A stretch of 64,000 nucleotides of DNA from Rhodohalobacter sulfatireducens (GTDB taxonomy: Bacteria; Bacteroidota; Rhodothermia; Balneolales; Balneolaceae). The stretch is from the NCBI RefSeq assembly GCF_022012475.1, contig NZ_JAKLWS010000002.1:62001-126000 (forward strand), in the 5' to 3' direction. A program made the position numbers and the translations under genes. Position 1 is the stretch's first letter. Each line of letters begins with the position of its first letter. The notes beneath the pieces were generated by a model. The model ran no database searches, was not told the origin of the DNA, and saw only the letters and a program-made list of their open reading frames with translations. Positions 1 to 64,000 of the stretch are shown here, one piece after another.

Positions 1-3000
1 CACTTTTTAAACCGTATGGAGCAACTGTTCTGTGCTGTGTTAACACTGAAAGGGTGACCGGTTCGGTAAATTTCATCACTCTGATAATTCCATCCCCGCC
101 TTTCCATCGTCCGGCCCCGCCTGAGCCTTCCCGAATTTGATATCGGCTCAAAAGAACAGGGTAACGGTGTTCAAGAATTTCAGGATCAGTGGCGCGTGTA
201 TTAGTCATATGTTGATGAACAGCATCTGCACCATTGAAGCCATTTCCGGCCCCGGTTCCGCCGGCAACCGTTTCGTAATATCCGAATGAATCGTTTCCAA
301 AAAGCACGTTATTCATGGTTCCATAGCTGCAGGCAGCCAAATTAAAAGCTTTGAGAAGAGTATCCGTCAGCCGCTGACTCGTCTCGATATTTCCGCCAAC
401 TACAGCCGGGCATTTTGTTGGATCATCCGGAAAGTCGGGGTTCAGCATACCTATAGGAATATTGATTTCAACCGGCTCTAGGAGTCCGTCATTCAGGGGG
501 AGAGGTTCGTCAATCAGTAACCGCAGTACATAAATAATTACACTTTTTACGATAGACGGATTGGCATTCAAATTTCCGGGGTGAACATCAGAGGTTCCCT
601 TAAAATCGATTGAAAGTGAAGAACCAGAAATTATACATTTTACGTGAAGTTGAGAGCCGTCATCCAGCTTTTCGGTAGCTTCATAAATCCCATCTTCAAT
701 ATTTTTCAGGGTTGATCTCATCCGCTCCGACGCATACGATTTCAAGCGTTGCATATATTTTATCACCTCATCCCGACCGTAGTTTTCAACCAGTTTTTTA
801 AGCTCTTCCGCTCCACGATAGTTGGCTGCAACTGCGGCTCGGATATCCGCCATATTCTCATCGAAAGATCGCGTAGGATAGATGTTTTCTTTGAGCAGTT
901 GTTCAAGCGGTTTCCAATTAAACTCCCCGGCTTTTGCGATAAAAGTTGGTGGAATCACAACTCCCTCTTCGGCCAGGTTGTCTGCATCAGGTGGCATGGA
1001 ACCCGGGCGCTTGCCGCCAATTTCTGCATGATGAGCGCGGCTGGCTGTAAATCCTATTTGTTCACCATTTACAAAAACGGGTGTTATAACCGTTACATCC
1101 GGCAGGTGTGAACCGCCAAATCCGGGGTGATTCGTAATAATCACATCTCCATCCTTTAGACCTTCAAAATTTCCAAAACTTTGGAGGTCTTTAATCAACG
1201 TTCTAACACAAGTTCCCATCGCGCCCAAATGAACCGGAATATGAGGGGCATTCACTACGAGGTATCCATCAGCATCCAGGAGGGCGCAGGAGAAATCCAG
1301 TCGTTCCTTCACATTTACAGAGATCGCCGTTCGTCGAAGCATTTCACCCATCTGGTCGGCAACCGAGGTAAACCGATTCGTGTACAACTGCAGATTGATG
1401 CTCTCGGATTTTTCGTAATCACCGGTAGAGCCGGCAGTTGAGATTTGTTCAAATTGCCAGGTTCCATCTGATTGATAAACGCCCTTCCAATTTGGTTCAA
1501 TCACCGTGGTGCTGTGTGGGTCCAAAATGAGTGCGGGTCCCTTCAGATTCATTCCGTGTTTGAGAGAGTCTCTCATATACAGATCTGTATGCTGAGCCTC
1601 TCCATTGCAAATCATGATTGATTTTTTTGAGGGTGATCCATCTGCCTGATTTTTTTCAGTAGCTGATATATCTTTCTCGAAATCGTTAGATCTTTTTTCC
1701 GAGCCGATCACCCGTATGGCTTCCAGCTCTATTTCCCGGTTTTCCACCCAGTGCCCATATTGCTCTTTGTATCTGTTTTGAAATCGTACTCTCAAATCAT
1801 CAAGATTCGATCCATCAATTTCCAGTGATGTATCCTGGCCTTGAAGACGCATGAACAGAATCTGTCGGCCGATCACAATTTTATCTTCCGAAAGTCCCTG
1901 ATCTTTTAGGTTTTCTGTGGCTTTTCGAGTTAATTCTTCAAACCAATCAGAAAGAGAATCAGAAACGTCATCAAGAGGTTTTAAAACCTGTTTGGATGTG
2001 ATCTCTTCAAGTCTCGCTTGTTGTAATCCATACGCGCTCAGTAAACCCGCATCAGAGGGGACTAATACTTTTTTGATGTTCAATTTGGCCGCTACAGATA
2101 GTGCGTGCTGGGCACCGGCACCTCCAAATGCAACCATCGCATAATCAGCCGGATCAAACCCTTTTTGAATCGAAATTTTATGAATCGCCTGGGCCATTCG
2201 TTCATTGGCGATATCCAGGAATCCTTCGAGGATTTGGTTATGGTCAATCTCTTTTGAAGCATCAGATTTGATCATTTTATCGATCAACTTCTCGAACGCT
2301 TTTTCTGAGGCTTCAGGATCAATCGTAATGTGGAAATTGGATGGGTCAAGTCGGCCGGTCAGTAAATTCACATCAGTTATAGTAAGAGGACCTCCCTGGC
2401 CATAGCATGCAGGCCCGGGATCAGCTCCGGCACTTTCAGGTCCAACGGTCAGGCTTTTTCCGTCAAAGTCACAAATAGATCCACCACCGGCCGCAACGGT
2501 TTCAATCTCAATGGCCGGAGACGATAATGTGGCATCACCTACAGTGTGTTCAAAAATGTAATCCATCCGCTGGTCATATCGGGAGACATCTGTACTGGTG
2601 CCGCCCATATCAAATGAGATGATTTTAGAAAATCCGTTTCGCTCACCAATAGCAGCTGCACCGATCACTCCGCCGGCCGGTCCGCTCAGCAGTCCGTCTT
2701 TGGGTTTGTAGTGATCCACGTCAATCAAGCTGCCGGCGCTGCCCATTACACGCAAAGATGTATCCTTTACAACGGAAGAAATTCGATCCAGGTAATTCTG
2801 CATGACCGGCGTTAGGTAACTGTTGATATCGGTTGTAACAGCCCTTGGTATAATCTTAATTGTGGAACTTAAATTAGAAGAGCAGGAGATGAATTTGAAT
2901 CCCAATTCCCGCAGAAGTTCAGCTACTTTGTTCTCATGCTCGGGGTTCAGGTAACTGTGCATCAGGCAGATTCCTGCGGCTTCAAATCGGTCAGAAACCG

Positions 3001-3682
3001 ACTCTAACCGTTTTTCCAGTTTTTCAAGATCTAACTCCTTTATAATATTGCCATTTGCATCCAGGCGTTCCGGAACTTCTATAATTGACCCGGCATAGGG
3101 TTCCGGTTTTTGAATATTCAGAGAAAACAGATCCGGCCGCTGCTGATTTTTTATCCGAAGCAGATCTTTGAATCCCTCCGTAATCAAAAAGAGGGTAGAT
3201 GCGCCCTGGCGCTCTAAAAGTGCATTGGTTCCTTTTGTAGTCGACAATCGCAGTTGAAGTGCCGGCAGAGCTTGCTTCAAGGGTGTATTTGTGATGAGTC
3301 GTGCAGCTAAAACGGGGGCTTCCTCCGGGCTTTGAATTTCAATGGGAATAGATCTGTCTGTTTTCAGTTTATCAGGCAGATCCGGCTCGAGTGTTACATG
3401 ATTTCCTGTTGAACTGATGATTTCAAATGATTGATCAGCAGTACCCGTCATCCGAAGTTTATACCCCTCAAAAAAATGATCGTAAGGATTGACATTTTCA
3501 TTCAGATAAATTTCGAGAGAGGAACGGTCTGTTCGTTTTCCAAAACCCCGCAATGCACTGTTGCTCAGCACTTTTACACGATCGATAATCTTTCCGGATG
3601 TGTCCGCAGCAATGGTATCGGTAAATGTACCTCCCGTATCAATAAACAGATGGGTGGCCGCATTGTTCGAAGTTATGGTCAT
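1..3682 (-). CDS. 5-oxoprolinase/hydantoinase, fused HyuA-HyuB (3' end beyond window)
   Basis: ATP-dependent hydrolase of the hydantoinase/5-oxoprolinase family, which opens cyclic amides such as 5-oxoproline in the cytosol. I translated this strand by hand: the frame opens at ATG 3682 and stays open for about 1227 codons to the edge. An ATPase-type N-terminus with DTGGTFTD (residues 15-22) and a second phosphate loop with FDMGGTSTD (near residue 355) mark HyuA; the HyuB half starts near residue 760. Eukaryotic-type 5-oxoprolinases are similarly fused at about 1250-1290 residues, so only the last few dozen residues are missing. The gene begins 17 bp after the antiporter stop on the same strand, so the two may be co-transcribed. 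The substrate (oxoproline or another hydantoin) cannot be fixed from sequence. Confidence 0.88.
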   Translation of the reverse strand, partial: MTITSNNAATHLFIDTGGTFTDTIAADTSGKIIDRVKVLSNSALRGFGKRTDRSSLEIYLNENVNPYDHFFEGYKLRMTGTADQSFEIISSTGNHVTLEPDLPDKLKTDRSIPIEIQSPEEAPVLAARLITNTPLKQALPALQLRLSTTKGTNALLERQGASTLFLITEGFKDLLRIKNQQRPDLFSLNIQKPEPYAGSIIEVPERLDANGNIIKELDLEKLEKRLESVSDRFEAAGICLMHSYLNPEHENKVAELLRELGFKFISCSSNLSSTIKIIPRAVTTDINSYLTPVMQNYLDRISSVVKDTSLRVMGSAGSLIDVDHYKPKDGLLSGPAGGVIGAAAIGERNGFSKIISFDMGGTSTDVSRYDQRMDYIFEHTVGDATLSSPAIEIETVAAGGGSICDFDGKSLTVGPESAGADPGPACYGQGGPLTITDVNLLTGRLDPSNFHITIDPEASEKAFEKLIDKMIKSDASKEIDHNQILEGFLDIANERMAQAIHKISIQKGFDPADYAMVAFGGAGAQHALSVAAKLNIKKVLVPSDAGLLSAYGLQQARLEEITSKQVLKPLDDVSDSLSDWFEELTRKATENLKDQGLSEDKIVIGRQILFMRLQGQDTSLEIDGSNLDDLRVRFQNRYKEQYGHWVENREIELEAIRVIGSEKRSNDFEKDISATEKNQADGSPSKKSIMICNGEAQHTDLYMRDSLKHGMNLKGPALILDPHSTTVIEPNWKGVYQSDGTWQFEQISTAGSTGDYEKSESINLQLYTNRFTSVADQMGEMLRRTAISVNVKERLDFSCALLDADGYLVVNAPHIPVHLGAMGTCVRTLIKDLQSFGNFEGLKDGDVIITNHPGFGGSHLPDVTVITPVFVNGEQIGFTASRAHHAEIGGKRPGSMPPDADNLAEEGVVIPPTFIAKAGEFNWKPLEQLLKENIYPTRSFDENMADIRAAVAANYRGAEELKKLVENYGRDEVIKYMQRLKSYASERMRSTLKNIEDGIYEATEKLDDGSQLHVKCIISGSSLSIDFKGTSDVHPGNLNANPSIVKSVIIYVLRLLIDEPLPLNDGLLEPVEINIPIGMLNPDFPDDPTKCPAVVGGNIETSQRLTDTLLKAFNLAACSYGTMNNVLFGNDSFGYYETVAGGTGAGNGFNGADAVHQHMTNTRATDPEILEHRYPVLLSRYQIREGSGGAGRWKGGDGIIRVMKFTEPVTLSVLTQHRTVAPYGLKS

Positions 3683-3699
3683 ACTTAAACAGAAAGGAA

Positions 3700-5526
3700 T
3701 TAAGATGTTAGGTTACCGGATCCGTTGGTTATTTTCGATCGAATATATATCAATTTATCACCTTTCGTGGGATTATTAGGGTAGTCGATCGTAAAAGGAT
3801 GCAATTCATCATTCGACGTAATATGAAAGAGTGGAATTTTTCTTCCATCTTCATCATCTGCATTTTTAAAATCTTCAAATGTATAATCAGCTGTTAGTTC
3901 AACGGTCTGCAGATCATCTTCAGAACGGATTCGATTGGATAAATATTGGTAATTGAAGTCACGGTTGAAAAGAATTCGGCCGCTCAGATGGTCAGATACT
4001 TCTTCCTCATCTTCGTTGTGTTTATTGTTACCCGGAATTTGAAAAACATTAGATCGCCCCAGAATATCACTAAATCGAAGTGTAGCCAGTGAGTTGACTT
4101 CATCATTTGGAGTGAATGCCACCATTTTGCCGATACCGTCCAGGTTGATATCATCCAACACAAATTCAGATAAAACATTCCCGTGAAATGCATCTAAACC
4201 TTTGGATTTTGCCTGGGATGCATTGTTTCGGTTAGAATCGGCCATCAAAACTTTGATCCCTTCATCTTTCAGTTTTTTTGCGATTGAAATCGACCAATCC
4301 TTCGCGCCGAGAATAAGAAGCCCGTTGGGTACGGGTTTGGCAACACCCAATTTTCGCGCAACCCAGGCGGCCGGAAGTCCATAAATTGCCACGGTACAAA
4401 TTATGACAATAAATACGATAGGTACCAATTGGTTTGCCTGTTCAAACCCACTTTGGGTCAGGCTGATGGCAAAAATTGAGGAGATTGATGCCGCGACAAC
4501 TCCTCTCGGTGCCATCCATGAGAGAAACAGTTTCTCTTTCCAGTTGATATTTGAAAACAAGCTTGATGCATAAACGGATAATGGGCGGGCGACCAAAATG
4601 ATAATCCCCAGGAAAGCCAGAACCTTCCAGTTGAGGTTAGCCATCAATTCAGACAATTCAACCCGGGCGGCTAAAAGGATAAACAGCGCGGACAGCAAAA
4701 GCACTCTCAGGTTCTCTTTGAATTCAATGATGTGATGAATGTAAGCAGCTTTCTGATTGGCAAGTACAATCCCCATCAGTGTGGTAGCCCACAAACCTGA
4801 TTCATGTTGAAACTCGTTTGAAACAGTAAATACCAACACGACAATCATCAGGCTGACCGGGTTTTGCAGAAAATCGGGCAGCATATGTTTCTTCAGGATA
4901 ATATAGATAATTCCCGCCCCTGCAAGACCACATAGTGTTCCGAGAAAAATGGTTTTCACCACACTCATTAAAATGGCACTGGTGGCTGCAGTTACACCGG
5001 TTGTTAAGATTACTTCAAAAACAAGTACAGCGAGCATGGCACCGATGGGATCAATCACAATTCCTTCCCATTTTAAAATCGACCCGACCTGTCCAGAAGG
5101 CCGAACCTGTCTTAACAATGGAATGATGACTGTGGGGCCTGTAACAACCAGGATTGCACCCAGCAGAATAGAGAGTTCCACACCGAAATCTAATATCAGG
5201 TAGGATGAGAGTGATATCACAACCCAGGTGATGAGCACCCCGATACTGACAAGATTTCCAATGACTCCGCCGGAATCTTTAAGTTCAGAAAATCGAAGGC
5301 TCAGGCCACCCTCAAAAAGAATAATGGCAACGGATACAGATATGAAAGGAGTGAACAGATCACCCATCAATGCATCCGGATTAAGCAGGCCAAACACAGG
5401 CCCGGCAAGAATTCCAGCTATAAGCAGAAGGAGAATAGCAGGAAGTTTAAATCGCCAGGCGATCCATTGTGCACCAATTCCAAAAACAAAAATACTTGTT
5501 ATGGAAATAAGAAAATGTTCAGCCAT
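3700..5526 (-). CDS. CPA1-type Na+(K+)/H+ antiporter with RCK-like C-terminal tail
   Basis: Inner-membrane cation/proton antiporter, 608 residues. The first roughly 390 residues are a run of about 12 hydrophobic segments with the family's glycine-rich GPTVIIP-like and MAPRGVVAAS motifs. The rest is cytosolic: from about residue 400 a Rossmann-like stretch (LLILGAKDW, then a helix, then an acidic strand end MADSN) resembles a TrkA-N/RCK domain, although the classic GxGxxG is not kept. The C-terminal 100 residues are charged. It starts at ATG 5526, divergent from a small membrane-protein gene, and precedes the hydantoinase gene by 17 bp. It likely exports Na+ or K+; the ion is not determinable here. 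Confidence 0.85.
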   Translation of the reverse strand: MAEHFLISITSIFVFGIGAQWIAWRFKLPAILLLLIAGILAGPVFGLLNPDALMGDLFTPFISVSVAIILFEGGLSLRFSELKDSGGVIGNLVSIGVLITWVVISLSSYLILDFGVELSILLGAILVVTGPTVIIPLLRQVRPSGQVGSILKWEGIVIDPIGAMLAVLVFEVILTTGVTAATSAILMSVVKTIFLGTLCGLAGAGIIYIILKKHMLPDFLQNPVSLMIVVLVFTVSNEFQHESGLWATTLMGIVLANQKAAYIHHIIEFKENLRVLLLSALFILLAARVELSELMANLNWKVLAFLGIIILVARPLSVYASSLFSNINWKEKLFLSWMAPRGVVAASISSIFAISLTQSGFEQANQLVPIVFIVIICTVAIYGLPAAWVARKLGVAKPVPNGLLILGAKDWSISIAKKLKDEGIKVLMADSNRNNASQAKSKGLDAFHGNVLSEFVLDDINLDGIGKMVAFTPNDEVNSLATLRFSDILGRSNVFQIPGNNKHNEDEEEVSDHLSGRILFNRDFNYQYLSNRIRSEDDLQTVELTADYTFEDFKNADDEDGRKIPLFHITSNDELHPFTIDYPNNPTKGDKLIYIRSKITNGSGNLTS

Positions 5527-5692
5527 AGGTGCTCTTAAAAGATTACTCTCTCATGGAGAGTTCAGCTCAATAAATAAAAATAAGAATGATAAGATGGGTA
5601 ACCTACCTCTAATTCCCAAAGTGATAAATATCAGGCAGCAGTAAGGAACCAAAGACGTTTGACATATATTTATTATTATAAAGAAGCTGAAT

Positions 5693-5947
5693 TTGGCTGA
5701 AATCAAAAGTTCTATGGAAAAACGACTTCGAAGTACCGTGATTACTGAGTCTTTGTGGCTGCTCGGACTTTTAGTGTTAGCCGCAGTTGTTGAATATAGT
5801 ATCATTGAAATTTTTGATCTTCATCCAGTGTTGAATGTAAAAATTCAGGGATTTATAGGACTTCTGCTTATTGGATATTCAATTAGGATGGCCGCCAGGC
5901 TTTGGAAGTCATTTAAAGCGCAGGAACTTGACAATACCGATAAATGA
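5693..5947 (+). CDS. small two-helix membrane protein, unknown function
   Basis: An 84-residue product from TTG 5693; ATG 5714 gives a 77-residue version and could be the real start. I do not recognise a family. Two hydrophobic segments are visible (about residues 20-40 and 52-68), with a short charged C-terminal tail. It is divergent from the CPA1 antiporter and lies 126 bp before the first EIIA-linked permease on the same strand. It could be a small partner of either transporter, but nothing in the sequence proves this. Confidence 0.5.
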   Translation: MAEIKSSMEKRLRSTVITESLWLLGLLVLAAVVEYSIIEIFDLHPVLNVKIQGFIGLLLIGYSIRMAARLWKSFKAQELDNTDK

Positions 5948-6006
5948 ATGTGATGAGATGAAGGGAATAAATCTAAACCAATCTTTTTAAAAACCGTCGT
6001 TTTCAA

Positions 6007-6029
6007 GTCTTGTTAAAACGTAACAAGAC
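6007..6029. promoter_or_regulatory. perfect 9-bp inverted repeat before the first APC permease
   Basis: GTCTTGTTA (6007-6015) and TAACAAGAC (6021-6029) are exact inverted copies around a 5-base spacer, 44 bp before the GTG start of the permease gene. Size and symmetry fit an operator for a dimeric regulator; no T-run follows, so a terminator is unlikely. It was not found upstream of the two paralogous permeases. Confidence 0.45.
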
Positions 6030-6073
6030 ATCAATTCTCTATTAGCAAAGCAACTACTTTAACATATTTACCT

Positions 6074-8188
6074 GTGCCGGAAAAATCCAAGAAGTTACAT
6101 AAACAGCTCGGAGCATTCGACGTTTTTTCAATTGCAACCGGTGCTATGTTTAGCTCTGGTCTCTTTTTGCTGCCCGGTATTGCTGCGGGAGAGACGGGCC
6201 CTTCAGTATTTCTCGCCTACCTGGTGTCTGGTTTATTAGTGATACCAACCATGCTCAGCAAAGCTGAACTGGCTACTGCTTTCCCGCGGGCAGGTGGTAC
6301 TTATTATATCATCGACCGTGCTCTTGGCCCGATGATGGGCAGTATCGGTGGTTTCGGCTCCTGGTTCTCACTGGTCTTCAAAAGTGCATTTGCGTTAATT
6401 GGAATGGGTGCCTACATCTCTATCTTTTTTGATGTACCAATCACACCCATTGCTATAATTCTAACGCTAACGTTTGGGGCACTGAATATTTTTGGTGCAA
6501 AAGAAACCAGCAGGCTGCAAAATATTTTGGTGATTATATTGCTTGCCATTATGGCATTTTACCTGGTTCAGGGATTCTCACATCTGTTTTCAATAGGTAT
6601 TCTCGATGTGCATCGCGAACAATTTACACCCTTCTTCACAAATGGATTTCAGGGCTTTTTTGGGACGGTGGGGATGGTGTTTGTCTCGTACGCGGGACTT
6701 ACTAAAGTGGTTAGCATGGCCGAGGAGGTTGAGGAACCCGACCGCAATATTCCACGCGGAATGTTCATATCTATTTTTGTGGCCATTTTTGTGTACGTAT
6801 CGGGCGTTTATTTGATGACAAGCGTACTTGATCCCACGGCATTCCGGGAAGATTTGACACCGGTTGCAACTGCGGGTGATGTATTTCTCACCTGGCTTCC
6901 CGGTGATAGCGGTTTGATATTAGTAGTTATTGCAGCCATCTCTGCATTTGCTTCCACAGGAAATGCGGGAATCATGTCGGCTTCGAGGTTTCCGCTGGCA
7001 ATGTCTCGCGATAAACTGGTTCACCCGATCTTTTCAAAAATAGGAAGATTTAGCACTCCAACCATTTCTGTTATTGTAACAACCGGCATGATGTTGTTGT
7101 TACTGCTCGTATTTAATGTTGATGAGGTTGCAAAGCTTGCCAGTTCATTCAAACTGTTGCTATTCGGGCTGTTAAATCTCGCAGTAATTGTGATGCGCGA
7201 GAGCAAAATCCAGGAATATGATCCGGGATATCAATCCTCATTCTATCCCTGGATGCAGATTCTGGGCATGCTCACCTCGGGAGTCCTGATTTTCGAAATG
7301 GGTACGGTTTCTATTGTTTTTACGGTAGTAGTGACGGTTCTGTCCGTAATTTGGTACTACTATTATGCCTACGGAAAAATTGATCGGCAGGGAGCTATCT
7401 ATCATGTGCATGAACGGCTCGGCCAACACAAAGATGGCGGATTGGAACGGGAGATGCGCAGAATTCTGCAGGAAAAAGGACTGAAGGAAGAAGATCCCTA
7501 TGAGTTGGTGATAAGCCGTGCCGATATCTGGGATCTGGAAGACCGGGATACTGGGTACTCAGAAATTTTAGACAAAGCCTGCCAAAATTTATCATCTAAA
7601 CTGGCGGTAAGCCGTGAAGATCTTTTTGAAGCGTTTAACAAAATGGATGAGTTCGGCATGATACCGATCGGAAATGGGGCTTCACTGAATCACACCCGAC
7701 TGGATATGGACATCAACCCGGAGATGTTTATTGTGAGAATCAGGGAGGGACTACAGCCTCAATCCGGCCAATCTTTCTCTGATGAAGATGGCGGCGGACA
7801 GGATCTGCATGCTTTCTTTTTCTTGGTGAGTTCTGAGAAGAAAGCCACGCAACACCTTCGTTTCCTGGCCCATATTGCTGAAATGATCGATAAGGAGGAT
7901 TTTCTTGAAAAATGGATTAATGCAAGAGACGAAGGTGAACTTCGAAAATTACTCTTGCGTGATGAGCGTTTTATTACAGTCAGAGTCCGTTCCGGGAACA
8001 GGTCCTCTCAATTGATCGGAAAGAAAATATCAGAAATTGACCTGCCCGGTGAAAGCCTGATTACCATTATCAAACGACGCGGTGGAATCGTTATTCCCCG
8101 TGGCTATACAGAGATCATGGAGAACGATGAGCTGTTTATCATCGGTGAGATAAAAGATATCGAGGGACTAAAGGAATTGAAGAATTAA
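6074..8188 (+). CDS. APC-family permease with PTS EIIA-like and RCK_C domains (paralog 1)
   Basis: Predicted amino acid or polyamine permease of the inner membrane, 704 residues. Residues 1-435 are an APC core of about 12 hydrophobic helices with the early FSIATGAMFSSG substrate-site helix. After a charged linker, about residues 485-630 resemble a PTS EIIA type 2 domain: GNGASLNHTR carries H540 where the phospho-histidine lies, and QHLRFLAHIAEMI carries H594 where the second active-site histidine lies. Residues 645-704 match RCK_C (TrkA-C), a ligand-binding fold that in other transporters binds nucleotides. GTG 6074 is chosen because it aligns with the GTG of paralog 3 (both read VPEP/VPEK-like). 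A 9-bp dyad lies upstream. Substrate unknown. Confidence 0.82.
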   Translation: MPEKSKKLHKQLGAFDVFSIATGAMFSSGLFLLPGIAAGETGPSVFLAYLVSGLLVIPTMLSKAELATAFPRAGGTYYIIDRALGPMMGSIGGFGSWFSLVFKSAFALIGMGAYISIFFDVPITPIAIILTLTFGALNIFGAKETSRLQNILVIILLAIMAFYLVQGFSHLFSIGILDVHREQFTPFFTNGFQGFFGTVGMVFVSYAGLTKVVSMAEEVEEPDRNIPRGMFISIFVAIFVYVSGVYLMTSVLDPTAFREDLTPVATAGDVFLTWLPGDSGLILVVIAAISAFASTGNAGIMSASRFPLAMSRDKLVHPIFSKIGRFSTPTISVIVTTGMMLLLLLVFNVDEVAKLASSFKLLLFGLLNLAVIVMRESKIQEYDPGYQSSFYPWMQILGMLTSGVLIFEMGTVSIVFTVVVTVLSVIWYYYYAYGKIDRQGAIYHVHERLGQHKDGGLEREMRRILQEKGLKEEDPYELVISRADIWDLEDRDTGYSEILDKACQNLSSKLAVSREDLFEAFNKMDEFGMIPIGNGASLNHTRLDMDINPEMFIVRIREGLQPQSGQSFSDEDGGGQDLHAFFFLVSSEKKATQHLRFLAHIAEMIDKEDFLEKWINARDEGELRKLLLRDERFITVRVRSGNRSSQLIGKKISEIDLPGESLITIIKRRGGIVIPRGYTEIMENDELFIIGEIKDIEGLKELKN

Positions 8189-8614
8189 ACCCGGAAACAA
8201 TGTAAACAAACCGGTTGCTATTCAACCGGTATTCAAGCTTCTGTAGATTAATTAAAATCTAAAAGATTGGAACTGTTTCCGTTGTTAATTAATTTTTTAG
8301 GATTCGCAGTGCAGGTAGTTGATCATAAAACTGTCTCATTATTTTCGCTAAATCACGTTGTATAAATTCAGTCGTGAGATAATGTAGATCACAAAGTAAT
8401 TCATTTTGATGGAACTGAAGGAAACGGACTCAACTAAACACAAGAATCCTTTTGCTTAGGATTTAATAAGTCGTATTCTTAATTGTAAATCCAACAAGTT
8501 AGTCATTCATCTTGAGGTTAAATTTTTTGAAATCCCGGGGGATTGTCAAAATTATCAATGGTTCAATTCTGAAGACCGTTTTTAAAAATTTAGGGACCAG
8601 AGCACATTTGGAAC
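8189..8614. other. non-coding gap with a short stem, 426 bp
   Basis: No convincing gene. A perfect 8-bp stem (ACCGGTTG at 8210-8217, CAACCGGT at 8223-8230, loop of 5) follows the permease stop by about 20 bp and may terminate its transcript, although no T-run follows. The remaining 380 bp are AT-rich and presumably hold the promoter of the CPA2 antiporter; I see no further strong repeat or RNA fold. Confidence 0.4.
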
Positions 8615-11092
8615 ATGAATGAAACACTAAATTTTACACTTCCTTTTTCAAATCCGGTGATGATTTTTGCATTGGTAATGCTGATCATCCTTTTGGCACC
8701 CATTTTAGTAAGAAAAATCAAAGTTCCCGGACTGGTAGGTATTATTTTAGCGGGTACTATCGTGGGGCCAAGTATCCTCGGTTTGCTGGAAAGAGACAGC
8801 ACCATTGAACTCTTAGGTACTGTTGGGTTGCTCTACCTGATGTTTATGGCCGGCCTTTCGATTGATCTTAACCGGTTTGAAAAGTTGAGAAATCAAAGTA
8901 TCGGGTTTGGTACTATTTCTTACATTTTTCCGGCTGTTGGTGCTTATTTCGCCGGTATTCATCTTCTGAATTACTCCGTTGAAAGCTCGTTGCTGCTGGG
9001 TGCTATTGTAGGTTCACATACTCTGCTTGCATACCCGATTATTGAACGGCTGGGTATTACTAAGAATACGGCTGTTACCATGTCGATGGGTGGGACGCTG
9101 GTTACGGATACGCTCTCTTTAGGGATTTTAGCTGTGATTGCCGGTACAGTTGGGGAGAACCAGGGGGCGGGTTACTGGACCGCTTTTGCAATTTCAATAG
9201 GTGTTTTTCTTACTGCTGCTATTATAATATTACCACGCCTTGGCCGATGGTTCTTCAGAAATATGAAGCATGATACCTATGTAGATTTTGTATTTATGAT
9301 GGCAGTTCTATTCTCCACGGCATTTCTTGCCGAACTGGCAGGTTTAGCGTCTATTATCGGGGCATTCATTGCCGGGCTGCTTTTGAACCGGCTGGTGCCT
9401 ATGAGTGGTACGCTGATGAACCGCATCCAGTTTGTGGGGAATTCCATGTTCATTCCCTTCTTCCTTATTTCTGTAGGTATGCTGGTAGATGTGCAGGTAC
9501 TGGCAAGTCTTGAAGTTTGGTTGATTGCAATTTTATTTACCGCGTTAGTTTTTGTTGGAAAAGGAGTTTCTTCATTAATTGTAAAGTTGATTAAGGGATT
9601 TTCGAATGCAGAAGGATATGTGATATTCGGTTTAACCACACCCCAATCTGCAGCTACTTTGGCAGTTACACTTTTGGGATTTGACCTCGGATTTTTTAAT
9701 CATACTGCCGTAAACGCTGTAGTCATTTTAATTCTTATCACTTGTTTGGTTGGGCCGTGGCTGGTGGAAAAATATGGCCGTGATGTTGCCATCCAGGAGG
9801 AAAAGAAACCGTATGAACCGTCAGAGTCTCCACAGCGAATTTTGGTTCCACTTGCCAACCCCGAAACATCAGATACGTTGATGGATATTGCATTTATGAT
9901 ACGTGATGAAAAATCGGCTCAGCCCGTATTTCCACTTACGGTGGCCAGGGATGGAAAAGATGTTGAGGCACAAGTTGCGAAAGGAGAAAAAATGTTGAGC
10001 CATGCCGTTATTCATGCTGCTGCTGCCGAAGTACCGGTAAATCCCGTTACCACGGTAGATTATAACATTGCAAATGGCATTGCCAGGGCGGTGAGTGAGA
10101 ATCTTGGATCTGTAGTCATTATCGGATGGAATGGAACAACCTCGACCAAAAGCCGGATATTTGGCAGTATTCTGGATCAACTCCTGCTGGAGATCGATGA
10201 AATGGTAATGGTTTCCAGGATATCAAAACCGATAAGCACGCATACTCGAATACTAATTGCTGTTCCTCCATTTGCCTCAACTGAAAGTGGATTTTCAGGG
10301 GCAATTCGGTCTTTAAAACTGATGGCCGAACAAACGGGTGATCAACTTGTATTTGTGATGACCAGCGAACGAAAAGAGTACGTTCAGAAAAGAATTGAAA
10401 AAGTAAAACCTAACTTGGAAACAGAGTTTCAAACCATTGAAAAATGGTCGGATCTGCCGTCTTGGCTGGACAAGACCGTCCACGATGATGATATATTCGT
10501 TTTAATAAGTGCAAGGGAGGGTTCACTCTCCTGGCGTCCGGCACTGGACCGCTTACCGCGTGTTGTAGCTCAGATATATCCCGAACTGAGCTTTATTACG
10601 GTTTATCCATCTGAAGCTGAAACAGATTCCGGCGGACTCAGTCAGGGTATGAATCTGAAACTGCTCGATCAGGACAGAATCTACCTGACCGATACCGGTG
10701 AGAATATTGAGCAAGTGCTTATTGAAATGCTGAAAACAGAAGTGAGTGTCGATAAAAAAGATATTGAACAGCTTGTTTTTAAACTGTTAAATAGCTCGAG
10801 AGATTATTCGCCAGAATTAATGTCGGGGGTTGTACTATATGACGCACATACTTCATTAGTGAGTAAACAAATGTTGATAAAGGGAATTGTAAGAAACGGA
10901 TTTCAAGTACCCAAAACAGCCAGTAAAGCACATGTTGTTTTACTGCTTCTGAGTCCGAAAGAAATGAGAGTCCGCGATCATCTAAAAGGGGTTAATACAG
11001 TTGCACGGCTAATTCGTCCCGGGGAGAGCCTTGAAAGACTGAAAAATGTCGATACAAAAGATGAGATTTACAGTATCTTATTTAAACAATAG
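8615..11092 (+). CDS. CPA2-type cation/H+ antiporter with two USP domains
   Basis: Inner-membrane monovalent cation:proton antiporter, 825 residues. Residues 1-390 form the roughly 13-helix Na+/H+ exchanger fold, with ILAGTIVGPSILG in the first re-entrant region and GGTLVTDTLSLGILA in the transport core. Two universal-stress-protein-like domains follow: one from about residue 404 (QRILVPLANPE) and one from about 541 (TRILIAVPPF). USP tails on CPA2 proteins are known and are thought to sense ATP or stress; no KefC-type TrkA-N domain is seen. It sits between EIIA-linked permeases 1 and 2, all on the plus strand, which suggests a shared role in ion or pH homeostasis. Confidence 0.85.
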   Translation: MNETLNFTLPFSNPVMIFALVMLIILLAPILVRKIKVPGLVGIILAGTIVGPSILGLLERDSTIELLGTVGLLYLMFMAGLSIDLNRFEKLRNQSIGFGTISYIFPAVGAYFAGIHLLNYSVESSLLLGAIVGSHTLLAYPIIERLGITKNTAVTMSMGGTLVTDTLSLGILAVIAGTVGENQGAGYWTAFAISIGVFLTAAIIILPRLGRWFFRNMKHDTYVDFVFMMAVLFSTAFLAELAGLASIIGAFIAGLLLNRLVPMSGTLMNRIQFVGNSMFIPFFLISVGMLVDVQVLASLEVWLIAILFTALVFVGKGVSSLIVKLIKGFSNAEGYVIFGLTTPQSAATLAVTLLGFDLGFFNHTAVNAVVILILITCLVGPWLVEKYGRDVAIQEEKKPYEPSESPQRILVPLANPETSDTLMDIAFMIRDEKSAQPVFPLTVARDGKDVEAQVAKGEKMLSHAVIHAAAAEVPVNPVTTVDYNIANGIARAVSENLGSVVIIGWNGTTSTKSRIFGSILDQLLLEIDEMVMVSRISKPISTHTRILIAVPPFASTESGFSGAIRSLKLMAEQTGDQLVFVMTSERKEYVQKRIEKVKPNLETEFQTIEKWSDLPSWLDKTVHDDDIFVLISAREGSLSWRPALDRLPRVVAQIYPELSFITVYPSEAETDSGGLSQGMNLKLLDQDRIYLTDTGENIEQVLIEMLKTEVSVDKKDIEQLVFKLLNSSRDYSPELMSGVVLYDAHTSLVSKQMLIKGIVRNGFQVPKTASKAHVVLLLLSPKEMRVRDHLKGVNTVARLIRPGESLERLKNVDTKDEIYSILFKQ

Positions 11093-11371
11093 CAATGCGG
11101 CCCGCCTGAGATAGACGATCAACGTATCAAATATGTATGAGTTAATTCTAATCCGGATTCTATCGGAAAAACAAATTTTTAATGAATGAGGATATTGAAG
11201 ATATTGTTGATTCCTTTTTACAGCACCCGATTATTTATTCATCCTGTATGCTAGCATATGTATAGAATGAATTTTGTTCTAACAAAACAGACGATATGTT
11301 AGTGTTTTTGATTTGCACTAAATAGTAATAAGAACAAGAATTAACTACATTCGAAGAAGAACAACTACTCA

Positions 11372-13483
11372 ATGAAGCATAAGAAGCTTAAGAAAGAACT
11401 GGGTCTGTGGGATGTTTTTTCGATTAGTACCGGAGCCATGTTTAGTTCTGGATTCTTTCTTCTTCCGGGTATTGCAGCTGCCGAAACAGGCCCCTCTGTA
11501 TTCCTTGCATATCTATTTGCAGGTATTTTAGTACTCCCGACCATGTTTAGTGTTTCGGAACTTGCAACTGCAATGCCCAAATCTGGAGGAACTTATTACT
11601 TTATAGATCGCAGCCTCGGGCCCATGATGGGAACTATCGGCGGGATAGGTTCATGGTTTGCCCTTGTATTAAAGAGTGCTTTTGCCCTGATAGGTATGGG
11701 CGCTTATATTGGCATTTTTTATGATCTGCCAATCACGTTTGTTGCCATAGTATTAACGATTTTGTTCGGAATCATAAATGTGATTGGTGCAAAAGAGACC
11801 ACTTTTTTGCAAAAAATTTTAGTAGCCTCTTTACTGGTAATTATGTTTTTCTACATTCTTCAAGGGGTTTTTGCAATCGCCTCTCTCGACTTTTTTGAGA
11901 TAACCAAAACACAGTTTCAGCCCTTTTTTATCGGGGGAGTAAATGGTATGCTCGCAACGATCGGTATGGTTTTTGTTTCATATGCTGGCTTAACGAAGGT
12001 TACAAGTGTAGCAGAGGAAGTTAAAAATCCAGACAGAAATATCCCCCTGGCAATGATATTATCTCTAATCGTTGCCGTATTTGTCTATGTAGTTGGAGTA
12101 TACATTATGGTTACGTTATCGGATCCGGTTCAATTTCGCTCCGACCTAACTCCAGTGGCTACAGTCGGTCAAATTTTCATGAATTGGCTACCCGGTTCTA
12201 CTGGATTGGTATTGATAGTTATTGCAGCAATTGCAGCGTTTGCATCTACCGGTAATGCGGGAATTATGTCTGCCTCACGTTATCCGATGGCGATGGCTCG
12301 AGACAAATTGATAGATAAGAACTATTCAGCAGTTCATGCAAGATTCGGCACTCCCACAGTCTCGATAATGGTAACTGTGTTAATGATGATTTTTATACTC
12401 CTGGTATTTGATGTGGAGTCGGTTGCTAAACTTGCCAGTGCTTTTCAGTTACTTCTTTTTGGACTCTTAAATCTTGCCGTTATTGTTATGCGGGAAAGTA
12501 AGATCGAGGGGTACGATCCCGGTTTCAAATCGCCCTTTTATCCTTGGTTTCATATAGCGGGCATGATTATTTCGACTCTTTTGATTCTTGAGATGGGTCT
12601 GATTTCTATTCTATTTACCAGCCTGATCGCTATTTTCAGTATAGGTTGGTATTTCTATTATGCCTATAACAAAGTGGAGAGAGAAGGAGCTATTTATCAT
12701 GTACATGCACGGTTAGGTGAACGCAGATATCACGGCCTGGAACATGAAATGAGAACCATTCTGAGGGAGAAAGGCTTACGCGAAGAAGATCCGTACGAGA
12801 AGGTGATTGGACGAGCGGTAGTCTTTGATTTTAGTCAAAGAATGCGATTTGAAGAAGTAACAGATATGGTTACCCAAGAACTCTCAGACAGGGTTAACTT
12901 CTCTAAGGAAGAATTGAGTAAAAGGTTTTTAAAAAACCTTGAAGAAGGCATTATTACTGTATCTCAGACAGCTGCTCTCAAACACATTAGGGTGGATAAG
13001 GACATTGAAACCGAGATAGCATTGGTAAGGTGTAAAGAAGGGTTCCAAATTGACAAATCGTATCTGGAAGACAATGAATCTGTTGAGGGGAATAAAATTT
13101 ATTGCCTTATCTATTTAATCAGTTCTACGAAGAATTCGGGCCAACATCTGCGAATACTTGCCCACCTTGCTGAAATGATTGATAACACAAATTTCACTGA
13201 AAGATTTCTTAACGCACAAGATATATCTGATATTCGGGAGATCCTTCTGCGTGACGAACACTTCATAAACATAACTTTAAAACAAGATTCCGAATCTAAA
13301 AGGATTATTGGAAAACAAATAAAAGAACTGGAAGATTTTCTCCCCGGAAAGAGCCTTATTACAATGGTAAAACGAAACGATGAGCTCATTTTCCCACATG
13401 GTGATACGGTGCTCCAGGAGAATGATATTCTTTCAATAATCGGTGAGAAAGGAGATATCGAGGAGTTAAAATCATTTCTTTAA
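11372..13483 (+). CDS. APC-family permease with PTS EIIA-like and RCK_C domains (paralog 2)
   Basis: 703 residues, same three-part layout as paralogs 1 and 3: APC membrane core (to about residue 435), EIIA-type-2-like domain, RCK_C tail. The two histidines expected in an EIIA active site are both present: H538 in ALKHIRV and H592 in GQHLRILAHLAEMI, 54 residues apart. The RCK_C part reads IGKQIKELEDF through NDILSIIG. Start is ATG 11372, preceded by the stretch GAATTAACTACAT that also occurs before paralog 3, showing that the duplicates kept their leaders. The 279-bp gap after the antiporter gives it its own promoter. Substrate unknown. Confidence 0.82.
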   Translation: MKHKKLKKELGLWDVFSISTGAMFSSGFFLLPGIAAAETGPSVFLAYLFAGILVLPTMFSVSELATAMPKSGGTYYFIDRSLGPMMGTIGGIGSWFALVLKSAFALIGMGAYIGIFYDLPITFVAIVLTILFGIINVIGAKETTFLQKILVASLLVIMFFYILQGVFAIASLDFFEITKTQFQPFFIGGVNGMLATIGMVFVSYAGLTKVTSVAEEVKNPDRNIPLAMILSLIVAVFVYVVGVYIMVTLSDPVQFRSDLTPVATVGQIFMNWLPGSTGLVLIVIAAIAAFASTGNAGIMSASRYPMAMARDKLIDKNYSAVHARFGTPTVSIMVTVLMMIFILLVFDVESVAKLASAFQLLLFGLLNLAVIVMRESKIEGYDPGFKSPFYPWFHIAGMIISTLLILEMGLISILFTSLIAIFSIGWYFYYAYNKVEREGAIYHVHARLGERRYHGLEHEMRTILREKGLREEDPYEKVIGRAVVFDFSQRMRFEEVTDMVTQELSDRVNFSKEELSKRFLKNLEEGIITVSQTAALKHIRVDKDIETEIALVRCKEGFQIDKSYLEDNESVEGNKIYCLIYLISSTKNSGQHLRILAHLAEMIDNTNFTERFLNAQDISDIREILLRDEHFINITLKQDSESKRIIGKQIKELEDFLPGKSLITMVKRNDELIFPHGDTVLQENDILSIIGEKGDIEELKSFL

Positions 13484-13699
13484 TTAAACTGTGAAATTGA
13501 CCGGAAAAAATCCCGCCTTTAATTTTCACTCTGATTCCCTTAAAGCTTTTGATAGCTTAAATTTATTAACAGTTAGAGACTTAAAATCTTCCATTATTTC
13601 AGTCCCCGGGAAGATCAACAACAGATTACAAACTCATTGATGTGGCAGTGATGCCGATTTATCAATGAATAATTTAAAAATTGAATTAACTACATATTT

Positions 13700-15799
13700 G
13701 TGCCTGAACCACTCAATAAACTAGATAAACAACTCGGTGCTTTTGACGTATTTTCGATAGCAACTGGTGCAATGTTCAGTTCCGGCTTCTTCCTTTTACC
13801 TGGACTGGCAGCAGCCCAAACGGGCCCCTCAGTAATTCTGGCTTATTTTGCAGCCGGGATTTTAATATTGCCTGCCATGTTTAGCGTAGCTGAACTATCT
13901 ACGGCAATGCCCAGGGCAGGAGGTGCGTATTATTTCATTGATAGAAGTTTAGGCCCATTGTTTGGGACGGTAGGAGGAATTGGGTCATGGTTAGCACTCA
14001 TTTTTAAAAGTGCATTTGCACTAATCGGAATGGGAGCATACATAGGTATTTTTATTGATCTGCCCATTACGCCAGTTGCGATAGTTCTTACAATAGTATT
14101 TGGTTTCACCAACATCGTGGGTGCTAAGGAAAGTAGTTGGCTTCAAAATGTGTTAGTATCAGTTCTTATAAGTATCCTTCTATTCTATGTATTTCAGGGG
14201 AGTTTTGCGGTTTTTAACCTGGATTTTTTTGAAATTATTCGGAGTGAATTTAGTCCATTTTTTCAGTTTGGTGCGCAGGGATTTTTTGCAACGATTGGTT
14301 TTGTATTTGTATCGTATGCAGGTTTGACGAAAGTAGCAAGTGTATCAGAGGAAGTGCGGGACCCAGACCGAAATATCCCGTTAGGCATGATGCTTTCTTT
14401 GGCAACTGCAACATTTATCTATGTTGTTGGAGTGTTTATTATGGTAATGCTGCTGGATCCTGAAGCCCTTCACTCAGATTTGACACCCGTGGCTACTGCC
14501 GGTGAAGTGTTTATGAACTGGTTGCCAGGAGAGCTTGGATTGATACTTATCGTTGTGGCAGCGATTGCAGCATTTGCATCTACTGCGAATGCAGGAATTA
14601 TGTCGGCTGCAAGATATCCGTTGGCGATGGCGCGAGATCAACTTATTCCAAAATATTTTTCTGAACTGGGTCGTTTCGGTACACCCACCCTTGCAACATT
14701 GGCAACAGTCGGTGCTATGATTGTGCTCATACTACTATTCAATGTAGAATCGGTTGCAAAGCTTGCCAGTGCATTTCAACTTCTACTTTTCGGGATTTTG
14801 AATGTATCTGTAATTGTCATGAGGGAGAGCGAAATTGAAGGGTATGACCCCGGTTTTAAATCCCCCTGGTATCCATATATGCAGGTTGCAGGAATTTTCG
14901 TTTCCGGGTTCCTGATTGCAGAAATGGGGTTTTTATCTATCTTATTTACGCTTGTTATAGCCACTATTAGTGTGATATGGTACTTCAGTTACGCACAGGA
15001 GAAAGTGAAACGGCAGGGGGCCATATATCACGTTCATGCGCGGCTTGGACAGTATCAATATGAAGGGCTTGAGAGAGAAATGCGGGGTATCATGCGTGAA
15101 AAAGGGTTGCGGAAAGAGGATCCGTATGAAAAAGCCATCAGCCGGTCTCTTGTGTTTGATATTGAAGATGAGGTAGTGCTCGAATCCGTTACAGATATGG
15201 TTTGTGCAATGATGGCTGAGAGAGCAAATACTAAAAAAGCACACCTGGTTAAGATGTTTTCAAAGGATCCAAGTGAAAATGTTATATCTGTAGGCCATTC
15301 AACCGCTCTAAAGCATGTACGGATTGAGAACGATATGGATACTGAGGTTGCTCTCGTCCGTCTAAAAAATGGTTTAAAAACAACTTCAAATTCCGGCGAT
15401 GAAGAGAAGTTCCATTGTTTGATTTATCTTGCAAGTTCGATTAACAAATCGGGTCAGCATCTACGAATCCTTGCTCACCTAGCAGAGATGATAGATAATA
15501 TTGACTTTGAGGAGCGCTGGTTAAATGCGAGCGATATTGCCGAACTTCGGGAAATCCTTCTCCGGGATGAACGATTTATCAGCATCACGGTGAAGAAAGG
15601 TTCTAAAACTGAAGAGATTATCGGGAAACAGATAAAGGAGTTGGATGAGATGCTTCCAGGAGAAAGCTTGATAACAATGGTGAAAAGGGAAGGTGATCTA
15701 ATATTTCCTCATGGAGATACAATACTCCAGGCTGGTGATGAACTTTCAATCATTGGCGAAAAGAAAGATATAGATGAGGTTAAAAAGCGCAGTGAATAA
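13700..15799 (+). CDS. APC-family permease with PTS EIIA-like and RCK_C domains (paralog 3)
   Basis: 699 residues and the closest relative of paralog 2. APC core to about residue 435, then an EIIA-like domain with H539 (ALKHVRI) and H587 (GQHLRILAHLAEMI), then RCK_C (IGKQIKELDEM to GDELSIIGE). Start is GTG 13700, supported by alignment with paralog 1, which also starts with GTG and reads the same first residues. A leader motif GAATTAACTACAT shared with paralog 2 lies about 20 bp upstream. The spacing between the histidines is six residues shorter than in the other two, all lost from the variable loop. Confidence 0.82.
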   Translation: MPEPLNKLDKQLGAFDVFSIATGAMFSSGFFLLPGLAAAQTGPSVILAYFAAGILILPAMFSVAELSTAMPRAGGAYYFIDRSLGPLFGTVGGIGSWLALIFKSAFALIGMGAYIGIFIDLPITPVAIVLTIVFGFTNIVGAKESSWLQNVLVSVLISILLFYVFQGSFAVFNLDFFEIIRSEFSPFFQFGAQGFFATIGFVFVSYAGLTKVASVSEEVRDPDRNIPLGMMLSLATATFIYVVGVFIMVMLLDPEALHSDLTPVATAGEVFMNWLPGELGLILIVVAAIAAFASTANAGIMSAARYPLAMARDQLIPKYFSELGRFGTPTLATLATVGAMIVLILLFNVESVAKLASAFQLLLFGILNVSVIVMRESEIEGYDPGFKSPWYPYMQVAGIFVSGFLIAEMGFLSILFTLVIATISVIWYFSYAQEKVKRQGAIYHVHARLGQYQYEGLEREMRGIMREKGLRKEDPYEKAISRSLVFDIEDEVVLESVTDMVCAMMAERANTKKAHLVKMFSKDPSENVISVGHSTALKHVRIENDMDTEVALVRLKNGLKTTSNSGDEEKFHCLIYLASSINKSGQHLRILAHLAEMIDNIDFEERWLNASDIAELREILLRDERFISITVKKGSKTEEIIGKQIKELDEMLPGESLITMVKREGDLIFPHGDTILQAGDELSIIGEKKDIDEVKKRSE

Positions 15800-15857
15800 A
15801 AATAAACCTGGAACTGCTAAGGCGTAGAGAAAGTAATTGTAAAGAGTTTCTTCATCA

Positions 15858-16109
15858 TCAGAAATGTTTTACCCAAAACTCCTCACTTGAAAGAGTATCT
15901 CCCTTCTTGTGGTCTTTTATTCCCTTTTCAAGAGATTTTTTTTTAGCATCAGATAAATTATCTATCCAATCTTTGGAAATTGAATGTTACTTAATGAGCC
16001 TCAGAGTTTCCAATAGGTCTTCATTTTCAGGCTTTGAAATCCATTCGACAATATCTTGCTTTACTTTGTCTTCCTTAGGTATGAGTGTTTTGATTGCTAA
16101 ACTTAACAT
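15858..16109 (-). pseudogene. addiction-module antitoxin-like gene broken by an internal stop
   Basis: Reading the minus strand from ATG 16109 gives 40 residues ending ETLRLIK, then TAA (15987-15989). The same frame continues for 42 further residues to TGA 15858, containing DWIDNLSDAKKKSLEKGI and EEFWVKHF. The pattern of a leucine-rich helix, a W-x-x-L-S-x-x-x-K-x-S-x-x-x-G-I segment and a C-terminal E-E-x-(W/M)-x-K is typical of short Bacteroidota antitoxins paired with RelE/ParE toxins. One substitution (TAA from a sense codon) would restore an 83-residue protein. No toxin follows: the permease 3' end begins only about 60 bp downstream, so the partner is lost or elsewhere. Confidence 0.55.
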
Positions 16110-16274
16110 GAGAAAAAAAATTAAAAATTTTTAAATCACAACGGCACAAATAATGCACAGAATTCAGGGCAAGAAATACGTAATTTTATTTTCATAGCGG
16201 AGTCTTTCAAAGTGTTCGACTCGAAAAATTTTGTATGGCTGTGGTTTCTTCGGCCCGAGATTTATCCGTTTAAG

Positions 16275-17537
16275 TTATTTTGCCAGTAAATGTTTAAAAA
16301 TCTCATCCATCGAAAGAGCTTCCTCTTCGCTTTCCTTCATATCTCTGAATGTAAACTTACCGCTCTCCAACTCATGATCTCCCACGATGATGGCATACCT
16401 GGAATTTTCACGATCTGCATCTTTCATCTGGCTCTTCATGGATCGGCCTTTGTAATCCATTGTGGCAGAAAGTCCTTGGGCTCGAAGTTTTGGAAGGTGG
16501 TTGAGTCCCCATTTCCGGGCGGCATCACCTAACGTAACGATGTACACATCCACCGATTTTTTGGTGCCAAGCTCAATTCCTAACTCTTCGCAAGCAATAA
16601 ACAACCGTTCCATTCCGGCCGCAAATCCGACGGCTGGAGTTTTAGGGCCGCCGATCTCTTCAACCAGAAGGTCATACCGTCCGCCACCGGCAAGTGCATC
16701 TTGTGCACCTAAATCAGGACTGATCAGTTCAAAGGCGGTTTTTGTGTAGTAATCCATTCCTCGAACCAGGTGTGGATCTTCCTCAAACGGAATCTCCAAA
16801 TCATTTAAATATTCCTTCACTTTTTCATAATGACTCAGCGAAGATTCATTCAAATACTCCGTAATCACGGGAGCGGATTCAATAAACTGCTGATCCTCCT
16901 CCTCTTTTGAATCAAGAATCCGCAATGGATTTTTCTCAAACCGCTTTTTTGATACGTCACTCAGCTTCTCATAATTCGGCTTAAGATGATCTTTCAATGC
17001 TTGTTTATAAGCATCCCGACTTTCAGGATCGCCGATAGAATTTAATTTCAGAGATGTATTTGTGATCCCGACTTTCTTGTAGATATGAACCATAAAGGCG
17101 ATAATTTCCACATCTGCAACGGGATCATCACTTCCTAAAACTTCCAACCCAAATTGATGAAATTGTCGCTGGCGCCCCTTTTGAGGACGCTCGGCACGAA
17201 ACATTGGCCCGATATAGTACAGTTTTTGTGAACCTCCACGCTGTTCCAGGTGATGTTCCACAAATGACCGTACGACCGGCGCTGTCAATTCCGGACGAAG
17301 AACATAGTTATCTTCACCACGGCTAAATGAAAAAATTTCTTTTGATACGATATCTGTCAACTGACCCACACCACGAACAATCAACTCCGTCTGCTCCATG
17401 ATGGGCGTTCGAATTTCTTCGAAGTTGAATTTCTCCGCCTCCTCGCGAATCAGGTTTTCAAGGTATTGCCATTTGCGAACGTCATCGGGCAGAATATCCA
17501 CCATACCGAGGTGGGTTGTATATTTTGGCTGAGCCAT
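16275..17537 (-). CDS. hisS: histidine--tRNA ligase
   Basis: Cytosolic class II aminoacyl-tRNA synthetase that charges tRNA-His, 420 residues, normal for the bacterial enzyme. Class II motif 2 is visible as GPMFRAERPQKGRQRQFHQF, and the histidine-specific motifs appear as LVRGMDYYTKTAFE and AGGGRYDLL; the C-terminal anticodon-binding domain starts near residue 325 (VDVYIVTLGD). It starts at ATG 17537. Housekeeping gene, transcribed alone and opposite to the flanking genes. Confidence 0.97.
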   Translation of the reverse strand: MAQPKYTTHLGMVDILPDDVRKWQYLENLIREEAEKFNFEEIRTPIMEQTELIVRGVGQLTDIVSKEIFSFSRGEDNYVLRPELTAPVVRSFVEHHLEQRGGSQKLYYIGPMFRAERPQKGRQRQFHQFGLEVLGSDDPVADVEIIAFMVHIYKKVGITNTSLKLNSIGDPESRDAYKQALKDHLKPNYEKLSDVSKKRFEKNPLRILDSKEEEDQQFIESAPVITEYLNESSLSHYEKVKEYLNDLEIPFEEDPHLVRGMDYYTKTAFELISPDLGAQDALAGGGRYDLLVEEIGGPKTPAVGFAAGMERLFIACEELGIELGTKKSVDVYIVTLGDAARKWGLNHLPKLRAQGLSATMDYKGRSMKSQMKDADRENSRYAIIVGDHELESGKFTFRDMKESEEEALSMDEIFKHLLAK

Positions 17538-17852
17538 AAATCAGTGAACAGTATCAGAATTTCAGTTACCAGTTAAGTGGCGCAAGATAAGGGGGATAAG
17601 GGAAAGAATCTGCTTTTAGTCTTGAGCCTTGAGTCCAGAGTCATGAGATCGTGGCTGCCGAATTTGTCTGCTTGCGAATATTCAGGTAACTGGGGTCAAC
17701 CGATGAATATTGGTGCCGGTAATAAAATTAAGCTATTTCACTCATCGGATAACTGTTCTCTTTCCATATTTGCCATTTGACTTTTCAACCCTAAATAATG
17801 CATGCGAAATTTTCTTATTTTGGATGCGTCCTAAATCCTTAAAGTCCATCTC
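17538..17852. other. intergenic gap with a short degenerate repeat, 315 bp
   Basis: Divergent promoter region between hisS and the M1 peptidase gene. A small run of near-repeats (AGTCTTGAGCCTTGAGTCC and continuation, 17619-17647) looks like remains of a short interspersed repeat. A 67-codon frame at 17577-17780 has no recognisable features and is not called. Confidence 0.35.
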
Positions 17853-19547
17853 ATGCTTTCACGAATTTCACTCTTTTTTCTTTTACTTACGTTGTCGTTC
17901 CAACCGGCTCACTCTCAGCAAGTGATGTACGATTCGGGGGGTGATTTAACCCAAGAGCTTGCAGCGTACAATGTGAGTTTCTACGATTTGAATCTGAAAG
18001 TCAATCCGGCAGACAGCACGGTTTCCGGGTTTGTGGATATCCATTTTGATGTGGTTCAACCTACCAATGAAATCGCAGTTGCTCTGGATCCGCGATTGGA
18101 TATTTCATCGGTAGATAAAATCAACTCAGACAGTTCAACATCAAATCTGAAAATAACAAGGAGTGATGAAAGCCGAACTTTTTATGTCAATTATCCAGCA
18201 ACACTTCAGCCGGGAGAAACAGAGCAACTTCGAATTTCATACGGTGGAAAACCTCGTATAGCTCCAAATCCGCCATGGGATGGAGGAATGGTTTGGGATA
18301 CAACCTCAACCGGGCAACCATGGGTGGCCGTGACGGTTCAGTCTGACGGTGCCTGGATCTGGTGGCCGAATAAAGATCATCCATCTGATAAAGCGGATTC
18401 AGTAGCGGTCAATTTCACGATGCCCGATCATTTGGTGGTTGCATCCAACGGACATCTGCGCGGAGAAACCAATACAGAAGATGGCTGGAAAACATGGAAC
18501 TGGTTCGTTTCCACACCTATCAACAACTATAATGTTACAGTGAATGCGGCTCCGTATGAGATCATCGAAGAAACCTACACAAGTACAAGTGGTGATGAAT
18601 TTCCGGTAAAGTTCTGGGTGTTGCCGGAAAACCTGGAGGAGGGAAAAGAGCTATTTCCACAGTTTATCGAACAGCTTCGATTCTTTGAGGAGATGTTAGG
18701 CCCCTATCCGTTTCGGGCGGATAAATATGGTGTTGTTCACAGTCCGCATTTGGGAATGGAGCATCAGACGCTGATTGCATACGGAGCGGGTTTTCAGGAT
18801 GGAGTTTTATCCAATGGGATCGCTCAGTTTGATGATCTCCATCACCATGAACTGGCTCATGAGTGGTGGGGAAATTTGGTGAGTGCATATAACTGGCGGG
18901 ATTTCTGGGTACACGAGGGAATCGGTACATATATGCAGCCGCTCTATTCCGAGCAGCTGGGCGGTAAAGAGGCGTACAATCGTTCGATGGAATATCTGCG
19001 ATTACGAATGGCGGATGATCCAAAAATGGCTGTGGCTCCGCGTGAGTCTATGAGTACGTACGAAATTACACAGGGAACCCGCGGAGGAGACGTCTATTTT
19101 AAAGGAGCCTGGGTTTTGCACACCCTTCGATATGTTGTGGGGGACGACGCTTTCTTTACAACCCTGAGGCGATTCGCCTATCCAACAAAGGAGATGGAAT
19201 CGACCACCGATGGGAGCCAGGTACGGTTCGCCACCACGGATGACCTGCTCTATTTAGCTGAAGATATCTCCGGCCAGGATTTAGACTGGTTGTTTGAAGT
19301 GTATCTTCGTCAGCCAAAATTGCCTGTCTTAAATGCCAGCCGAAATGGGAATATGGTTACCCTGCGATGGGAGGTTCCGGAAGGATTAGATTTTCCAATG
19401 CCCATTGAAGTTAAAATTGATGGTGAGGTCGTTACACTGAGTCCGGATAACAAGCGAATCTCTTTTGAAGTGGCTGCTAATGTAGAAGTTGAAGCAGACC
19501 CGGAAAATAAGATTCTGAAAGAGTTTAATTTAGTTGGAGCTGAATAA
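17853..19547 (+). CDS. secreted M1-family zinc metallopeptidase
   Basis: Aminopeptidase-type gluzincin, 564 residues. A signal peptide is clear (residues 1-21, hydrophobic core LFFLLLTLSF, cleavage after AHS), so it acts in the periplasm or outside. The zinc site is HELAH (H332, H336) followed by E355 after 18 residues, in the usual HEWWGN and WVHEGIGTY context; the exopeptidase motif is LGMEHQ, a variant of GAMEN. The family's long C-terminal helical domain is absent: the protein ends with a short beta domain (residues 485-564). Single gene, convergent with the next one. Confidence 0.92.
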   Translation: MLSRISLFFLLLTLSFQPAHSQQVMYDSGGDLTQELAAYNVSFYDLNLKVNPADSTVSGFVDIHFDVVQPTNEIAVALDPRLDISSVDKINSDSSTSNLKITRSDESRTFYVNYPATLQPGETEQLRISYGGKPRIAPNPPWDGGMVWDTTSTGQPWVAVTVQSDGAWIWWPNKDHPSDKADSVAVNFTMPDHLVVASNGHLRGETNTEDGWKTWNWFVSTPINNYNVTVNAAPYEIIEETYTSTSGDEFPVKFWVLPENLEEGKELFPQFIEQLRFFEEMLGPYPFRADKYGVVHSPHLGMEHQTLIAYGAGFQDGVLSNGIAQFDDLHHHELAHEWWGNLVSAYNWRDFWVHEGIGTYMQPLYSEQLGGKEAYNRSMEYLRLRMADDPKMAVAPRESMSTYEITQGTRGGDVYFKGAWVLHTLRYVVGDDAFFTTLRRFAYPTKEMESTTDGSQVRFATTDDLLYLAEDISGQDLDWLFEVYLRQPKLPVLNASRNGNMVTLRWEVPEGLDFPMPIEVKIDGEVVTLSPDNKRISFEVAANVEVEADPENKILKEFNLVGAE

Positions 19548-19568
19548 AAACAACCTGACAGGTCTCTC

Positions 19569-20171
19569 TCAAAACGGAATCGAAACCGCCACGCTTGTCC
19601 CTGTAAACTGAACATGGCTCACAAATTCCATCAACTGACTACTTTCGGATCGGTTCAAAAAATAGAGAACCGTATCAAATGCAAACAGGAACCCACCCTG
19701 CAGGATTAGGGATTGACCATAGCCGGTCAGGCGATTGTTCTCTTTTCTCAATCCGCGTTCCCACAAGAAAGCGCCAAGTGCCATATAGCCTACATCAAGG
19801 CCGGCATTGAATAGAAGTATTTTTTCAAAGTTGTGAAATTCAGTGAGGGTTTCGGAAAGGGACATCTCAGCCGACTGATTTCTCAATCCATAATACCCGA
19901 AGCCGGCAATTGCCAGGTTTACGGTATTCCAGGCCGCATTCATCTGGTGAAAATATTTTGTCGTCCCATTTGTTCTTGCCATCCCAATACCGCCCACAAT
20001 CATGTTACTGACCGCCCAACCGCCCAATACCAGCATGCCGTTGCTGTTCAAACCAATACGGTTTTGGTTGATGGCTTCCAGATCCGGTTCTGATGTCTGA
20101 GCAATAAGAAGTCCGCTAAACAGAAATTGAAGAATCAGGAGTACAAAAATTTTTCGTTTCGCTGAAATCAT
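19569..20171 (-). CDS. exported or membrane protein of unknown function
   Basis: About 200 residues from ATG 20171; a TTG at 20216 would add 15 residues, but only the ATG places a normal signal peptide (MISAKRKIF, hydrophobic core, LLIAQ) at the very start. The mature part has several moderately hydrophobic segments (GMLVLGGWAVSNMIVGGIGM, VNLAIAGFGYYG, LDVGYMALGAFLW), suggesting four membrane helices. Such proteins occur as uncharacterised families in Bacteroidota; I cannot give a function. It is convergent with the M1 peptidase, with 21 bp between the two stops. Confidence 0.65.
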   Translation of the reverse strand: MISAKRKIFVLLILQFLFSGLLIAQTSEPDLEAINQNRIGLNSNGMLVLGGWAVSNMIVGGIGMARTNGTTKYFHQMNAAWNTVNLAIAGFGYYGLRNQSAEMSLSETLTEFHNFEKILLFNAGLDVGYMALGAFLWERGLRKENNRLTGYGQSLILQGGFLFAFDTVLYFLNRSESSQLMEFVSHVQFTGTSVAVSIPF

Positions 20172-20279
20172 AGTCAATCGGTTAGGTTCACTCCTATCAA
20201 GAGAATAAATGTTCAAATCGTTTGCAAGATCGACCTGTTTTTCGTGATATTGGTGCTCAACCTAACAGCGTCCAAAGAT

Positions 20280-20350
20280 CCTGTCAGCGTTATGCATTGA
20301 GACTCAAGTAAAATACGTGACGCTGTCAGGAGCTGTCGCGCGCTGACAGG
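20280..20350. repeat. inverted repeat before the SGNH hydrolase gene
   Basis: CCTGTCAGCG (20280-20289) and CGCTGACAGG (20341-20350) are exact inverted copies; a further CGCTGTCAGG lies at 20321-20330 between them, and a related CCTGACAGGT occurs at 19554-19563. This looks like remnants of a short interspersed repeat family rather than an operator, because of the spacing. Confidence 0.45.
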
Positions 20351-20379
20351 TCACTTAATTAATCGGCCTAATAACTCCC

Positions 20380-21081
20380 ATGAAAGCACCTATATTTTTA
20401 TTTACCCGGCTATTTGTCGCATTTTTAATCTTTGGGTTTCTAAGCGAATCCATTATCGCACAATCTGTTGAAGATCCCGATCCGCTACGATTTGAGGAGG
20501 AGATCAACCGGTTTGAAGAGTTCGACAGCAAAAACAGTTTTCCCGAAGATGCTATTTTATTCGTTGGAAGTTCCAGTATCCGGCTTTGGAAAACGGCGGA
20601 AGCTTTTCCGGGAATGCCGGTGATCAACCGGGGATTTGGCGGATCCCACTTTTCCGATCTCCACTATTATTATGATGAGTTGGTACTGCCGCATGATCCG
20701 TCCGTTGTGGTATTGTATGAGGGGGATAACGATGTAGCCTCCGGCAAATCAAACGACCGGGTTTTTGAAGATTATATTGAATTTGCCGACCGTTTGACGA
20801 GTGATTTTCCTGATGCAAGACTTGTTTTTGTCCCTATCAAACCAAGCAGCAGCCGATGGGAGTTGTGGCCTCAAATGAAAGAAGCCAATCAGCGAATCAA
20901 TGAGCACATGAGTGAAAATGATCAGTTTTACTATGTAGATCTGGCCACACCACTGTTAGGTTCAGACGGCACACCAGATGACTCGCTTTTTCTGGATGAC
21001 CAACTTCACTTGAGTGAAGACGGCTACGCGAAATGGAATGCAGCGATACGGCCTACTCTCGAAAAGTTGATGAGCGAATAA
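20380..21081 (+). CDS. secreted SGNH/GDSL-type hydrolase
   Basis: 233 residues with a signal peptide (residues 1-24, ending SIIAQ). The SGNH layout is visible: block I FVGSSSIRLW with the nucleophilic serine, block II around NRGFGGS, block III YEGDND, and the catalytic D-x-x-H as DDQLHLSEDGY near the end. This subfamily usually acts as an esterase on acylated sugars in the periplasm; the substrate here is unknown. Single gene with its own promoter region. Confidence 0.85.
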   Translation: MKAPIFLFTRLFVAFLIFGFLSESIIAQSVEDPDPLRFEEEINRFEEFDSKNSFPEDAILFVGSSSIRLWKTAEAFPGMPVINRGFGGSHFSDLHYYYDELVLPHDPSVVVLYEGDNDVASGKSNDRVFEDYIEFADRLTSDFPDARLVFVPIKPSSSRWELWPQMKEANQRINEHMSENDQFYYVDLATPLLGSDGTPDDSLFLDDQLHLSEDGYAKWNAAIRPTLEKLMSE

Positions 21082-21088
21082 AAAGTTT

Positions 21089-21194
21089 GTCATTCTGAGC
21101 AGAGCGAAGAATCTCGTTGTTCAAGTCATTACCCGCAACAAATAGATCCTTCCTCGCTGATCCGAAAAGAACGGCTCTCCTCGTCTGGATGACA
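21089..21194. repeat. interspersed repeat with degenerate terminal inverted repeats
   Basis: The segment begins GTCATTCTGAGC and, read from its other end, GTCATCCAGACG, giving imperfect terminal inverted copies about 105 bp apart, with AGAATCTC and AGATCC in between. This is the common GTCAT-CTGAG type of short non-coding repeat seen between genes in this phylum. It fills the gap between two convergent genes. Confidence 0.55.
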
Positions 21195-21199
21195 TTGCC

Positions 21200-21853
21200 T
21201 TACAATTCAACAATTGATCCATCCACAACTGCAAAAACCTGCTCACCATCATCCGGTTTGATAGTATGCAAACCCGTAAACTCCCCAAACGCTGGTAACA
21301 AAATTCTTTCATCCGAAAAAAGAAAACAGGGAAATCGAAGCGACTGACGTCCTTTTCCTTTGATAGAAATTCCGGGGTGAATATGGCCGGCGACCACGGT
21401 ACGGTTTGGGGCAGATTCAAATGAATCATTCGGGTCATGAACAAAGAGAAACTCATCCATCTCAAGTGTTTCATGCACCTTAATGTTAGCCGATTCATAA
21501 AAAGATTGATGAAGCAGATCGTGGTTACCGGTCACAAGTTGAATGTCTAAGGCATCAATGTTTTCCCGCCACTCTTCAAACTCCAGCCATTCACGATTGG
21601 CTTTGCTGTGAAAAAGGTCTCCCAGAATTAACAGTTTCGAGGGCTGATATTTTCGAATCAGCCTACCGAGCCGTTCAAGGTTCTTTGCATTGATGGTTGA
21701 AGGTGCTGCAATCCCTGATTTTCGAAAATGTCCCGATTTCCCGATATGCAGGTCAGTGATGATTAACGTTTCTCTTTCATCCCAGTAGATCGCTTTTTCG
21801 GGCAGTAGTTTCCATGTTTGGGTGTGAACAGTTTTGGTGAATGTAGATGACAT
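21200..21853 (-). CDS. pdeM: ligase-associated DNA damage response phosphoesterase PdeM
   Basis: Cytosolic calcineurin-like metallophosphoesterase, 217 residues. Metal-binding motifs appear in order: TDLHIGK (D-x-H), GDLFHS (GD-x-x-H-like), GNHD, and AGHIHPGI. Proteins with this layout belong to the four-gene repair module of PdeM, an Lhr-type helicase, an ATP-dependent ligase and an Mre11-like exonuclease. The helicase partner lies two genes upstream on the same strand, but an unrelated gene sits between them and the ligase and exonuclease are not in the window. Confidence 0.85.
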   Translation of the reverse strand: MSSTFTKTVHTQTWKLLPEKAIYWDERETLIITDLHIGKSGHFRKSGIAAPSTINAKNLERLGRLIRKYQPSKLLILGDLFHSKANREWLEFEEWRENIDALDIQLVTGNHDLLHQSFYESANIKVHETLEMDEFLFVHDPNDSFESAPNRTVVAGHIHPGISIKGKGRQSLRFPCFLFSDERILLPAFGEFTGLHTIKPDDGEQVFAVVDGSIVEL

Positions 21854-22023
21854 CTGATAAAACGAGTAATTTTAATTCGAAAAAATCTCCTTAACCGGGA
21901 AATGTAACAACCAATTTAGCTCAATGAAGTGATAAAGTTTATGCTGTTGATTTGAATAAAATTTGAATGAACTAAATACAATGATTGAACCAGAATAGTT
22001 TAATTGCACCAAAATAAAACAGA

Positions 22024-23016
22024 CTAAATTATCCTATTTCCCAGCAGATGCCTGATCAAAATCTTTGCTCTCTTTCTGATCCGTGTATAAAGAGTCTTTT
22101 TTTTAAGAAAAAATAAGCTCTTCAAAATCATCACCATCAGGTAGTTGTTAAAAAGCATTATTTTTCCTGATCTGTCGGTAAGATATTTTTTCGTAAGCGC
22201 TGTTCGGCTTTTTTCCGAGGGATATTTTATTAAGCAATCTAAATCGGGATCATATACACCCTCAGCCCAACGGGTGGGCGTGGATTCTTTCCTTACCGAA
22301 AACATCATATATGGAATATATCTGACCTTATGAGCGATATTTAAACTTTTTAAGTGGAACAGGATATACTGCTCAAGGTTCCAGATTGGGTACGGATTAT
22401 ATTCCAACATCTCTTTGATGAGTTGATCAGTATTATGCAAAATCGGGTCAATTAAGTTTAGGTAAGCATTTAGATGCTCGCTACTAATGATGACATGCCT
22501 GTCGGTAAGGCCGCCATAAAACTCTCCGTATGGAAACCAAAGATACCTTGGATTTAATCTTTCAACTTTCGGATGTGGAATTTCCCAAATAAAGTCCGAA
22601 CGTGTAATTACAAATCTTTGATAGGAGGAGATTATATCTTCTTTCACCAAAAAATCATATAGCTTAGCTCTGAAGTAGATCAGCAGCCCGCCGCTTCCCG
22701 GATGTTCTTCTTCGGCCTTTATCCCTCCAAGCCACTGATTCTGAACCTGTAAAATTTTTCGCCAATGAGTAATTTTTCCGTACCTGTCTTTTTGCAGCTG
22801 ATCAAACCCATCACCAAAATCATCATATTCAGGGACCTCCCATCTAAATTTTGCATTCGCCCAAAAAAGATTGGAGTTATCGTTAGTCGATGATTTTCCC
22901 ACACAGAGAGCAAGATCTGCATCCAATTCTTCCAGAACATTTTTTTTAAATGACGACCAGCAAAGTTTATCAGCACGTGCCTGTCCCAATATTATAACCA
23001 GGGTTTTCTGTTTCAT
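22024..23016 (-). CDS. hypothetical protein, weakly glycosyltransferase-like
   Basis: 330 residues, no signal peptide. I do not recognise the family with certainty. The N-terminus (KTLVIILGQARA) looks like the first strand of a Rossmann or GT-A fold, and residues 135-175 contain FVITRSDFIW and YGEFYGGLTDR, which resemble the metal/acceptor region of some surface-glycan transferases. The last 45 residues are very basic. Base composition looks more AT-rich than its neighbours, and it interrupts the usual pdeM-helicase neighbourhood, so transfer is possible. Confidence 0.6.
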   Translation of the reverse strand: MKQKTLVIILGQARADKLCWSSFKKNVLEELDADLALCVGKSSTNDNSNLFWANAKFRWEVPEYDDFGDGFDQLQKDRYGKITHWRKILQVQNQWLGGIKAEEEHPGSGGLLIYFRAKLYDFLVKEDIISSYQRFVITRSDFIWEIPHPKVERLNPRYLWFPYGEFYGGLTDRHVIISSEHLNAYLNLIDPILHNTDQLIKEMLEYNPYPIWNLEQYILFHLKSLNIAHKVRYIPYMMFSVRKESTPTRWAEGVYDPDLDCLIKYPSEKSRTALTKKYLTDRSGKIMLFNNYLMVMILKSLFFLKKKTLYTRIRKRAKILIRHLLGNRII

Positions 23017-23473
23017 TTTGAAGGGGTTTAACGGCTGAAGTTACACGTTCAAAAATAGATTGAGAGATCTAAATCAGTCTGTATAGCAGAGGATAATAAA
23101 TATTTACCGGTTTATCCCGAGATCTCTTAATGCCCGCATTTTATTCGATAGTATGCCTGCTCATCTATTAGAGTTGGTATAAAATAAATGTTGTGAGTTT
23201 CTCAGCTGAATTATGAAACGATATACGAGGAAAAATCCTCTGCAGATAAATCCGATACTCCACTCAAGAGGCTGTGAGAAAATAGTTTTACAAGCATTGC
23301 AAACACTCACTCTGTGTTGCCACGAAGGCACGAAAACACAAAGTTTTTACGAAGGTTATTGCATTGATTTTTATTAACTTCGCACACCTTCGAGACTTTG
23401 TGTCTTCATGGTAAAAAACAAATCACTGATCTACTTGGCTATATATTTCCTCACAATCTCTCAAGGGGAGATT
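23017..23473. other. 457-bp gap upstream of the orphan gene, holding a repeat
   Basis: No gene found. The right half contains a repeat (separate entry). The left half is AT-rich and presumably holds the orphan gene's promoter. Confidence 0.35.
23317..23414. repeat. CACGAAGGCACGAA-type interspersed repeat
   Basis: The left end reads CCACGAAGGCACGAAAACAC and the right end CTTTGTGTCTTCATGGT, an imperfect inverted copy, about 98 bp overall. This sequence type is a widespread short intergenic repeat in many bacterial genomes; here it lies after the helicase stop. Confidence 0.5.
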
Positions 23474-25927
23474 TCAATCCTCTTCCAACTGCTTCTGCAT
23501 TTTTTTGACACGGTCAATTAGTTTTTCTGAAGATAACTTTTCCCTGAGGCGATCTACAAATATGGGGAATGCGAATGGCGAAAATCTGTCTACATGTTTC
23601 AGGACGACTTCCTGTTTATGAATTCGCTGCAATGCTTGTCGGAGTCGGGCTTCATCTAATTGATATTGGAGAACTTCATCATGTGCTTGCTGAAGTAGTA
23701 AATTGTCTGGCTCGTGTTCGGAAAAAACATCAAAAAAGAGTCCGGAAGACATCTGCAGATGACGACTTTTCTTTTGATTTCCCGGATAGCCCGGAAACAC
23801 TAAACCGGCTATTTGGCTGATTCCACGAAATCGTCGTTTCGCAAGCTCTGTACTATTGAGGCTTCCGCGAATATCACGAACCAAATTCTTCTCAGAAAAC
23901 AGATCATGTTTTAATGCTTCTTCGATGGGGATGTCTTGATCAGAGAGAAGCTCAAATCCATAATCATTCATCGCGATGGAAAAAGTGATCGGCATTAATT
24001 TCGAGATTCGGTGTGCAACCAACGCCGACATCCCTTCATGTACATATCGCCCCTCAAAAGGAAAAAAGAAACAATGACAACCCTCTTTCGAGTAGGATTT
24101 TTCAATCAGGAATTGATCGTTACCCGGCAGAATGGATCGTTTTCGCTGGATATCAAAAATCGGTTCTATCGTTCTAAGATCGATACTGTCGTGTGTATTA
24201 TTGACGGCATCCTGTAATTTTTTTCGCAACAGGTCAGACATATTTGAGGAGAGCGACATGCGCCCTCCTAACCAAGCCGGGACCTTGCTGCTGGCACCTT
24301 TCGTCTTTCGGACATATGCGGTCAGATCTTTCACACGAACCAACTCCAGGTTTCGGCCGGCAAACCAGAAAGCATCTCCAACATTCAATTGTGAAATGAA
24401 CCACTCTTCAATTCGCCCAAGTGTTGATCCCTTCATATACTTGACTCGCATCATTGAGGCACTCTCAATCGTACCGATACTCATTCTGTGACGCCGTGAA
24501 ATTCGCCGGTCAAAGACCTTCATCAACCCATTTTCATCAGGCTCCACTTTTGAAAACTCATCGTACCTGGACAGGGATTTTCCGCCATATTGTATGAAGT
24601 TCAGAATCCAGTCCCACTCCTCTTCTCGTAATGTTTGAAAGGCGAAGGTTTGTCTGACCTCTTTATAAATTTGATCGGGAACAAATCCTTCCGAAACAGC
24701 CAGGGTTACGAGATATTGAACCAACACATCTATCGGTTTTAAAATGGGATCTCTGGATTCAACCTTTTCATCCTGAACGGCTTCTTTGAGTGCGGCAGCT
24801 TCAATCAGCTCAAGTGCATGTGTGGGCACAAACCAGATGGTGCTTATCGAATTGGGCTGGTGCCCACTTCGCCCGGCGCGCTGAATAAATCGTGCAACAC
24901 CTTTCGGGCTGCCAACCTGGATGACTGTATCCACCGGCGTGAAATCTACTCCGAGATCAAGACTGGATGTGCAAACTACGGTTTTTAGATCTCCGGAATG
25001 CAAAGCCTGTTCAATATAATTTCGAACATTTCGATCCAGTGACCCGTGATGAATTCCAATTTCACCGGCCAAATTGGGATTCGCCTCCAATAGTTTCTGA
25101 AACCAAATTTCGCATTGTGAGCGGACATTGGTGAAGATCAAGGTCGATCCGCTTTTATCCAATATCGGCAAAACTTTATGAAGCAGGTTGGTGCCGAGAT
25201 GACCCGACCAGGGGAATTTCTCCACATCATCGGGTAAAACCGTTTTTACGTCAATATTTTTTTGAACATTCGCTTTGATGATGACTGCATCATCTGGTGA
25301 AGGAATTCCTAAAAGTACATCAAAGGCTTCGTCAAAATTGCCAATGGTTGCCGAAATTCCCCATGTCTGAAGATCTTTATTCATTCCTCTCAGCCGTGAT
25401 AAACCCAATTCGGTTTGAGTTCCTCTTTTCGAGCCGAGTAGTTCATGCCATTCATCAACCACGACAGATTTCAGTGATTTGAATCGTTTTGGATACCCTT
25501 TTTGAGCCAGAAGCACATGCAAACTTTCCGGTGTGATGATCAGCACTTCCGGCATCTGCGTTTTTTGCTTCTGCTTGATAGATGAGGAGACATCACCCGT
25601 TCGCCGTTGAATACTCCACGGAATTCCGAGATCATCCACAACTTCCTGCATGATCTCTTCCAGGTTTCGAGCCAGTGCGCGCAGAGGAGTTACCCACAAC
25701 AATTGAAGTCCGTTCTTTTCTTTGGATTGATAATTATCAGGATGCGCTTCAATCCAACTCATGAGGGTCGGCATAAAAAGTGCGAATGTTTTCCCGCTGC
25801 CGGTTGGCGCGTTTAGCAGGCCTGATTTTCTCTCAATAAACGCATGCCAGACCTCCCGCTGCCAATCAAACGGAGACCATTCCTTTGACTCGAACCAGTT
25901 TTCAATGATGGATTGTGCTTGCTGCAT
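23474..25927 (-). CDS. ligase-associated Lhr-type DEXH box helicase
   Basis: DNA helicase of superfamily 2, 817 residues. Walker A is APTGSGKT (near residue 40), Walker B is VVDEWHELLGSKRG (the DEWH form typical of Lhr proteins), followed by SATIGN (motif III), VCTSSLDLGVDF and QRAGRSGH (motifs V and VI). The C-terminal third is the Lhr-specific winged-helix/beta region. It unwinds DNA in a damage-response module with PdeM, a ligase and an exonuclease. Only PdeM is nearby. It is divergent from acs with a 293-bp gap. Start ATG 25927 is the first in frame. Confidence 0.9.
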   Translation of the reverse strand: MQQAQSIIENWFESKEWSPFDWQREVWHAFIERKSGLLNAPTGSGKTFALFMPTLMSWIEAHPDNYQSKEKNGLQLLWVTPLRALARNLEEIMQEVVDDLGIPWSIQRRTGDVSSSIKQKQKTQMPEVLIITPESLHVLLAQKGYPKRFKSLKSVVVDEWHELLGSKRGTQTELGLSRLRGMNKDLQTWGISATIGNFDEAFDVLLGIPSPDDAVIIKANVQKNIDVKTVLPDDVEKFPWSGHLGTNLLHKVLPILDKSGSTLIFTNVRSQCEIWFQKLLEANPNLAGEIGIHHGSLDRNVRNYIEQALHSGDLKTVVCTSSLDLGVDFTPVDTVIQVGSPKGVARFIQRAGRSGHQPNSISTIWFVPTHALELIEAAALKEAVQDEKVESRDPILKPIDVLVQYLVTLAVSEGFVPDQIYKEVRQTFAFQTLREEEWDWILNFIQYGGKSLSRYDEFSKVEPDENGLMKVFDRRISRRHRMSIGTIESASMMRVKYMKGSTLGRIEEWFISQLNVGDAFWFAGRNLELVRVKDLTAYVRKTKGASSKVPAWLGGRMSLSSNMSDLLRKKLQDAVNNTHDSIDLRTIEPIFDIQRKRSILPGNDQFLIEKSYSKEGCHCFFFPFEGRYVHEGMSALVAHRISKLMPITFSIAMNDYGFELLSDQDIPIEEALKHDLFSEKNLVRDIRGSLNSTELAKRRFRGISQIAGLVFPGYPGNQKKSRHLQMSSGLFFDVFSEHEPDNLLLQQAHDEVLQYQLDEARLRQALQRIHKQEVVLKHVDRFSPFAFPIFVDRLREKLSSEKLIDRVKKMQKQLEED

Positions 25928-26220
25928 TATCTATTTGATGGACATTTAGATACAAACGAAGCCGTCTTTCCGCTTTGAGCGGTCTGACGGCAAACGGCTA
26001 TAAACCACTCGAATATACTCATCCGAAGACCTTTCTAAATGGTACTTAACGAAGAATTCCACCTGAATCGTTTTCATCAAAAATCTTATGATTTTGTAAG
26101 AGCTTAAAAAAAAGAGAAATAGATTCATTTTTTTCTTGAAAATGGGTGTAAAAAACGTCAACATAGAAGCGCTTACGTTATTAAAAACCATAACATAGAA
26201 ATAAAGAAGAATTACTGAAT

Positions 26221-28119
26221 ATGTGGCTCAATATTAAATCTTTTGAAGAATACAAAGACGTTTACAGGCAAAGTGAAGAAGACAGGAAAAAGTTTTGGGA
26301 GCATGAAGCAGGTACGTTTTATTGGAGAGAAAGCTGGGATAAAGTACACTCCGGAGGTTTTGAGAACGGAGATATCAAGTGGTTTGAAGGCGGGAAGCTC
26401 AATATCACTGAGAATGCACTGGACAGGCACCTGAATACAATCGGCCATAAAACGGCATTTATATTTGAGCCCAATCACCCCGACAGTTTTCGCAGAACGA
26501 TTACGTATCGACAGTTATATGAAGATGTATGCCGGTTCGCCAATGTGCTTGAAAGTAAAGGAGTTGAGAAAGGAGATCGCGTTTGTATTTACATGGCGAT
26601 GACACCCGAGTTGATTATCTCGGCATTGGCTTGTGCAAGAATTGGAGCCGTTCACTCTATCGTATTTGCCGGATTTTCTGCACAATCGCTGGCGGAACGC
26701 ATCCAGGATTGTGATGCCAAAATGTTGATTACAAATGATGGCCTTCGTCGTGGAGATAAACATGTACCGCTCAAGGATATTTCTGATGAAGCGCTTGAAG
26801 AATGCCCAACTGTTAAGAATGTAATTGTTTGTCAGCGTACCAATCGTGATATCGACTGGGTAGAGGGACGCGATGAATGGTGGCACATGCTGATTCGAAA
26901 TGCATCCAAAAAACATACGGCAGTTGAGATGGATGCCGAAGATCCGCTCTTTATTCTGTATACGTCCGGCTCAACCGGCAAACCGAAAGGTGTACTGCAC
27001 ACTTGTGGCGGGTACATGGTTTATACAAGCTATACATTCAGAAATGTGTTCCAGGTATCTGAGGAGGATATTTACTGGTGTACGGCTGATGCGGGGTGGA
27101 TAACGGGACACTCCTATATTATTTATGGGCCGCTCTTCAACGGAGCTACAGGAATTATTTTTGAAGGGGTTCCCACCTATCCAGATGCCGGACGATTCTG
27201 GGAAGTTGTTGAGAAGTATGAAGTAACTCACTTCTATACAGCTCCTACAGCCATTCGTGCTTTGATGAGTTATGATCTGGATTTTGTTAAAAAATATGAT
27301 TTGAGCTCTTTGAAAGTTCTCGGAAGTGTAGGTGAACCGATTAATGAGGAGGCCTGGCATTGGTACCACGACCATGTGGGCGGCGGAAAATGTCCAATCG
27401 TGGATACATGGTGGCAGACGGAAACAGGTGGCATCATGATTTCACCGCTGGCAGGAATTACACCTACCAAACCGGGTTTTGCAACTCTGCCTCTGCCTGG
27501 AATTACTCCGGTATTGATGGACGAAAATGGTAAGGAGATCGGTGGAAATGGTGTGAGCGGAAATCTCTGTATCAAACACCCATGGCCGGGTATTGCCAGA
27601 ACGGTTTGGGGAGATCATGAAAGATATCTGCAAACCTACATGAGCAGTTATAAAGGTTACTACTTCACAGGTGATGGCTGCCGCCGCGATGAGGAGGGGT
27701 ACTATCGAATCACCGGTCGAGTAGATGATGTTCTGAACGTTTCCGGTCACAGGCTTGGAACAGCCGAAATTGAAAATGCGATTGATGAACATCCAAATGT
27801 GGTAGAAACCGCGATTGTTGGTTACCCGCATGATATAAAAGGCGAGAGTATTTTTGCTTTTATTATCTGTGAAGATCAACCGAAGAACAAAGAGGATTTC
27901 AAAAAAGAGATTCACAAACTCGTAACGAAGATTATCGGTCCGATTGCCAAACCTGAAAAAATTCAGATTGTAGCCGGACTGCCAAAGACGCGTTCAGGCA
28001 AAATTATGCGACGTGTTCTGAGAAAGATCGCTGCCAACGATCTGGAAAATCTTGGGGATACGTCTACTCTCTTAGATCCGTCCGTAGTTGATGAGATTAA
28101 GGAGGGCGAAGCTTTCTAA
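26221..28119 (+). CDS. acs: acetyl-CoA synthetase
   Basis: Cytosolic AMP-forming acetate--CoA ligase, 632 residues, normal length. The adenylate-forming signature YTSGSTGKPKGVLHT lies near residue 245, the GEPINEEAW and DTWWQTETG motifs follow, and the C-terminal catalytic lysine region reads PKTRSGKIMRRVLRK (near residue 592); this lysine is the site of regulatory acetylation in known Acs proteins. It feeds acetate into central metabolism, including acetate released from N-acetylated sugars by NagA farther right in this window. Monocistronic, with a terminator 200 bp downstream. Confidence 0.96.
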   Translation: MWLNIKSFEEYKDVYRQSEEDRKKFWEHEAGTFYWRESWDKVHSGGFENGDIKWFEGGKLNITENALDRHLNTIGHKTAFIFEPNHPDSFRRTITYRQLYEDVCRFANVLESKGVEKGDRVCIYMAMTPELIISALACARIGAVHSIVFAGFSAQSLAERIQDCDAKMLITNDGLRRGDKHVPLKDISDEALEECPTVKNVIVCQRTNRDIDWVEGRDEWWHMLIRNASKKHTAVEMDAEDPLFILYTSGSTGKPKGVLHTCGGYMVYTSYTFRNVFQVSEEDIYWCTADAGWITGHSYIIYGPLFNGATGIIFEGVPTYPDAGRFWEVVEKYEVTHFYTAPTAIRALMSYDLDFVKKYDLSSLKVLGSVGEPINEEAWHWYHDHVGGGKCPIVDTWWQTETGGIMISPLAGITPTKPGFATLPLPGITPVLMDENGKEIGGNGVSGNLCIKHPWPGIARTVWGDHERYLQTYMSSYKGYYFTGDGCRRDEEGYYRITGRVDDVLNVSGHRLGTAEIENAIDEHPNVVETAIVGYPHDIKGESIFAFIICEDQPKNKEDFKKEIHKLVTKIIGPIAKPEKIQIVAGLPKTRSGKIMRRVLRKIAANDLENLGDTSTLLDPSVVDEIKEGEAF

Positions 28120-28139
28120 AATCCATCTTTGAAGTGGGA

Positions 28140-28328
28140 ATGATCTACCGCAAGAATTTATGGCAGATCGAGGGGGATGTTCAGCGTGCACAGCGTGGAC
28201 ACCCCTCTCTTCCGATTCTGGAATCGGAACTGTATACCCTCAAAGGGAGACTTTGCAGATCCGACCATAATTTAGATCGGGTTATTTATGTAGAAGAATC
28301 CAATACAATAAAGCCGGACAGTCGATGA
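28140..28328 (+). CDS. possible small protein after acs
   Basis: A 62-codon frame from ATG 28140 with a plausible AAGTGGGA ribosome site; a GTG six bases upstream is also possible. The product is hydrophilic and mixed-charge and resembles nothing I recognise. Its last codons overlap the terminator stem, which argues against strong conservation. Kept only as a candidate. Confidence 0.3.
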   Translation: MIYRKNLWQIEGDVQRAQRGHPSLPILESELYTLKGRLCRSDHNLDRVIYVEESNTIKPDSR

Positions 28329-28344
28329 TAGTCCGGTTTTTTTT
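28314..28344 (+). terminator. rho-independent terminator after acs
   Basis: CCGGAC (28314-28319) pairs with GTCCGG (28331-28336), loop of 11, followed by eight T (28337-28344). It ends acs transcription; the T-run overlaps the stop codon region of the convergent gene. Confidence 0.7.
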
Positions 28345-28711
28345 ATGTAAAAATGAATCCTATCAAAAGTATAAACATACTCAAAAAGAAGAGGGAAAGA
28401 CGGAAGCGGGTACTTATTATAATATTATGAAAGAGTAATCCGTAGGTAAGTGGGCGTTCTTTCAGCCAGGCATAATAATGCTGCCGGTGTGAGGCCCCAA
28501 GGGCCATCGTCACATGTCCGTGGAGGATAGTGAGCATAAAAGGTAAGCCAAAAATAATTGAACCGGGGAAAGAGATCGCTTTGTAGATGTGAAAAATCTC
28601 ACACAGAAAATAGAATGGCCAGGAGAAAATCAATAAGAGTGGGACCGATAAGGCCCAGTTGATATAAGCGATCCGTCGATAATTACTTTCACTTAATTCG
28701 GAGGTAGACAT
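28343..28711 (-). CDS. small integral membrane protein, unknown function
   Basis: 122 residues with three to four hydrophobic helices (WALSVPLLLIFSWPFYFL, FPGSIIFGLPFMLTIL, LSLFFLSMFILLIGFIF) and a histidine-rich loop HGHVTMALGASHRQHY between helices two and three. The histidine spacing could bind metal or haem, but no family is recognised. It is convergent with acs; its start at 28711 has no strong ribosome site. Confidence 0.6.
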   Translation of the reverse strand: MSTSELSESNYRRIAYINWALSVPLLLIFSWPFYFLCEIFHIYKAISFPGSIIFGLPFMLTILHGHVTMALGASHRQHYYAWLKERPLTYGLLFHNIIISTRFRLSLFFLSMFILLIGFIFT

Positions 28712-28773
28712 TTTTGCTGTTAATTAAAATCTGCAACTTAAATAAATTCTATTAACTATAACGTTATTCGCCG

Positions 28774-28806
28774 GTTGTTAGTTGTTAGTTGCTGGTGGTT
28801 GGTGGT
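28774..28806. repeat. short GTTGTTAGTTG-type tandem repeat
   Basis: GTTGTTAGTTGTTAGTTGC followed by TGGTGGTTGGTGGTC: degenerate 7-8 bp units. A relative in inverted or diverged form (TCAGTTATCAGTTGTCAG) lies at 30252, so the ald gene is bracketed by members of one repeat type. Confidence 0.4.
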
Positions 28807-28885
28807 CAAAAAAAATCCTACAAATAGCCACAAAGAATAAACAACAGGCCACTTTTGCCTTTTTACGTTTCACTTCTCACTTATT

Positions 28886-30040
28886 CTAAATCTGACTTGC
28901 AATTAAAGCCTCTATATCACGAAATGGCATTTCAAACTGATCGGAGAGGGCTTTTTTAGTGAGATATTTCTTGTAGGTGTAAACACCATTTCGCAAAGCT
29001 GTATTCCTGTAAAGGCAGTCGTGAATTCCACCGGCATCCCCAAGTTCAATCAGGTATGGGACGATGACATTATTAAGAGCGTAAGTAGCCGTTCTTGCAA
29101 CATTAGAAGGAATATTCGGGACGCAGAAATGAATCACATCATGTTTTTTAAAAACAGGATTGGAATGAGTAGTTGGTTCGCTGGTTGAAACACATCCGCC
29201 CTGGTCAATAACTGTATCTACAATTACACTACCCGGTTTCATTGCTCTGACCATGGGATCGGTGACCCAACAGGGAGCCCGCTCTCCTTCAGTCATAGCC
29301 GCACCAATTACAACATCGGCAAATCCAAGCGCTGTTGACAAATATTGATGATTTGCAGTTGCTGTGATAATTCGCCGGTCCAGAGCATTTTCAAGATGAC
29401 GCAGCATGGCCAGATCGTTATCCATCACAAATACCTGGGCACCATATCCGAGTGCTGTTCGTGCGGCATACTCACCGGTAATTCCGGCTCCTAAAATAGC
29501 CACTGTTGCCGGGGGAATCCCGGAGATTCCACCGAGCATGATTCCCTGCCCGTCGCTGCTGTTTTCCAGGTAGTGAGCAGCAATTTGCACTGACATCGAA
29601 CCGGTAATTTCATGCATCATTCGGACGATGGGAAATTCTCCGTCTTCTGCCTTTAAAAATTCATAGCCGATTGCGCATACACCCTTTTCAACAAGTGTAT
29701 CCATGAATTCATGAGTGGTATGCCCAAGATGCAAAGCTGATAACAAAATTTGATTTGGCTGCATCCAGTTCAGCTCGGTTTTTGTAGGAGGGGCCACTTT
29801 TACAATCATCTCTGAATTACTAAACAGTTCTTCCGCACTGTATGAAATTTCTGCACCTGCTTCCTGGTATTCATGATCGGAGAAATGAGCGTCGATCCCG
29901 GCATTTTTTTCAACGAAAACTTCGTGCCCGTTTGCTGTCAAAATAGAAACTCCGCCGGGGGTCAGGGAAAGTCGGCGTTCATCATTGGAGGTTTCTTTCG
30001 GCAAACCGATTTTGAGAGATTTTTTGGATTTTGACTTCAT
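28886..30040 (-). CDS. ald: alanine dehydrogenase
   Basis: NAD-dependent L-alanine to pyruvate and ammonia dehydrogenase, cytosolic. From ATG 30040 the product is 384 residues, close to the usual 370; this start is preferred over ATG 30100 because a GGAAAAGAG ribosome site lies just before it and the extra 20 residues are not family-like. Visible family features: IGLPKE and NDERR at the N-terminus, the lysine/histidine active-site region SALHLGHT, Rossmann motif LGAGITGEYAARTALGYGA, and CVPNIPSNVARTATYAL near the end. Single gene, divergent from rsmA. Confidence 0.95.
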   Translation of the reverse strand: MKSKSKKSLKIGLPKETSNDERRLSLTPGGVSILTANGHEVFVEKNAGIDAHFSDHEYQEAGAEISYSAEELFSNSEMIVKVAPPTKTELNWMQPNQILLSALHLGHTTHEFMDTLVEKGVCAIGYEFLKAEDGEFPIVRMMHEITGSMSVQIAAHYLENSSDGQGIMLGGISGIPPATVAILGAGITGEYAARTALGYGAQVFVMDNDLAMLRHLENALDRRIITATANHQYLSTALGFADVVIGAAMTEGERAPCWVTDPMVRAMKPGSVIVDTVIDQGGCVSTSEPTTHSNPVFKKHDVIHFCVPNIPSNVARTATYALNNVIVPYLIELGDAGGIHDCLYRNTALRNGVYTYKKYLTKKALSDQFEMPFRDIEALIASQI

Positions 30041-30251
30041 CAAACTCTTTTCCAGAGTTTTGATACCAATTTGTTCCGAATCGAAAGGACTTAGCTCCAT
30101 AGTGAAATTTCAAATTACTGATGAGTATAACGCAAGAAATCAATCACTTATAAAGTGATGAAATTCAGGTATATTGTGAACATAAATTAAGATTAAAAAA
30201 CGTTATTTAATAGAATTTGGAATCGTTAAGGATTTACGTTCTTATTGAGCA

Positions 30252-30309
30252 TTCAGTTATCAGTTGTCAGTGAAACCTGATAGCTGAAGACTAGCAGCCG
30301 ATAGCTTCA
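30252..30309. repeat. short TCAGTTATCAGTTGTCAGT-type repeat
   Basis: Imperfect repeats and inverted pieces (TCAGTTATCAGTTGTCAG, then TGATAGCTGAAG, then CCGATAGCTT) directly upstream of rsmA. It resembles short degenerate intergenic repeats in related genomes and leaves very little room for the rsmA promoter. Confidence 0.4.
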
Positions 30310-30326
30310 CAAAGTAACAAACTTTC

Positions 30327-31106
30327 ATGTCAAAATATCCCAGAACAAAGAAAAGTCTAGGTCAACATTTTTTAAAAGATGGAAATATCATACGAAAAAT
30401 TGTGGAGGCACTTCCGGCAAAGGAAGATGATCTTGTTATTGAAATTGGCCCCGGCTCGGGAGCGGTGACCGAAATACTTCTCGAAAAATTCAGTCACGTA
30501 AAAGCGATTGAACTGGATCAGCGAATGATTGAGTATCTTTCTGAAGAGTATCCCAACCTGGAAGTTATACATAAAGATATTTTGAAATATGATTGGAGCG
30601 CCCACGAAGACGAAGAGCGTGACATTCATGTGATAGGGAACTTACCTTATTATATAACAAGTCAGATTATGTTCGGTCTGTTTGAGTATCGATCGATTCT
30701 TTCAAGCGCAACTCTGATGATGCAGAAAGAAGTGGCGGAACGAATTGTGGCAGAACCGCGATCCAAACAGTATGGTATTTTAAGCGTGCAATCTCAACTG
30801 ATGAGTTCACCGGAGATTTTGTTTGATGTATCTCCTCATGTTTTTTCCCCTCCGCCAAATGTTCACAGTTCCGTTATTCAATTCAAGTTCGATAAAGATG
30901 ATCTTGCCTGTACAGATACGCATCTGAAGAAAGTAGTTCGGATGGCATTTAACCAGCGAAGAAAGAAATTGAGCAACGCATTGAAGAGACTTGATACTGA
31001 ATTACCGGTCGATGAATTCAATTTTGATCTTCGAGCTGAAGCACTCAACCCTTCCATGTATGAAAAGTTGACAGCAAGGCTGGAACAACTTGGCACCTTT
31101 CATTAA
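30327..31106 (+). CDS. rsmA: 16S rRNA dimethyladenosine transferase
   Basis: Methylates two adjacent adenines near the 3' end of 16S rRNA using S-adenosylmethionine, 259 residues. Family motifs: GQHFLKD near the N-terminus, EIGPGSGAVTEILL (SAM motif I), and NLPYYITSQI (motif IV with the catalytic NLPY). The basic FNQRRKKLSNAL segment near the C-terminus is also typical. It precedes groES-groEL by 192 bp on the same strand. Confidence 0.96.
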   Translation: MSKYPRTKKSLGQHFLKDGNIIRKIVEALPAKEDDLVIEIGPGSGAVTEILLEKFSHVKAIELDQRMIEYLSEEYPNLEVIHKDILKYDWSAHEDEERDIHVIGNLPYYITSQIMFGLFEYRSILSSATLMMQKEVAERIVAEPRSKQYGILSVQSQLMSSPEILFDVSPHVFSPPPNVHSSVIQFKFDKDDLACTDTHLKKVVRMAFNQRRKKLSNALKRLDTELPVDEFNFDLRAEALNPSMYEKLTARLEQLGTFH

Positions 31107-31223
31107 AAAACCGACAAAAAGTTTAGTCGAAAGGATTGAAAATAGGATTAGAGGACTATTCGAGAGTTTCTTTTGGCATTCCTTATACTTTGGTACGGAA
31201 GTTGCTTCAACTATACACAGCCA

Positions 31224-31241
31224 GCGTCAATGGTTTGACGC
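31224..31241. promoter_or_regulatory. 7-bp inverted repeat upstream of groES
   Basis: GCGTCAA (31224-31230) and TTGACGC (31235-31241), loop TGGT, 57 bp before the groES start. No CIRCE element (TTAGCACTC, nine bases, GAGTGCTAA) is present, so HrcA control is not supported; this dyad is the only symmetric element seen in the leader. Confidence 0.35.
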
Positions 31242-31298
31242 AAAAAAATTTAAACAACTAACAATAAACAAAAACAATAAATAATTAGGAGTCATCAT

Positions 31299-31586
31299 AT
31301 GGCCACCATAAAACCTTTAAGCGATCGTGTATTGGTTCGTCCGGTCGAAGCTGAAGAAAAAACAAGTTCAGGAATTATTATTCCGGACACTGCAAAGGAA
31401 AAACCACAAAAAGGAACCGTTGTAGCAGCAGGTCCCGGCAAAGTGGAAAACGGAACCAAAATAGACATGTCCGTTTCTGAAGGAGATGAAATCCTTTATG
31501 GTAAGTATTCAGGTACTGAAGTAACTCTTGACGGAGTTGAATACCTGATTATGAGAGAATCCGATATCCTCGGTATTGTATCATAA
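31299..31586 (+). CDS. groS: co-chaperonin GroES
   Basis: 10-kDa chaperonin, 95 residues, with the usual [11 protein letters not shown] start, the mobile-loop region [11 protein letters not shown], and the closing [14 protein letters not shown]. It caps GroEL. A GGAG ribosome site lies before ATG 31299. Forms an operon with groL, 49 bp downstream. Confidence 0.97.
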
Positions 31587-31617
31587 CATCGATCTAAACA
31601 AATATTTTAATTACTAA

Positions 31618-33309
<1,692 letters not shown>

Positions 33310-33346
33310 AATCAACCAATAATTCCATAACCGCTTAACGCGTTTT

Positions 33347-33381
33347 AAGCCTCGTTCCTTTGTTGGAGCGAGGCTTTTTTT
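33347..33381 (+). terminator. rho-independent terminator after groEL
   Basis: AAGCCTCGTTCC (33347-33358) pairs with GGAGCGAGGCTT (33365-33376) with one mismatched position, loop of six, then a T-run to 33381. Confidence 0.8.
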
Positions 33382-33438
33382 ATTGTTAAATCTTTTCCGA
33401 TTTGATTTTTTTTCTTTATCGATGAGATTAAATTCAAA

Positions 33439-33482
33439 AAAATAAAGAAAAGAATAGTTGATCTGTTCAGTTTCTTTATTTT
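33439..33482. promoter_or_regulatory. perfect 12-bp inverted repeat before the sugar island
   Basis: AAAATAAAGAAA (33439-33450) and TTTCTTTATTTT (33471-33482) are exact inverted copies with a 20-base spacer, 49 bp before the first Gfo/Idh/MocA gene. It could be a regulator-binding pair of half sites; being A/T-only apart from one G/C per arm, chance is not excluded. Confidence 0.35.
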
Positions 33483-33531
33483 ATATACATGAGTTAAACA
33501 TCATCGAAACCAAAACAAAAAAGATTAAGGC

Positions 33532-34863
33532 ATGTCTAATCAGATGGACCGTGGAGATTTCATAAAAATAACCGGAGCTGCAAGTTTGGGATTATATACC
33601 CTTGGGGCACCGGCAATACTTAAAGGTCAGTCGCAAAATAGCAAGATTACAGTAGCGGTGATCGGAACAAATAATCGCGGAAATGCTCATGCGAGCGGAT
33701 TTGCAAGGCATCCCAATGCGGAGGTAACCTATATTTGTGATGTGGATGAAGAGGCCATTAAAAAAGGATTGAACTCAGTAAAAGAGGGGGGGCAAGAAAA
33801 TGAGCCGGAAGGGCTTATCGATTTTCGAAATGCGCTGGATGATCCGGATTTAGATGCAGTTGCTCTGGCTATGCCAATCCACTGGCATACTCCGGCGGCT
33901 ATTCTCGCACTAAAAGCCGGAAAGCATGTCTATATTGAAAAACCGTGCAGCCATACTCCCGAGGAGGGGAAGCTTTTGGTTGAAGCAGCTGATAAATACA
34001 ACCGCATTGTTCAGATGGGTAATCAGCGCCGTTCGTGGCCATATGTGATGGAGGCGATGGCATTGCTTAAAGATGATATTATCGGTCGTCCCTATTTTGC
34101 GCGTTGCTGGTATGCCAATCGAAGGCAGTCAATCGGATTTGGGAAACCGGCTCCTGTTCCATCTAATCTCGATTACGAACTGTGGCAGGGACCATCCACC
34201 CGAAAAGAGTACAAAGACAACCTGATTCATTATAACTGGTGGTGGCACTGGCATTGGGGAGCCGGCGAGATTCTCAATAATGGCGTACACTATTTGGATA
34301 TGGCCCGATGGGGATTGGGTGTCGATTATCCTGCGAAAGTTACATCCACTGGAGGGCGTTACCACTGGAAAGACGACCAGGAAACTCCCGACACCCTGGT
34401 CACAACTTATGAATTCCCGAATGATATAACTGTAGCCTGGGAAGGCCGGAGTTGTAACCCGAGGGGAATTGAAGGATCCTCGGTTGGCATTTCATTCCAT
34501 GGGGAAAACGGCACGCTTGTGATTGGCAGCGGGAATGAATATGTGGTGTACGACAACGATAACAATGTGATTGAACGTGCGGAAAGCGGCAGCGCTGATC
34601 CAACCGATACTTCCGGACCCGGTTTTGACCTGGACAGAGATCATCACGATCATTTTATAAAGTGTATACAGAATGGTCAACGATCCAGAACTGCAATCGC
34701 GGATGCCAATATTAGTGTCCATAACTGCCACCTGGGGAACATTGCATACCAAACGGGCAGAGCTATTCATTGCGATCCTCATGATGGTAACATTATTGGT
34801 GATAACGAAGCGATGAACTATTGGACGAAAGAATATGAGCCCGGCTGGAAGCCAACGGTTTAG
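33532..34863 (+). CDS. Tat-signal Gfo/Idh/MocA family oxidoreductase
   Basis: 443 residues. N-terminal signal of the twin-arginine-like type (MDRGDFIKITGAASLG), so probably exported folded with its NAD(P). Rossmann domain begins TVAVIGTNNRGNAHASGF; the catalytic-site lysine motif is intact (YIEKPCSHTPEEG), followed by the substrate domain with HYNWWWHWHWGAGE and NNGVHYLDMARW. This family oxidises or epimerises sugars or cyclitols. First gene of a run with a second Gfo, an SSS symporter, nagB and nagA. Note only one arginine (DRGD) in the Tat motif position, so export is less sure than for the GH109-like genes. Confidence 0.87.
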   Translation: MSNQMDRGDFIKITGAASLGLYTLGAPAILKGQSQNSKITVAVIGTNNRGNAHASGFARHPNAEVTYICDVDEEAIKKGLNSVKEGGQENEPEGLIDFRNALDDPDLDAVALAMPIHWHTPAAILALKAGKHVYIEKPCSHTPEEGKLLVEAADKYNRIVQMGNQRRSWPYVMEAMALLKDDIIGRPYFARCWYANRRQSIGFGKPAPVPSNLDYELWQGPSTRKEYKDNLIHYNWWWHWHWGAGEILNNGVHYLDMARWGLGVDYPAKVTSTGGRYHWKDDQETPDTLVTTYEFPNDITVAWEGRSCNPRGIEGSSVGISFHGENGTLVIGSGNEYVVYDNDNNVIERAESGSADPTDTSGPGFDLDRDHHDHFIKCIQNGQRSRTAIADANISVHNCHLGNIAYQTGRAIHCDPHDGNIIGDNEAMNYWTKEYEPGWKPTV

Positions 34864-35040
34864 GAGGTAGTCCCCCTTCGAAGGGGGAAAGTGAACACGA
34901 CAAATGTTGTGTGAGCTCGGGGGATGACACTCCTCCCGGCTAAAGCGAGCCCGTCAGATAGTTGGTTATGTCGTCAGCTGGATACCATTTCCTCAAAATG
35001 TTTACCCGTCTGACCGCAAAAACAGCGTTCGGACGGGATA
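34864..35040. repeat. intergenic repeat with palindromic hairpins
   Basis: CCCCCTTCGAAGGGGG (34872-34887) is a perfect 16-bp palindrome, followed by GGGGGATGAC near 34920 and a 13-bp hairpin with two mismatches (CCCGTC at 35005-35010 to GACGGG at 35032-35037). The style matches short interspersed repeats common in this phylum. No gene in it. It separates the two Gfo genes and ends about 40 bp before the second one. Confidence 0.5.
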
Positions 35041-35079
35041 GTGTAATCAAACTCTCTTAGGAAAAAGAAAAATAAAATA

Positions 35080-36090
35080 ATGTCAGAATACAACAGAAGA
35101 TCATTTTTAAAGTCTATGGCCGCAGCCGGAGTTGGATTAGCAACCGCGGGCAGCCCGTTTCTATCAAAAGCTAAAAGTACACAGTCGCCGACACCGGTTG
35201 GAATGATTGGATTGGATACATCACACAGCCCGGCATTTACAGACATCATTAACAACTCACCAGAGATTACTGACTTCCAAGTGGTTGCAGCTTATCCCCA
35301 CGGAAGCCGGACAATAGAATCGAGTTACAGTCGAATTCCGGAATACACCGAACAGGTAAAAGAGATGGGGGTAGAGATTGTCGATTCAATTGATGAACTG
35401 TTAAACAGAGTAGAAGTTGTTCTTTTAGAAACGAATGATGGCCATCCTCACCTCGAACAGTCACTTCCTGTGTTAGAAGCCGGGAAACGGCTTTTTATTG
35501 ATAAGCCGATTGCCGGCAGCCTGGAGGATACAATTGCCATAATGGATGCCTCAGAAGAGTACAACACACCCATTTTTTCATCATCCTCACTTCGATATAT
35601 CGAGAAAGCTCAAGCCGTTCGCCATGAGAATTTAATTGGTGATGTGTTGGGAGCCGATACCTACAGTCCCGCAAGCCTGGAGGAGAGTCACCCCGACCTG
35701 TTCTGGTACGGGATTCATGGAGTGGAGATTTTATACACCGTGATGGGAACCGGCTGCGAGACGGTTAGAAGAGTTCATACCGACGATTATGACATCGTGA
35801 CGGGAACCTGGGGAGACGGACGGCTTGGTAATTTTCGCGGTACCCGAAAAGGGCGGCACGGCTACGGAGGAAGAGCTTTCGGATCAGAAGAGATTTTAGA
35901 TCTGGGTACGTATGAAGGTTATAAGCCACTTCTTTTAAAAGTGCTCGATTTCTTTAGAACAGGAGAATCCCCGGTAAGTATGGAAGAAACCCTGGAGATA
36001 TATGCATTTATGGAAGCAGCTGATGAAAGTAAACGTCGGGATGGTGAAGCAGTGACCATCGAAGAGGTTCTATCAAAAGCCCGGGCGTAA
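35080..36090 (+). CDS. divergent Gfo/Idh/MocA-like protein with twin-arginine signal
   Basis: 336 residues. Signal NRRSFLKSMAAAGVGLATAG has a clear RR and hydrophobic stretch, so Tat export is likely. The nucleotide-binding start is unusual: instead of GxGxxG it reads MIGLDTSHSPAF, which defines a recognisable subgroup, and the EKP motif reads FIDKPIAGS. Substrate domain ends with a Gfo-like helix pair. The next gene, an SSS symporter, starts 2 bp after the stop, so the two are translationally linked. The exact reaction is unknown. Confidence 0.8.
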   Translation: MSEYNRRSFLKSMAAAGVGLATAGSPFLSKAKSTQSPTPVGMIGLDTSHSPAFTDIINNSPEITDFQVVAAYPHGSRTIESSYSRIPEYTEQVKEMGVEIVDSIDELLNRVEVVLLETNDGHPHLEQSLPVLEAGKRLFIDKPIAGSLEDTIAIMDASEEYNTPIFSSSSLRYIEKAQAVRHENLIGDVLGADTYSPASLEESHPDLFWYGIHGVEILYTVMGTGCETVRRVHTDDYDIVTGTWGDGRLGNFRGTRKGRHGYGGRAFGSEEILDLGTYEGYKPLLLKVLDFFRTGESPVSMEETLEIYAFMEAADESKRRDGEAVTIEEVLSKARA

Positions 36091-36092
36091 GA

Positions 36093-37607
36093 ATGCAGCA
36101 ACTTGATTGGATAGTACTCGGCCTGTTTTTTCTCGTGATGGTCGTTATCGGGTTTTGGTCATTCAATAAAGTGGGTGATTCCGGTGATTTTTTCGTGGCG
36201 GGGGGAAAGCTGCCATGGTGGTTGTCCGGGATATCTCATCATATCTCTGGATACAGCGGAGCCGTTTTTGTAGCCTATGCAGGATTGGCGTACACCCACG
36301 GATTTGCAATCTATGTTTGGTGGGCGTTTACAATTTCAGTGACCACAATTTTCGGCGCTTTTTTCATTGCTCCGCGATGGTCACGGCTTCGGAATAAACT
36401 GAATATCGAATCACCGACCGAGTACCTGAAAACTCGTTATAATCTTCCCACCCAGCAGTTAATGGCATGGAGCGGTGCTCTACTCAAACTTTTTGACGTA
36501 GGAGCCAAATGGGCGGCCATTGCCGTATTGTTGAATGTGTTTACGGGGACATCATTACTTTTTGGAATTCTGTTGGCCGGGGGCATCTCGTTAATCTATA
36601 TAACCGTTGGTGGATTATGGGCAGATGTCTGGACCGATTTTGCTCAGTTCATAGTGCAGATTACAGCCGGATTTGTGATGTTTTTTATCACCCTGGATAT
36701 TCTTGGAGGGTTTAATTCAATCTTTACGATTTGGGATCAGCTTCCCTCCGATCATGGACAACTGTTTAATGATCCGTATACGCCCGGATTTGCACTCGCA
36801 TTCCTGTTTATCAACTTTATGAGTTACAACGGCGGGACCTGGAATCTGGCAACCCGGTATATTTCGTCCCCAATGGGTTCAGATGCTCGAAAAGCCGCCA
36901 TTTTCTCCGGAATTTTGTACCTGGTTTGGCCGCTGATCCTGTTCTTTCCGATGTGGGCCGCCCCGATACTCCTGCCCGGGTTAGAAGATCCCACAGAATC
37001 CTATGCACTCTTGACCCAGGAACTACTTCCTCCGGGTTTAGTCGGTTTAGTGCTGGCGTCCATGTTTGCGAATACCATGTCGATGACCTCATCCGATGCC
37101 AATACTATTTCAGCCGTGATTACCAGGGATATTCTGCCGAATCTGTCCGAGAAATTCCAGGACATGAAAAAGGAGCACTCCCTTAAACTGGCTCGAATTT
37201 CAACGTTTGTCTTTACGGCATTGACACTTGTTATTGCAATTAACGCGGAATCGTTTGGTGGAGTTTTAGGTTTGCTTATTTCTTGGTTTGCAGCCATTGT
37301 CGGTCCGATTTCCATCCCCATGATTTTGGGTTTATTACCGCAATTTCGTCACTGCGATTCAAGGGCTGCCATAGTTTCCATCACCGGCGGATTGATGAGT
37401 TTTATTATAGTAAAGTATCTGATCATATCGGTCCAGGTGGTTCAAATTGCGACTCCTTTTATCGTGTCATTTATTTTGTTTCTTTTGATTGGATGGCTGA
37501 ACAGAAATAAGAAGGTATCAGAAGAAGTGGAGATGTTGCTGGACCAATTAAAACTTGATGAAATTTCACCTTTGCAGCGTCCGGAAACGTCGGGGAAGGA
37601 GGACTGA
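36093..37607 (+). CDS. SSS-family sodium:solute symporter
   Basis: 504 residues with about 13 hydrophobic helices. SSS features include GDSGDFFVAGGKLPWWLSG near the start and ANTMSMTSSDANTISAVITRD, the helix-8 region bearing the Na+ site. C-terminal tail is charged. Inner-membrane uptake, Na+-driven, of a sugar or related polyol (substrate unknown). It directly follows the divergent Gfo gene and precedes nagB, arguing for uptake of the compound processed by these enzymes. Confidence 0.9.
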   Translation: MQQLDWIVLGLFFLVMVVIGFWSFNKVGDSGDFFVAGGKLPWWLSGISHHISGYSGAVFVAYAGLAYTHGFAIYVWWAFTISVTTIFGAFFIAPRWSRLRNKLNIESPTEYLKTRYNLPTQQLMAWSGALLKLFDVGAKWAAIAVLLNVFTGTSLLFGILLAGGISLIYITVGGLWADVWTDFAQFIVQITAGFVMFFITLDILGGFNSIFTIWDQLPSDHGQLFNDPYTPGFALAFLFINFMSYNGGTWNLATRYISSPMGSDARKAAIFSGILYLVWPLILFFPMWAAPILLPGLEDPTESYALLTQELLPPGLVGLVLASMFANTMSMTSSDANTISAVITRDILPNLSEKFQDMKKEHSLKLARISTFVFTALTLVIAINAESFGGVLGLLISWFAAIVGPISIPMILGLLPQFRHCDSRAAIVSITGGLMSFIIVKYLIISVQVVQIATPFIVSFILFLLIGWLNRNKKVSEEVEMLLDQLKLDEISPLQRPETSGKED

Positions 37608-37747
37608 AGGGGCAATTGCAAAAGTACAGTGAATCGGTGAAGTTCGGTTTATGATGATTAAAAAGAAGCAGAGCTTCGGAAAGTGTGGTACGAAAGAGGA
37701 CTTTTACAACAAGTAAAATTTCACCATTATATTAATAAATCGATAAT

Positions 37748-38497
37748 ATGAACATTCAAATTTTTGATACGAAAAAAGAATTAGGAAAACATTCAGCAAC
37801 TGATGCAGCTGAAAAAATAAGGTCTGCCATTCAGGAGAAATCAGAAGCTAATATTATCCTGGCGACCGGCGCGAGTCAGTTTGAAACATTGGGAAATCTT
37901 GTTGAGGAGCCTGATATCGACTGGTCGAAGGTAACCATGTTCCACCTGGATGAGTATGTGGATCTTCCGGAAACACATCCCGCAAGTTTCAGGAAATACC
38001 TGAGAGAACGGTTCGAACAAAAAGTGCCGCCATTGAAAGCCACACACTATATTGACGGAGATAGCGGAGATCCCGAAGAGGAATGCCGGCGTTTGAATGG
38101 TATTATATCAAGAATAGATATTGATGTGGCTTTGGTCGGAATCGGCGAAAACGGACACCTGGCGTTTAACGATCCACCCGCAGATTTTGAAACTGAAAAA
38201 CCGTACATCGTTGTGGAACTGGATGAAGCTTGCAGACGGCAGCAGATGGGCGAAGGTTGGTTTGAATCGATTGAAGATGTCCCAAAACAGGCGATTAGTA
38301 TGTCGATCAAACAGATTATGAAATCAAAAAATATCATCTGTTCGGTACCGGACAAAAGAAAAGCAGAGGCTGTGAGAAACTGTATGGAGGGTGAGATCAC
38401 AAATCTACATCCGGCATCTATCCTGCAGGCTCATCAGCATTGTGATGTTTATTTGGACCAGGAATCAGCTTCTATGTTAACCCTCGACTACAAATAG
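37748..38497 (+). CDS. nagB: glucosamine-6-phosphate deaminase
   Basis: Cytosolic enzyme converting glucosamine-6-P to fructose-6-P and ammonia, 249 residues, normal. Motifs: [10 protein letters not shown] (phosphate loop), [16 protein letters not shown] (catalytic loop, near residue 65), [14 protein letters not shown] (near 130, with the catalytic base region). Followed after 12 bp by nagA in the same direction, forming the usual nagB-nagA pair. It may act on galactosamine-6-P too, but an AgaS-type enzyme is also present. Confidence 0.9.
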
Positions 38498-38509
38498 ATC
38501 ACCCCTGCA

Positions 38510-39451
38510 ATGGAAATCCCGGGATATGTTGACCTCCAGGTAAACGGATATAAAGGAGTTGATTTTTCAAGTTCTGAGTTAACCGAAGAACGATTCCTGT
38601 ATGCTTGTCGGGAGCTTATTAAAAGCGGTACAATTGTTTTTCTTCCGACGATCATCACATCATCTAAGGAGATATATGAGAGAAATCTCCAAATGATCTC
38701 AAAAGCTATACAGCGAGATGATCTGAAAGATCACATACCGGGTATTCATCTGGAAGGTCCATTTATCTCTGATGTGGATGGAGCAAGGGGAGCCCACAAT
38801 CCAGAATGGGTTCTGCAACCGGATCTTGTTTTTTTTGATCAGTTAGTTGAGTGGTCGGATGGTAAAGTGAAGCTTCTTACCATTGCTGCAGAACTTGAAC
38901 AGTCTGATGTGCTATGTCGCCATGCTGTAGATAAGGGAGTTACAGTTTCATTGGGGCATCAATTGGCGAGCGAAACTGATCTTCAAAGACTTTCCGATTC
39001 CGGCGCAAGCTTGCTGACGCATTTGGGAAATGGTATCCCACAAATGATCGATCGCCACAATAATCCCATTTGGGCTGGCTTAGCAAATGACGATCTTAGA
39101 GCGATGATTATAACTGACGGTCACCATCTGCCGCCTTCATTGATTAAGATAATTTTGAAGATTAAAGGTGCTTCAAATACAATTATCGTCAGTGATGCTT
39201 CACCCATAGCAGGACTCTCCCCCGGGAACTATTCAACACTTGGAAATGATGTGATTCTTGAGGAATCCGGCCGCCTGTTTAATCCAGAAACAGGATATTT
39301 AGTTGGCTCTTCCTCCACCATGAGGGAGTGTATAAGTTACATGAGGTCACTCAATTTTATCGATGAGCAAGATCTATCATCTGTTGGATTTTATAACTCT
39401 TTAGAGATTTTAGATATTAATCCGCAATCGATCATCGACCGCTTAGGTTAA
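38510..39451 (+). CDS. nagA: N-acetylhexosamine-6-phosphate deacetylase (short form)
   Basis: Removes acetate from N-acetylglucosamine-6-P or N-acetylgalactosamine-6-P; cytosolic TIM-barrel amidohydrolase. Motifs: DLQVNGYKGVDFSS, HLEGPFISD (H80), SLGHQLAS, THLGNGIPQM, TDGHHLPP (D203), SDASPIAG (D229, catalytic acid). At 313 residues it is about 65 shorter than typical NagA; the N-terminal beta-sandwich strands are missing, and the start ATG 38510 lies 12 bp after nagB, so no upstream extension is possible. Acetate released would be used by Acs. Confidence 0.87.
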   Translation: MEIPGYVDLQVNGYKGVDFSSSELTEERFLYACRELIKSGTIVFLPTIITSSKEIYERNLQMISKAIQRDDLKDHIPGIHLEGPFISDVDGARGAHNPEWVLQPDLVFFDQLVEWSDGKVKLLTIAAELEQSDVLCRHAVDKGVTVSLGHQLASETDLQRLSDSGASLLTHLGNGIPQMIDRHNNPIWAGLANDDLRAMIITDGHHLPPSLIKIILKIKGASNTIIVSDASPIAGLSPGNYSTLGNDVILEESGRLFNPETGYLVGSSSTMRECISYMRSLNFIDEQDLSSVGFYNSLEILDINPQSIIDRLG

Positions 39452-39812
39452 CTCGGTAAAATAATTACTCAAGCTGCTTTTAGCTTCCGATTCATCATCA
39501 TTGAGTATTGAAATCAGATGAGTCTTTTTAAGCAAGTTTTGGAATAGGGACGGTGGGTTTTACGCCACTTTAGATTTTTAAAAAAGAGAATTTTTCTATA
39601 ATTGATATCTCTTACAACTGCATGTGTTTGTGATGTAAATTCGCATCATATGATAGACGGGTTTTTATAGTGAGAGGGATCAGAAGAATGTTTTATTTTT
39701 TTTGATGATTCAATTTTTTACATTTTCTTCCAAAGAAAAGAATTCGAAACTAATCTTATTTTAATCTGATTTCTATTTTTATGCTTTATCTACCAACTAA
39801 AATAACCTGTAT
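39452..39812. other. 361-bp AT-rich promoter region before the DeoR gene
   Basis: No gene found. AT-rich throughout, with poly-T and poly-A tracts around 39692-39740. A weak dyad TGATG...CATCA surrounds 39640-39655. This is probably where the DeoR-type regulator and its partners bind, but no clear operator is visible. Confidence 0.35.
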
Positions 39813-40577
39813 ATGAGATCAACCGTTGAGCGAAGAGACAGTATCATCCAAATTATTCAAAAAAATGGCAAAGTTCGGGTCGATGCATTAAGTGAAAAAT
39901 TTGACGTTTCAAGTGTTACCATTCGAAATGATTTAGATTTTTTAGAGAAGAAAGGAATCGTTCACAGGACACATGGCGGTGCACTTCTTCGCAAAAGCGT
40001 TTATGAGGATCCCAGTCTCGAGGAAAAACAACAACTCTATCGAAAAGAAAAGCAAAGAATTGGTGAGAAAGCCGTTGAACTTATCAAAGACGGGGATTCC
40101 ATTCTACTTGATTCCGGGACAACAGCAATGGAGATCGCTCAGCGATTGAACGGCAAAAAGAATCTCACCGTCATGACGAATGCGATTAATCTCGCTTTAA
40201 AACTCGGGAACCTGGAAAGTATGAGCGTGATGTTGACCGGTGGACTCCTCAGGAAAGAATCCTTTTCTCTGGTTGGGCCCGAAGCTGAAGCTACAATTAG
40301 CAACTATTATTTTGATAAGCTCTTTCTGGGGGTTGATGGACTTGATATTAACTTTGGACTGACAACACCCAACCCCATGGAAGCTCAGTTAAACAGAATT
40401 ATGGTAGAGCGTGCACAGCAGGTCATTGCCATTACGGATTCCAGTAAGTTTGGACGTCACAGCTTTTCCTACATTTGCGATGTGGATGTCATAAGTACCT
40501 TAATAACCGATACCAATATTTCAGTTGAGTTTGAACGAGAGTTGTTAAGGAGAAATATTGATGTCATTAAAGTATAG
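39813..40577 (+). CDS. DeoR/GlpR-family transcriptional regulator
   Basis: 254 residues. N-terminal DeoR helix-turn-helix (residues 8-45: [20 protein letters not shown] then [15 protein letters not shown]), C-terminal sugar-phosphate-binding ISOCOT domain with [10 protein letters not shown] (phosphate loop) and LFLGVDGLD. Such regulators (AgaR, GlpR, FruR) usually repress sugar-phosphate catabolic genes until the phosphorylated intermediate binds. The neighbours suggest a galactosamine or tagatose phosphate as effector. The sulfatase gene overlaps its 3' end by 17 bp. Confidence 0.93.
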
Positions 40578-42183
40578 ATGTTATTTCGGTCGTTTCGTAA
40601 GTACAGGAGTTTTGAGCCTGTCTATCTTTTTTCTCTGTTTTTCACTTTTGAAAGCGCAGGCTCAGGATCGGCCGAACATTCTCTTTGCCATTAGTGATGA
40701 TCAATCATTTCCGCATGCCTCCGCGTATGGCACCGATTGGGTACAGACACCAGCTTTTGATCGCGTTGCCGATCAGGGAATTCTATTCACACGTGCTTAT
40801 GTGCCGAATCCAAAATGTGCTCCCTCCCGCTCGATTATTCTAACCGGCCGGAATTCCTGGCAATTGGAGGAAGCGGCAAATCACTGGCCTGATTTCCCTG
40901 AGAAGTTTAAAGTCTTCACAGAAGTATTGGAAGAGGAGGGGTATTTTGTCGGCAGCACCGGGAAGGGATGGGCTCCGGGAATCGCACAAACCACGGATGG
41001 TTCACCCAGACACTTGGCGGGAACACCCTATAATGAAATGACGATGCAACCGCCCACTTCCGCAATCAATTCCAATGATTATGCTGCGAACTTTGAATTC
41101 TTTTTAGAATCTCGTGAAAATAAAGATCAACCGTTCTCTTTCTGGTATGGAGGGCACGAGCCACATCGTAGATATGTGTACAGTTCCGGAGTTCAAATTG
41201 GCGGAAAGGAGATCAATCAAATTAAGGAGATACCGTCATTCTGGCCTGATACGGATTCAATCCGAGTAGATATGCTGGATTACGCGATGGAGATCGAATA
41301 TTTCGATGAGCATCTCGGGAGAATGCTTGCACACCTTGAGGAGATCGGTGAACTTGATAATACGGTCGTCGTAGTAACCGCTGATAACGGTATGCCTTTT
41401 CCCAGAATTAAGGGACAACTGTATGAACAATCAGCTCATCTGCCGTTAGCAATTATGTGGCCGAACGGAATTGAATCACCCGGACGGGTTGTGGACGATT
41501 TTGTGAGTTTTGCAGATTTTGCGCCGACATTTATTGAGCTCGCCGGTCTTGAATGGAAGGATACAGGAATGCATCCAACAGTTGGGAAGAGCCTTACAGA
41601 TATTTTGTTTTCTGATAGGGAAGGACAGGTGAATGAGGAAAGAGATCACGTAATCTTAGGTAAAGAGCGACATGATGTCGGCAGACCGTACGATTGGGGA
41701 TATCCTGTTCGTGGAATTGTGAAAGGTGATTTCCTCTATTTGCGTAATTTTGAAGAGGATCGATGGCCTGTGGGAAATCCGGAAACGGGTTACCTGAATA
41801 CAGACGGTAGTCCTACGAAGAGTTTTATTTTAGATCATCGTACCACTGCAGGGATGTATCATTACTGGCAATGGAATTTCGGAAAACGTCCATTTGAAGA
41901 GCTTTACAACATTTCAGAGGATCCAAACTGTCTCCATAACCTGGCGGATGATCCGGCTTATAGCGATCAAAAAAACCATTTGGCAGAAGAGCTTTACCGA
42001 AAGCTGAAAGAACAAAATGATCCAAGAGTAATGGGCAGAGGCTATATATTCGAGGTGTTCCCGTACATGGACAGCGGGACTCAAAACTTCTACCAGCGTT
42101 TTATGAACGGTGAAGAGATGAACACAGGTTGGGTGAACGACTCAGATTTTGAGACTGAGCCACTGCCTGAACAGAGTCAATAA
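40561..42183 (+). CDS. secreted sulfatase (sulfamidase-like)
   Basis: Formylglycine-dependent sulfatase, about 540 residues, with a signal peptide ending LLKAQAQ. ATG 40561 is chosen over TTG 40558 because an AAGGAG site lies about nine bases before it. The metal/active site shows SDDQSFPH, and CAPSR (C86) is the sulfatase signature whose cysteine becomes formylglycine, needing a maturase encoded elsewhere. [13 protein letters not shown] and the overall layout are closest to heparan N-sulfatase (SGSH) type enzymes, but 4- or 6-O-sulfo-GalNAc is an alternative. It overlaps the DeoR gene, so both are one transcript; it would desulfate a glycan feeding the GalNAc path. Confidence 0.9.
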
Positions 42184-42221
42184 GTAACCTGAGTTCTGGT
42201 TAATAAGGTTGAGAATGAAAT

Positions 42222-42260
42222 CCCCTCCTATGATTAGGAGGGGCAAGGGGAGGTAGAAAG
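42222..42260. repeat. CCCCTCCTA/TAGGAGGGG inverted repeat
   Basis: CCCCTCCTA (42222-42230) and TAGGAGGGG (42235-42243) form a perfect 9-bp stem with loop TGAT, followed by a diverged GGGGAGGT copy. It is a common type of short intergenic repeat and could also act as a bidirectional terminator between the convergent sulfatase and symporter genes, although no T-run follows. Confidence 0.5.
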
Positions 42261-42443
42261 GAGGTAAAATCTTAAAATTGAAACAAAATACTGTTTCAAC
42301 TAAACATAACTTCCAAAACTTTTTTGTAGGCTGCCTAAATTCCTCATAAGAAAAGACCCTGTCCTGAATGCTTCTGCGAAGGGAGACTTTTTATATTAAC
42401 TCTTAGTATTCTAATTCCAAGTTCAAATTAAATAAGAATGGAT

Positions 42444-44261
42444 TTAGTCTCCCGATTCTGAAATCTCAGGAGTGATTTGAACAAGCTTTTTCCACTCTCG
42501 AATTAAAAGCCAGGCAGAAGCAGCAACAATAACGGTTAAGAATACAGCCGGCCCAATATTTCCGTAGATCCAATAGCCGGTAGCGATTAGAATTCCGTAG
42601 ACCACAACACAGCCCAGAACCATACATAAAATGCCCTTCGGAACTCTCCAGGCTTCATCTTCAAGTTCAGCTTTGGAGAGGCCTTTTTCCGTTCCAAGCT
42701 CTGTAATCTTTTTCCACCCGGGTCCGCCCGGCCGAATCAGCCTGCAGAAGTCAATAAGAGTTTTTTCTGATGTAGGGCGAGTTAGATAGGTAGCTAATAA
42801 CCAGGATATAGTCGTCACAATCACTCCGATGATAAGTTCCTCCCAGCTTTCCAAAACGGAAAATCCAACCTGAGTGTGTACAAACCGAAAATAGAGTGCT
42901 ACCACAAAGGAGACAATCATCGCTACAATTTCACTCCAGGCATTGATACGCCACCAAAACCATCGAAGAATAAAAATGAGGCCGGTACCGGCACCGATTT
43001 GAAGAATAATCTGGAAGTTATTCAGTGCGGATTGCATCATAAGGGCAAGTCCACCTGCAAGAATCATTAAGAATACAGTTGTAATTCGCCCCACATTTAC
43101 CAATTCTTTTTCAGAACTTTCCGGCTTTAAGAATCGTTTGTAAACATCGTTCACAAGGTAGGATGACCCCCAATTTAGATGCGTAGAGATTGTGGACATA
43201 TAAGCTGCAATCAAAGCGGCGATGACAAGCCCCATCCAGCCGACGGGTAAAAATGTAAGCATGGCAGGGTATCCCATATCGTGATCTACAACATTGGCTG
43301 CCTGTGGAAACGCCTGCCGAATGGAATCCAAGTCCGGAAATACAATGATTGAGGCAAGGCCTACAATAATCCATGGCCACGGCCTTAAAGCATAATGGAG
43401 GGCGTTAAAAAGAAAAACTGCACCGATTGAGTGATTTTCATCTTTTGCAGCAAACATTCGCTGGGCTACATACCCGCCGCCTCCGGGTTCAGCACCCGGG
43501 TAATAAACACTCCACCATTGCACCGCCAATGGAATAATCAGTAGTGAAACGAGTTGAGAGTTATCAGAAAAGTCAGGAAGAATATTCAGTTTAGGAAAAA
43601 CATCTTCATGGCTGAACAAACCGCTCATTCCACCCACATCAGGATGCTGTAATGCAACATAGGCCGCTACAAGTCCACCCAGAATCGATAGGAAAAACTG
43701 GAAAAAGTCGGTAATCAAAACACCCCGCAATCCGCCGAGAGCACTGTATATAACGGTCACAACCCCGGCTATCAGAATCGTTTGAAGCGGCGTAATACCC
43801 ATCAATACACTTCCGATTTTGATAGCAGCCAGGGAAACTGTTGCCATGATAATTACATTAAAAATCAATCCAAGATAGACCGCCCGAAAACCTCTCAAGA
43901 AAGCGGCTGATCTCCCGCTATAACGCAATTCATAAAACTCCACATCCGTAAGTATCCCGGATCTTCTCCATAGATTTGCATAAACAAAAACGGTTAGCAT
44001 TCCCGTCAATAGAAATGCCCACCAGGTCCAGTTTCCGGCAACACCGTTTTGGCGAACGATATCTGTCACCAAATTCGGAGTATCCGTGGAAAAGGTTGTG
44101 GCAACCATGGAAATTCCCAACAACCACCAGGGCATATTCTTTCCGGCTGCAAAAAATTCGGTTGAGTCCTTTCCGGACTGTTTCATAACCCATAATCCCA
44201 CAACCAATGAGAAGATCATGTATAACGCAATTATAAGCCAATCAACGGTGGATAATAACAT
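42444..44261 (-). CDS. SSS-family sodium:solute symporter, long form
   Basis: 605 residues with about 15 hydrophobic helices; the extra C-terminal pair (residues 540-590) is common in the sugar-type SSS group. Signature pieces: DSTEFFAAGKNMPWWLLG, STDTPNLVTDIVR, ISTHLNWGSSYLVNDVYKRF (helix-8 Na+ region). Last gene of the minus-strand galactosamine operon. Likely imports a mono- or disaccharide with Na+; specificity unknown. Confidence 0.9.
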   Translation of the reverse strand: MLLSTVDWLIIALYMIFSLVVGLWVMKQSGKDSTEFFAAGKNMPWWLLGISMVATTFSTDTPNLVTDIVRQNGVAGNWTWWAFLLTGMLTVFVYANLWRRSGILTDVEFYELRYSGRSAAFLRGFRAVYLGLIFNVIIMATVSLAAIKIGSVLMGITPLQTILIAGVVTVIYSALGGLRGVLITDFFQFFLSILGGLVAAYVALQHPDVGGMSGLFSHEDVFPKLNILPDFSDNSQLVSLLIIPLAVQWWSVYYPGAEPGGGGYVAQRMFAAKDENHSIGAVFLFNALHYALRPWPWIIVGLASIIVFPDLDSIRQAFPQAANVVDHDMGYPAMLTFLPVGWMGLVIAALIAAYMSTISTHLNWGSSYLVNDVYKRFLKPESSEKELVNVGRITTVFLMILAGGLALMMQSALNNFQIILQIGAGTGLIFILRWFWWRINAWSEIVAMIVSFVVALYFRFVHTQVGFSVLESWEELIIGVIVTTISWLLATYLTRPTSEKTLIDFCRLIRPGGPGWKKITELGTEKGLSKAELEDEAWRVPKGILCMVLGCVVVYGILIATGYWIYGNIGPAVFLTVIVAASAWLLIREWKKLVQITPEISESGD

Positions 44262-44326
44262 AGGGTTGAGGTATTTATAATGTAGATATGCGGTGCCTAA
44301 TTACACAGCAGCATTAAATAAAACGA

Positions 44327-45355
44327 TTAGTTAGAATTCTGAATACGTGGATAATACTTCAAAGCATTCTTATAAAAAACCTTCTTAAGAATATCTTTTG
44401 AAAGTCCCAGTCCTTTAAACGGCTGAGCCACATTCCAGGCTGATTGTACATCCCCGGATGCAAAGAAGTTGAACTCGCTGGTCCATTTACTTCGAATCAA
44501 TTTTTGAATCTCTTCAGCTTTCATTTTCCCGTCGTCTATCTGGTCTGATCCGTAAATAATTCGGTCTTGATAAGCCTCAACAAACTCTTTCACTTTATTA
44601 TGATTGTTGATGGCTTGATACTGAAGGTGACACACCCGTTCGGCGAGATCCACGGCGGTGTTTGGAAAATTATTAAGCCAATTAGCTACTTTTTCCACAC
44701 TCCATTCGTGACTTGCCAAATGAAGCCCGATGAAGTTTAATTTTGGGTGTTTGTTGAGAATATTATCGCGTGCTACCAGATGCTCATGATACGACGGAAC
44801 GTTATCATGCTGAAACATATGATACTCCGGGTGTTTCGAAAAGTAATCCCGATCGCTTTCTACTGTCATTTTATCCAACGGGAGCCAGCAGTTTTTGGGT
44901 TCGCCCTGGTGTGCAGCGAGAGGAACTCCCTCATCAGCCAGGAATTCATAGATCGGATCGAAGGAGGGATGATCAGACATCAGGTAATCCCCGTCTTCAT
45001 CTTTCAACTCCATCCCAATATTCTTCCAGATTTTTACGGCAATCCCACCTTTTTCAAGCCCTTTTTTGATCTGTTCGATGGCATCATCCTGCCAATCGGA
45101 TTTCCCCCAATTCTTAGTATTAAAAGTTGTGATAAAGTTCAGGGTTTCCGGATCATCAATATTTTCATTCAACTCACAAATTACATCCCGCTGTTCGGTG
45201 ATGCCCGGAAAATCTGGGACTTCGGTGTTAATACTCACCAGTTGAAATCCATCTTTCTCAGCTATATCTAAAATAGCCGTACGCTTTACATTTTGATGGA
45301 TGTGTGCATCGAATTTCGGAATCTCGTTGTATAAATCTTCACTTAATGATGTCAT
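44327..45355 (-). CDS. amidohydrolase-family protein, cytosolic, function unknown
   Basis: 342 residues, TIM-barrel metal-dependent hydrolase. Metal ligands: HIH (H18, H20) near the N-terminus, AAHQGEP, GLHLASHEWS, and YGSDQIDD near the C-terminus. The residue order fits the amidohydrolase-2 group, which includes lactonases and decarboxylases. It has no signal peptide, while its close paralog at 55860-56957 is a lipoprotein; the conserved CWLPL and WKNIGMELKD blocks show common descent. Lies between the DMT porter and the SSS symporter in the operon, so probably acts on an intermediate of the sugar pathway. No precise reaction can be assigned. Confidence 0.8.
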   Translation of the reverse strand: MTSLSEDLYNEIPKFDAHIHQNVKRTAILDIAEKDGFQLVSINTEVPDFPGITEQRDVICELNENIDDPETLNFITTFNTKNWGKSDWQDDAIEQIKKGLEKGGIAVKIWKNIGMELKDEDGDYLMSDHPSFDPIYEFLADEGVPLAAHQGEPKNCWLPLDKMTVESDRDYFSKHPEYHMFQHDNVPSYHEHLVARDNILNKHPKLNFIGLHLASHEWSVEKVANWLNNFPNTAVDLAERVCHLQYQAINNHNKVKEFVEAYQDRIIYGSDQIDDGKMKAEEIQKLIRSKWTSEFNFFASGDVQSAWNVAQPFKGLGLSKDILKKVFYKNALKYYPRIQNSN

Positions 45356-45360
45356 GTTTC

Positions 45361-46287
45361 TTATTCCGCTAAGACTTCGTCAACTTTTTCATCAATTTCT
45401 TCGACCTGTTCCGTACTCTCTTCAACAATGGCAAGCAGGAAGGTGGCTACGATGGCAACAACCATCCCGATCAACGTTACTGTGTGTGGAAAAACAGCAT
45501 AGAGTACGAGAGATATCACAATCGTGATTACAGGGGCTATAGCATTTGTAAGTGGAGAAACGACAATTGCTTTCCCGTATCTGTAAGCAAAAACAAGACA
45601 CAAGGCACCAATTGAATTCAATATTTGAATTAAAAATGCAAGATAGGGCCCTTTAAATCCCCAGTTAATATCTTGTGAAAAATCGGTCATCATAATGGCG
45701 ATGGGCGAGAGAAGTACTCCCGTCAAGGCCATGTAGAAAAAGATACTTTCTGCACTCATTGTCTCGTTAGCAAATTTCATAAAAAATCCCTGGATTCCCC
45801 AAGCAAAAAAGACCCCGAGAGCCAAGACCAACCACCAGTAACCTTCTACAGCTGTATTATCCGGGGGTTGATAGGAGAGAAGCGGAATCGCTATTAAAGC
45901 CAGCACAATTCCTATCCAACCTGTGGCATTGGTCTTCTCTTTGAGAATTAAAATAGAGAGAAGTACAGTAATAACCGGTGAAAGTGCAATAATCGGGAAA
46001 ATGATGTAAGCAGGACCAATACTGACCCCGTGAAACAGGATAAGTTGTCCCCCGGCACCAAGAAATCCGATGGCAGCTCCCAAAAGTATAGAACGTTTAT
46101 CATATTCTATTTCCCAGTCTACAAGTTTCAATACAAACAGGGCGGGAGGGATCATGGTGAGGGACCAAACCACGTATCCAAGTGTAGCCGGGAATCCGGC
46201 TTGTTCTGTAATTTCAATAAAAGCTCCCCATACACCCCAGAAGATTGTCGTAACAAGGGCAAATATCAGCCAAATTTTGGATTTCAT
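45361..46287 (-). CDS. DMT-superfamily porter (EamA/sugar-porter-like), copy 1
   Basis: 308 residues with ten hydrophobic helices in two five-helix halves. The opening FWGVWGAFIEITEQAGFPAT is nearly identical to the copy at 52550-53464. Close relatives include EamA exporters and glucose/ribose uptake (GRP) porters; given the island, sugar or amino-sugar movement is likely. Stop lies 5 bp from the start of the amidohydrolase gene, so it is in the same operon. A charged, glutamate-rich C-terminus extends beyond the last helix. Confidence 0.85.
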   Translation of the reverse strand: MKSKIWLIFALVTTIFWGVWGAFIEITEQAGFPATLGYVVWSLTMIPPALFVLKLVDWEIEYDKRSILLGAAIGFLGAGGQLILFHGVSIGPAYIIFPIIALSPVITVLLSILILKEKTNATGWIGIVLALIAIPLLSYQPPDNTAVEGYWWLVLALGVFFAWGIQGFFMKFANETMSAESIFFYMALTGVLLSPIAIMMTDFSQDINWGFKGPYLAFLIQILNSIGALCLVFAYRYGKAIVVSPLTNAIAPVITIVISLVLYAVFPHTVTLIGMVVAIVATFLLAIVEESTEQVEEIDEKVDEVLAE

Positions 46288-46334
46288 AGTTTCGGTTTGT
46301 TTTTAGTTTTTATTGAATTCTTGCTAAGGTTTTT

Positions 46335-47165
46335 TCAAGACTTCGGTTGATTAATCATGTGTAGTTTTGCCTGAACCAATTTATTGACTTGTTCAATAGC
46401 TGAAGGAAAGACCTTTCTCAAATCGATCTCGTCATTGTCTTTCAGATCCTTCTGCAAGGTGTTCATAAACTTATTTTTAATCTCTGTGGCAAGGTTAATT
46501 TTTCTGATACCGAGCTGAATGCTTTTCTGTATTTGTTTTTCAGGAATACCGGATCCGCCATGTAGCACGAGAGCGGCGGATGTGGCTTCGTCGATTTTGG
46601 CCAATCGGTCCAGGTCGAGATTGGGTTCTGCTTTATAGAAACCATGTGCCGACCCGATGGCCACAGCCAGCGCGTCGACACCGGTTAGGTCAACAAATTT
46701 TTTTGCATCATCAGGATCTGTGAAACCGGATTCTTTTTCCTGTACCTGGCCTAATTTTGCAACGTAACCAAGCTCTGCTTCTACATTTGCACCATACTTC
46801 TTTGCCAGTTCGGTAATCTGTGATGTTATATCTACATTTTCAGAAAACGATTTTTCGCTTGCGTCGATCATCACTGAATCATACCCGGCATCAAGGCATT
46901 CTTTAATTAAACTGTAGGAATGGGCATGATCGAGATGAAGCCAGCCCTCTACATTGTGTTTTTTCAGTGCTGATCTCGCGAGTGCTGCAGCAACATCAAT
47001 TCCGAGGTAATCAATAGTACTTGGGCTGGTCTGCAAAATAATCGGGAAACCGGTGCTTTGAGCCGCTTTAAGGACACCTGTAAGAGTCTCGTAGTTATAA
47101 AAGTTTGTGGCCAGTAAGGCCTTCCCTTCAATCTCAAGCTCTTTAAATTTGTCCTGTAAAGTCAT
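46335..47165 (-). CDS. class II aldolase, tagatose-bisphosphate type (GatY/KbaY-like)
   Basis: 276 residues. Zinc ligands and active-site motifs: LHLDHAHS, VEAELGYV, GSAHGFYK, and LHGGSGIP with the phosphate-binding glycines. Shape and length fit catalytic subunits of tagatose-1,6-bisphosphate aldolase, which cleaves to glyceraldehyde-3-P and dihydroxyacetone-P. The start overlaps the kinase stop by 4 bp (ATGA), so the two are translationally coupled. Fructose-bisphosphate could also be accepted; the GatZ-like partner argues for tagatose. Confidence 0.87.
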   Translation of the reverse strand: MTLQDKFKELEIEGKALLATNFYNYETLTGVLKAAQSTGFPIILQTSPSTIDYLGIDVAAALARSALKKHNVEGWLHLDHAHSYSLIKECLDAGYDSVMIDASEKSFSENVDITSQITELAKKYGANVEAELGYVAKLGQVQEKESGFTDPDDAKKFVDLTGVDALAVAIGSAHGFYKAEPNLDLDRLAKIDEATSAALVLHGGSGIPEKQIQKSIQLGIRKINLATEIKNKFMNTLQKDLKDNDEIDLRKVFPSAIEQVNKLVQAKLHMINQPKS

Positions 47166-48118
47166 GTGGAAGAAAGCTCCATCGTCTTTCCTTTTTCAAT
47201 TACATAATCAAAGCTTGTAATTGCCGTCGTTCCCCCGGCAGCAGTCGTCGATACCGCCGCCGCCATATTACCAATTTCCAGGCATTCATCGTGGTTCTTT
47301 CCTTTCAGAAACGATGAAATAAACCCTGCATCAAAACTGTCGCCTGCCCCAATTGCATCAACATAATCTGTAATTTTATAGGCGGGAATGGAACGCGTTT
47401 TTCCATTTCGGAACATGGTTGCGCCTTTCTCTCCTTGTTTTACAATCACGGTGGTGTCAAAACCGGAGATTTTATCTAAGGCTTCCTGCAGAGATGAGCT
47501 TTCCGTAAGGGCTATCAATTCATCTTCGTTGGGTAGAAAGAAGTCGAGCACCGGAAGAATTTTTTCGATATCAATATCCCACTCTTCTTCTGGATCCCAT
47601 TGTGTATCCATCGATGTGGTAAGGCCAAGTTTCTTGGCTCTTGAAAATAGTTTAACAAGGTCTTTTTTAATTCCTGGCTGAAAAAAGATAGCTGATGTAT
47701 GCAGGTGCCGGCTTTTTCTCATCACCTCTTCAGGTACTTCGTTAACAGTCATGTGCTCCATCGCACCGGGATGAGTTACCATCATCCGATCATCATCATA
47801 ATTGAAGATCACGGTAGCACCGGTTTTCAGATTTTTTTCAACAATAACACTATCTGCACTTACATTTTTTTCAGCGAGCGACTGCATCACAAAATTTCCA
47901 AAACTGTCATCACCTACTTTTCCGCAAAAGGTTACTTTTGAACCAAGGCTTGAGCAGTTAGAAGCAAAAATGGCTGAGGAGCTACCAAGTGTCAAGGTCA
48001 TTTGATCAGCCCGCTGCTCTTTTCCAAATTCAGGTGGCTTATTTAGTTGATTTAAAATCAGGTCAACATTCAGCTCGCCGACAACAAGAATATCATTCGT
48101 TTTACTATCGTTACTCAT
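47162..48118 (-). CDS. PfkB-family sugar kinase (tagatose-6-phosphate kinase candidate)
   Basis: 318 residues, cytosolic. Ribokinase-fold features: VVGELNVDLILN at the start, GKVGDDSFGNFV, the substrate loop, and the catalytic anion hole DAIGAGDSFDAGFI with the base aspartate. In this context it is the best candidate for phosphorylating tagatose-6-P. It is followed by the aldolase with a 4-bp overlap and preceded by the GatZ-like gene 28 bp upstream. Confidence 0.88.
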   Translation of the reverse strand: MSNDSKTNDILVVGELNVDLILNQLNKPPEFGKEQRADQMTLTLGSSSAIFASNCSSLGSKVTFCGKVGDDSFGNFVMQSLAEKNVSADSVIVEKNLKTGATVIFNYDDDRMMVTHPGAMEHMTVNEVPEEVMRKSRHLHTSAIFFQPGIKKDLVKLFSRAKKLGLTTSMDTQWDPEEEWDIDIEKILPVLDFFLPNEDELIALTESSSLQEALDKISGFDTTVIVKQGEKGATMFRNGKTRSIPAYKITDYVDAIGAGDSFDAGFISSFLKGKNHDECLEIGNMAAAVSTTAAGGTTAITSFDYVIEKGKTMELSST

Positions 48119-48146
48119 AAATCAGAACTTTCAGGTCTTAGAGCGT

Positions 48147-49364
48147 TTAGGATAAGAATTCGGAATGTTCAGATGAGAAGTTAATCAAGTTGAAATTATG
48201 ATAGTACTTCATAATCGACTTCTTCAGGTGCCAGATTACAAATGCATCGGCGTCTCTGAAACCATCCAGGTTTTTATATAGCTGTTTGCGGCTTTCTACA
48301 ACCTGATCTGCAGTCCAAATGTATCGGCTGCAAGTTCGCATCAGCCAAAGCTGACGTTTATCCGTAAGGTCATCAAAATCTTTTCCTTTCTCCTCTTTGG
48401 AGAGCCATTTTTGCCACCTGTTACTGTCAATAACAGCATTTTTTAAAGCATCTTGTAAGCCAGAATCTTTACCGATTTTCTTTTCAAGTTTTACGAGTTC
48501 CATCAGAGCGATAAACTCTTCTTCGGTAAATTCAGGCCCCACATTTGCGCCACCCATTCCACTCAGAGGATAGTCTTCCGGGTTATCTACATAATCCGAG
48601 TAGTGTCCTTTAATAAGAGCGCCGTATGGCTTTACGTTTGATGTTAAATTCTTTGCCACTTCCGGGTCAAATAAACTTGTATGAAGGTCTGTTCCAACTT
48701 TGCCAACCACAAAACATGGCCAGGCATCTTCCAGTCCTTTTTCTTTTAACCCTTCATCCAGACCGGTCAAGAACTGCTCGAAACTTTCCATATTGGCAAG
48801 TCCGCCGTGTACCTCTTCGGTACCCACTTCGTAGCTGATTGGGGGATAGCTATTTTCTTTTCTATAAATCTCTGAGTGCTCAATCATATCAAGCGTACGC
48901 TCTACGACGAGGTCTATGGGAATCGGTTCTTCATTGCCAAGTCGGATATCAACCGTGGGATCGATGTGAAGAAGCGCATATCCGGCATCTATACATGCTT
49001 CAAGAGTTGTTTTTACCTCTGCCATGGTTTCTTCATAGCTGAGTTTTTCTGTTGTGTGCTTGTCTTTTAACCAGGGCCCACCATGATCGAGACAGGTATA
49101 TACTGGAGAGGTGAGTCCGATTCTTTCGGTTTGCTCCTCAATAAAAGCAGTCAGCTCTTTTGGTGTCCACCCGGTGTAGCCTCCGTCGCGGTCTACCTGG
49201 TTTAAGGTTGCTGCAAATAACATGGGTGCATTCGCTTCTTTTGATGCAAGAAGTGCAGCCCGGGTTACAGACTCGGAATTTGGACAGACGGCCAATAGAG
49301 TTTTGTTTACATTTTCTTTTGTAATAAGATTTGAAATAATATTTCTTAAAGCTGGAATCGACAT
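48147..49364 (-). CDS. GatZ/KbaZ-like tagatose-bisphosphate aldolase accessory subunit
   Basis: 405 residues, about the family length. N-terminal PNSESVTRAALLASKEANAP and LNQVDRDGGYTGWTP match the GatZ/KbaZ group, which stabilises and activates the catalytic GatY/KbaY subunit. The rest shows HIDPTVD and EVGTEEVHGG, as in class II aldolase-like barrels. Second gene of the minus-strand operon after the SIS protein. Some homologues are catalytic on their own, so an independent activity is not ruled out. Confidence 0.87.
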   Translation of the reverse strand: MSIPALRNIISNLITKENVNKTLLAVCPNSESVTRAALLASKEANAPMLFAATLNQVDRDGGYTGWTPKELTAFIEEQTERIGLTSPVYTCLDHGGPWLKDKHTTEKLSYEETMAEVKTTLEACIDAGYALLHIDPTVDIRLGNEEPIPIDLVVERTLDMIEHSEIYRKENSYPPISYEVGTEEVHGGLANMESFEQFLTGLDEGLKEKGLEDAWPCFVVGKVGTDLHTSLFDPEVAKNLTSNVKPYGALIKGHYSDYVDNPEDYPLSGMGGANVGPEFTEEEFIALMELVKLEKKIGKDSGLQDALKNAVIDSNRWQKWLSKEEKGKDFDDLTDKRQLWLMRTCSRYIWTADQVVESRKQLYKNLDGFRDADAFVIWHLKKSIMKYYHNFNLINFSSEHSEFLS

Positions 49365-49397
49365 TCTATTGATTCAAATTCAAATTTTTGATGAAAA

Positions 49398-50537
49398 TCA
49401 GTTGTAAATTTTTACTCCTTTTACAACTCGATTAATAACATTGTTATGGGAGGGAGCATCGGGGTCTAAACCCAGGTCAAGAGATTTATAATATCCAAGT
49501 AATTGAGCCGGTAAAACATATAAAACAGAATTACAAGCAGACCCTTTCGATGAATTGTCTAGATCGAAAATAATTTTCTGGTCCAGGTCCATATCGATTG
49601 CTTGTTTTTCATCACAAAATACACCGATACTGTGCATTGCTATGCCATCCTGAAGTATTTCATTCACAAGATCTTTCTCGTACCTGAACACTTTTTCATC
49701 TGTAGAGAATAAAAATACGACAACGGTATTGTTGTTTACGACTGCTTTTGGGCCATGTCTGAATCCAAGAAAAGAATCAAACTTACCGACAACTACTCCG
49801 TCGGTTAACTCCTGTACCTTTAAATGCGATTCTTTAGCAATTCCCTGCAGAGGTCCGGATCCAAGAAATACAATTCTGTTGAACGCTTTAAACGATAGAT
49901 TTTTTAATTCTGCAGAACAACGATCGATAACTTTTTTTGCGTTGCTGGAAATATTTTTAATGATCTCCGCATGTCCGTCTGAATTTTCAGAATTGGCAAT
50001 ATAGAGAGCTGTTAAAATCATTGAAGTAAAACTGCCGGTCATTGCCAATCCCTTATCTTCTGACTCCGGGGGCAAAATAATAGTCAGGCCGTTATTTAAA
50101 TGATTCACAGTTTGAGCAAGTTTCCCTTTAGCATTACAGGTTATCGCTATGTGATGTACTTCTTTACTGAAGCGTTCTGCGATATCAACAACTGCATTAC
50201 TTTCGGGACTATTTCCGGATCGTCCAAATGAAATCAAGAGAAGTGGTGTCTCACAATCTATAAGACTTTTGAAATGAGTGACCAGAGTTGTAGTTGAAAT
50301 TGCCCTGGCATTTACTCCGGGCATAAATCTAAAATAGGTTTCAACGGTCTCACCGATAAACGATGAACTACCTGCCCCGGTCAGAACTACATTTAACTTT
50401 TCTTTTTTGTAAAGGGGTTTTAAAAAGTCTTCAATTCTCTTGTCATTAATGGTCTGTTCGAAAGTTTCCATCCAAAGATCCGGCTGCCCTTCGATTTCTT
50501 TCCTTGTATGAATGGTATTCGTTTTTTCTATAGCCAT
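49398..50537 (-). CDS. agaS: SIS-domain AgaS-type galactosamine-6-P deaminase/isomerase
   Basis: About 379 residues from ATG 50537; an upstream TTG (50576) would add 13 residues that lack a ribosome site. Two SIS halves are visible: VVLTGAGSSSFIGETVE with SFGRSGNSPES (first) and VFLGSGPLQGIAKESHLKVQEL (second), followed by GFRHGPKAVV. AgaS converts galactosamine-6-P to tagatose-6-P with loss of ammonia. It is the first gene of an operon with GatZ-like, PfkB, GatY-like, porter, amidohydrolase and symporter genes, which supports this over GlmS-like roles. Confidence 0.85.
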   Translation of the reverse strand: MAIEKTNTIHTRKEIEGQPDLWMETFEQTINDKRIEDFLKPLYKKEKLNVVLTGAGSSSFIGETVETYFRFMPGVNARAISTTTLVTHFKSLIDCETPLLLISFGRSGNSPESNAVVDIAERFSKEVHHIAITCNAKGKLAQTVNHLNNGLTIILPPESEDKGLAMTGSFTSMILTALYIANSENSDGHAEIIKNISSNAKKVIDRCSAELKNLSFKAFNRIVFLGSGPLQGIAKESHLKVQELTDGVVVGKFDSFLGFRHGPKAVVNNNTVVVFLFSTDEKVFRYEKDLVNEILQDGIAMHSIGVFCDEKQAIDMDLDQKIIFDLDNSSKGSACNSVLYVLPAQLLGYYKSLDLGLDPDAPSHNNVINRVVKGVKIYN

Positions 50538-51140
50538 AATAATAATTGAATTAGTAGACAAAGAGGGTAACAACACTCAGATTAACAAAAAAAATGAAGC
50601 CACGCTCATCATTACCAGTATAATTTAAAATTCCGTTTAATCTAAAAAAACACTAAACGAAATTAAAACGCAATTAAATAATAAGAATAAAAAAAATAAT
50701 AAATGTAATTTCTTTAACATTTCTTTTAGGTTTTTCCACCGACATAATCAAAATTTCATATAGTTATTAATGAATATTAATAAGGAGTTAACTAGAGTAA
50801 AACGGCATTAGATACGATAGTTTTATTTGGTATTTAGATACAACATTTATTATGGAAGGAAATGAGAGCTCTGATACAATAAACTGACTTGAGCTGACAC
50901 TTTTATGTTTTTACGAATATAACACTAATGTCGTTTAAAATTTCCTACATAAAGGGAAAAATAAATTTTCAGTATTTTTTTTATTTACTATTTTTATTAA
51001 AAAGTTTCGTTGTATTTCTTATTCTTTAAATATATTCTTGTTACAGAATCAATTATTTAAGCTGGAGAACTTAAGAAAACAGATTTAAATAAAACAAACC
51101 TGTACGATTTGTTCTATATAATTCATAAAGCTCAGAAATC
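50538..51140. other. 603-bp AT-rich divergent promoter region with a shared operator-like motif
   Basis: Separates agaS from the GH109-like gene. Very AT-rich. It contains GAAAAATAAATTTTC at 50956-50970 (separate entry), which recurs in the promoter region at 56958-57280. No coding frame of note was seen. Confidence 0.45.
50956..50970. promoter_or_regulatory. GAAAAATAAATTTTC motif, copy 1
   Basis: A 15-bp element with inverted GAAAA...TTTTC arms around ATAAA. An exact copy lies at 57064-57078. Both are in divergent promoter regions of genes for GH109-like enzymes, so a shared regulator site is plausible. Base composition is A/T rich, so the exact match is suggestive, not proof. Confidence 0.45.
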
Positions 51141-52478
51141 ATGGACAGAAGAAAATTCATTAAAACAAGTTCAGCCGCAGGCCTCGGTCTATCTGTAATG
51201 CCGTTCAATATTATGAAAGGTCAGGATGATCGTAAAGCAAGAATTGGTTTTATCGGTGTTGGATCCAGGGGGGGTGGACACCTGAGAGGTATTGCAAGTC
51301 GGGCAGATACCGAGATTCCGGCAATCTGTGATATTGACTTAGAAAATGCTCAGCGAGCGCAGCAACGAGTTATTGATGCGGGCAAAGGAACTCCTGAACT
51401 TTATACAAACGGTCCCGAAGATTATCTGAATATGTTGGAACGAGATGATCTGGATGGTATCGTGATTAGTACACCCTGGGAATATCATGTAGAGCAGAGT
51501 GTTGCTGCAATGAAAGCCGGAAAATATGTAGCAGTTGAGATACCTGCCGCGATTTCAATTGAGGGTTGCTGGGATCTGGTAGACACATCTGAAGAAACAG
51601 GAATGCCATTAATGCCTTTGCAAAACACAACCTATCAGCGAGATGTGATGGCTGTATTGAATATGGTTCGGCAGGGCTTGTTTGGGGAATTGGTTCATTG
51701 CCAGGGTGGTTATCAACACAATTTATATGGAGTGCTATTTAGAGATAATGCCCGGTTCGGACCGGGTCCGGAAAGAAATGATACGCCTGACTGGAGAACG
51801 CATCACAATATGGTACGAAATGCACTGCTATATCCCGACCATGGAACAGGTGCGATTGGCCACTGGCTGGATATCTATCGCGGAAACCGTTATCTCACAC
51901 TGTCCGCCTTTGCCAGTAAATCTCGCGGACTTGAAAAATATATCGATGAAAACGGAGGGCCGGATCATCCATACCAGGATACAGATTTCAAAAAAGGTGA
52001 TATCGTCACCGCTACTCTAACCACAGCAAATGGCGAAACCGTTTATGTGATTCATGACACTACATTGCCACGCGGCGATAATAATAAGGCTTTTAGAGTT
52101 CAGGGAACCAACGGTCTCTGGCAGGTTGAAGCAGACCGAATTTATATTCAAGGACGAAGTCCGAACCATTCCTGGGAAGATTTTGAGCCATATCAAGATG
52201 AATTTGACTCTTCAATCTGGAAAAAACATGAAGCCGAGGCCGAAGGAGCCGGGCATGGAGGGAAAGATTGGTTTATCAGAAACGCATTTGTGCAATCGAT
52301 TAAGAGACAGGTAACACCCCCTCTTGATGTATATTCGGCAGTTGCAAGTGCTGCGATTGTGGCACTCTCTGAAGAATCAATTGCAAAAGGCGGCGAGCCG
52401 GTTGACTTCCCTGACTTTACGCGCGGAAAATGGATGACAAACAAACCGATATTTCTGCCGGAAGAGCTCGGTTACTAA
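51141..52478 (+). CDS. GH109-type alpha-N-acetylgalactosaminidase candidate (Tat signal)
   Basis: 445 residues, Gfo/Idh/MocA fold with DRRKFIKTSSAAGLG Tat signal, so exported with bound NAD. GH109 markers: GFIGVGSRGGGH (Rossmann loop), VAVEIPAA where ordinary Gfo proteins have EKP, NMVRQGLFGELVHCQGGYQH, GHGGKDW in the active-site region, and the closing PDFTRGKWMTN. GH109 enzymes cleave alpha-GalNAc with an NAD-assisted redox mechanism. It is divergent from the agaS operon and is followed by a DMT porter. Confidence 0.87.
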   Translation: MDRRKFIKTSSAAGLGLSVMPFNIMKGQDDRKARIGFIGVGSRGGGHLRGIASRADTEIPAICDIDLENAQRAQQRVIDAGKGTPELYTNGPEDYLNMLERDDLDGIVISTPWEYHVEQSVAAMKAGKYVAVEIPAAISIEGCWDLVDTSEETGMPLMPLQNTTYQRDVMAVLNMVRQGLFGELVHCQGGYQHNLYGVLFRDNARFGPGPERNDTPDWRTHHNMVRNALLYPDHGTGAIGHWLDIYRGNRYLTLSAFASKSRGLEKYIDENGGPDHPYQDTDFKKGDIVTATLTTANGETVYVIHDTTLPRGDNNKAFRVQGTNGLWQVEADRIYIQGRSPNHSWEDFEPYQDEFDSSIWKKHEAEAEGAGHGGKDWFIRNAFVQSIKRQVTPPLDVYSAVASAAIVALSEESIAKGGEPVDFPDFTRGKWMTNKPIFLPEELGY

Positions 52479-52549
52479 TCTAAATAAGTTGGTTAGTTAC
52501 CATATGCATAAATGTAGTCGTACTAACCGGCTTTCTACTTTATAATTTT

Positions 52550-53464
52550 ATGTCTGTCGGGAAACCCAAACCGTGGTTATTTTACGCCCTATCTGTAACC
52601 GTTTTGTGGGGAACGTGGGGCGCATTCATTGAAATTCCTGAACAAGCGGGATTTCCAGCCACATTATCTTACATGGCATGGTCCATGGTTTTAATTCCTG
52701 TTTCAATTTATGCGCTCTACAGGAATAATTGGGAACTCGACTCCGATGGAAAATCTATATTTTATGGTATGTTGGCCGGATTACTAGGATGTGGCGGTCA
52801 GCTTATTTTGTTTCAAGCTCTGATAAGTTCGCCAGCATATCTGTTTTTCCCAATCATTTCACTGAATCCGGCTATTACCATTTTGCTGTCTGTTCTAATT
52901 ATTAGGGAAAGAGCCAGCAGATTAGCATGGATCGGAATTTTCCTTGCTCTCTTTGCGATTCTAATGCTTTCATATCAAGAACCGGATGCCATTGGAAATA
53001 CAAATTACAGCTGGCTATTGATAGCACTGCTTATTTCTGCAATGTGGGGTGCCCAGGCCTTCATCATTAAATATGCAAGCAGTGTTAGTGAAGCTGGGAG
53101 CATGAAAGCAGAAAGTATTGTTTTCTATTGCATGGTTAGTTCCATTGTATTGTTGCCCATTGCCTATTTGATGACAGACTTATCGCAGAATATAAACTGG
53201 GGTCTATCAGGAATGTATTCTGCTTTTGTGATCCAAAGCTTGAATGCGGTTGGATTTCTTTTCTTTGCACTCGCTTTGCGGTATGGAAAAGCGATTATCG
53301 TTGTGCCTTTAATGAATGCATCGGCCCCTGTAGTTACAGTTATTCTATCACTGATTATCTATGCGTTAATTCCTCATCCTATAATAATGACAGGAATGTT
53401 TGTTGCTTTTATCGCCATCTACTTAATGACGAGAGAAGAAGCTGCGATGGAGGAGTCTCAATAA
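52550..53464 (+). CDS. DMT-superfamily porter (EamA/sugar-porter-like), copy 2
   Basis: 304 residues, ten hydrophobic helices. Starts at ATG 52550 and shares the block WGTWGAFIEIPEQAGFPAT with copy 1 at 45361-46287, so the two are recent paralogs serving the same island. Follows the GH109-like gene after 71 bp. Likely moves a sugar or amino sugar; direction unknown. Confidence 0.84.
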   Translation: MSVGKPKPWLFYALSVTVLWGTWGAFIEIPEQAGFPATLSYMAWSMVLIPVSIYALYRNNWELDSDGKSIFYGMLAGLLGCGGQLILFQALISSPAYLFFPIISLNPAITILLSVLIIRERASRLAWIGIFLALFAILMLSYQEPDAIGNTNYSWLLIALLISAMWGAQAFIIKYASSVSEAGSMKAESIVFYCMVSSIVLLPIAYLMTDLSQNINWGLSGMYSAFVIQSLNAVGFLFFALALRYGKAIIVVPLMNASAPVVTVILSLIIYALIPHPIIMTGMFVAFIAIYLMTREEAAMEESQ

Positions 53465-53556
53465 TAATAATTCAGCAATATAGTTCGCTGTAATTGAGAA
53501 AAGCAGGGAATCTATATATCAAAAATCTTCTCAAATCCTATAACCGGAGGATTTTA

Positions 53557-54447
53557 ATGAGTCAATTATCAAAAAAAAGTTTATATGAATGGTGCAAGGT
53601 TCCATACGATAACCTGGAATCACATCCTCACAAAAAGATTCCTTTTAGATTGACCTCGGATTCAGTAAGTATGGGTCAACTGATGGCCAGTGAGTTGTTA
53701 GATGTAATTGAGTTTAATAACAGTGAGGGGAAAGAGACGAGAGCTATTATTCCCTGCGGACCGAGTTGCTGGTATGAGCCGTTCACGAATTTAGTTAACA
53801 AAGAGAAAGTGAATCTCGAGAATGTAACTGTTTTCCATATGGATGAATGCCTTGATTGGGAGGGACATGAATTGCCAAAATCTCATCCATATAATTTTCG
53901 TAGCGAAATGGAGAAAAAATTTTACGATCCTGTGGATCCCAGTTTATCTGTGCCTGAAGAAAAAAGAGTATGGCTGACGGCAAATAACATAGAGGAAGTG
54001 AAGCAGAGAATTGAGGTACAACCCATTGATATAACCTATGGAGGATGGGGGCAAGATGGCCATGTTGCTTATAATCAGGCGAGAAGGCAACCTTTTAGTG
54101 CGATCACTGTGGAGCAATTAAAAAACTCTTCAATTCGAATCCAGGAAAATAATGCAGATACTATGATTGCACTCGCCCAGAGAACCTTTGGAACTGCTTA
54201 TCAATTTGTGCCCCCCATGTCTGTGACCTTAGGAATGAAGGAGTGTTTGAGCGCAAAAAAAATCCGCTTGTTTAGCGATACAGGAGCGTGGAAACAGACG
54301 GCATTGAGAGTTGCATTATTTAGCGAATTAACACCGGAGTACCCGATCACTTTACTTCAAGAGCATCAGGATGCTTTGCTGACAGCCACGGCTGAAACGG
54401 CAAAACACCCGGTGAGTCTTCATCCTGAATGGGATTTGGGATTTTAA
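53557..54447 (+). CDS. NagB-like deaminase/isomerase-fold protein
   Basis: 296 residues from ATG 53557, which has a strong GGAGG site seven bases upstream; a TTG 63 bp earlier is rejected. It has the NagB/6-phosphogluconolactonase fold: FHMDECLDWEGHELPKSHP (H94 region) and GGWGQDGHVAYN with D167 and H169 in the positions of the NagB catalytic residues, followed by a lid-like insertion FGTAYQFVPPMS. It differs strongly from the nagB at 37748, so it likely handles another amino-sugar phosphate or a different deamination. Confidence 0.8.
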   Translation: MSQLSKKSLYEWCKVPYDNLESHPHKKIPFRLTSDSVSMGQLMASELLDVIEFNNSEGKETRAIIPCGPSCWYEPFTNLVNKEKVNLENVTVFHMDECLDWEGHELPKSHPYNFRSEMEKKFYDPVDPSLSVPEEKRVWLTANNIEEVKQRIEVQPIDITYGGWGQDGHVAYNQARRQPFSAITVEQLKNSSIRIQENNADTMIALAQRTFGTAYQFVPPMSVTLGMKECLSAKKIRLFSDTGAWKQTALRVALFSELTPEYPITLLQEHQDALLTATAETAKHPVSLHPEWDLGF

Positions 54448-54475
54448 GCACATTAGAAATTAAGCATGAAATTTA

Positions 54476-55504
54476 TTGGACACCCTTCACCTACATATCA
54501 ACAGCAAAAGATTTCGTGTTCTTATTGGAACAGGTGGCATAGGCTCAGGTTCATTTTTTCGGTTGAATGAAAATCATACGCTTGGAAGAGAAGAGAGCCG
54601 AAGCGGCGTGTTCCTGGATCAAAAAGATTATTGTAAACTTCACATCATCACCCATTACATTAAATCTTTTTTGGAGGAATCAATAGATCTTTTTCCAGTA
54701 GGCAGAATAGGAGATGATTCTGTCGGAAATCAACTTCTAAAAGAAATGCGAACCGTGGGGATGTCCACCGATTATGTGCGGGTTGAGAAGGGGGAAGATA
54801 CCCTGTTTTCATTCTGTTATTTATACCCAGATGGAAGTGGTGGCAATTTAACAACAAGCAATTCGGCATGTTCAAAAACAAGGCCGGACGATATTACAAA
54901 AACTAAGTATTTGTTTTCTGAGAATGTTAAAAAAGGAATAGCACTTGCTGTTCCGGAAGTACCCCTTGAGACTCGTTTTGAACTACTTCAGCTGGCAACA
55001 GAATATAAATTTTTCCGTGCAGCATCATTCACTACGGAAGAAATGCTTTCCGTACTTGACTCAAATATTCTGAATAAGGTTGACTACCTGGCAATTAATA
55101 TAGATGAGGCAGCAGCTTTAATTGGTTCGGTCAACAAGCTAAAATCGTCAAGCGAAGTTGTTGAAAAGGTTGTTCTCTATTCAAAAGAAAATTATCCTGG
55201 ATTATATTTGTCGGTGACTGATGGCAGCAATGGAAGTTGGGCTTGGGACGGCCATTCTTTAGAGTATTTTAATGCATTTCAACCAAAAAAAGTATTCAAT
55301 ACAGCCGGGGCTGGTGATGCATATTTTGCAGGAGTTTTAACAGGAATATCAACAGGGTCAACATTTCATGAAGCCCAACGTATCGGGGCTCTACTCGCTG
55401 CATATTCTGTAACCTCAAATCATACCATTCATCATGAGGTTAGCAGGAGAACTCTTATAAAATTTGCCCAAACTCAAAAAATAAGTCTTAGAATACAAGA
55501 ATAG
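54476..55504 (+). CDS. PfkB-family carbohydrate kinase
   Basis: 342 residues, start TTG 54476 with the in-frame stop TGA just upstream (54467). ATG 54466 is in another frame and gives no product, so the unusual start is kept. Motifs: LIGTGGIGSG, GRIGDDSVGNQL, and the catalytic NTAGAGDAYFAGVLTG. Sits after the NagB-like protein in one operon and is probably the kinase for the product of that or a similar step. Substrate unknown. Confidence 0.8.
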   Translation: MDTLHLHINSKRFRVLIGTGGIGSGSFFRLNENHTLGREESRSGVFLDQKDYCKLHIITHYIKSFLEESIDLFPVGRIGDDSVGNQLLKEMRTVGMSTDYVRVEKGEDTLFSFCYLYPDGSGGNLTTSNSACSKTRPDDITKTKYLFSENVKKGIALAVPEVPLETRFELLQLATEYKFFRAASFTTEEMLSVLDSNILNKVDYLAINIDEAAALIGSVNKLKSSSEVVEKVVLYSKENYPGLYLSVTDGSNGSWAWDGHSLEYFNAFQPKKVFNTAGAGDAYFAGVLTGISTGSTFHEAQRIGALLAAYSVTSNHTIHHEVSRRTLIKFAQTQKISLRIQE

Positions 55505-55527
55505 TTAACGTAATGGAGCATAAATAA

Positions 55528-55836
55528 ATGGCAATTAGAATGCGGATTATTCAACGGTTTGATGTAACAAAAGAACGGCAATTCCTGCAATTAGAAAAGC
55601 TCTTTGCTCATCTTGAGGATTCCAGGCCAGACTATCCTAATGGGAAACGACTTCTGCCAATTTCAGGAAGTGAACCTTGCAATTCAATTATCTGGGAGTG
55701 CGATTTTCCGGACATAGAAACAGCTTATAAAACCCTGGATTTTTTCTCCGGAGATGCTGAACACGAGATGCTGTTCAAAAAGCAGTCTCCATTTTTTGAA
55801 CAGGTGAAGATCGAATTTTACAAAGTATTTGAATAA
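55528..55836 (+). CDS. small ferredoxin-fold-like protein of unknown function
   Basis: 102 residues; a possible dimeric alpha/beta-barrel (NIPSNAP- or mutarotase-like) protein judging by the alternating strand and helix pattern (MRIIQRFDV, EKLFAHLED, NSIIWECDFPDIETAYKTLDF, VKIEFYKVF). No firm family. Co-directional with the kinase, 23 bp after its stop. It could be a small epimerase or mutarotase of the same sugar, which is only a guess. Confidence 0.55.
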   Translation: MAIRMRIIQRFDVTKERQFLQLEKLFAHLEDSRPDYPNGKRLLPISGSEPCNSIIWECDFPDIETAYKTLDFFSGDAEHEMLFKKQSPFFEQVKIEFYKVFE

Positions 55837-55859
55837 ACGTTATTAAGTAACTGCATTAC

Positions 55860-56957
55860 TTAAATACCCGGATAAGCTTTTTCAGCGTTCACCCTGTAAA
55901 TTTTATCAACAACTTCTTTTGGCAGTTTTAAACCCCGAAAAGATCTATCATTTACCTCTGTGTTTACCATTTCGTTATCTGTAACAAAGTATTCCCAGTC
56001 TTGTCTCCACGTGTTATTTGCTAGTTCACGAACGGCATCAGGATCAGAATTAGCGTGATGCTGTAAGTCCGTTGAGTAAACAAAACGATCCTGGTACTTG
56101 ATAAAGAAGTTTCGAACAGCTTCCCGGTCTTTTTGAGTTAAGTGTTGAAGAAGTGTAATTCTGTGAGCCATATCAAAAACCATGCTGGAATACTTGTCCA
56201 AATGTTCGCTCATCATGTCAAGGCTCCAGGCCATACTTCCTAAATGGGCGCCAACGAAACTCAAGTTGAGGTGCTTGTCGAGCATATTATTCCGCGATTC
56301 AATAATCTCTTCATAAGACGGATTCTCGGCATGTAGGTACATATGATATTGGGGATTATTTTCGTAATAATTCCTGATGAATCTAACTTCCATCTCCTCA
56401 AGTGGCAGCCAGCAGCTGTAAGGTTCACCAATATGCCCCAGTAATGGTTTATTCTGATCCTGAATATAATTGATGAGAGGATCGAACTGAGGATTATCAA
56501 TCATCATAAATTCACCATCATCATTTTTAAACTCCATCCCTATGTTCTTCCAAACTTTTACACCAAGAGCTCCATACTGGAAAGATTCATCCAGGTACGA
56601 TGTAGCATTATTTTGCCAAATTGCAGAGTTATTCCAATCCTCCATTGGAATGGTGGTTAAATATTCTACTCTTTCCGGGAATTGACGTTTCAGATTACGG
56701 GCAATTTCCTGCTGTTCACGTATGGGTGGATAGCTTGGTGAGCCCACGTTAACCGTAATAATTCTAAAGCTATTCTTCTCAGCTTCTTCCGGCAATGCGG
56801 AATGATTGGTATTGATATGAACATGTGTATCAATCTTATCAATACTTTCAAAATCAGCGAGTGTGTAAAACTGACCTTCTGGATCACTACACCCTAAAAG
56901 CAGAAATATGATTATAAACTGGATGCAGAGTATGGTAAATTTGCTTTGAGCCATCAT
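55860..56957 (-). CDS. amidohydrolase-family lipoprotein, paralog of the 44.3-kb protein
   Basis: 365 residues with a lipoprotein signal (lipobox LLLGC, C23), so anchored outside the cytosol. Metal motifs: HVHIN, GHIGEPYSCWLPL, FVGAHLGSMAWSLD, and YSTDLQHH, in the same order as the cytosolic copy. The lipoprotein version may work on the periplasmic form of the same compound. It is convergent with the small gene and divergent from the GH109-like pair. Confidence 0.82.
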   Translation of the reverse strand: MMAQSKFTILCIQFIIIFLLLGCSDPEGQFYTLADFESIDKIDTHVHINTNHSALPEEAEKNSFRIITVNVGSPSYPPIREQQEIARNLKRQFPERVEYLTTIPMEDWNNSAIWQNNATSYLDESFQYGALGVKVWKNIGMEFKNDDGEFMMIDNPQFDPLINYIQDQNKPLLGHIGEPYSCWLPLEEMEVRFIRNYYENNPQYHMYLHAENPSYEEIIESRNNMLDKHLNLSFVGAHLGSMAWSLDMMSEHLDKYSSMVFDMAHRITLLQHLTQKDREAVRNFFIKYQDRFVYSTDLQHHANSDPDAVRELANNTWRQDWEYFVTDNEMVNTEVNDRSFRGLKLPKEVVDKIYRVNAEKAYPGI

Positions 56958-57280
56958 AGGGAGAGTAAGATTATAGTGTTAGAGCAGATAAAAGAAAAAA
57001 GAACAAGTAAGCATACTTTTCTTTCGTATAACTTTTCTAATCTATTTATTTCCGAGTATTATTGAAAAATAAATTTTCGTTTTTTAACTATTCACTTGCT
57101 TTTACTGGTCGAATTATTTAGAATAATCAGGAATTAAGATAACTATGTCATACCAAAAGGTATCTGAAGTAATAGTATTTTCATTTTCACTCTTTTGATT
57201 ATGGTACCTGAAGAAGTAAATGAAAAATCATAGAATGTATTATCGATCCTCAATACGCATTCCAGATGTAAGAAAGACTT
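56958..57280. other. 323-bp divergent promoter region with operator-like motif
   Basis: No gene. AAAGAAAA (56991-56998) and TTTTCTTT (57017-57024) form an 8-bp A/T dyad; GAAAAATAAATTTTC at 57064-57078 (separate entry) is a copy of the motif before the other GH109-like gene. This is presumably the shared control region of the lipoprotein and the GH109-like pair. Confidence 0.45.
57064..57078. promoter_or_regulatory. GAAAAATAAATTTTC motif, copy 2
   Basis: Exact 15-bp match to the element at 50956-50970, with GAAAA and TTTTC arms. Located 203 bp before the GH109-like start and 107 bp from the lipoprotein start. Confidence 0.45.
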
Positions 57281-58699
57281 ATGAGTGAAAATGGCAACCG
57301 AAGAGATTTTATTGAGAAGGCAGGGATCGCCGGCTTGGGATTTTTTGGGATAGGAGTTTCATCGTTTGAGGATGAATTTGCTATTCAAAAACCATTTCAA
57401 ACAGACTACGAACAAGTATTTAATATGTCTGGTTATGCTGCCCCTCCCATCGAAACGGTTCGTGTCGGGATTGTTGGACTTGGTGGAAGAGGTACCGGAA
57501 CTACTGCGCGTTTAACCCGAATTGAAGGGGTTGAAATTAAAGCTCTATGTGACCTGCAACAAGAAGCAGCGCAGTCAGCTTTAGAGCGAATCAACAGTGA
57601 ATCTCCTTTATCTCATTCACCGGAAATTTATGCCGGAACCGAAGATATTTGGATGGAGCTGTGCGAGCGAGATGATATTGACTTGGTTATTGTAAATACT
57701 CCCTGGGATCTGCATGCACCCATGGCCATTTATGCTATGGAACAGGGTAAACATGTTGTTACTGAGGTACCGATTGCTACAACCATAGACGATTGTTGGG
57801 AATTAGTAAAAACCTCAGAGCGAACCCGCCAACATTGCATGATGCTTTCGAATCCCTGTTACCGGGATTTTGATATGATGGCATTAGGCATGGCTAGAGA
57901 TGGATATTTCGGTGAGATTATTCACGCAGAAGGGGCTTACATACATGATCTGAGACACCTGAATTTTTCCAAGACTCAATATCATGATATGTGGCGATTG
58001 CGGCAAAATGCTTCGCGCAATGGAAATTTATATCCGACCCATGGATTGGGGACTATTTGTAATATCATGGATATCAATTGTGGAGACCAGATGAGTTATT
58101 TGGTTTCGGTATCAAGTAATGATTTTATGATGGGTGAGAGGGCCAAAGAACTTGCGGCTGAAGATCCATTTTTTGAACAGTTTGTCGATAAAGAGTTTCG
58201 CGGAAATATAAACTCCACCATTATTCGAACCCACATGGGGCGAACGATTTTACTTCAGCATGATGTAACATCCCCACGCCCCGGAATATGTTTTAATTTG
58301 GTAAGTGGTACCGATGGAGTAGCCCAGGCGAGGCCACCCCGTGTAGCCAAAAACCACGATGGCTGGCTTCCGGATGAAGAATTTTCAGACCTGCAGGAAC
58401 AGTACACCCCTGAGATCAGCAAGCAGGTTGGAGATCTTGCAAGGCAGGTGGGCGGCCATGGCGGAATGGATACCATGATGCTTTGGAGATTGATCGATTG
58501 CTTACACAACGGAATTCCACTGGATATGTCTGTTTACGATGGTGTTTTGTGGAGTGCTATGGCACCTCTTAGTGAATGGTCTGTAACCAATGGTTCAAAA
58601 CCCGTAGCGATTCCGGATTTTACATCAGGATCCTGGAATACAAATGAACGAGGAATGGATATTGAGCTTCGGCGAGGGGCAACGACAAACATCATTTAG
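57281..58699 (+). CDS. GH109-like glycosidase/oxidoreductase (Tat signal), tandem copy A
   Basis: 472 residues; signal NRRDFIEKAGIAGLGFFG. Rossmann start RVGIVGLGGRGTGTT; the EKP position reads VVTEVPIATTIDDCW, as in GH109. Further GH109 marks: GYFGEIIHAEGAYIHDLRH, NGNLYPTHGLGT, and VGGHGGMDTMMLWRLIDCLHNG near the end. It is about 25-30 residues longer than the single GH109-like protein at 51141. Tandem to copy B, 56 bp apart. Likely an NAD-dependent glycosidase for GalNAc or a related residue. Confidence 0.85.
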   Translation: MSENGNRRDFIEKAGIAGLGFFGIGVSSFEDEFAIQKPFQTDYEQVFNMSGYAAPPIETVRVGIVGLGGRGTGTTARLTRIEGVEIKALCDLQQEAAQSALERINSESPLSHSPEIYAGTEDIWMELCERDDIDLVIVNTPWDLHAPMAIYAMEQGKHVVTEVPIATTIDDCWELVKTSERTRQHCMMLSNPCYRDFDMMALGMARDGYFGEIIHAEGAYIHDLRHLNFSKTQYHDMWRLRQNASRNGNLYPTHGLGTICNIMDINCGDQMSYLVSVSSNDFMMGERAKELAAEDPFFEQFVDKEFRGNINSTIIRTHMGRTILLQHDVTSPRPGICFNLVSGTDGVAQARPPRVAKNHDGWLPDEEFSDLQEQYTPEISKQVGDLARQVGGHGGMDTMMLWRLIDCLHNGIPLDMSVYDGVLWSAMAPLSEWSVTNGSKPVAIPDFTSGSWNTNERGMDIELRRGATTNII

Positions 58700-58755
58700 T
58701 AGTGAATATTTTAAAAATATTTAAAAGTAACCTCAATTAAACAAATATTGACGAT

Positions 58756-60150
58756 ATGAGCTTCAATCGTAGAGATTTTCTCAAAAAAAGCGGACTTGCA
58801 ACACTCGGGCTAACCGGTTTGAGTGCTTTTGGAAATGGCAAGGAAAAAGGACCTAATCAATTTAAGAAAGATCATGAACAGGTCTTTAATATGAACAACT
58901 ACGCAGCACCTCCAATCGATTTGGTTCGAATTGGTTTTATTGGTGTTGGAAGCCGAGGAAGAGGGCATGTCAGGAGGCTTCGAAGTATTGAAGGAACTGA
59001 GATAAGGGCTATTTGCGATGTTGACGAAGGCGCATTAAATCGGATGCTCGAAGATTTTGATGAACCTGTAGACACCTACACAGGAAGTGATGATGCGTGG
59101 AAAGAGCTCTGCGAACGAGATGATATTGATTTAGTCGTGAATGCCACACCCTGGCATTTACATGCCCCGATCTGTATCTATGCCATGGAAAATGGAAAGC
59201 ATACGGCCACAGAAATTCCAGCAGCTCAGAGTTTGGAAGAATGCTGGAAAATGGTAGAAACCTCTGAACGTACTAAAAAGCATTGCGTAATTTTAGAGAA
59301 TGTCTGCTATGGTGAGTTCGAATTGACCACCCTTAACATGGCAAGACAGGGCTACTTTGGTGAACTGATTCACGGTGAAGGTGCTTATATCCATCAATTG
59401 ATGAGTCACAATTTTACAAGAGATGGATACCATGAAATGTGGCGATTCCGTGAAAATGCAACCCGTAATGGGAACCTGTACCCAATGCATGGACTGGGCA
59501 GTATCGCGCAAAGTATGGGAATCAACTATGGTGACCAGATGAAGTACATGGTCTCCGTTTCCAGCGATGATTTTATGATGAAGAAAAGAACCCGTGAACT
59601 CGCTGAATCGGACTCATTCTTTGAGGATTATGTTGATAATGAATTTCGTGGAAATATGAACACGAGCATCATTAAAACTTTCAATGGACGGACCATCATG
59701 CTGCAGCACGATGTAACTTCACCTCGACCCTACTCACGAATTCATTTACTGAGTGGAACGGAAGGAATTGCCAGAGGATATCCTGAAGAAAAAATAGCAA
59801 ATAGTCACGATGGTTGGCTTGAACAGGAAGAGTTCGATGCTGTTATGGAAGAATATAAGCCTGAAATTATTAAAACGGCAGGTGAAATGGCCAGACGCAT
59901 GGGGGGGCACGGTGGAATGGATTCGCTCATGACATGGCGCCTGATTGACTGCCTGCGAAATGGAATTCCTGTGGAGATGGATGTTTACGATGCCGCTTCA
60001 TGGAGCTCCGTAATAATGCTCAGCGAATGGTCGGTTGCTAATGAAGCAACACCGATTCATTTTCCGGATTTTACTTCAGGTTCCTGGAGAACGAATAAGC
60101 CAATTATGGATATTGAGTTGGAAAGAGGCGGCACTACTCAATTTGTTTAG
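58756..60150 (+). CDS. GH109-like glycosidase/oxidoreductase (Tat signal), tandem copy B
   Basis: 464 residues, close paralog of copy A (same blocks PWHLHAPICIYAMENGKH, TATEIPAAQSLEECW, GYFGELIHGEGAYIHQLM, NGNLYPMHGLGSIAQ, MGGHGGMDSLMTWRLID). Signal NRRDFLKKSGLATLG is Tat-like. Differences are concentrated in the surface loops, so the pair may act on different aglycones. Last gene of the group; a terminator follows. Confidence 0.86.
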   Translation: MSFNRRDFLKKSGLATLGLTGLSAFGNGKEKGPNQFKKDHEQVFNMNNYAAPPIDLVRIGFIGVGSRGRGHVRRLRSIEGTEIRAICDVDEGALNRMLEDFDEPVDTYTGSDDAWKELCERDDIDLVVNATPWHLHAPICIYAMENGKHTATEIPAAQSLEECWKMVETSERTKKHCVILENVCYGEFELTTLNMARQGYFGELIHGEGAYIHQLMSHNFTRDGYHEMWRFRENATRNGNLYPMHGLGSIAQSMGINYGDQMKYMVSVSSDDFMMKKRTRELAESDSFFEDYVDNEFRGNMNTSIIKTFNGRTIMLQHDVTSPRPYSRIHLLSGTEGIARGYPEEKIANSHDGWLEQEEFDAVMEEYKPEIIKTAGEMARRMGGHGGMDSLMTWRLIDCLRNGIPVEMDVYDAASWSSVIMLSEWSVANEATPIHFPDFTSGSWRTNKPIMDIELERGGTTQFV

Positions 60151-60192
60151 GGTAAATCTATATGTACGGACAACATATATAAATCCCAAAAG

Positions 60193-60234
60193 TGAGGCCA
60201 CATTCAAGGAAGTGTGTGGCCTCATTTTCTTTTA
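60193..60234 (+). terminator. rho-independent terminator after the GH109-like pair
   Basis: TGAGGCCACA (60193-60202) pairs exactly with TGTGGCCTCA (60215-60224), loop of 12, followed by a T-rich run (TTTTCTTTT). Separates this group from the next sugar operon. Confidence 0.75.
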
Positions 60235-60331
60235 TACCTATTCTACTCTTTTTCAATTCGTTTGATTTCGTTCGATAGACAGATGAATCAGGTTAGTGCA
60301 ATAAGAAAATCTTTTAAATAAGCCTAAAAAC

Positions 60332-61714
60332 ATGTCACAAACAAAAATCGGGTTTATAGTTTATGGTGTTCACAAAGATGGCCTGAAAGACCCAATGGGT
60401 CAACCGTTTATAGACGAAGAACTGATTAACCGGTCAAAAGCTAAGCTCAAAAATGCCGGATTGGAATTGATTGAATACGATCTTGTCGTCGCCTCGAAAA
60501 CAGAGGCTATTGAATGTTTTTCTGATTTTAAGAAAAGAGATGATATTGATGCCCTTGTTCTCTTTTCCGGCACATGGGTTTGGGCTGCACATATGATTGG
60601 CCCCATCCGGGATTTTTCTGCTTCCGGAAAAGGTATTGTTGTCTGGACACACCCCGGCTCACAGGGATGGCGTCCGGTTGGTGGATTTGTGATCCAGGGG
60701 GCATTGAAAGAGGTAGGCATTAAACACCGTTTTGTGTATGGTAGTCATGAGGACCCAAAAGAGATTGATCGTATTGTGTCCTATTGCAGGGCAAGTCATA
60801 TAAAAAACAGGTTGAATCTGAATACGGCCGGGGTTTTTGGTGGGCGTGGAATGGGCCAAACGTGCGGGGTGGCAGATCCTTCGCAGTGGATGCGAAAATT
60901 CGGCATCGATATCGATTCCCGTGATACGACGGAACTACTGGATATTGCAAAAGAGATTAATGATGATGAGGTAAATCGAGCTCGTGAGGCCATTCAAACC
61001 TATTTTTCTGAACCGATTCCGGACGACGAAGTGTCTTCACGATCCATTCGACTGTATATTGCCTTGAAAAAGATGAAGGAAAAAGAAAATTGGGATATGT
61101 ATACCATCCAATCATTTCCCGGGCTTGGTGATGATTACAGCGCTACGTGTTTTGCCCAAAGTATGATGTTGAATGACCGTGTAGCCACTTCAACCCTCAG
61201 TGATTTTAATACACTACTTACGGTTCGCCTGCTCAATGATTTGAGTGAAGATCCGATCTACTATGGAGACCTTCAGCATATCGATAAATCAAACAATGAA
61301 ATAAAAATTATCGGTGATGGAGCCTGTCCACCGTCGCTGGCGGGAGAAGCTGGACCCGCAGGTTTTGCTGAGCATGGAATTCCAACCGAAGGAGAGGCAG
61401 GCGGACTTTCCGTTAAACTCGTGTGTAAACCCGGTGAAGGTGTGATTGCAAGACTTGGGAGGAATAAAGGCAAATTTGAGATGGTTATTACAAAATGTTC
61501 TGTATTTGAACCATCTAAAGAAGAGATTGAAGAGCGGAAAAGTGAATCAGGTATTCCATTTTGGCCGCATGCATTCGCTACTGCCCATTGTGATATTGAT
61601 CAGCTTTTGCAGTCCTGGAACAATGAGTATGCCGTGTTGGGATATGGAGAACAACTATATGAAGAGTTAATTGCATTTTGCGATCTGACTGATATTAAAG
61701 CGATTGCTCTCTGA
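60332..61714 (+). CDS. L-fucose/L-arabinose isomerase-like protein
   Basis: 460 residues, smaller than FucI (about 590) and near AraA (about 500). N-terminal Rossmann-like domains (IGFIVYGVHKDGLKD, DALVLFSGTWVW) and a C-terminal part with SDFNTLLTVRLLND and HAFATAHCDID, where metal ligands lie in the FucI/AraA superfamily. It should interconvert an aldose and ketose or do a related enolisation in the cytosol. First gene of the operon with mutarotase-like, aldolase-like and FGGY kinase genes, so it probably makes the ketose for the kinase. The sugar is unknown. Confidence 0.82.
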   Translation: MSQTKIGFIVYGVHKDGLKDPMGQPFIDEELINRSKAKLKNAGLELIEYDLVVASKTEAIECFSDFKKRDDIDALVLFSGTWVWAAHMIGPIRDFSASGKGIVVWTHPGSQGWRPVGGFVIQGALKEVGIKHRFVYGSHEDPKEIDRIVSYCRASHIKNRLNLNTAGVFGGRGMGQTCGVADPSQWMRKFGIDIDSRDTTELLDIAKEINDDEVNRAREAIQTYFSEPIPDDEVSSRSIRLYIALKKMKEKENWDMYTIQSFPGLGDDYSATCFAQSMMLNDRVATSTLSDFNTLLTVRLLNDLSEDPIYYGDLQHIDKSNNEIKIIGDGACPPSLAGEAGPAGFAEHGIPTEGEAGGLSVKLVCKPGEGVIARLGRNKGKFEMVITKCSVFEPSKEEIEERKSESGIPFWPHAFATAHCDIDQLLQSWNNEYAVLGYGEQLYEELIAFCDLTDIKAIAL

Positions 61715-61767
61715 ATGATAAACAGGTAATTACCCCTGGTAACCTGTAACTCAAATCGACTGAATGG

Positions 61768-62625
61768 ATGAAAGAATTTTTTGAAAGTGGACATTGGTTG
61801 GTTGAGTACGACCTTGAGGATGGTGCGAGATTAAGCAGGTTGTGTTATCAGGGATCTGATCTACTCACAACGAAGCCAAGAGAGTTCACTCCCCCTTCTG
61901 AAGATTATGGTGAGTATGAAACTCGTCCCGTCTATGGATATGATGATTGTTTCCCGTCTGTGGAAGTCAGCAACTATCCGGGATTGGATTGGACCATTCC
62001 TGATCACGGTGAATTGTGTTGGTTGAAGTGGAAAGCGGATATAGAATCAGACAAAATTATATTTTCTGTTGATAGTGAAGTTCTTCCCATTCACTTTCAG
62101 AGAACTCTTCATTTCCGGGAATCGCAGCTAACCTGGAGTTTCAATTTGCAAAACAAGGGGGAGGAACTCTTGCCGTTCCAACATATTATTCATCCGCTCA
62201 TCAAATTGACTGAAATAAAGACTCTGCAGTTTCCAGATTTTGCTTCACTTTACAGTGAGTCTGGAGAAGAACTTGATCTTACAACATCAAATGAACTCAG
62301 TGTTTTTCTTCTTTCAAGAAAAAAAGGAGAAACATATATGCTGTATTTGCATAGTCCGGAAGAGAGTTCAATTCATTGGACGTATATAAATGGTCTGAGA
62401 GTCCAGATGAAATACCCTAATGATCTATTCACTTCTATCGGAATTTGGTGGAATCACCTTGGGTATCCCGATGAAGATGGATGCAGGAGAGATGAATGTG
62501 CTTTTGAACCGATTCCCGGGTCATCAAGCAAACTGGAAGAGGCAGTGGAGGAAGGGCGTTCCCAATGGGTTGAACCGGGGGATATGAAATCCTGGGATAT
62601 TGTCTGGTCGCTGGATTTCGAGTAA
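61768..62625 (+). CDS. galactose-mutarotase-fold protein
   Basis: 285 residues with the beta-sandwich pattern of aldose 1-epimerases: TIPDHGELCWLKW, LPFQHIIHPLIK (histidine at the usual acid position), and ECAFEPIPGSS (glutamate near the catalytic base position). Would equilibrate anomers of the operon's sugar. Starts at ATG 61768, 53 bp after the isomerase stop. Confidence 0.75.
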   Translation: MKEFFESGHWLVEYDLEDGARLSRLCYQGSDLLTTKPREFTPPSEDYGEYETRPVYGYDDCFPSVEVSNYPGLDWTIPDHGELCWLKWKADIESDKIIFSVDSEVLPIHFQRTLHFRESQLTWSFNLQNKGEELLPFQHIIHPLIKLTEIKTLQFPDFASLYSESGEELDLTTSNELSVFLLSRKKGETYMLYLHSPEESSIHWTYINGLRVQMKYPNDLFTSIGIWWNHLGYPDEDGCRRDECAFEPIPGSSSKLEEAVEEGRSQWVEPGDMKSWDIVWSLDFE

Positions 62626-62650
62626 TAGGTCGCCAATATAAAGGAGGTAT

Positions 62651-63658
62651 ATGCCACTAATTTTAGATCGGGCAGACGTACTGGATGTTTATGATTACAC
62701 CAGGCAGAAAAAATGGGTTTTACCGACCTTCAACTCGGAAAATTTAACAACTACCGAAGCAATTTTGAGTGCGGTTTCTGAGTATGGGGAATTTATTGGT
62801 ATTAACAATCTCCCGATTATTGTTGGAATCACAAATACTTATAAGGATCGCCCACAAGCTGTTTACTACACGCATACAAAGCGTTGGGATATTGGATTAA
62901 AGCTATTCTTACAAGATCTGAAAGTCCTGACAGATAAAGGGTCTGCTTTTGAACACCTTCGCGTGATGGTTCACCTCGATCATATCATCTGGGATGAAGA
63001 CAGAGATCTGCTTGGATGGGATATGAGCCAGTTTTCCTCCATCATGTATGATGCATCCACACTGCCGTTTGAGGAAAACATAAGAAAAACAGCCGCTTTT
63101 GTTGAGCAGTTTGGGCAAGAAATTGTGATTGAAGGAGCATGTGACGAAATACAGAAAAGTGGGGGAATGAATGATCCGTTAGGGCTTACAACTCCAGAGG
63201 TGGCAGTGAGATATCAAAATGAAACCGGTATTGATATTCTTGTACCAAATCTGGGGACTGAACACAGGTCGAAAAAATCGACTTTGAAATATCATGGTGA
63301 GTCGGCAAGACAGATATCAAATCAAATTGGAAAAGTTCTCTGTTTACACGGCTCTTCATCTGTATCAAAAAAGCATTTGGCTAATCTTTATGAGGATGGT
63401 ATCTGTAAAGTTAACATGTGGACGGCTTTGGAGAGGGAAAGTACAAAGGCATTATTTGAAGAGATGGTTAAAAATTCAGCAAAAGTAGTTGGACCTGAAA
63501 TGACAAAGACATTAATAGCCGATAAAATTTTAGCAGAACCTGTTGACTTCCAGGACACGCAGTCCATTAAATACTTTACAACCCTATATAGACAGGAGAT
63601 CATATTTAGAAAAATGAAAGAAATAATAACTCACTATTTAAAACTTTGGTATAGATAA
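62651..63658 (+). CDS. class II aldolase-like protein (fructose-bisphosphate aldolase family)
   Basis: 335 residues with AAGGAGG ribosome site just before ATG 62651. Zinc-site motifs HLDHIIWDED, GTEHRSK and LHGSSSVS follow the class II fructose/tagatose-bisphosphate aldolase order, but the protein differs clearly from the GatY-like protein at 46335. In this operon it probably splits a ketose-1-phosphate made by the FGGY kinase, in the place where fuculose pathways use an AraD-type aldolase. The basic tail LKLWYR is unusual. Confidence 0.83.
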   Translation: MPLILDRADVLDVYDYTRQKKWVLPTFNSENLTTTEAILSAVSEYGEFIGINNLPIIVGITNTYKDRPQAVYYTHTKRWDIGLKLFLQDLKVLTDKGSAFEHLRVMVHLDHIIWDEDRDLLGWDMSQFSSIMYDASTLPFEENIRKTAAFVEQFGQEIVIEGACDEIQKSGGMNDPLGLTTPEVAVRYQNETGIDILVPNLGTEHRSKKSTLKYHGESARQISNQIGKVLCLHGSSSVSKKHLANLYEDGICKVNMWTALERESTKALFEEMVKNSAKVVGPEMTKTLIADKILAEPVDFQDTQSIKYFTTLYRQEIIFRKMKEIITHYLKLWYR

Positions 63659-63696
63659 CAAAAGCCGTTTTTAAAAAAAGAAAAGTTAGCCAACCA

Positions 63697-64000
63697 TGAA
63701 TTTTCTTGGAATAGACATAGGGACAAGTGGATGCAAAGCAGCCGTATATAATGAAAAGGGAGAACTCATGGCTGAATCAAGAAGGCCTTACGAGGTTGTC
63801 TTTTCAAAGGGGGGAGCGGCAGAGTTAAATTCTGGTGAAGTTATAAAAAAATGCTTCGAATCGATTCGTGAATGTACTGATCTAATTGAAAAGGGATCAG
63901 TTAAGGCATTGAGTATTAGCAGCCAGGGGGAAGCGTTCACAGCGGTCGGCTCAAACAGAGAAATTTTAAGTAATGCAATGATTTCGTCAGACACCAGGTC
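63697..64000 (+). CDS. FGGY-family carbohydrate kinase (5' part only)
   Basis: First 101 codons; the rest lies beyond the window. MNFLGIDIGTSGCKAAVY is the FGGY phosphate-1 motif, followed by ISSQGEAFTAV, the start of the substrate region. Kinase of ketoses or polyols such as L-fuculose, L-ribulose or D-xylulose. It is 38 bp after the aldolase-like gene and completes an isomerase-kinase-aldolase set. Confidence 0.88.

Follow-up and report, generated by a model that had tools for sequence, protein, structure and literature searches.

This locus raises the question of what an EIIA-like domain that keeps two active-site histidines does inside a secondary transporter. In the window (the whole 64,000-nucleotide stretch of Rhodohalobacter sulfatireducens DNA analysed here), three APC permeases had been predicted to carry an EIIA type 2-like domain followed by an RCK_C tail. 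A Pfam profile search bore this out, every domain scoring above its cut-off (27 for both PTS_EIIA_2 and TrkA_C): AA_permease_2 scored 149-160 bits, PTS_EIIA_2 46.9-49.3 bits, and TrkA_C 42.7-48.6 bits (Table 1). The membrane part has the APC fold and belongs to the APC secondary transporters; GkApcT (5oqt), its top match in structure comparison, is a relative. The linker that joins it to the EIIA-like domain has the pattern R-x-GAIYHV..GLE.E.R.I..EKGL..EDP in permease 1, and its residues R438, G440, A441, R448, G450, L457, E460, and E467 were present in 89/89 relatives. A fourth case, absent from the original prediction, was found at the C-terminal end of a CPA2 antiporter encoded among the three tandem permeases (PTS_EIIA_2, 37.2 bits, cut-off 27). 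Asp occupies its H73 column, replaced by Glu in a single relative, and a His follows two positions later. A promoter scan returned no excess of promoter-like sites relative to shuffled sequences. No literature describing an EIIA + RCK_C permease fusion was found, a weak negative given that subscription journals lay largely outside the search.

Table 1. Positions in the window of the permeases, their domains and histidine codons, and neighboring genes
Feature	Position	Strand	Basis
K+/H+ antiporter-like protein with TrkA_N; neighbor, outside the fusion family	3700..5526	-	
APC permease 1, 704 aa: AA_permease_2 + linker + EIIA-Ntr-like + RCK_C	6074..8188	+	ORF, Pfam
Permease 1, linker from membrane part to EIIA, residues 438-482	7385..7519	+	
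Permease 1, EIIA-Ntr-like domain, residues 485-630	7526..7963	+	
Permease 1, codon of H540 (E. coli EIIA-Ntr H73 column)	7691..7693	+	
Permease 1, codon of H594 (E. coli EIIA-Ntr H120 column)	7853..7855	+	
Permease 1, RCK_C (TrkA_C) tail	7979..8185	+	Pfam
CPA2-type antiporter, 825 aa: Na_H_Exchanger + Usp + divergent EIIA	8615..11092	+	Pfam
CPA2 protein, EIIA-like domain; H73 column Asp, second His H789 kept	10661..11083	+	
APC permease 2, 703 aa: AA_permease_2 + EIIA-Ntr-like + RCK_C	11372..13483	+	ORF, Pfam
Permease 2, EIIA-Ntr-like domain	12818..13255	+	
Permease 2, codon of H538	12983..12985	+	
Permease 2, codon of H592	13145..13147	+	
Permease 2, RCK_C tail	13271..13480	+	Pfam
APC permease 3, 699 aa: AA_permease_2 + EIIA-Ntr-like + RCK_C	13700..15799	+	ORF, Pfam; full-length model
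Permease 3, EIIA-Ntr-like domain	15149..15568	+	
Permease 3, codon of H539	15314..15316	+	
Permease 3, codon of H587	15458..15460	+	
Permease 3, RCK_C tail	15587..15796	+	Pfam; matches the S. aureus CpaA RCK_C in sequence

The predicted model of the tail matched EIIA-Ntr structures best (VIA-align, Z = 18.8 for 2a0j and 18.0 for 1a6j), with 146-149 residues aligned and an rmsd of 2.2-2.5. Profile scores favoring another fold had been named beforehand as evidence against the EIIA assignment; the check on PTS EIIA families instead placed PTS_EIIA_2 above its cut-off, with the EIIA-Ntr subtype, and the EIIA-Ntr fold came out best. All six histidines (H540/H594, H538/H592, H539/H587) lie exactly at the positions claimed for them, and in a profile alignment to a solved EIIA-Ntr (1a6j) the two of each permease line up with E. 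coli H73 and H120. From the alignment to EIIA-Ntr structures we infer that the two histidines would face each other. The second histidine was kept in 89/89 relatives from many phyla and the first in 84/89, so the pair is not a matter of chance. The Arg57 column, an active-site detail of EIIA-Ntr that membership of the Pfam family does not require, was Gly in 42/89 relatives, with Arg outside the five commonest residues, and is Met in permease 1. The residue before the first His in the window permeases is Asn or Lys, not Pro, in a genome where EI is present. In some paralogues the phospho-His column is occupied by Tyr or Phe, and one (L141) has lost both histidines.

These residues bear on a rival reading, in which the EIIA-like domain is a nonphosphorylated scaffold, serving to pack or dimerise the cytosolic region and to bind partners. 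Its histidines would then be retained for the sake of the fold, a hydrogen bond, or a metal, in the manner of the cytosolic EIIA-like domain of eukaryotic SLC4 anion exchangers, which is not known to use phosphohistidine. Loss of the Arg57 column and the Tyr/Phe variants fit this reading, as do the cytosolic domains of SLC4 band 3 and AE2, which also match the tail model structurally (Z = 12-12.6); that both active-site histidines hardly vary over many phyla, however, speaks against it.

The genome search suggested along with the original prediction recovered EI and HPr (HARP active site) genes that are adjacent, a free PtsN with intact AIPHGK, and in addition the diadenylate cyclase DacA. The interpretation proposed from the sequence was partly upheld, namely for the type 2 EIIA domain (EIIA-Ntr subtype), the fold, the two histidine columns, RCK_C, and the presence of the EI, HPr, PtsN, and DacA genes. 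A PTS_EIIC search found no EIIC-type sugar permease in the host genome, and PTS_EIIC was absent from 36/37 family-bearing genomes searched, which makes it likely that the role is regulatory. EIIA domains normally hand phosphate to EIIB, and the fused domain might accordingly pass it to the substrate being transported or to an EIIB partner; such group translocation is highly improbable because no EIIC was found, and the APC membrane part related to GkApcT also argues against it. A free PtsN or HPr could instead dock on the permease tail in trans, by its own phosphorylation state, leaving the tail histidines secondary. The host's PtsN and the binding of PtsN to the YcgO C-terminal region (PMC11808508) are in keeping with docking; however, YcgO itself works without an EIIA domain, and the fused EIIA renders a second one unnecessary, so that docking seems unlikely.

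EI was found in 71/80 family-bearing genomes (46/50 and 25/30 in two sets) and HPr in 44/50. In a within-class comparison, EI was present in 124/128 carriers of the full EIIA + RCK_C tail vs. 88/116 others (Fisher, P = 7e-7, a test that ignores kinship), the restriction to full tails having been chosen after seeing the data; with all matches included, antiporters among them, the association was not significant (129/143 vs. 83/101, P = 0.08). In several genomes EI lies 12-21 kb from the permease with unrelated genes between (hisS, glycosyltransferases, and gatC-like genes), and an EI-permease operon was rejected on these grounds; the proximity may be plain synteny.

Seven of the nine family-bearing genomes without EI form one Gemmatimonadota clade, which is recent and in which Glu replaces Pro before the first His in all seven; this change was seen only in EI-less genomes. 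Both histidines are retained in the clade, and also in the EI-less genomes of one family (f8) of the class compared above. Relative to the EI-bearing sister clade, fixed differences occupy 16/147 positions in EIIA vs. 7/530 elsewhere (Fisher, P = 7e-7). Eight of the 16 had changed in the EI-less clade, 5 in its sister, and 3 were unclear; with differences on both branches, simple relaxation after EI loss is not shown. For the scaffold reading, retention of the histidines in EI-less clades is a further point in favor, set against the co-occurrence of the family with EI and the restriction of the Pro-to-Glu change to EI-less genomes; on balance we regard it as possible, though somewhat doubtful.

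The RCK_C tail points to a second input. Its fold matched the RCK_C structures 3jxo and 5f29 (TMt 0.81-0.83), and the tail of permease 3 matched the RCK_C of S. aureus CpaA (5f29) by sequence (E = 9.6e-6). Contact residues for c-di-AMP have been listed for KtrA and BusR (PMC7288161, PMC8517857). The pocket Pro, P675, was kept in 88/88 relatives, and the hydrophobic positions of the KtrA/BusR ligand site were likewise kept, whereas the Asp/Asn/Arg rim residues, mapped by eye from those lists, were only partly kept. With DacA encoded in the host and the match to CpaA, c-di-AMP is a possible ligand, although the polar contacts are not clearly kept.

An EIIA-Ntr-like domain together with a small potassium-regulator domain suggests that bacteria without the main type of PTS sugar permease use the PTS to switch these transporters on and off. 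We put the probability at roughly 55% that the EIIA-Ntr-like domain is phosphorylated by HPr and, in cis, gates the transporter together with RCK_C. The APC transporters would then bear a two-part cytosolic regulator, EIIA-Ntr-like domain plus RCK_C, and the first His (H540/H538/H539) would receive phosphate from the regulatory PTS, by way of EI and next HPr. The phosphorylation state would alter the packing of EIIA against the linker, RCK_C, and the membrane part, thereby switching transport, while RCK_C would add dimerisation and a small-ligand input, possibly c-di-AMP. One polypeptide would thus do what E. coli does in trans with unphosphorylated PtsN and YcgO. Computation supports the domains, the fold, the histidine columns, the spread of the family, and the gene content of the host (EI, HPr, PtsN, and DacA, with no EIIC found). 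That the domain is phosphorylated, which way this would act on transport, what RCK_C binds, and what is transported are matters that we infer, and for phosphorylation the evidence is mixed. Observations that count against simple phosphorylation are the histidines kept without EI, the lost Arg57 column, the Asn/Lys before His, the Tyr/Phe paralogues, L141 without either His, and the Asp of the CPA2 EIIA.

If true, this would be a second case of a bacterial transporter controlled directly by phosphorylation, unrelated to LacS and far more widespread, and would tie the regulatory PTS to control of the K+/c-di-AMP type via RCK_C. The family is a candidate regulatory-PTS output in Balneolota, Gemmatimonadota, Planctomycetota, Desulfuromonadia, and others, where PTS targets are little known, and a PTS switch is amenable to test with purified domains. 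The broader proposal, that a widespread class of transporters, both APC permeases and cation/proton antiporters, uses a cytosolic EIIA-Ntr and RCK module to integrate PTS phosphorylation with a nucleotide (c-di-AMP, for example), as a main regulatory-PTS output in phyla with EI and HPr that lack a sugar PTS permease, is tentative and rather doubtful.

The closest precedents are LacS and unphosphorylated PtsN with YcgO. HPr phosphorylates the fused EIIA-type domain of LacS and so alters transport; a review (PMC10710835) presents LacS as the only bacterial transporter under direct control by phosphorylation. LacS (streptococci and lactobacilli; GPH family) resembles the permeases in joining an EIIA-type domain that has the phospho-His to a secondary transporter, but it is a sugar transporter with a C-terminal EIIA-Glc-like (type 1) domain, whereas here APC is joined to EIIA-Ntr (type 2) and RCK_C; the window permeases thus lack the combination that marks the LacS type, a GPH transporter bearing EIIA-Glc (type 1). 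To our knowledge, LacS has no RCK_C. The permeases described here, moreover, occur in bacteria in which no EIIC was detected. The SLC4 anion exchangers (band 3) likewise use an EIIA-type fold as a transporter's cytosolic regulatory domain (Z ~12), but they are eukaryotic, the domain is N-terminal, and we know of no histidine phosphorylation in it. A regulatory PTS (EI-R or EI-Ntr with HPr) without PTS transporters is described for Chlorobia, Planctomycetes, and Leptospira in the passages of PMC2405797 drawn on here, groups that resemble the family-bearing ones, and the host likewise has EI and HPr without EIIC; the same passages, on 2004 data, record no PTS in Bacteroidetes and do not name such permeases as outputs. 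S. aureus CpaA and KtrA resemble the permeases in RCK_C, by sequence and fold, and in the diadenylate cyclase of the host, with the KtrA polar contacts only partly kept. In E. coli, the K+/H+ antiporter YcgO is inhibited by unphosphorylated PtsN, which docks on its RCK-bearing tail (PMC11808508). This parallels the permeases in pairing EIIA-Ntr with an RCK-bearing transporter under control, as proposed here, by phosphorylation state. That system consists of two separate proteins, with a CPA1 K+/H+ antiporter docked at its CorC domain, whereas in the window permeases the EIIA lies within the transporter polypeptide itself.

Four transporter genes lie on the + strand at 6074-15799 of the window: three APC permeases and one CPA2-type antiporter. 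The permeases had been predicted to carry an EIIA type 2 domain and an RCK_C tail; AA_permease_2, PTS_EIIA_2, and TrkA_C/RCK_C each exceeded the Pfam cut-off in all three, and the predicted histidines (H540/H594, H538/H592, and H539/H587 in permeases 1, 2, and 3) agreed exactly on checking. GkApcT, a cationic amino acid transporter homologue, was the top fold match for the membrane part (24% identity). An adjoining, divergently transcribed K+/H+ antiporter-like gene (3700-5526, - strand) contains TrkA_N; RCK-type transporters are thus numerous in this region.

Table. Transporter genes with PTS_EIIA_2 domains and their Pfam matches
Gene	Position	Strand	Domains and remarks
APC permease 1	6074-8188	+	AA_permease_2, PTS_EIIA_2, TrkA_C/RCK_C
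CPA2-type antiporter	8615-11092	+	Na_H_Exchanger, Usp, PTS_EIIA_2; between permeases 1 and 2
APC permease 2	11372-13483	+	AA_permease_2, PTS_EIIA_2, TrkA_C/RCK_C
APC permease 3	13700-15799	+	AA_permease_2, PTS_EIIA_2, TrkA_C/RCK_C

AlphaFold2 models were confident, with a mean pLDDT of 87.8 for the complete permease 3 and 84.3 for the isolated tail. Among known structures the tail came closest to EIIA-Ntr, at Z 18.8 for the Neisseria protein and Z 18.0 for that of E. coli; EIIA of the mannitol/fructose type scored lower. A PDB search with a profile of 37 EIIA domains hit no structures other than EIIA-Ntr and EIIA, with E values as low as 1.2e-12. Both checks suggested with the original prediction, profile search and structure prediction, favor EIIA, with EIIA-Ntr best. 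In the profile alignment, the first histidine column coincides with H73 of the E. coli protein, the phospho-acceptor, and the second with H120 (numbers counted along the printed alignment); by analogy with known EIIA structures, the two tail histidines probably face each other. The EIIA-Ntr Arg57 column is mostly Gly in the family and other arginines are near-invariant in aligned relatives (R555: 83/89; R596: 89/89), so the active site is recognizable but rebuilt. The antiporter ends in a fourth PTS_EIIA_2 domain, missing from the original prediction. In this domain and three relatives (4/4 copies compared), Asp or Glu occupies the phospho-His column, as if the domain were locked in a phosphate-like state; a His follows two positions further on, and the second His is retained.

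One scan returned 80 loci in Balneolota, Gemmatimonadota, Desulfuromonadia, other deltaproteobacterial groups, Planctomycetota, Calditrichota, Ignavibacteria, KSB1, Lentisphaerae, and others; in the window's class, Rhodothermia, 143/244 genomes had a match. The permease reading frame is in two pieces in two MAGs (L034:4723-6816 and L025:4721-6816), from sequencing error or a broken gene. Na_H_Exchanger/TrkA_N antiporters can carry this EIIA module too, either with RCK_C or without it, and it is therefore a regulatory module common to several transporter types; loci L123:1723-4293 and L124:1037-3670 carry Na_H_Exchanger, TrkA_N, EIIA, and TrkA_C. Our literature search found no description of EIIA and RCK_C fused to an APC permease; the family is a further kind of transporter with fused EIIA, a type already known.

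In both sequence and fold, the tail's RCK_C is similar to the domain with which CpaA binds c-di-AMP, and the proline equivalent to the one in the binding pocket is invariant. The polar contact residues reported for KtrA and BusR (PMC7288161, PMC8517857) are only partly conserved. c-di-AMP is a possible ligand.

The search for EI and HPr called for by the original prediction found both in the window's own genome (GCF_022012475.1), side by side, plus a free PtsN; diadenylate cyclase is also present. PTS_EIIC was found neither there nor in 35/36 other family-bearing genomes. Among family-bearing genomes, mostly MAGs of uneven completeness, EI occurs in 71/80, HPr in 44/50 tested, and diadenylate cyclase in 34/37. 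In several Balneolaceae and in family f19 (L129-L135), 12-21 kb separate HPr-EI from the permease; in the Balneolaceae this stretch contains hisS, a gatC-like gene, and a variable island of glycosyltransferase genes. Within the class, EI accompanies 124/128 carriers of the full EIIA and RCK_C tail vs. 88/116 other genomes (P = 7e-7, kinship ignored; the restriction to full tails was chosen after the data were seen), and 129/143 vs. 83/101 when all matches are counted (P = 0.08, kinship ignored). The association with full tails is supportive only.

We propose that HPr~P would phosphorylate the first His of the fused EIIA. Depending on its phosphorylation state, this domain would contact RCK_C, the membrane part, and the conserved linker differently and thereby switch the permease; RCK_C would provide dimerization and ligand input. 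We put such phospho-control at somewhat better than even (about 0.55), and the originally predicted tie to phosphotransfer is plausible and partly supported. The main rival, a scaffold without phosphorylation, appears possible but less likely: Arg57 is lost and some paralogues have Tyr or Phe at the phospho-His, but the family co-occurs with EI and both histidines are strongly conserved (first column: His 84, Tyr 4, Phe 1; second: His 89/89). Permeases L137-L141, L067, L084, L088, and L090 have Tyr or no phospho-His; L141 has lost both histidines, and its genome also encodes a normal paralogue, L161.

The scaffold reading also draws on genomes without EI, where both histidines persist, in a Gemmatimonadota clade (seven of the nine EI-less family-bearing genomes) and in class family f8. 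In that clade the LPH motif has become LEH, and Glu before the His is absent from every relative encoded in an EI-bearing genome. Identity to the EI-bearing sister clade is 78.6% in EIIA vs. 90.8% in the membrane part, 91.0% in the linker, and 89.2% in RCK_C, and fixed differences number 16/147 in EIIA vs. 7/530 elsewhere (Fisher P = 7e-7), a contrast that represents one event. Eight of the 16 fall on the EI-less branch, five on the other, and three are unclear; with both branches affected, this is domain-specific change where EI differs, not simple decay, though the domain may have been replaced by recombination. In f8, Pro is replaced by Leu, Phe, or His in the antiporter-borne EIIA of five EI-less genomes. 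LPH is kept in another relative, G225, which is not on the list of EI-bearing genomes. Balneolaceae, including the window, have Asn or Lys there although EI is present, so Pro loss is not cleanly tied to EI loss. In G222 the EI match (C9:17025-17369) falls within a frame of 181 aa that an internal TAG stop interrupts, while the antiporter EIIA (L151) still has LPH; G222 possibly lost its PTS recently.

For phospho-control of the permease, the nearest precedents are LacS (PMC10710835) and PtsN/YcgO, in which PtsN acts in trans, whereas the permease EIIA is fused in cis; the cytosolic region of YcgO has an RCK domain, as the permease tails do (PMC11808508).
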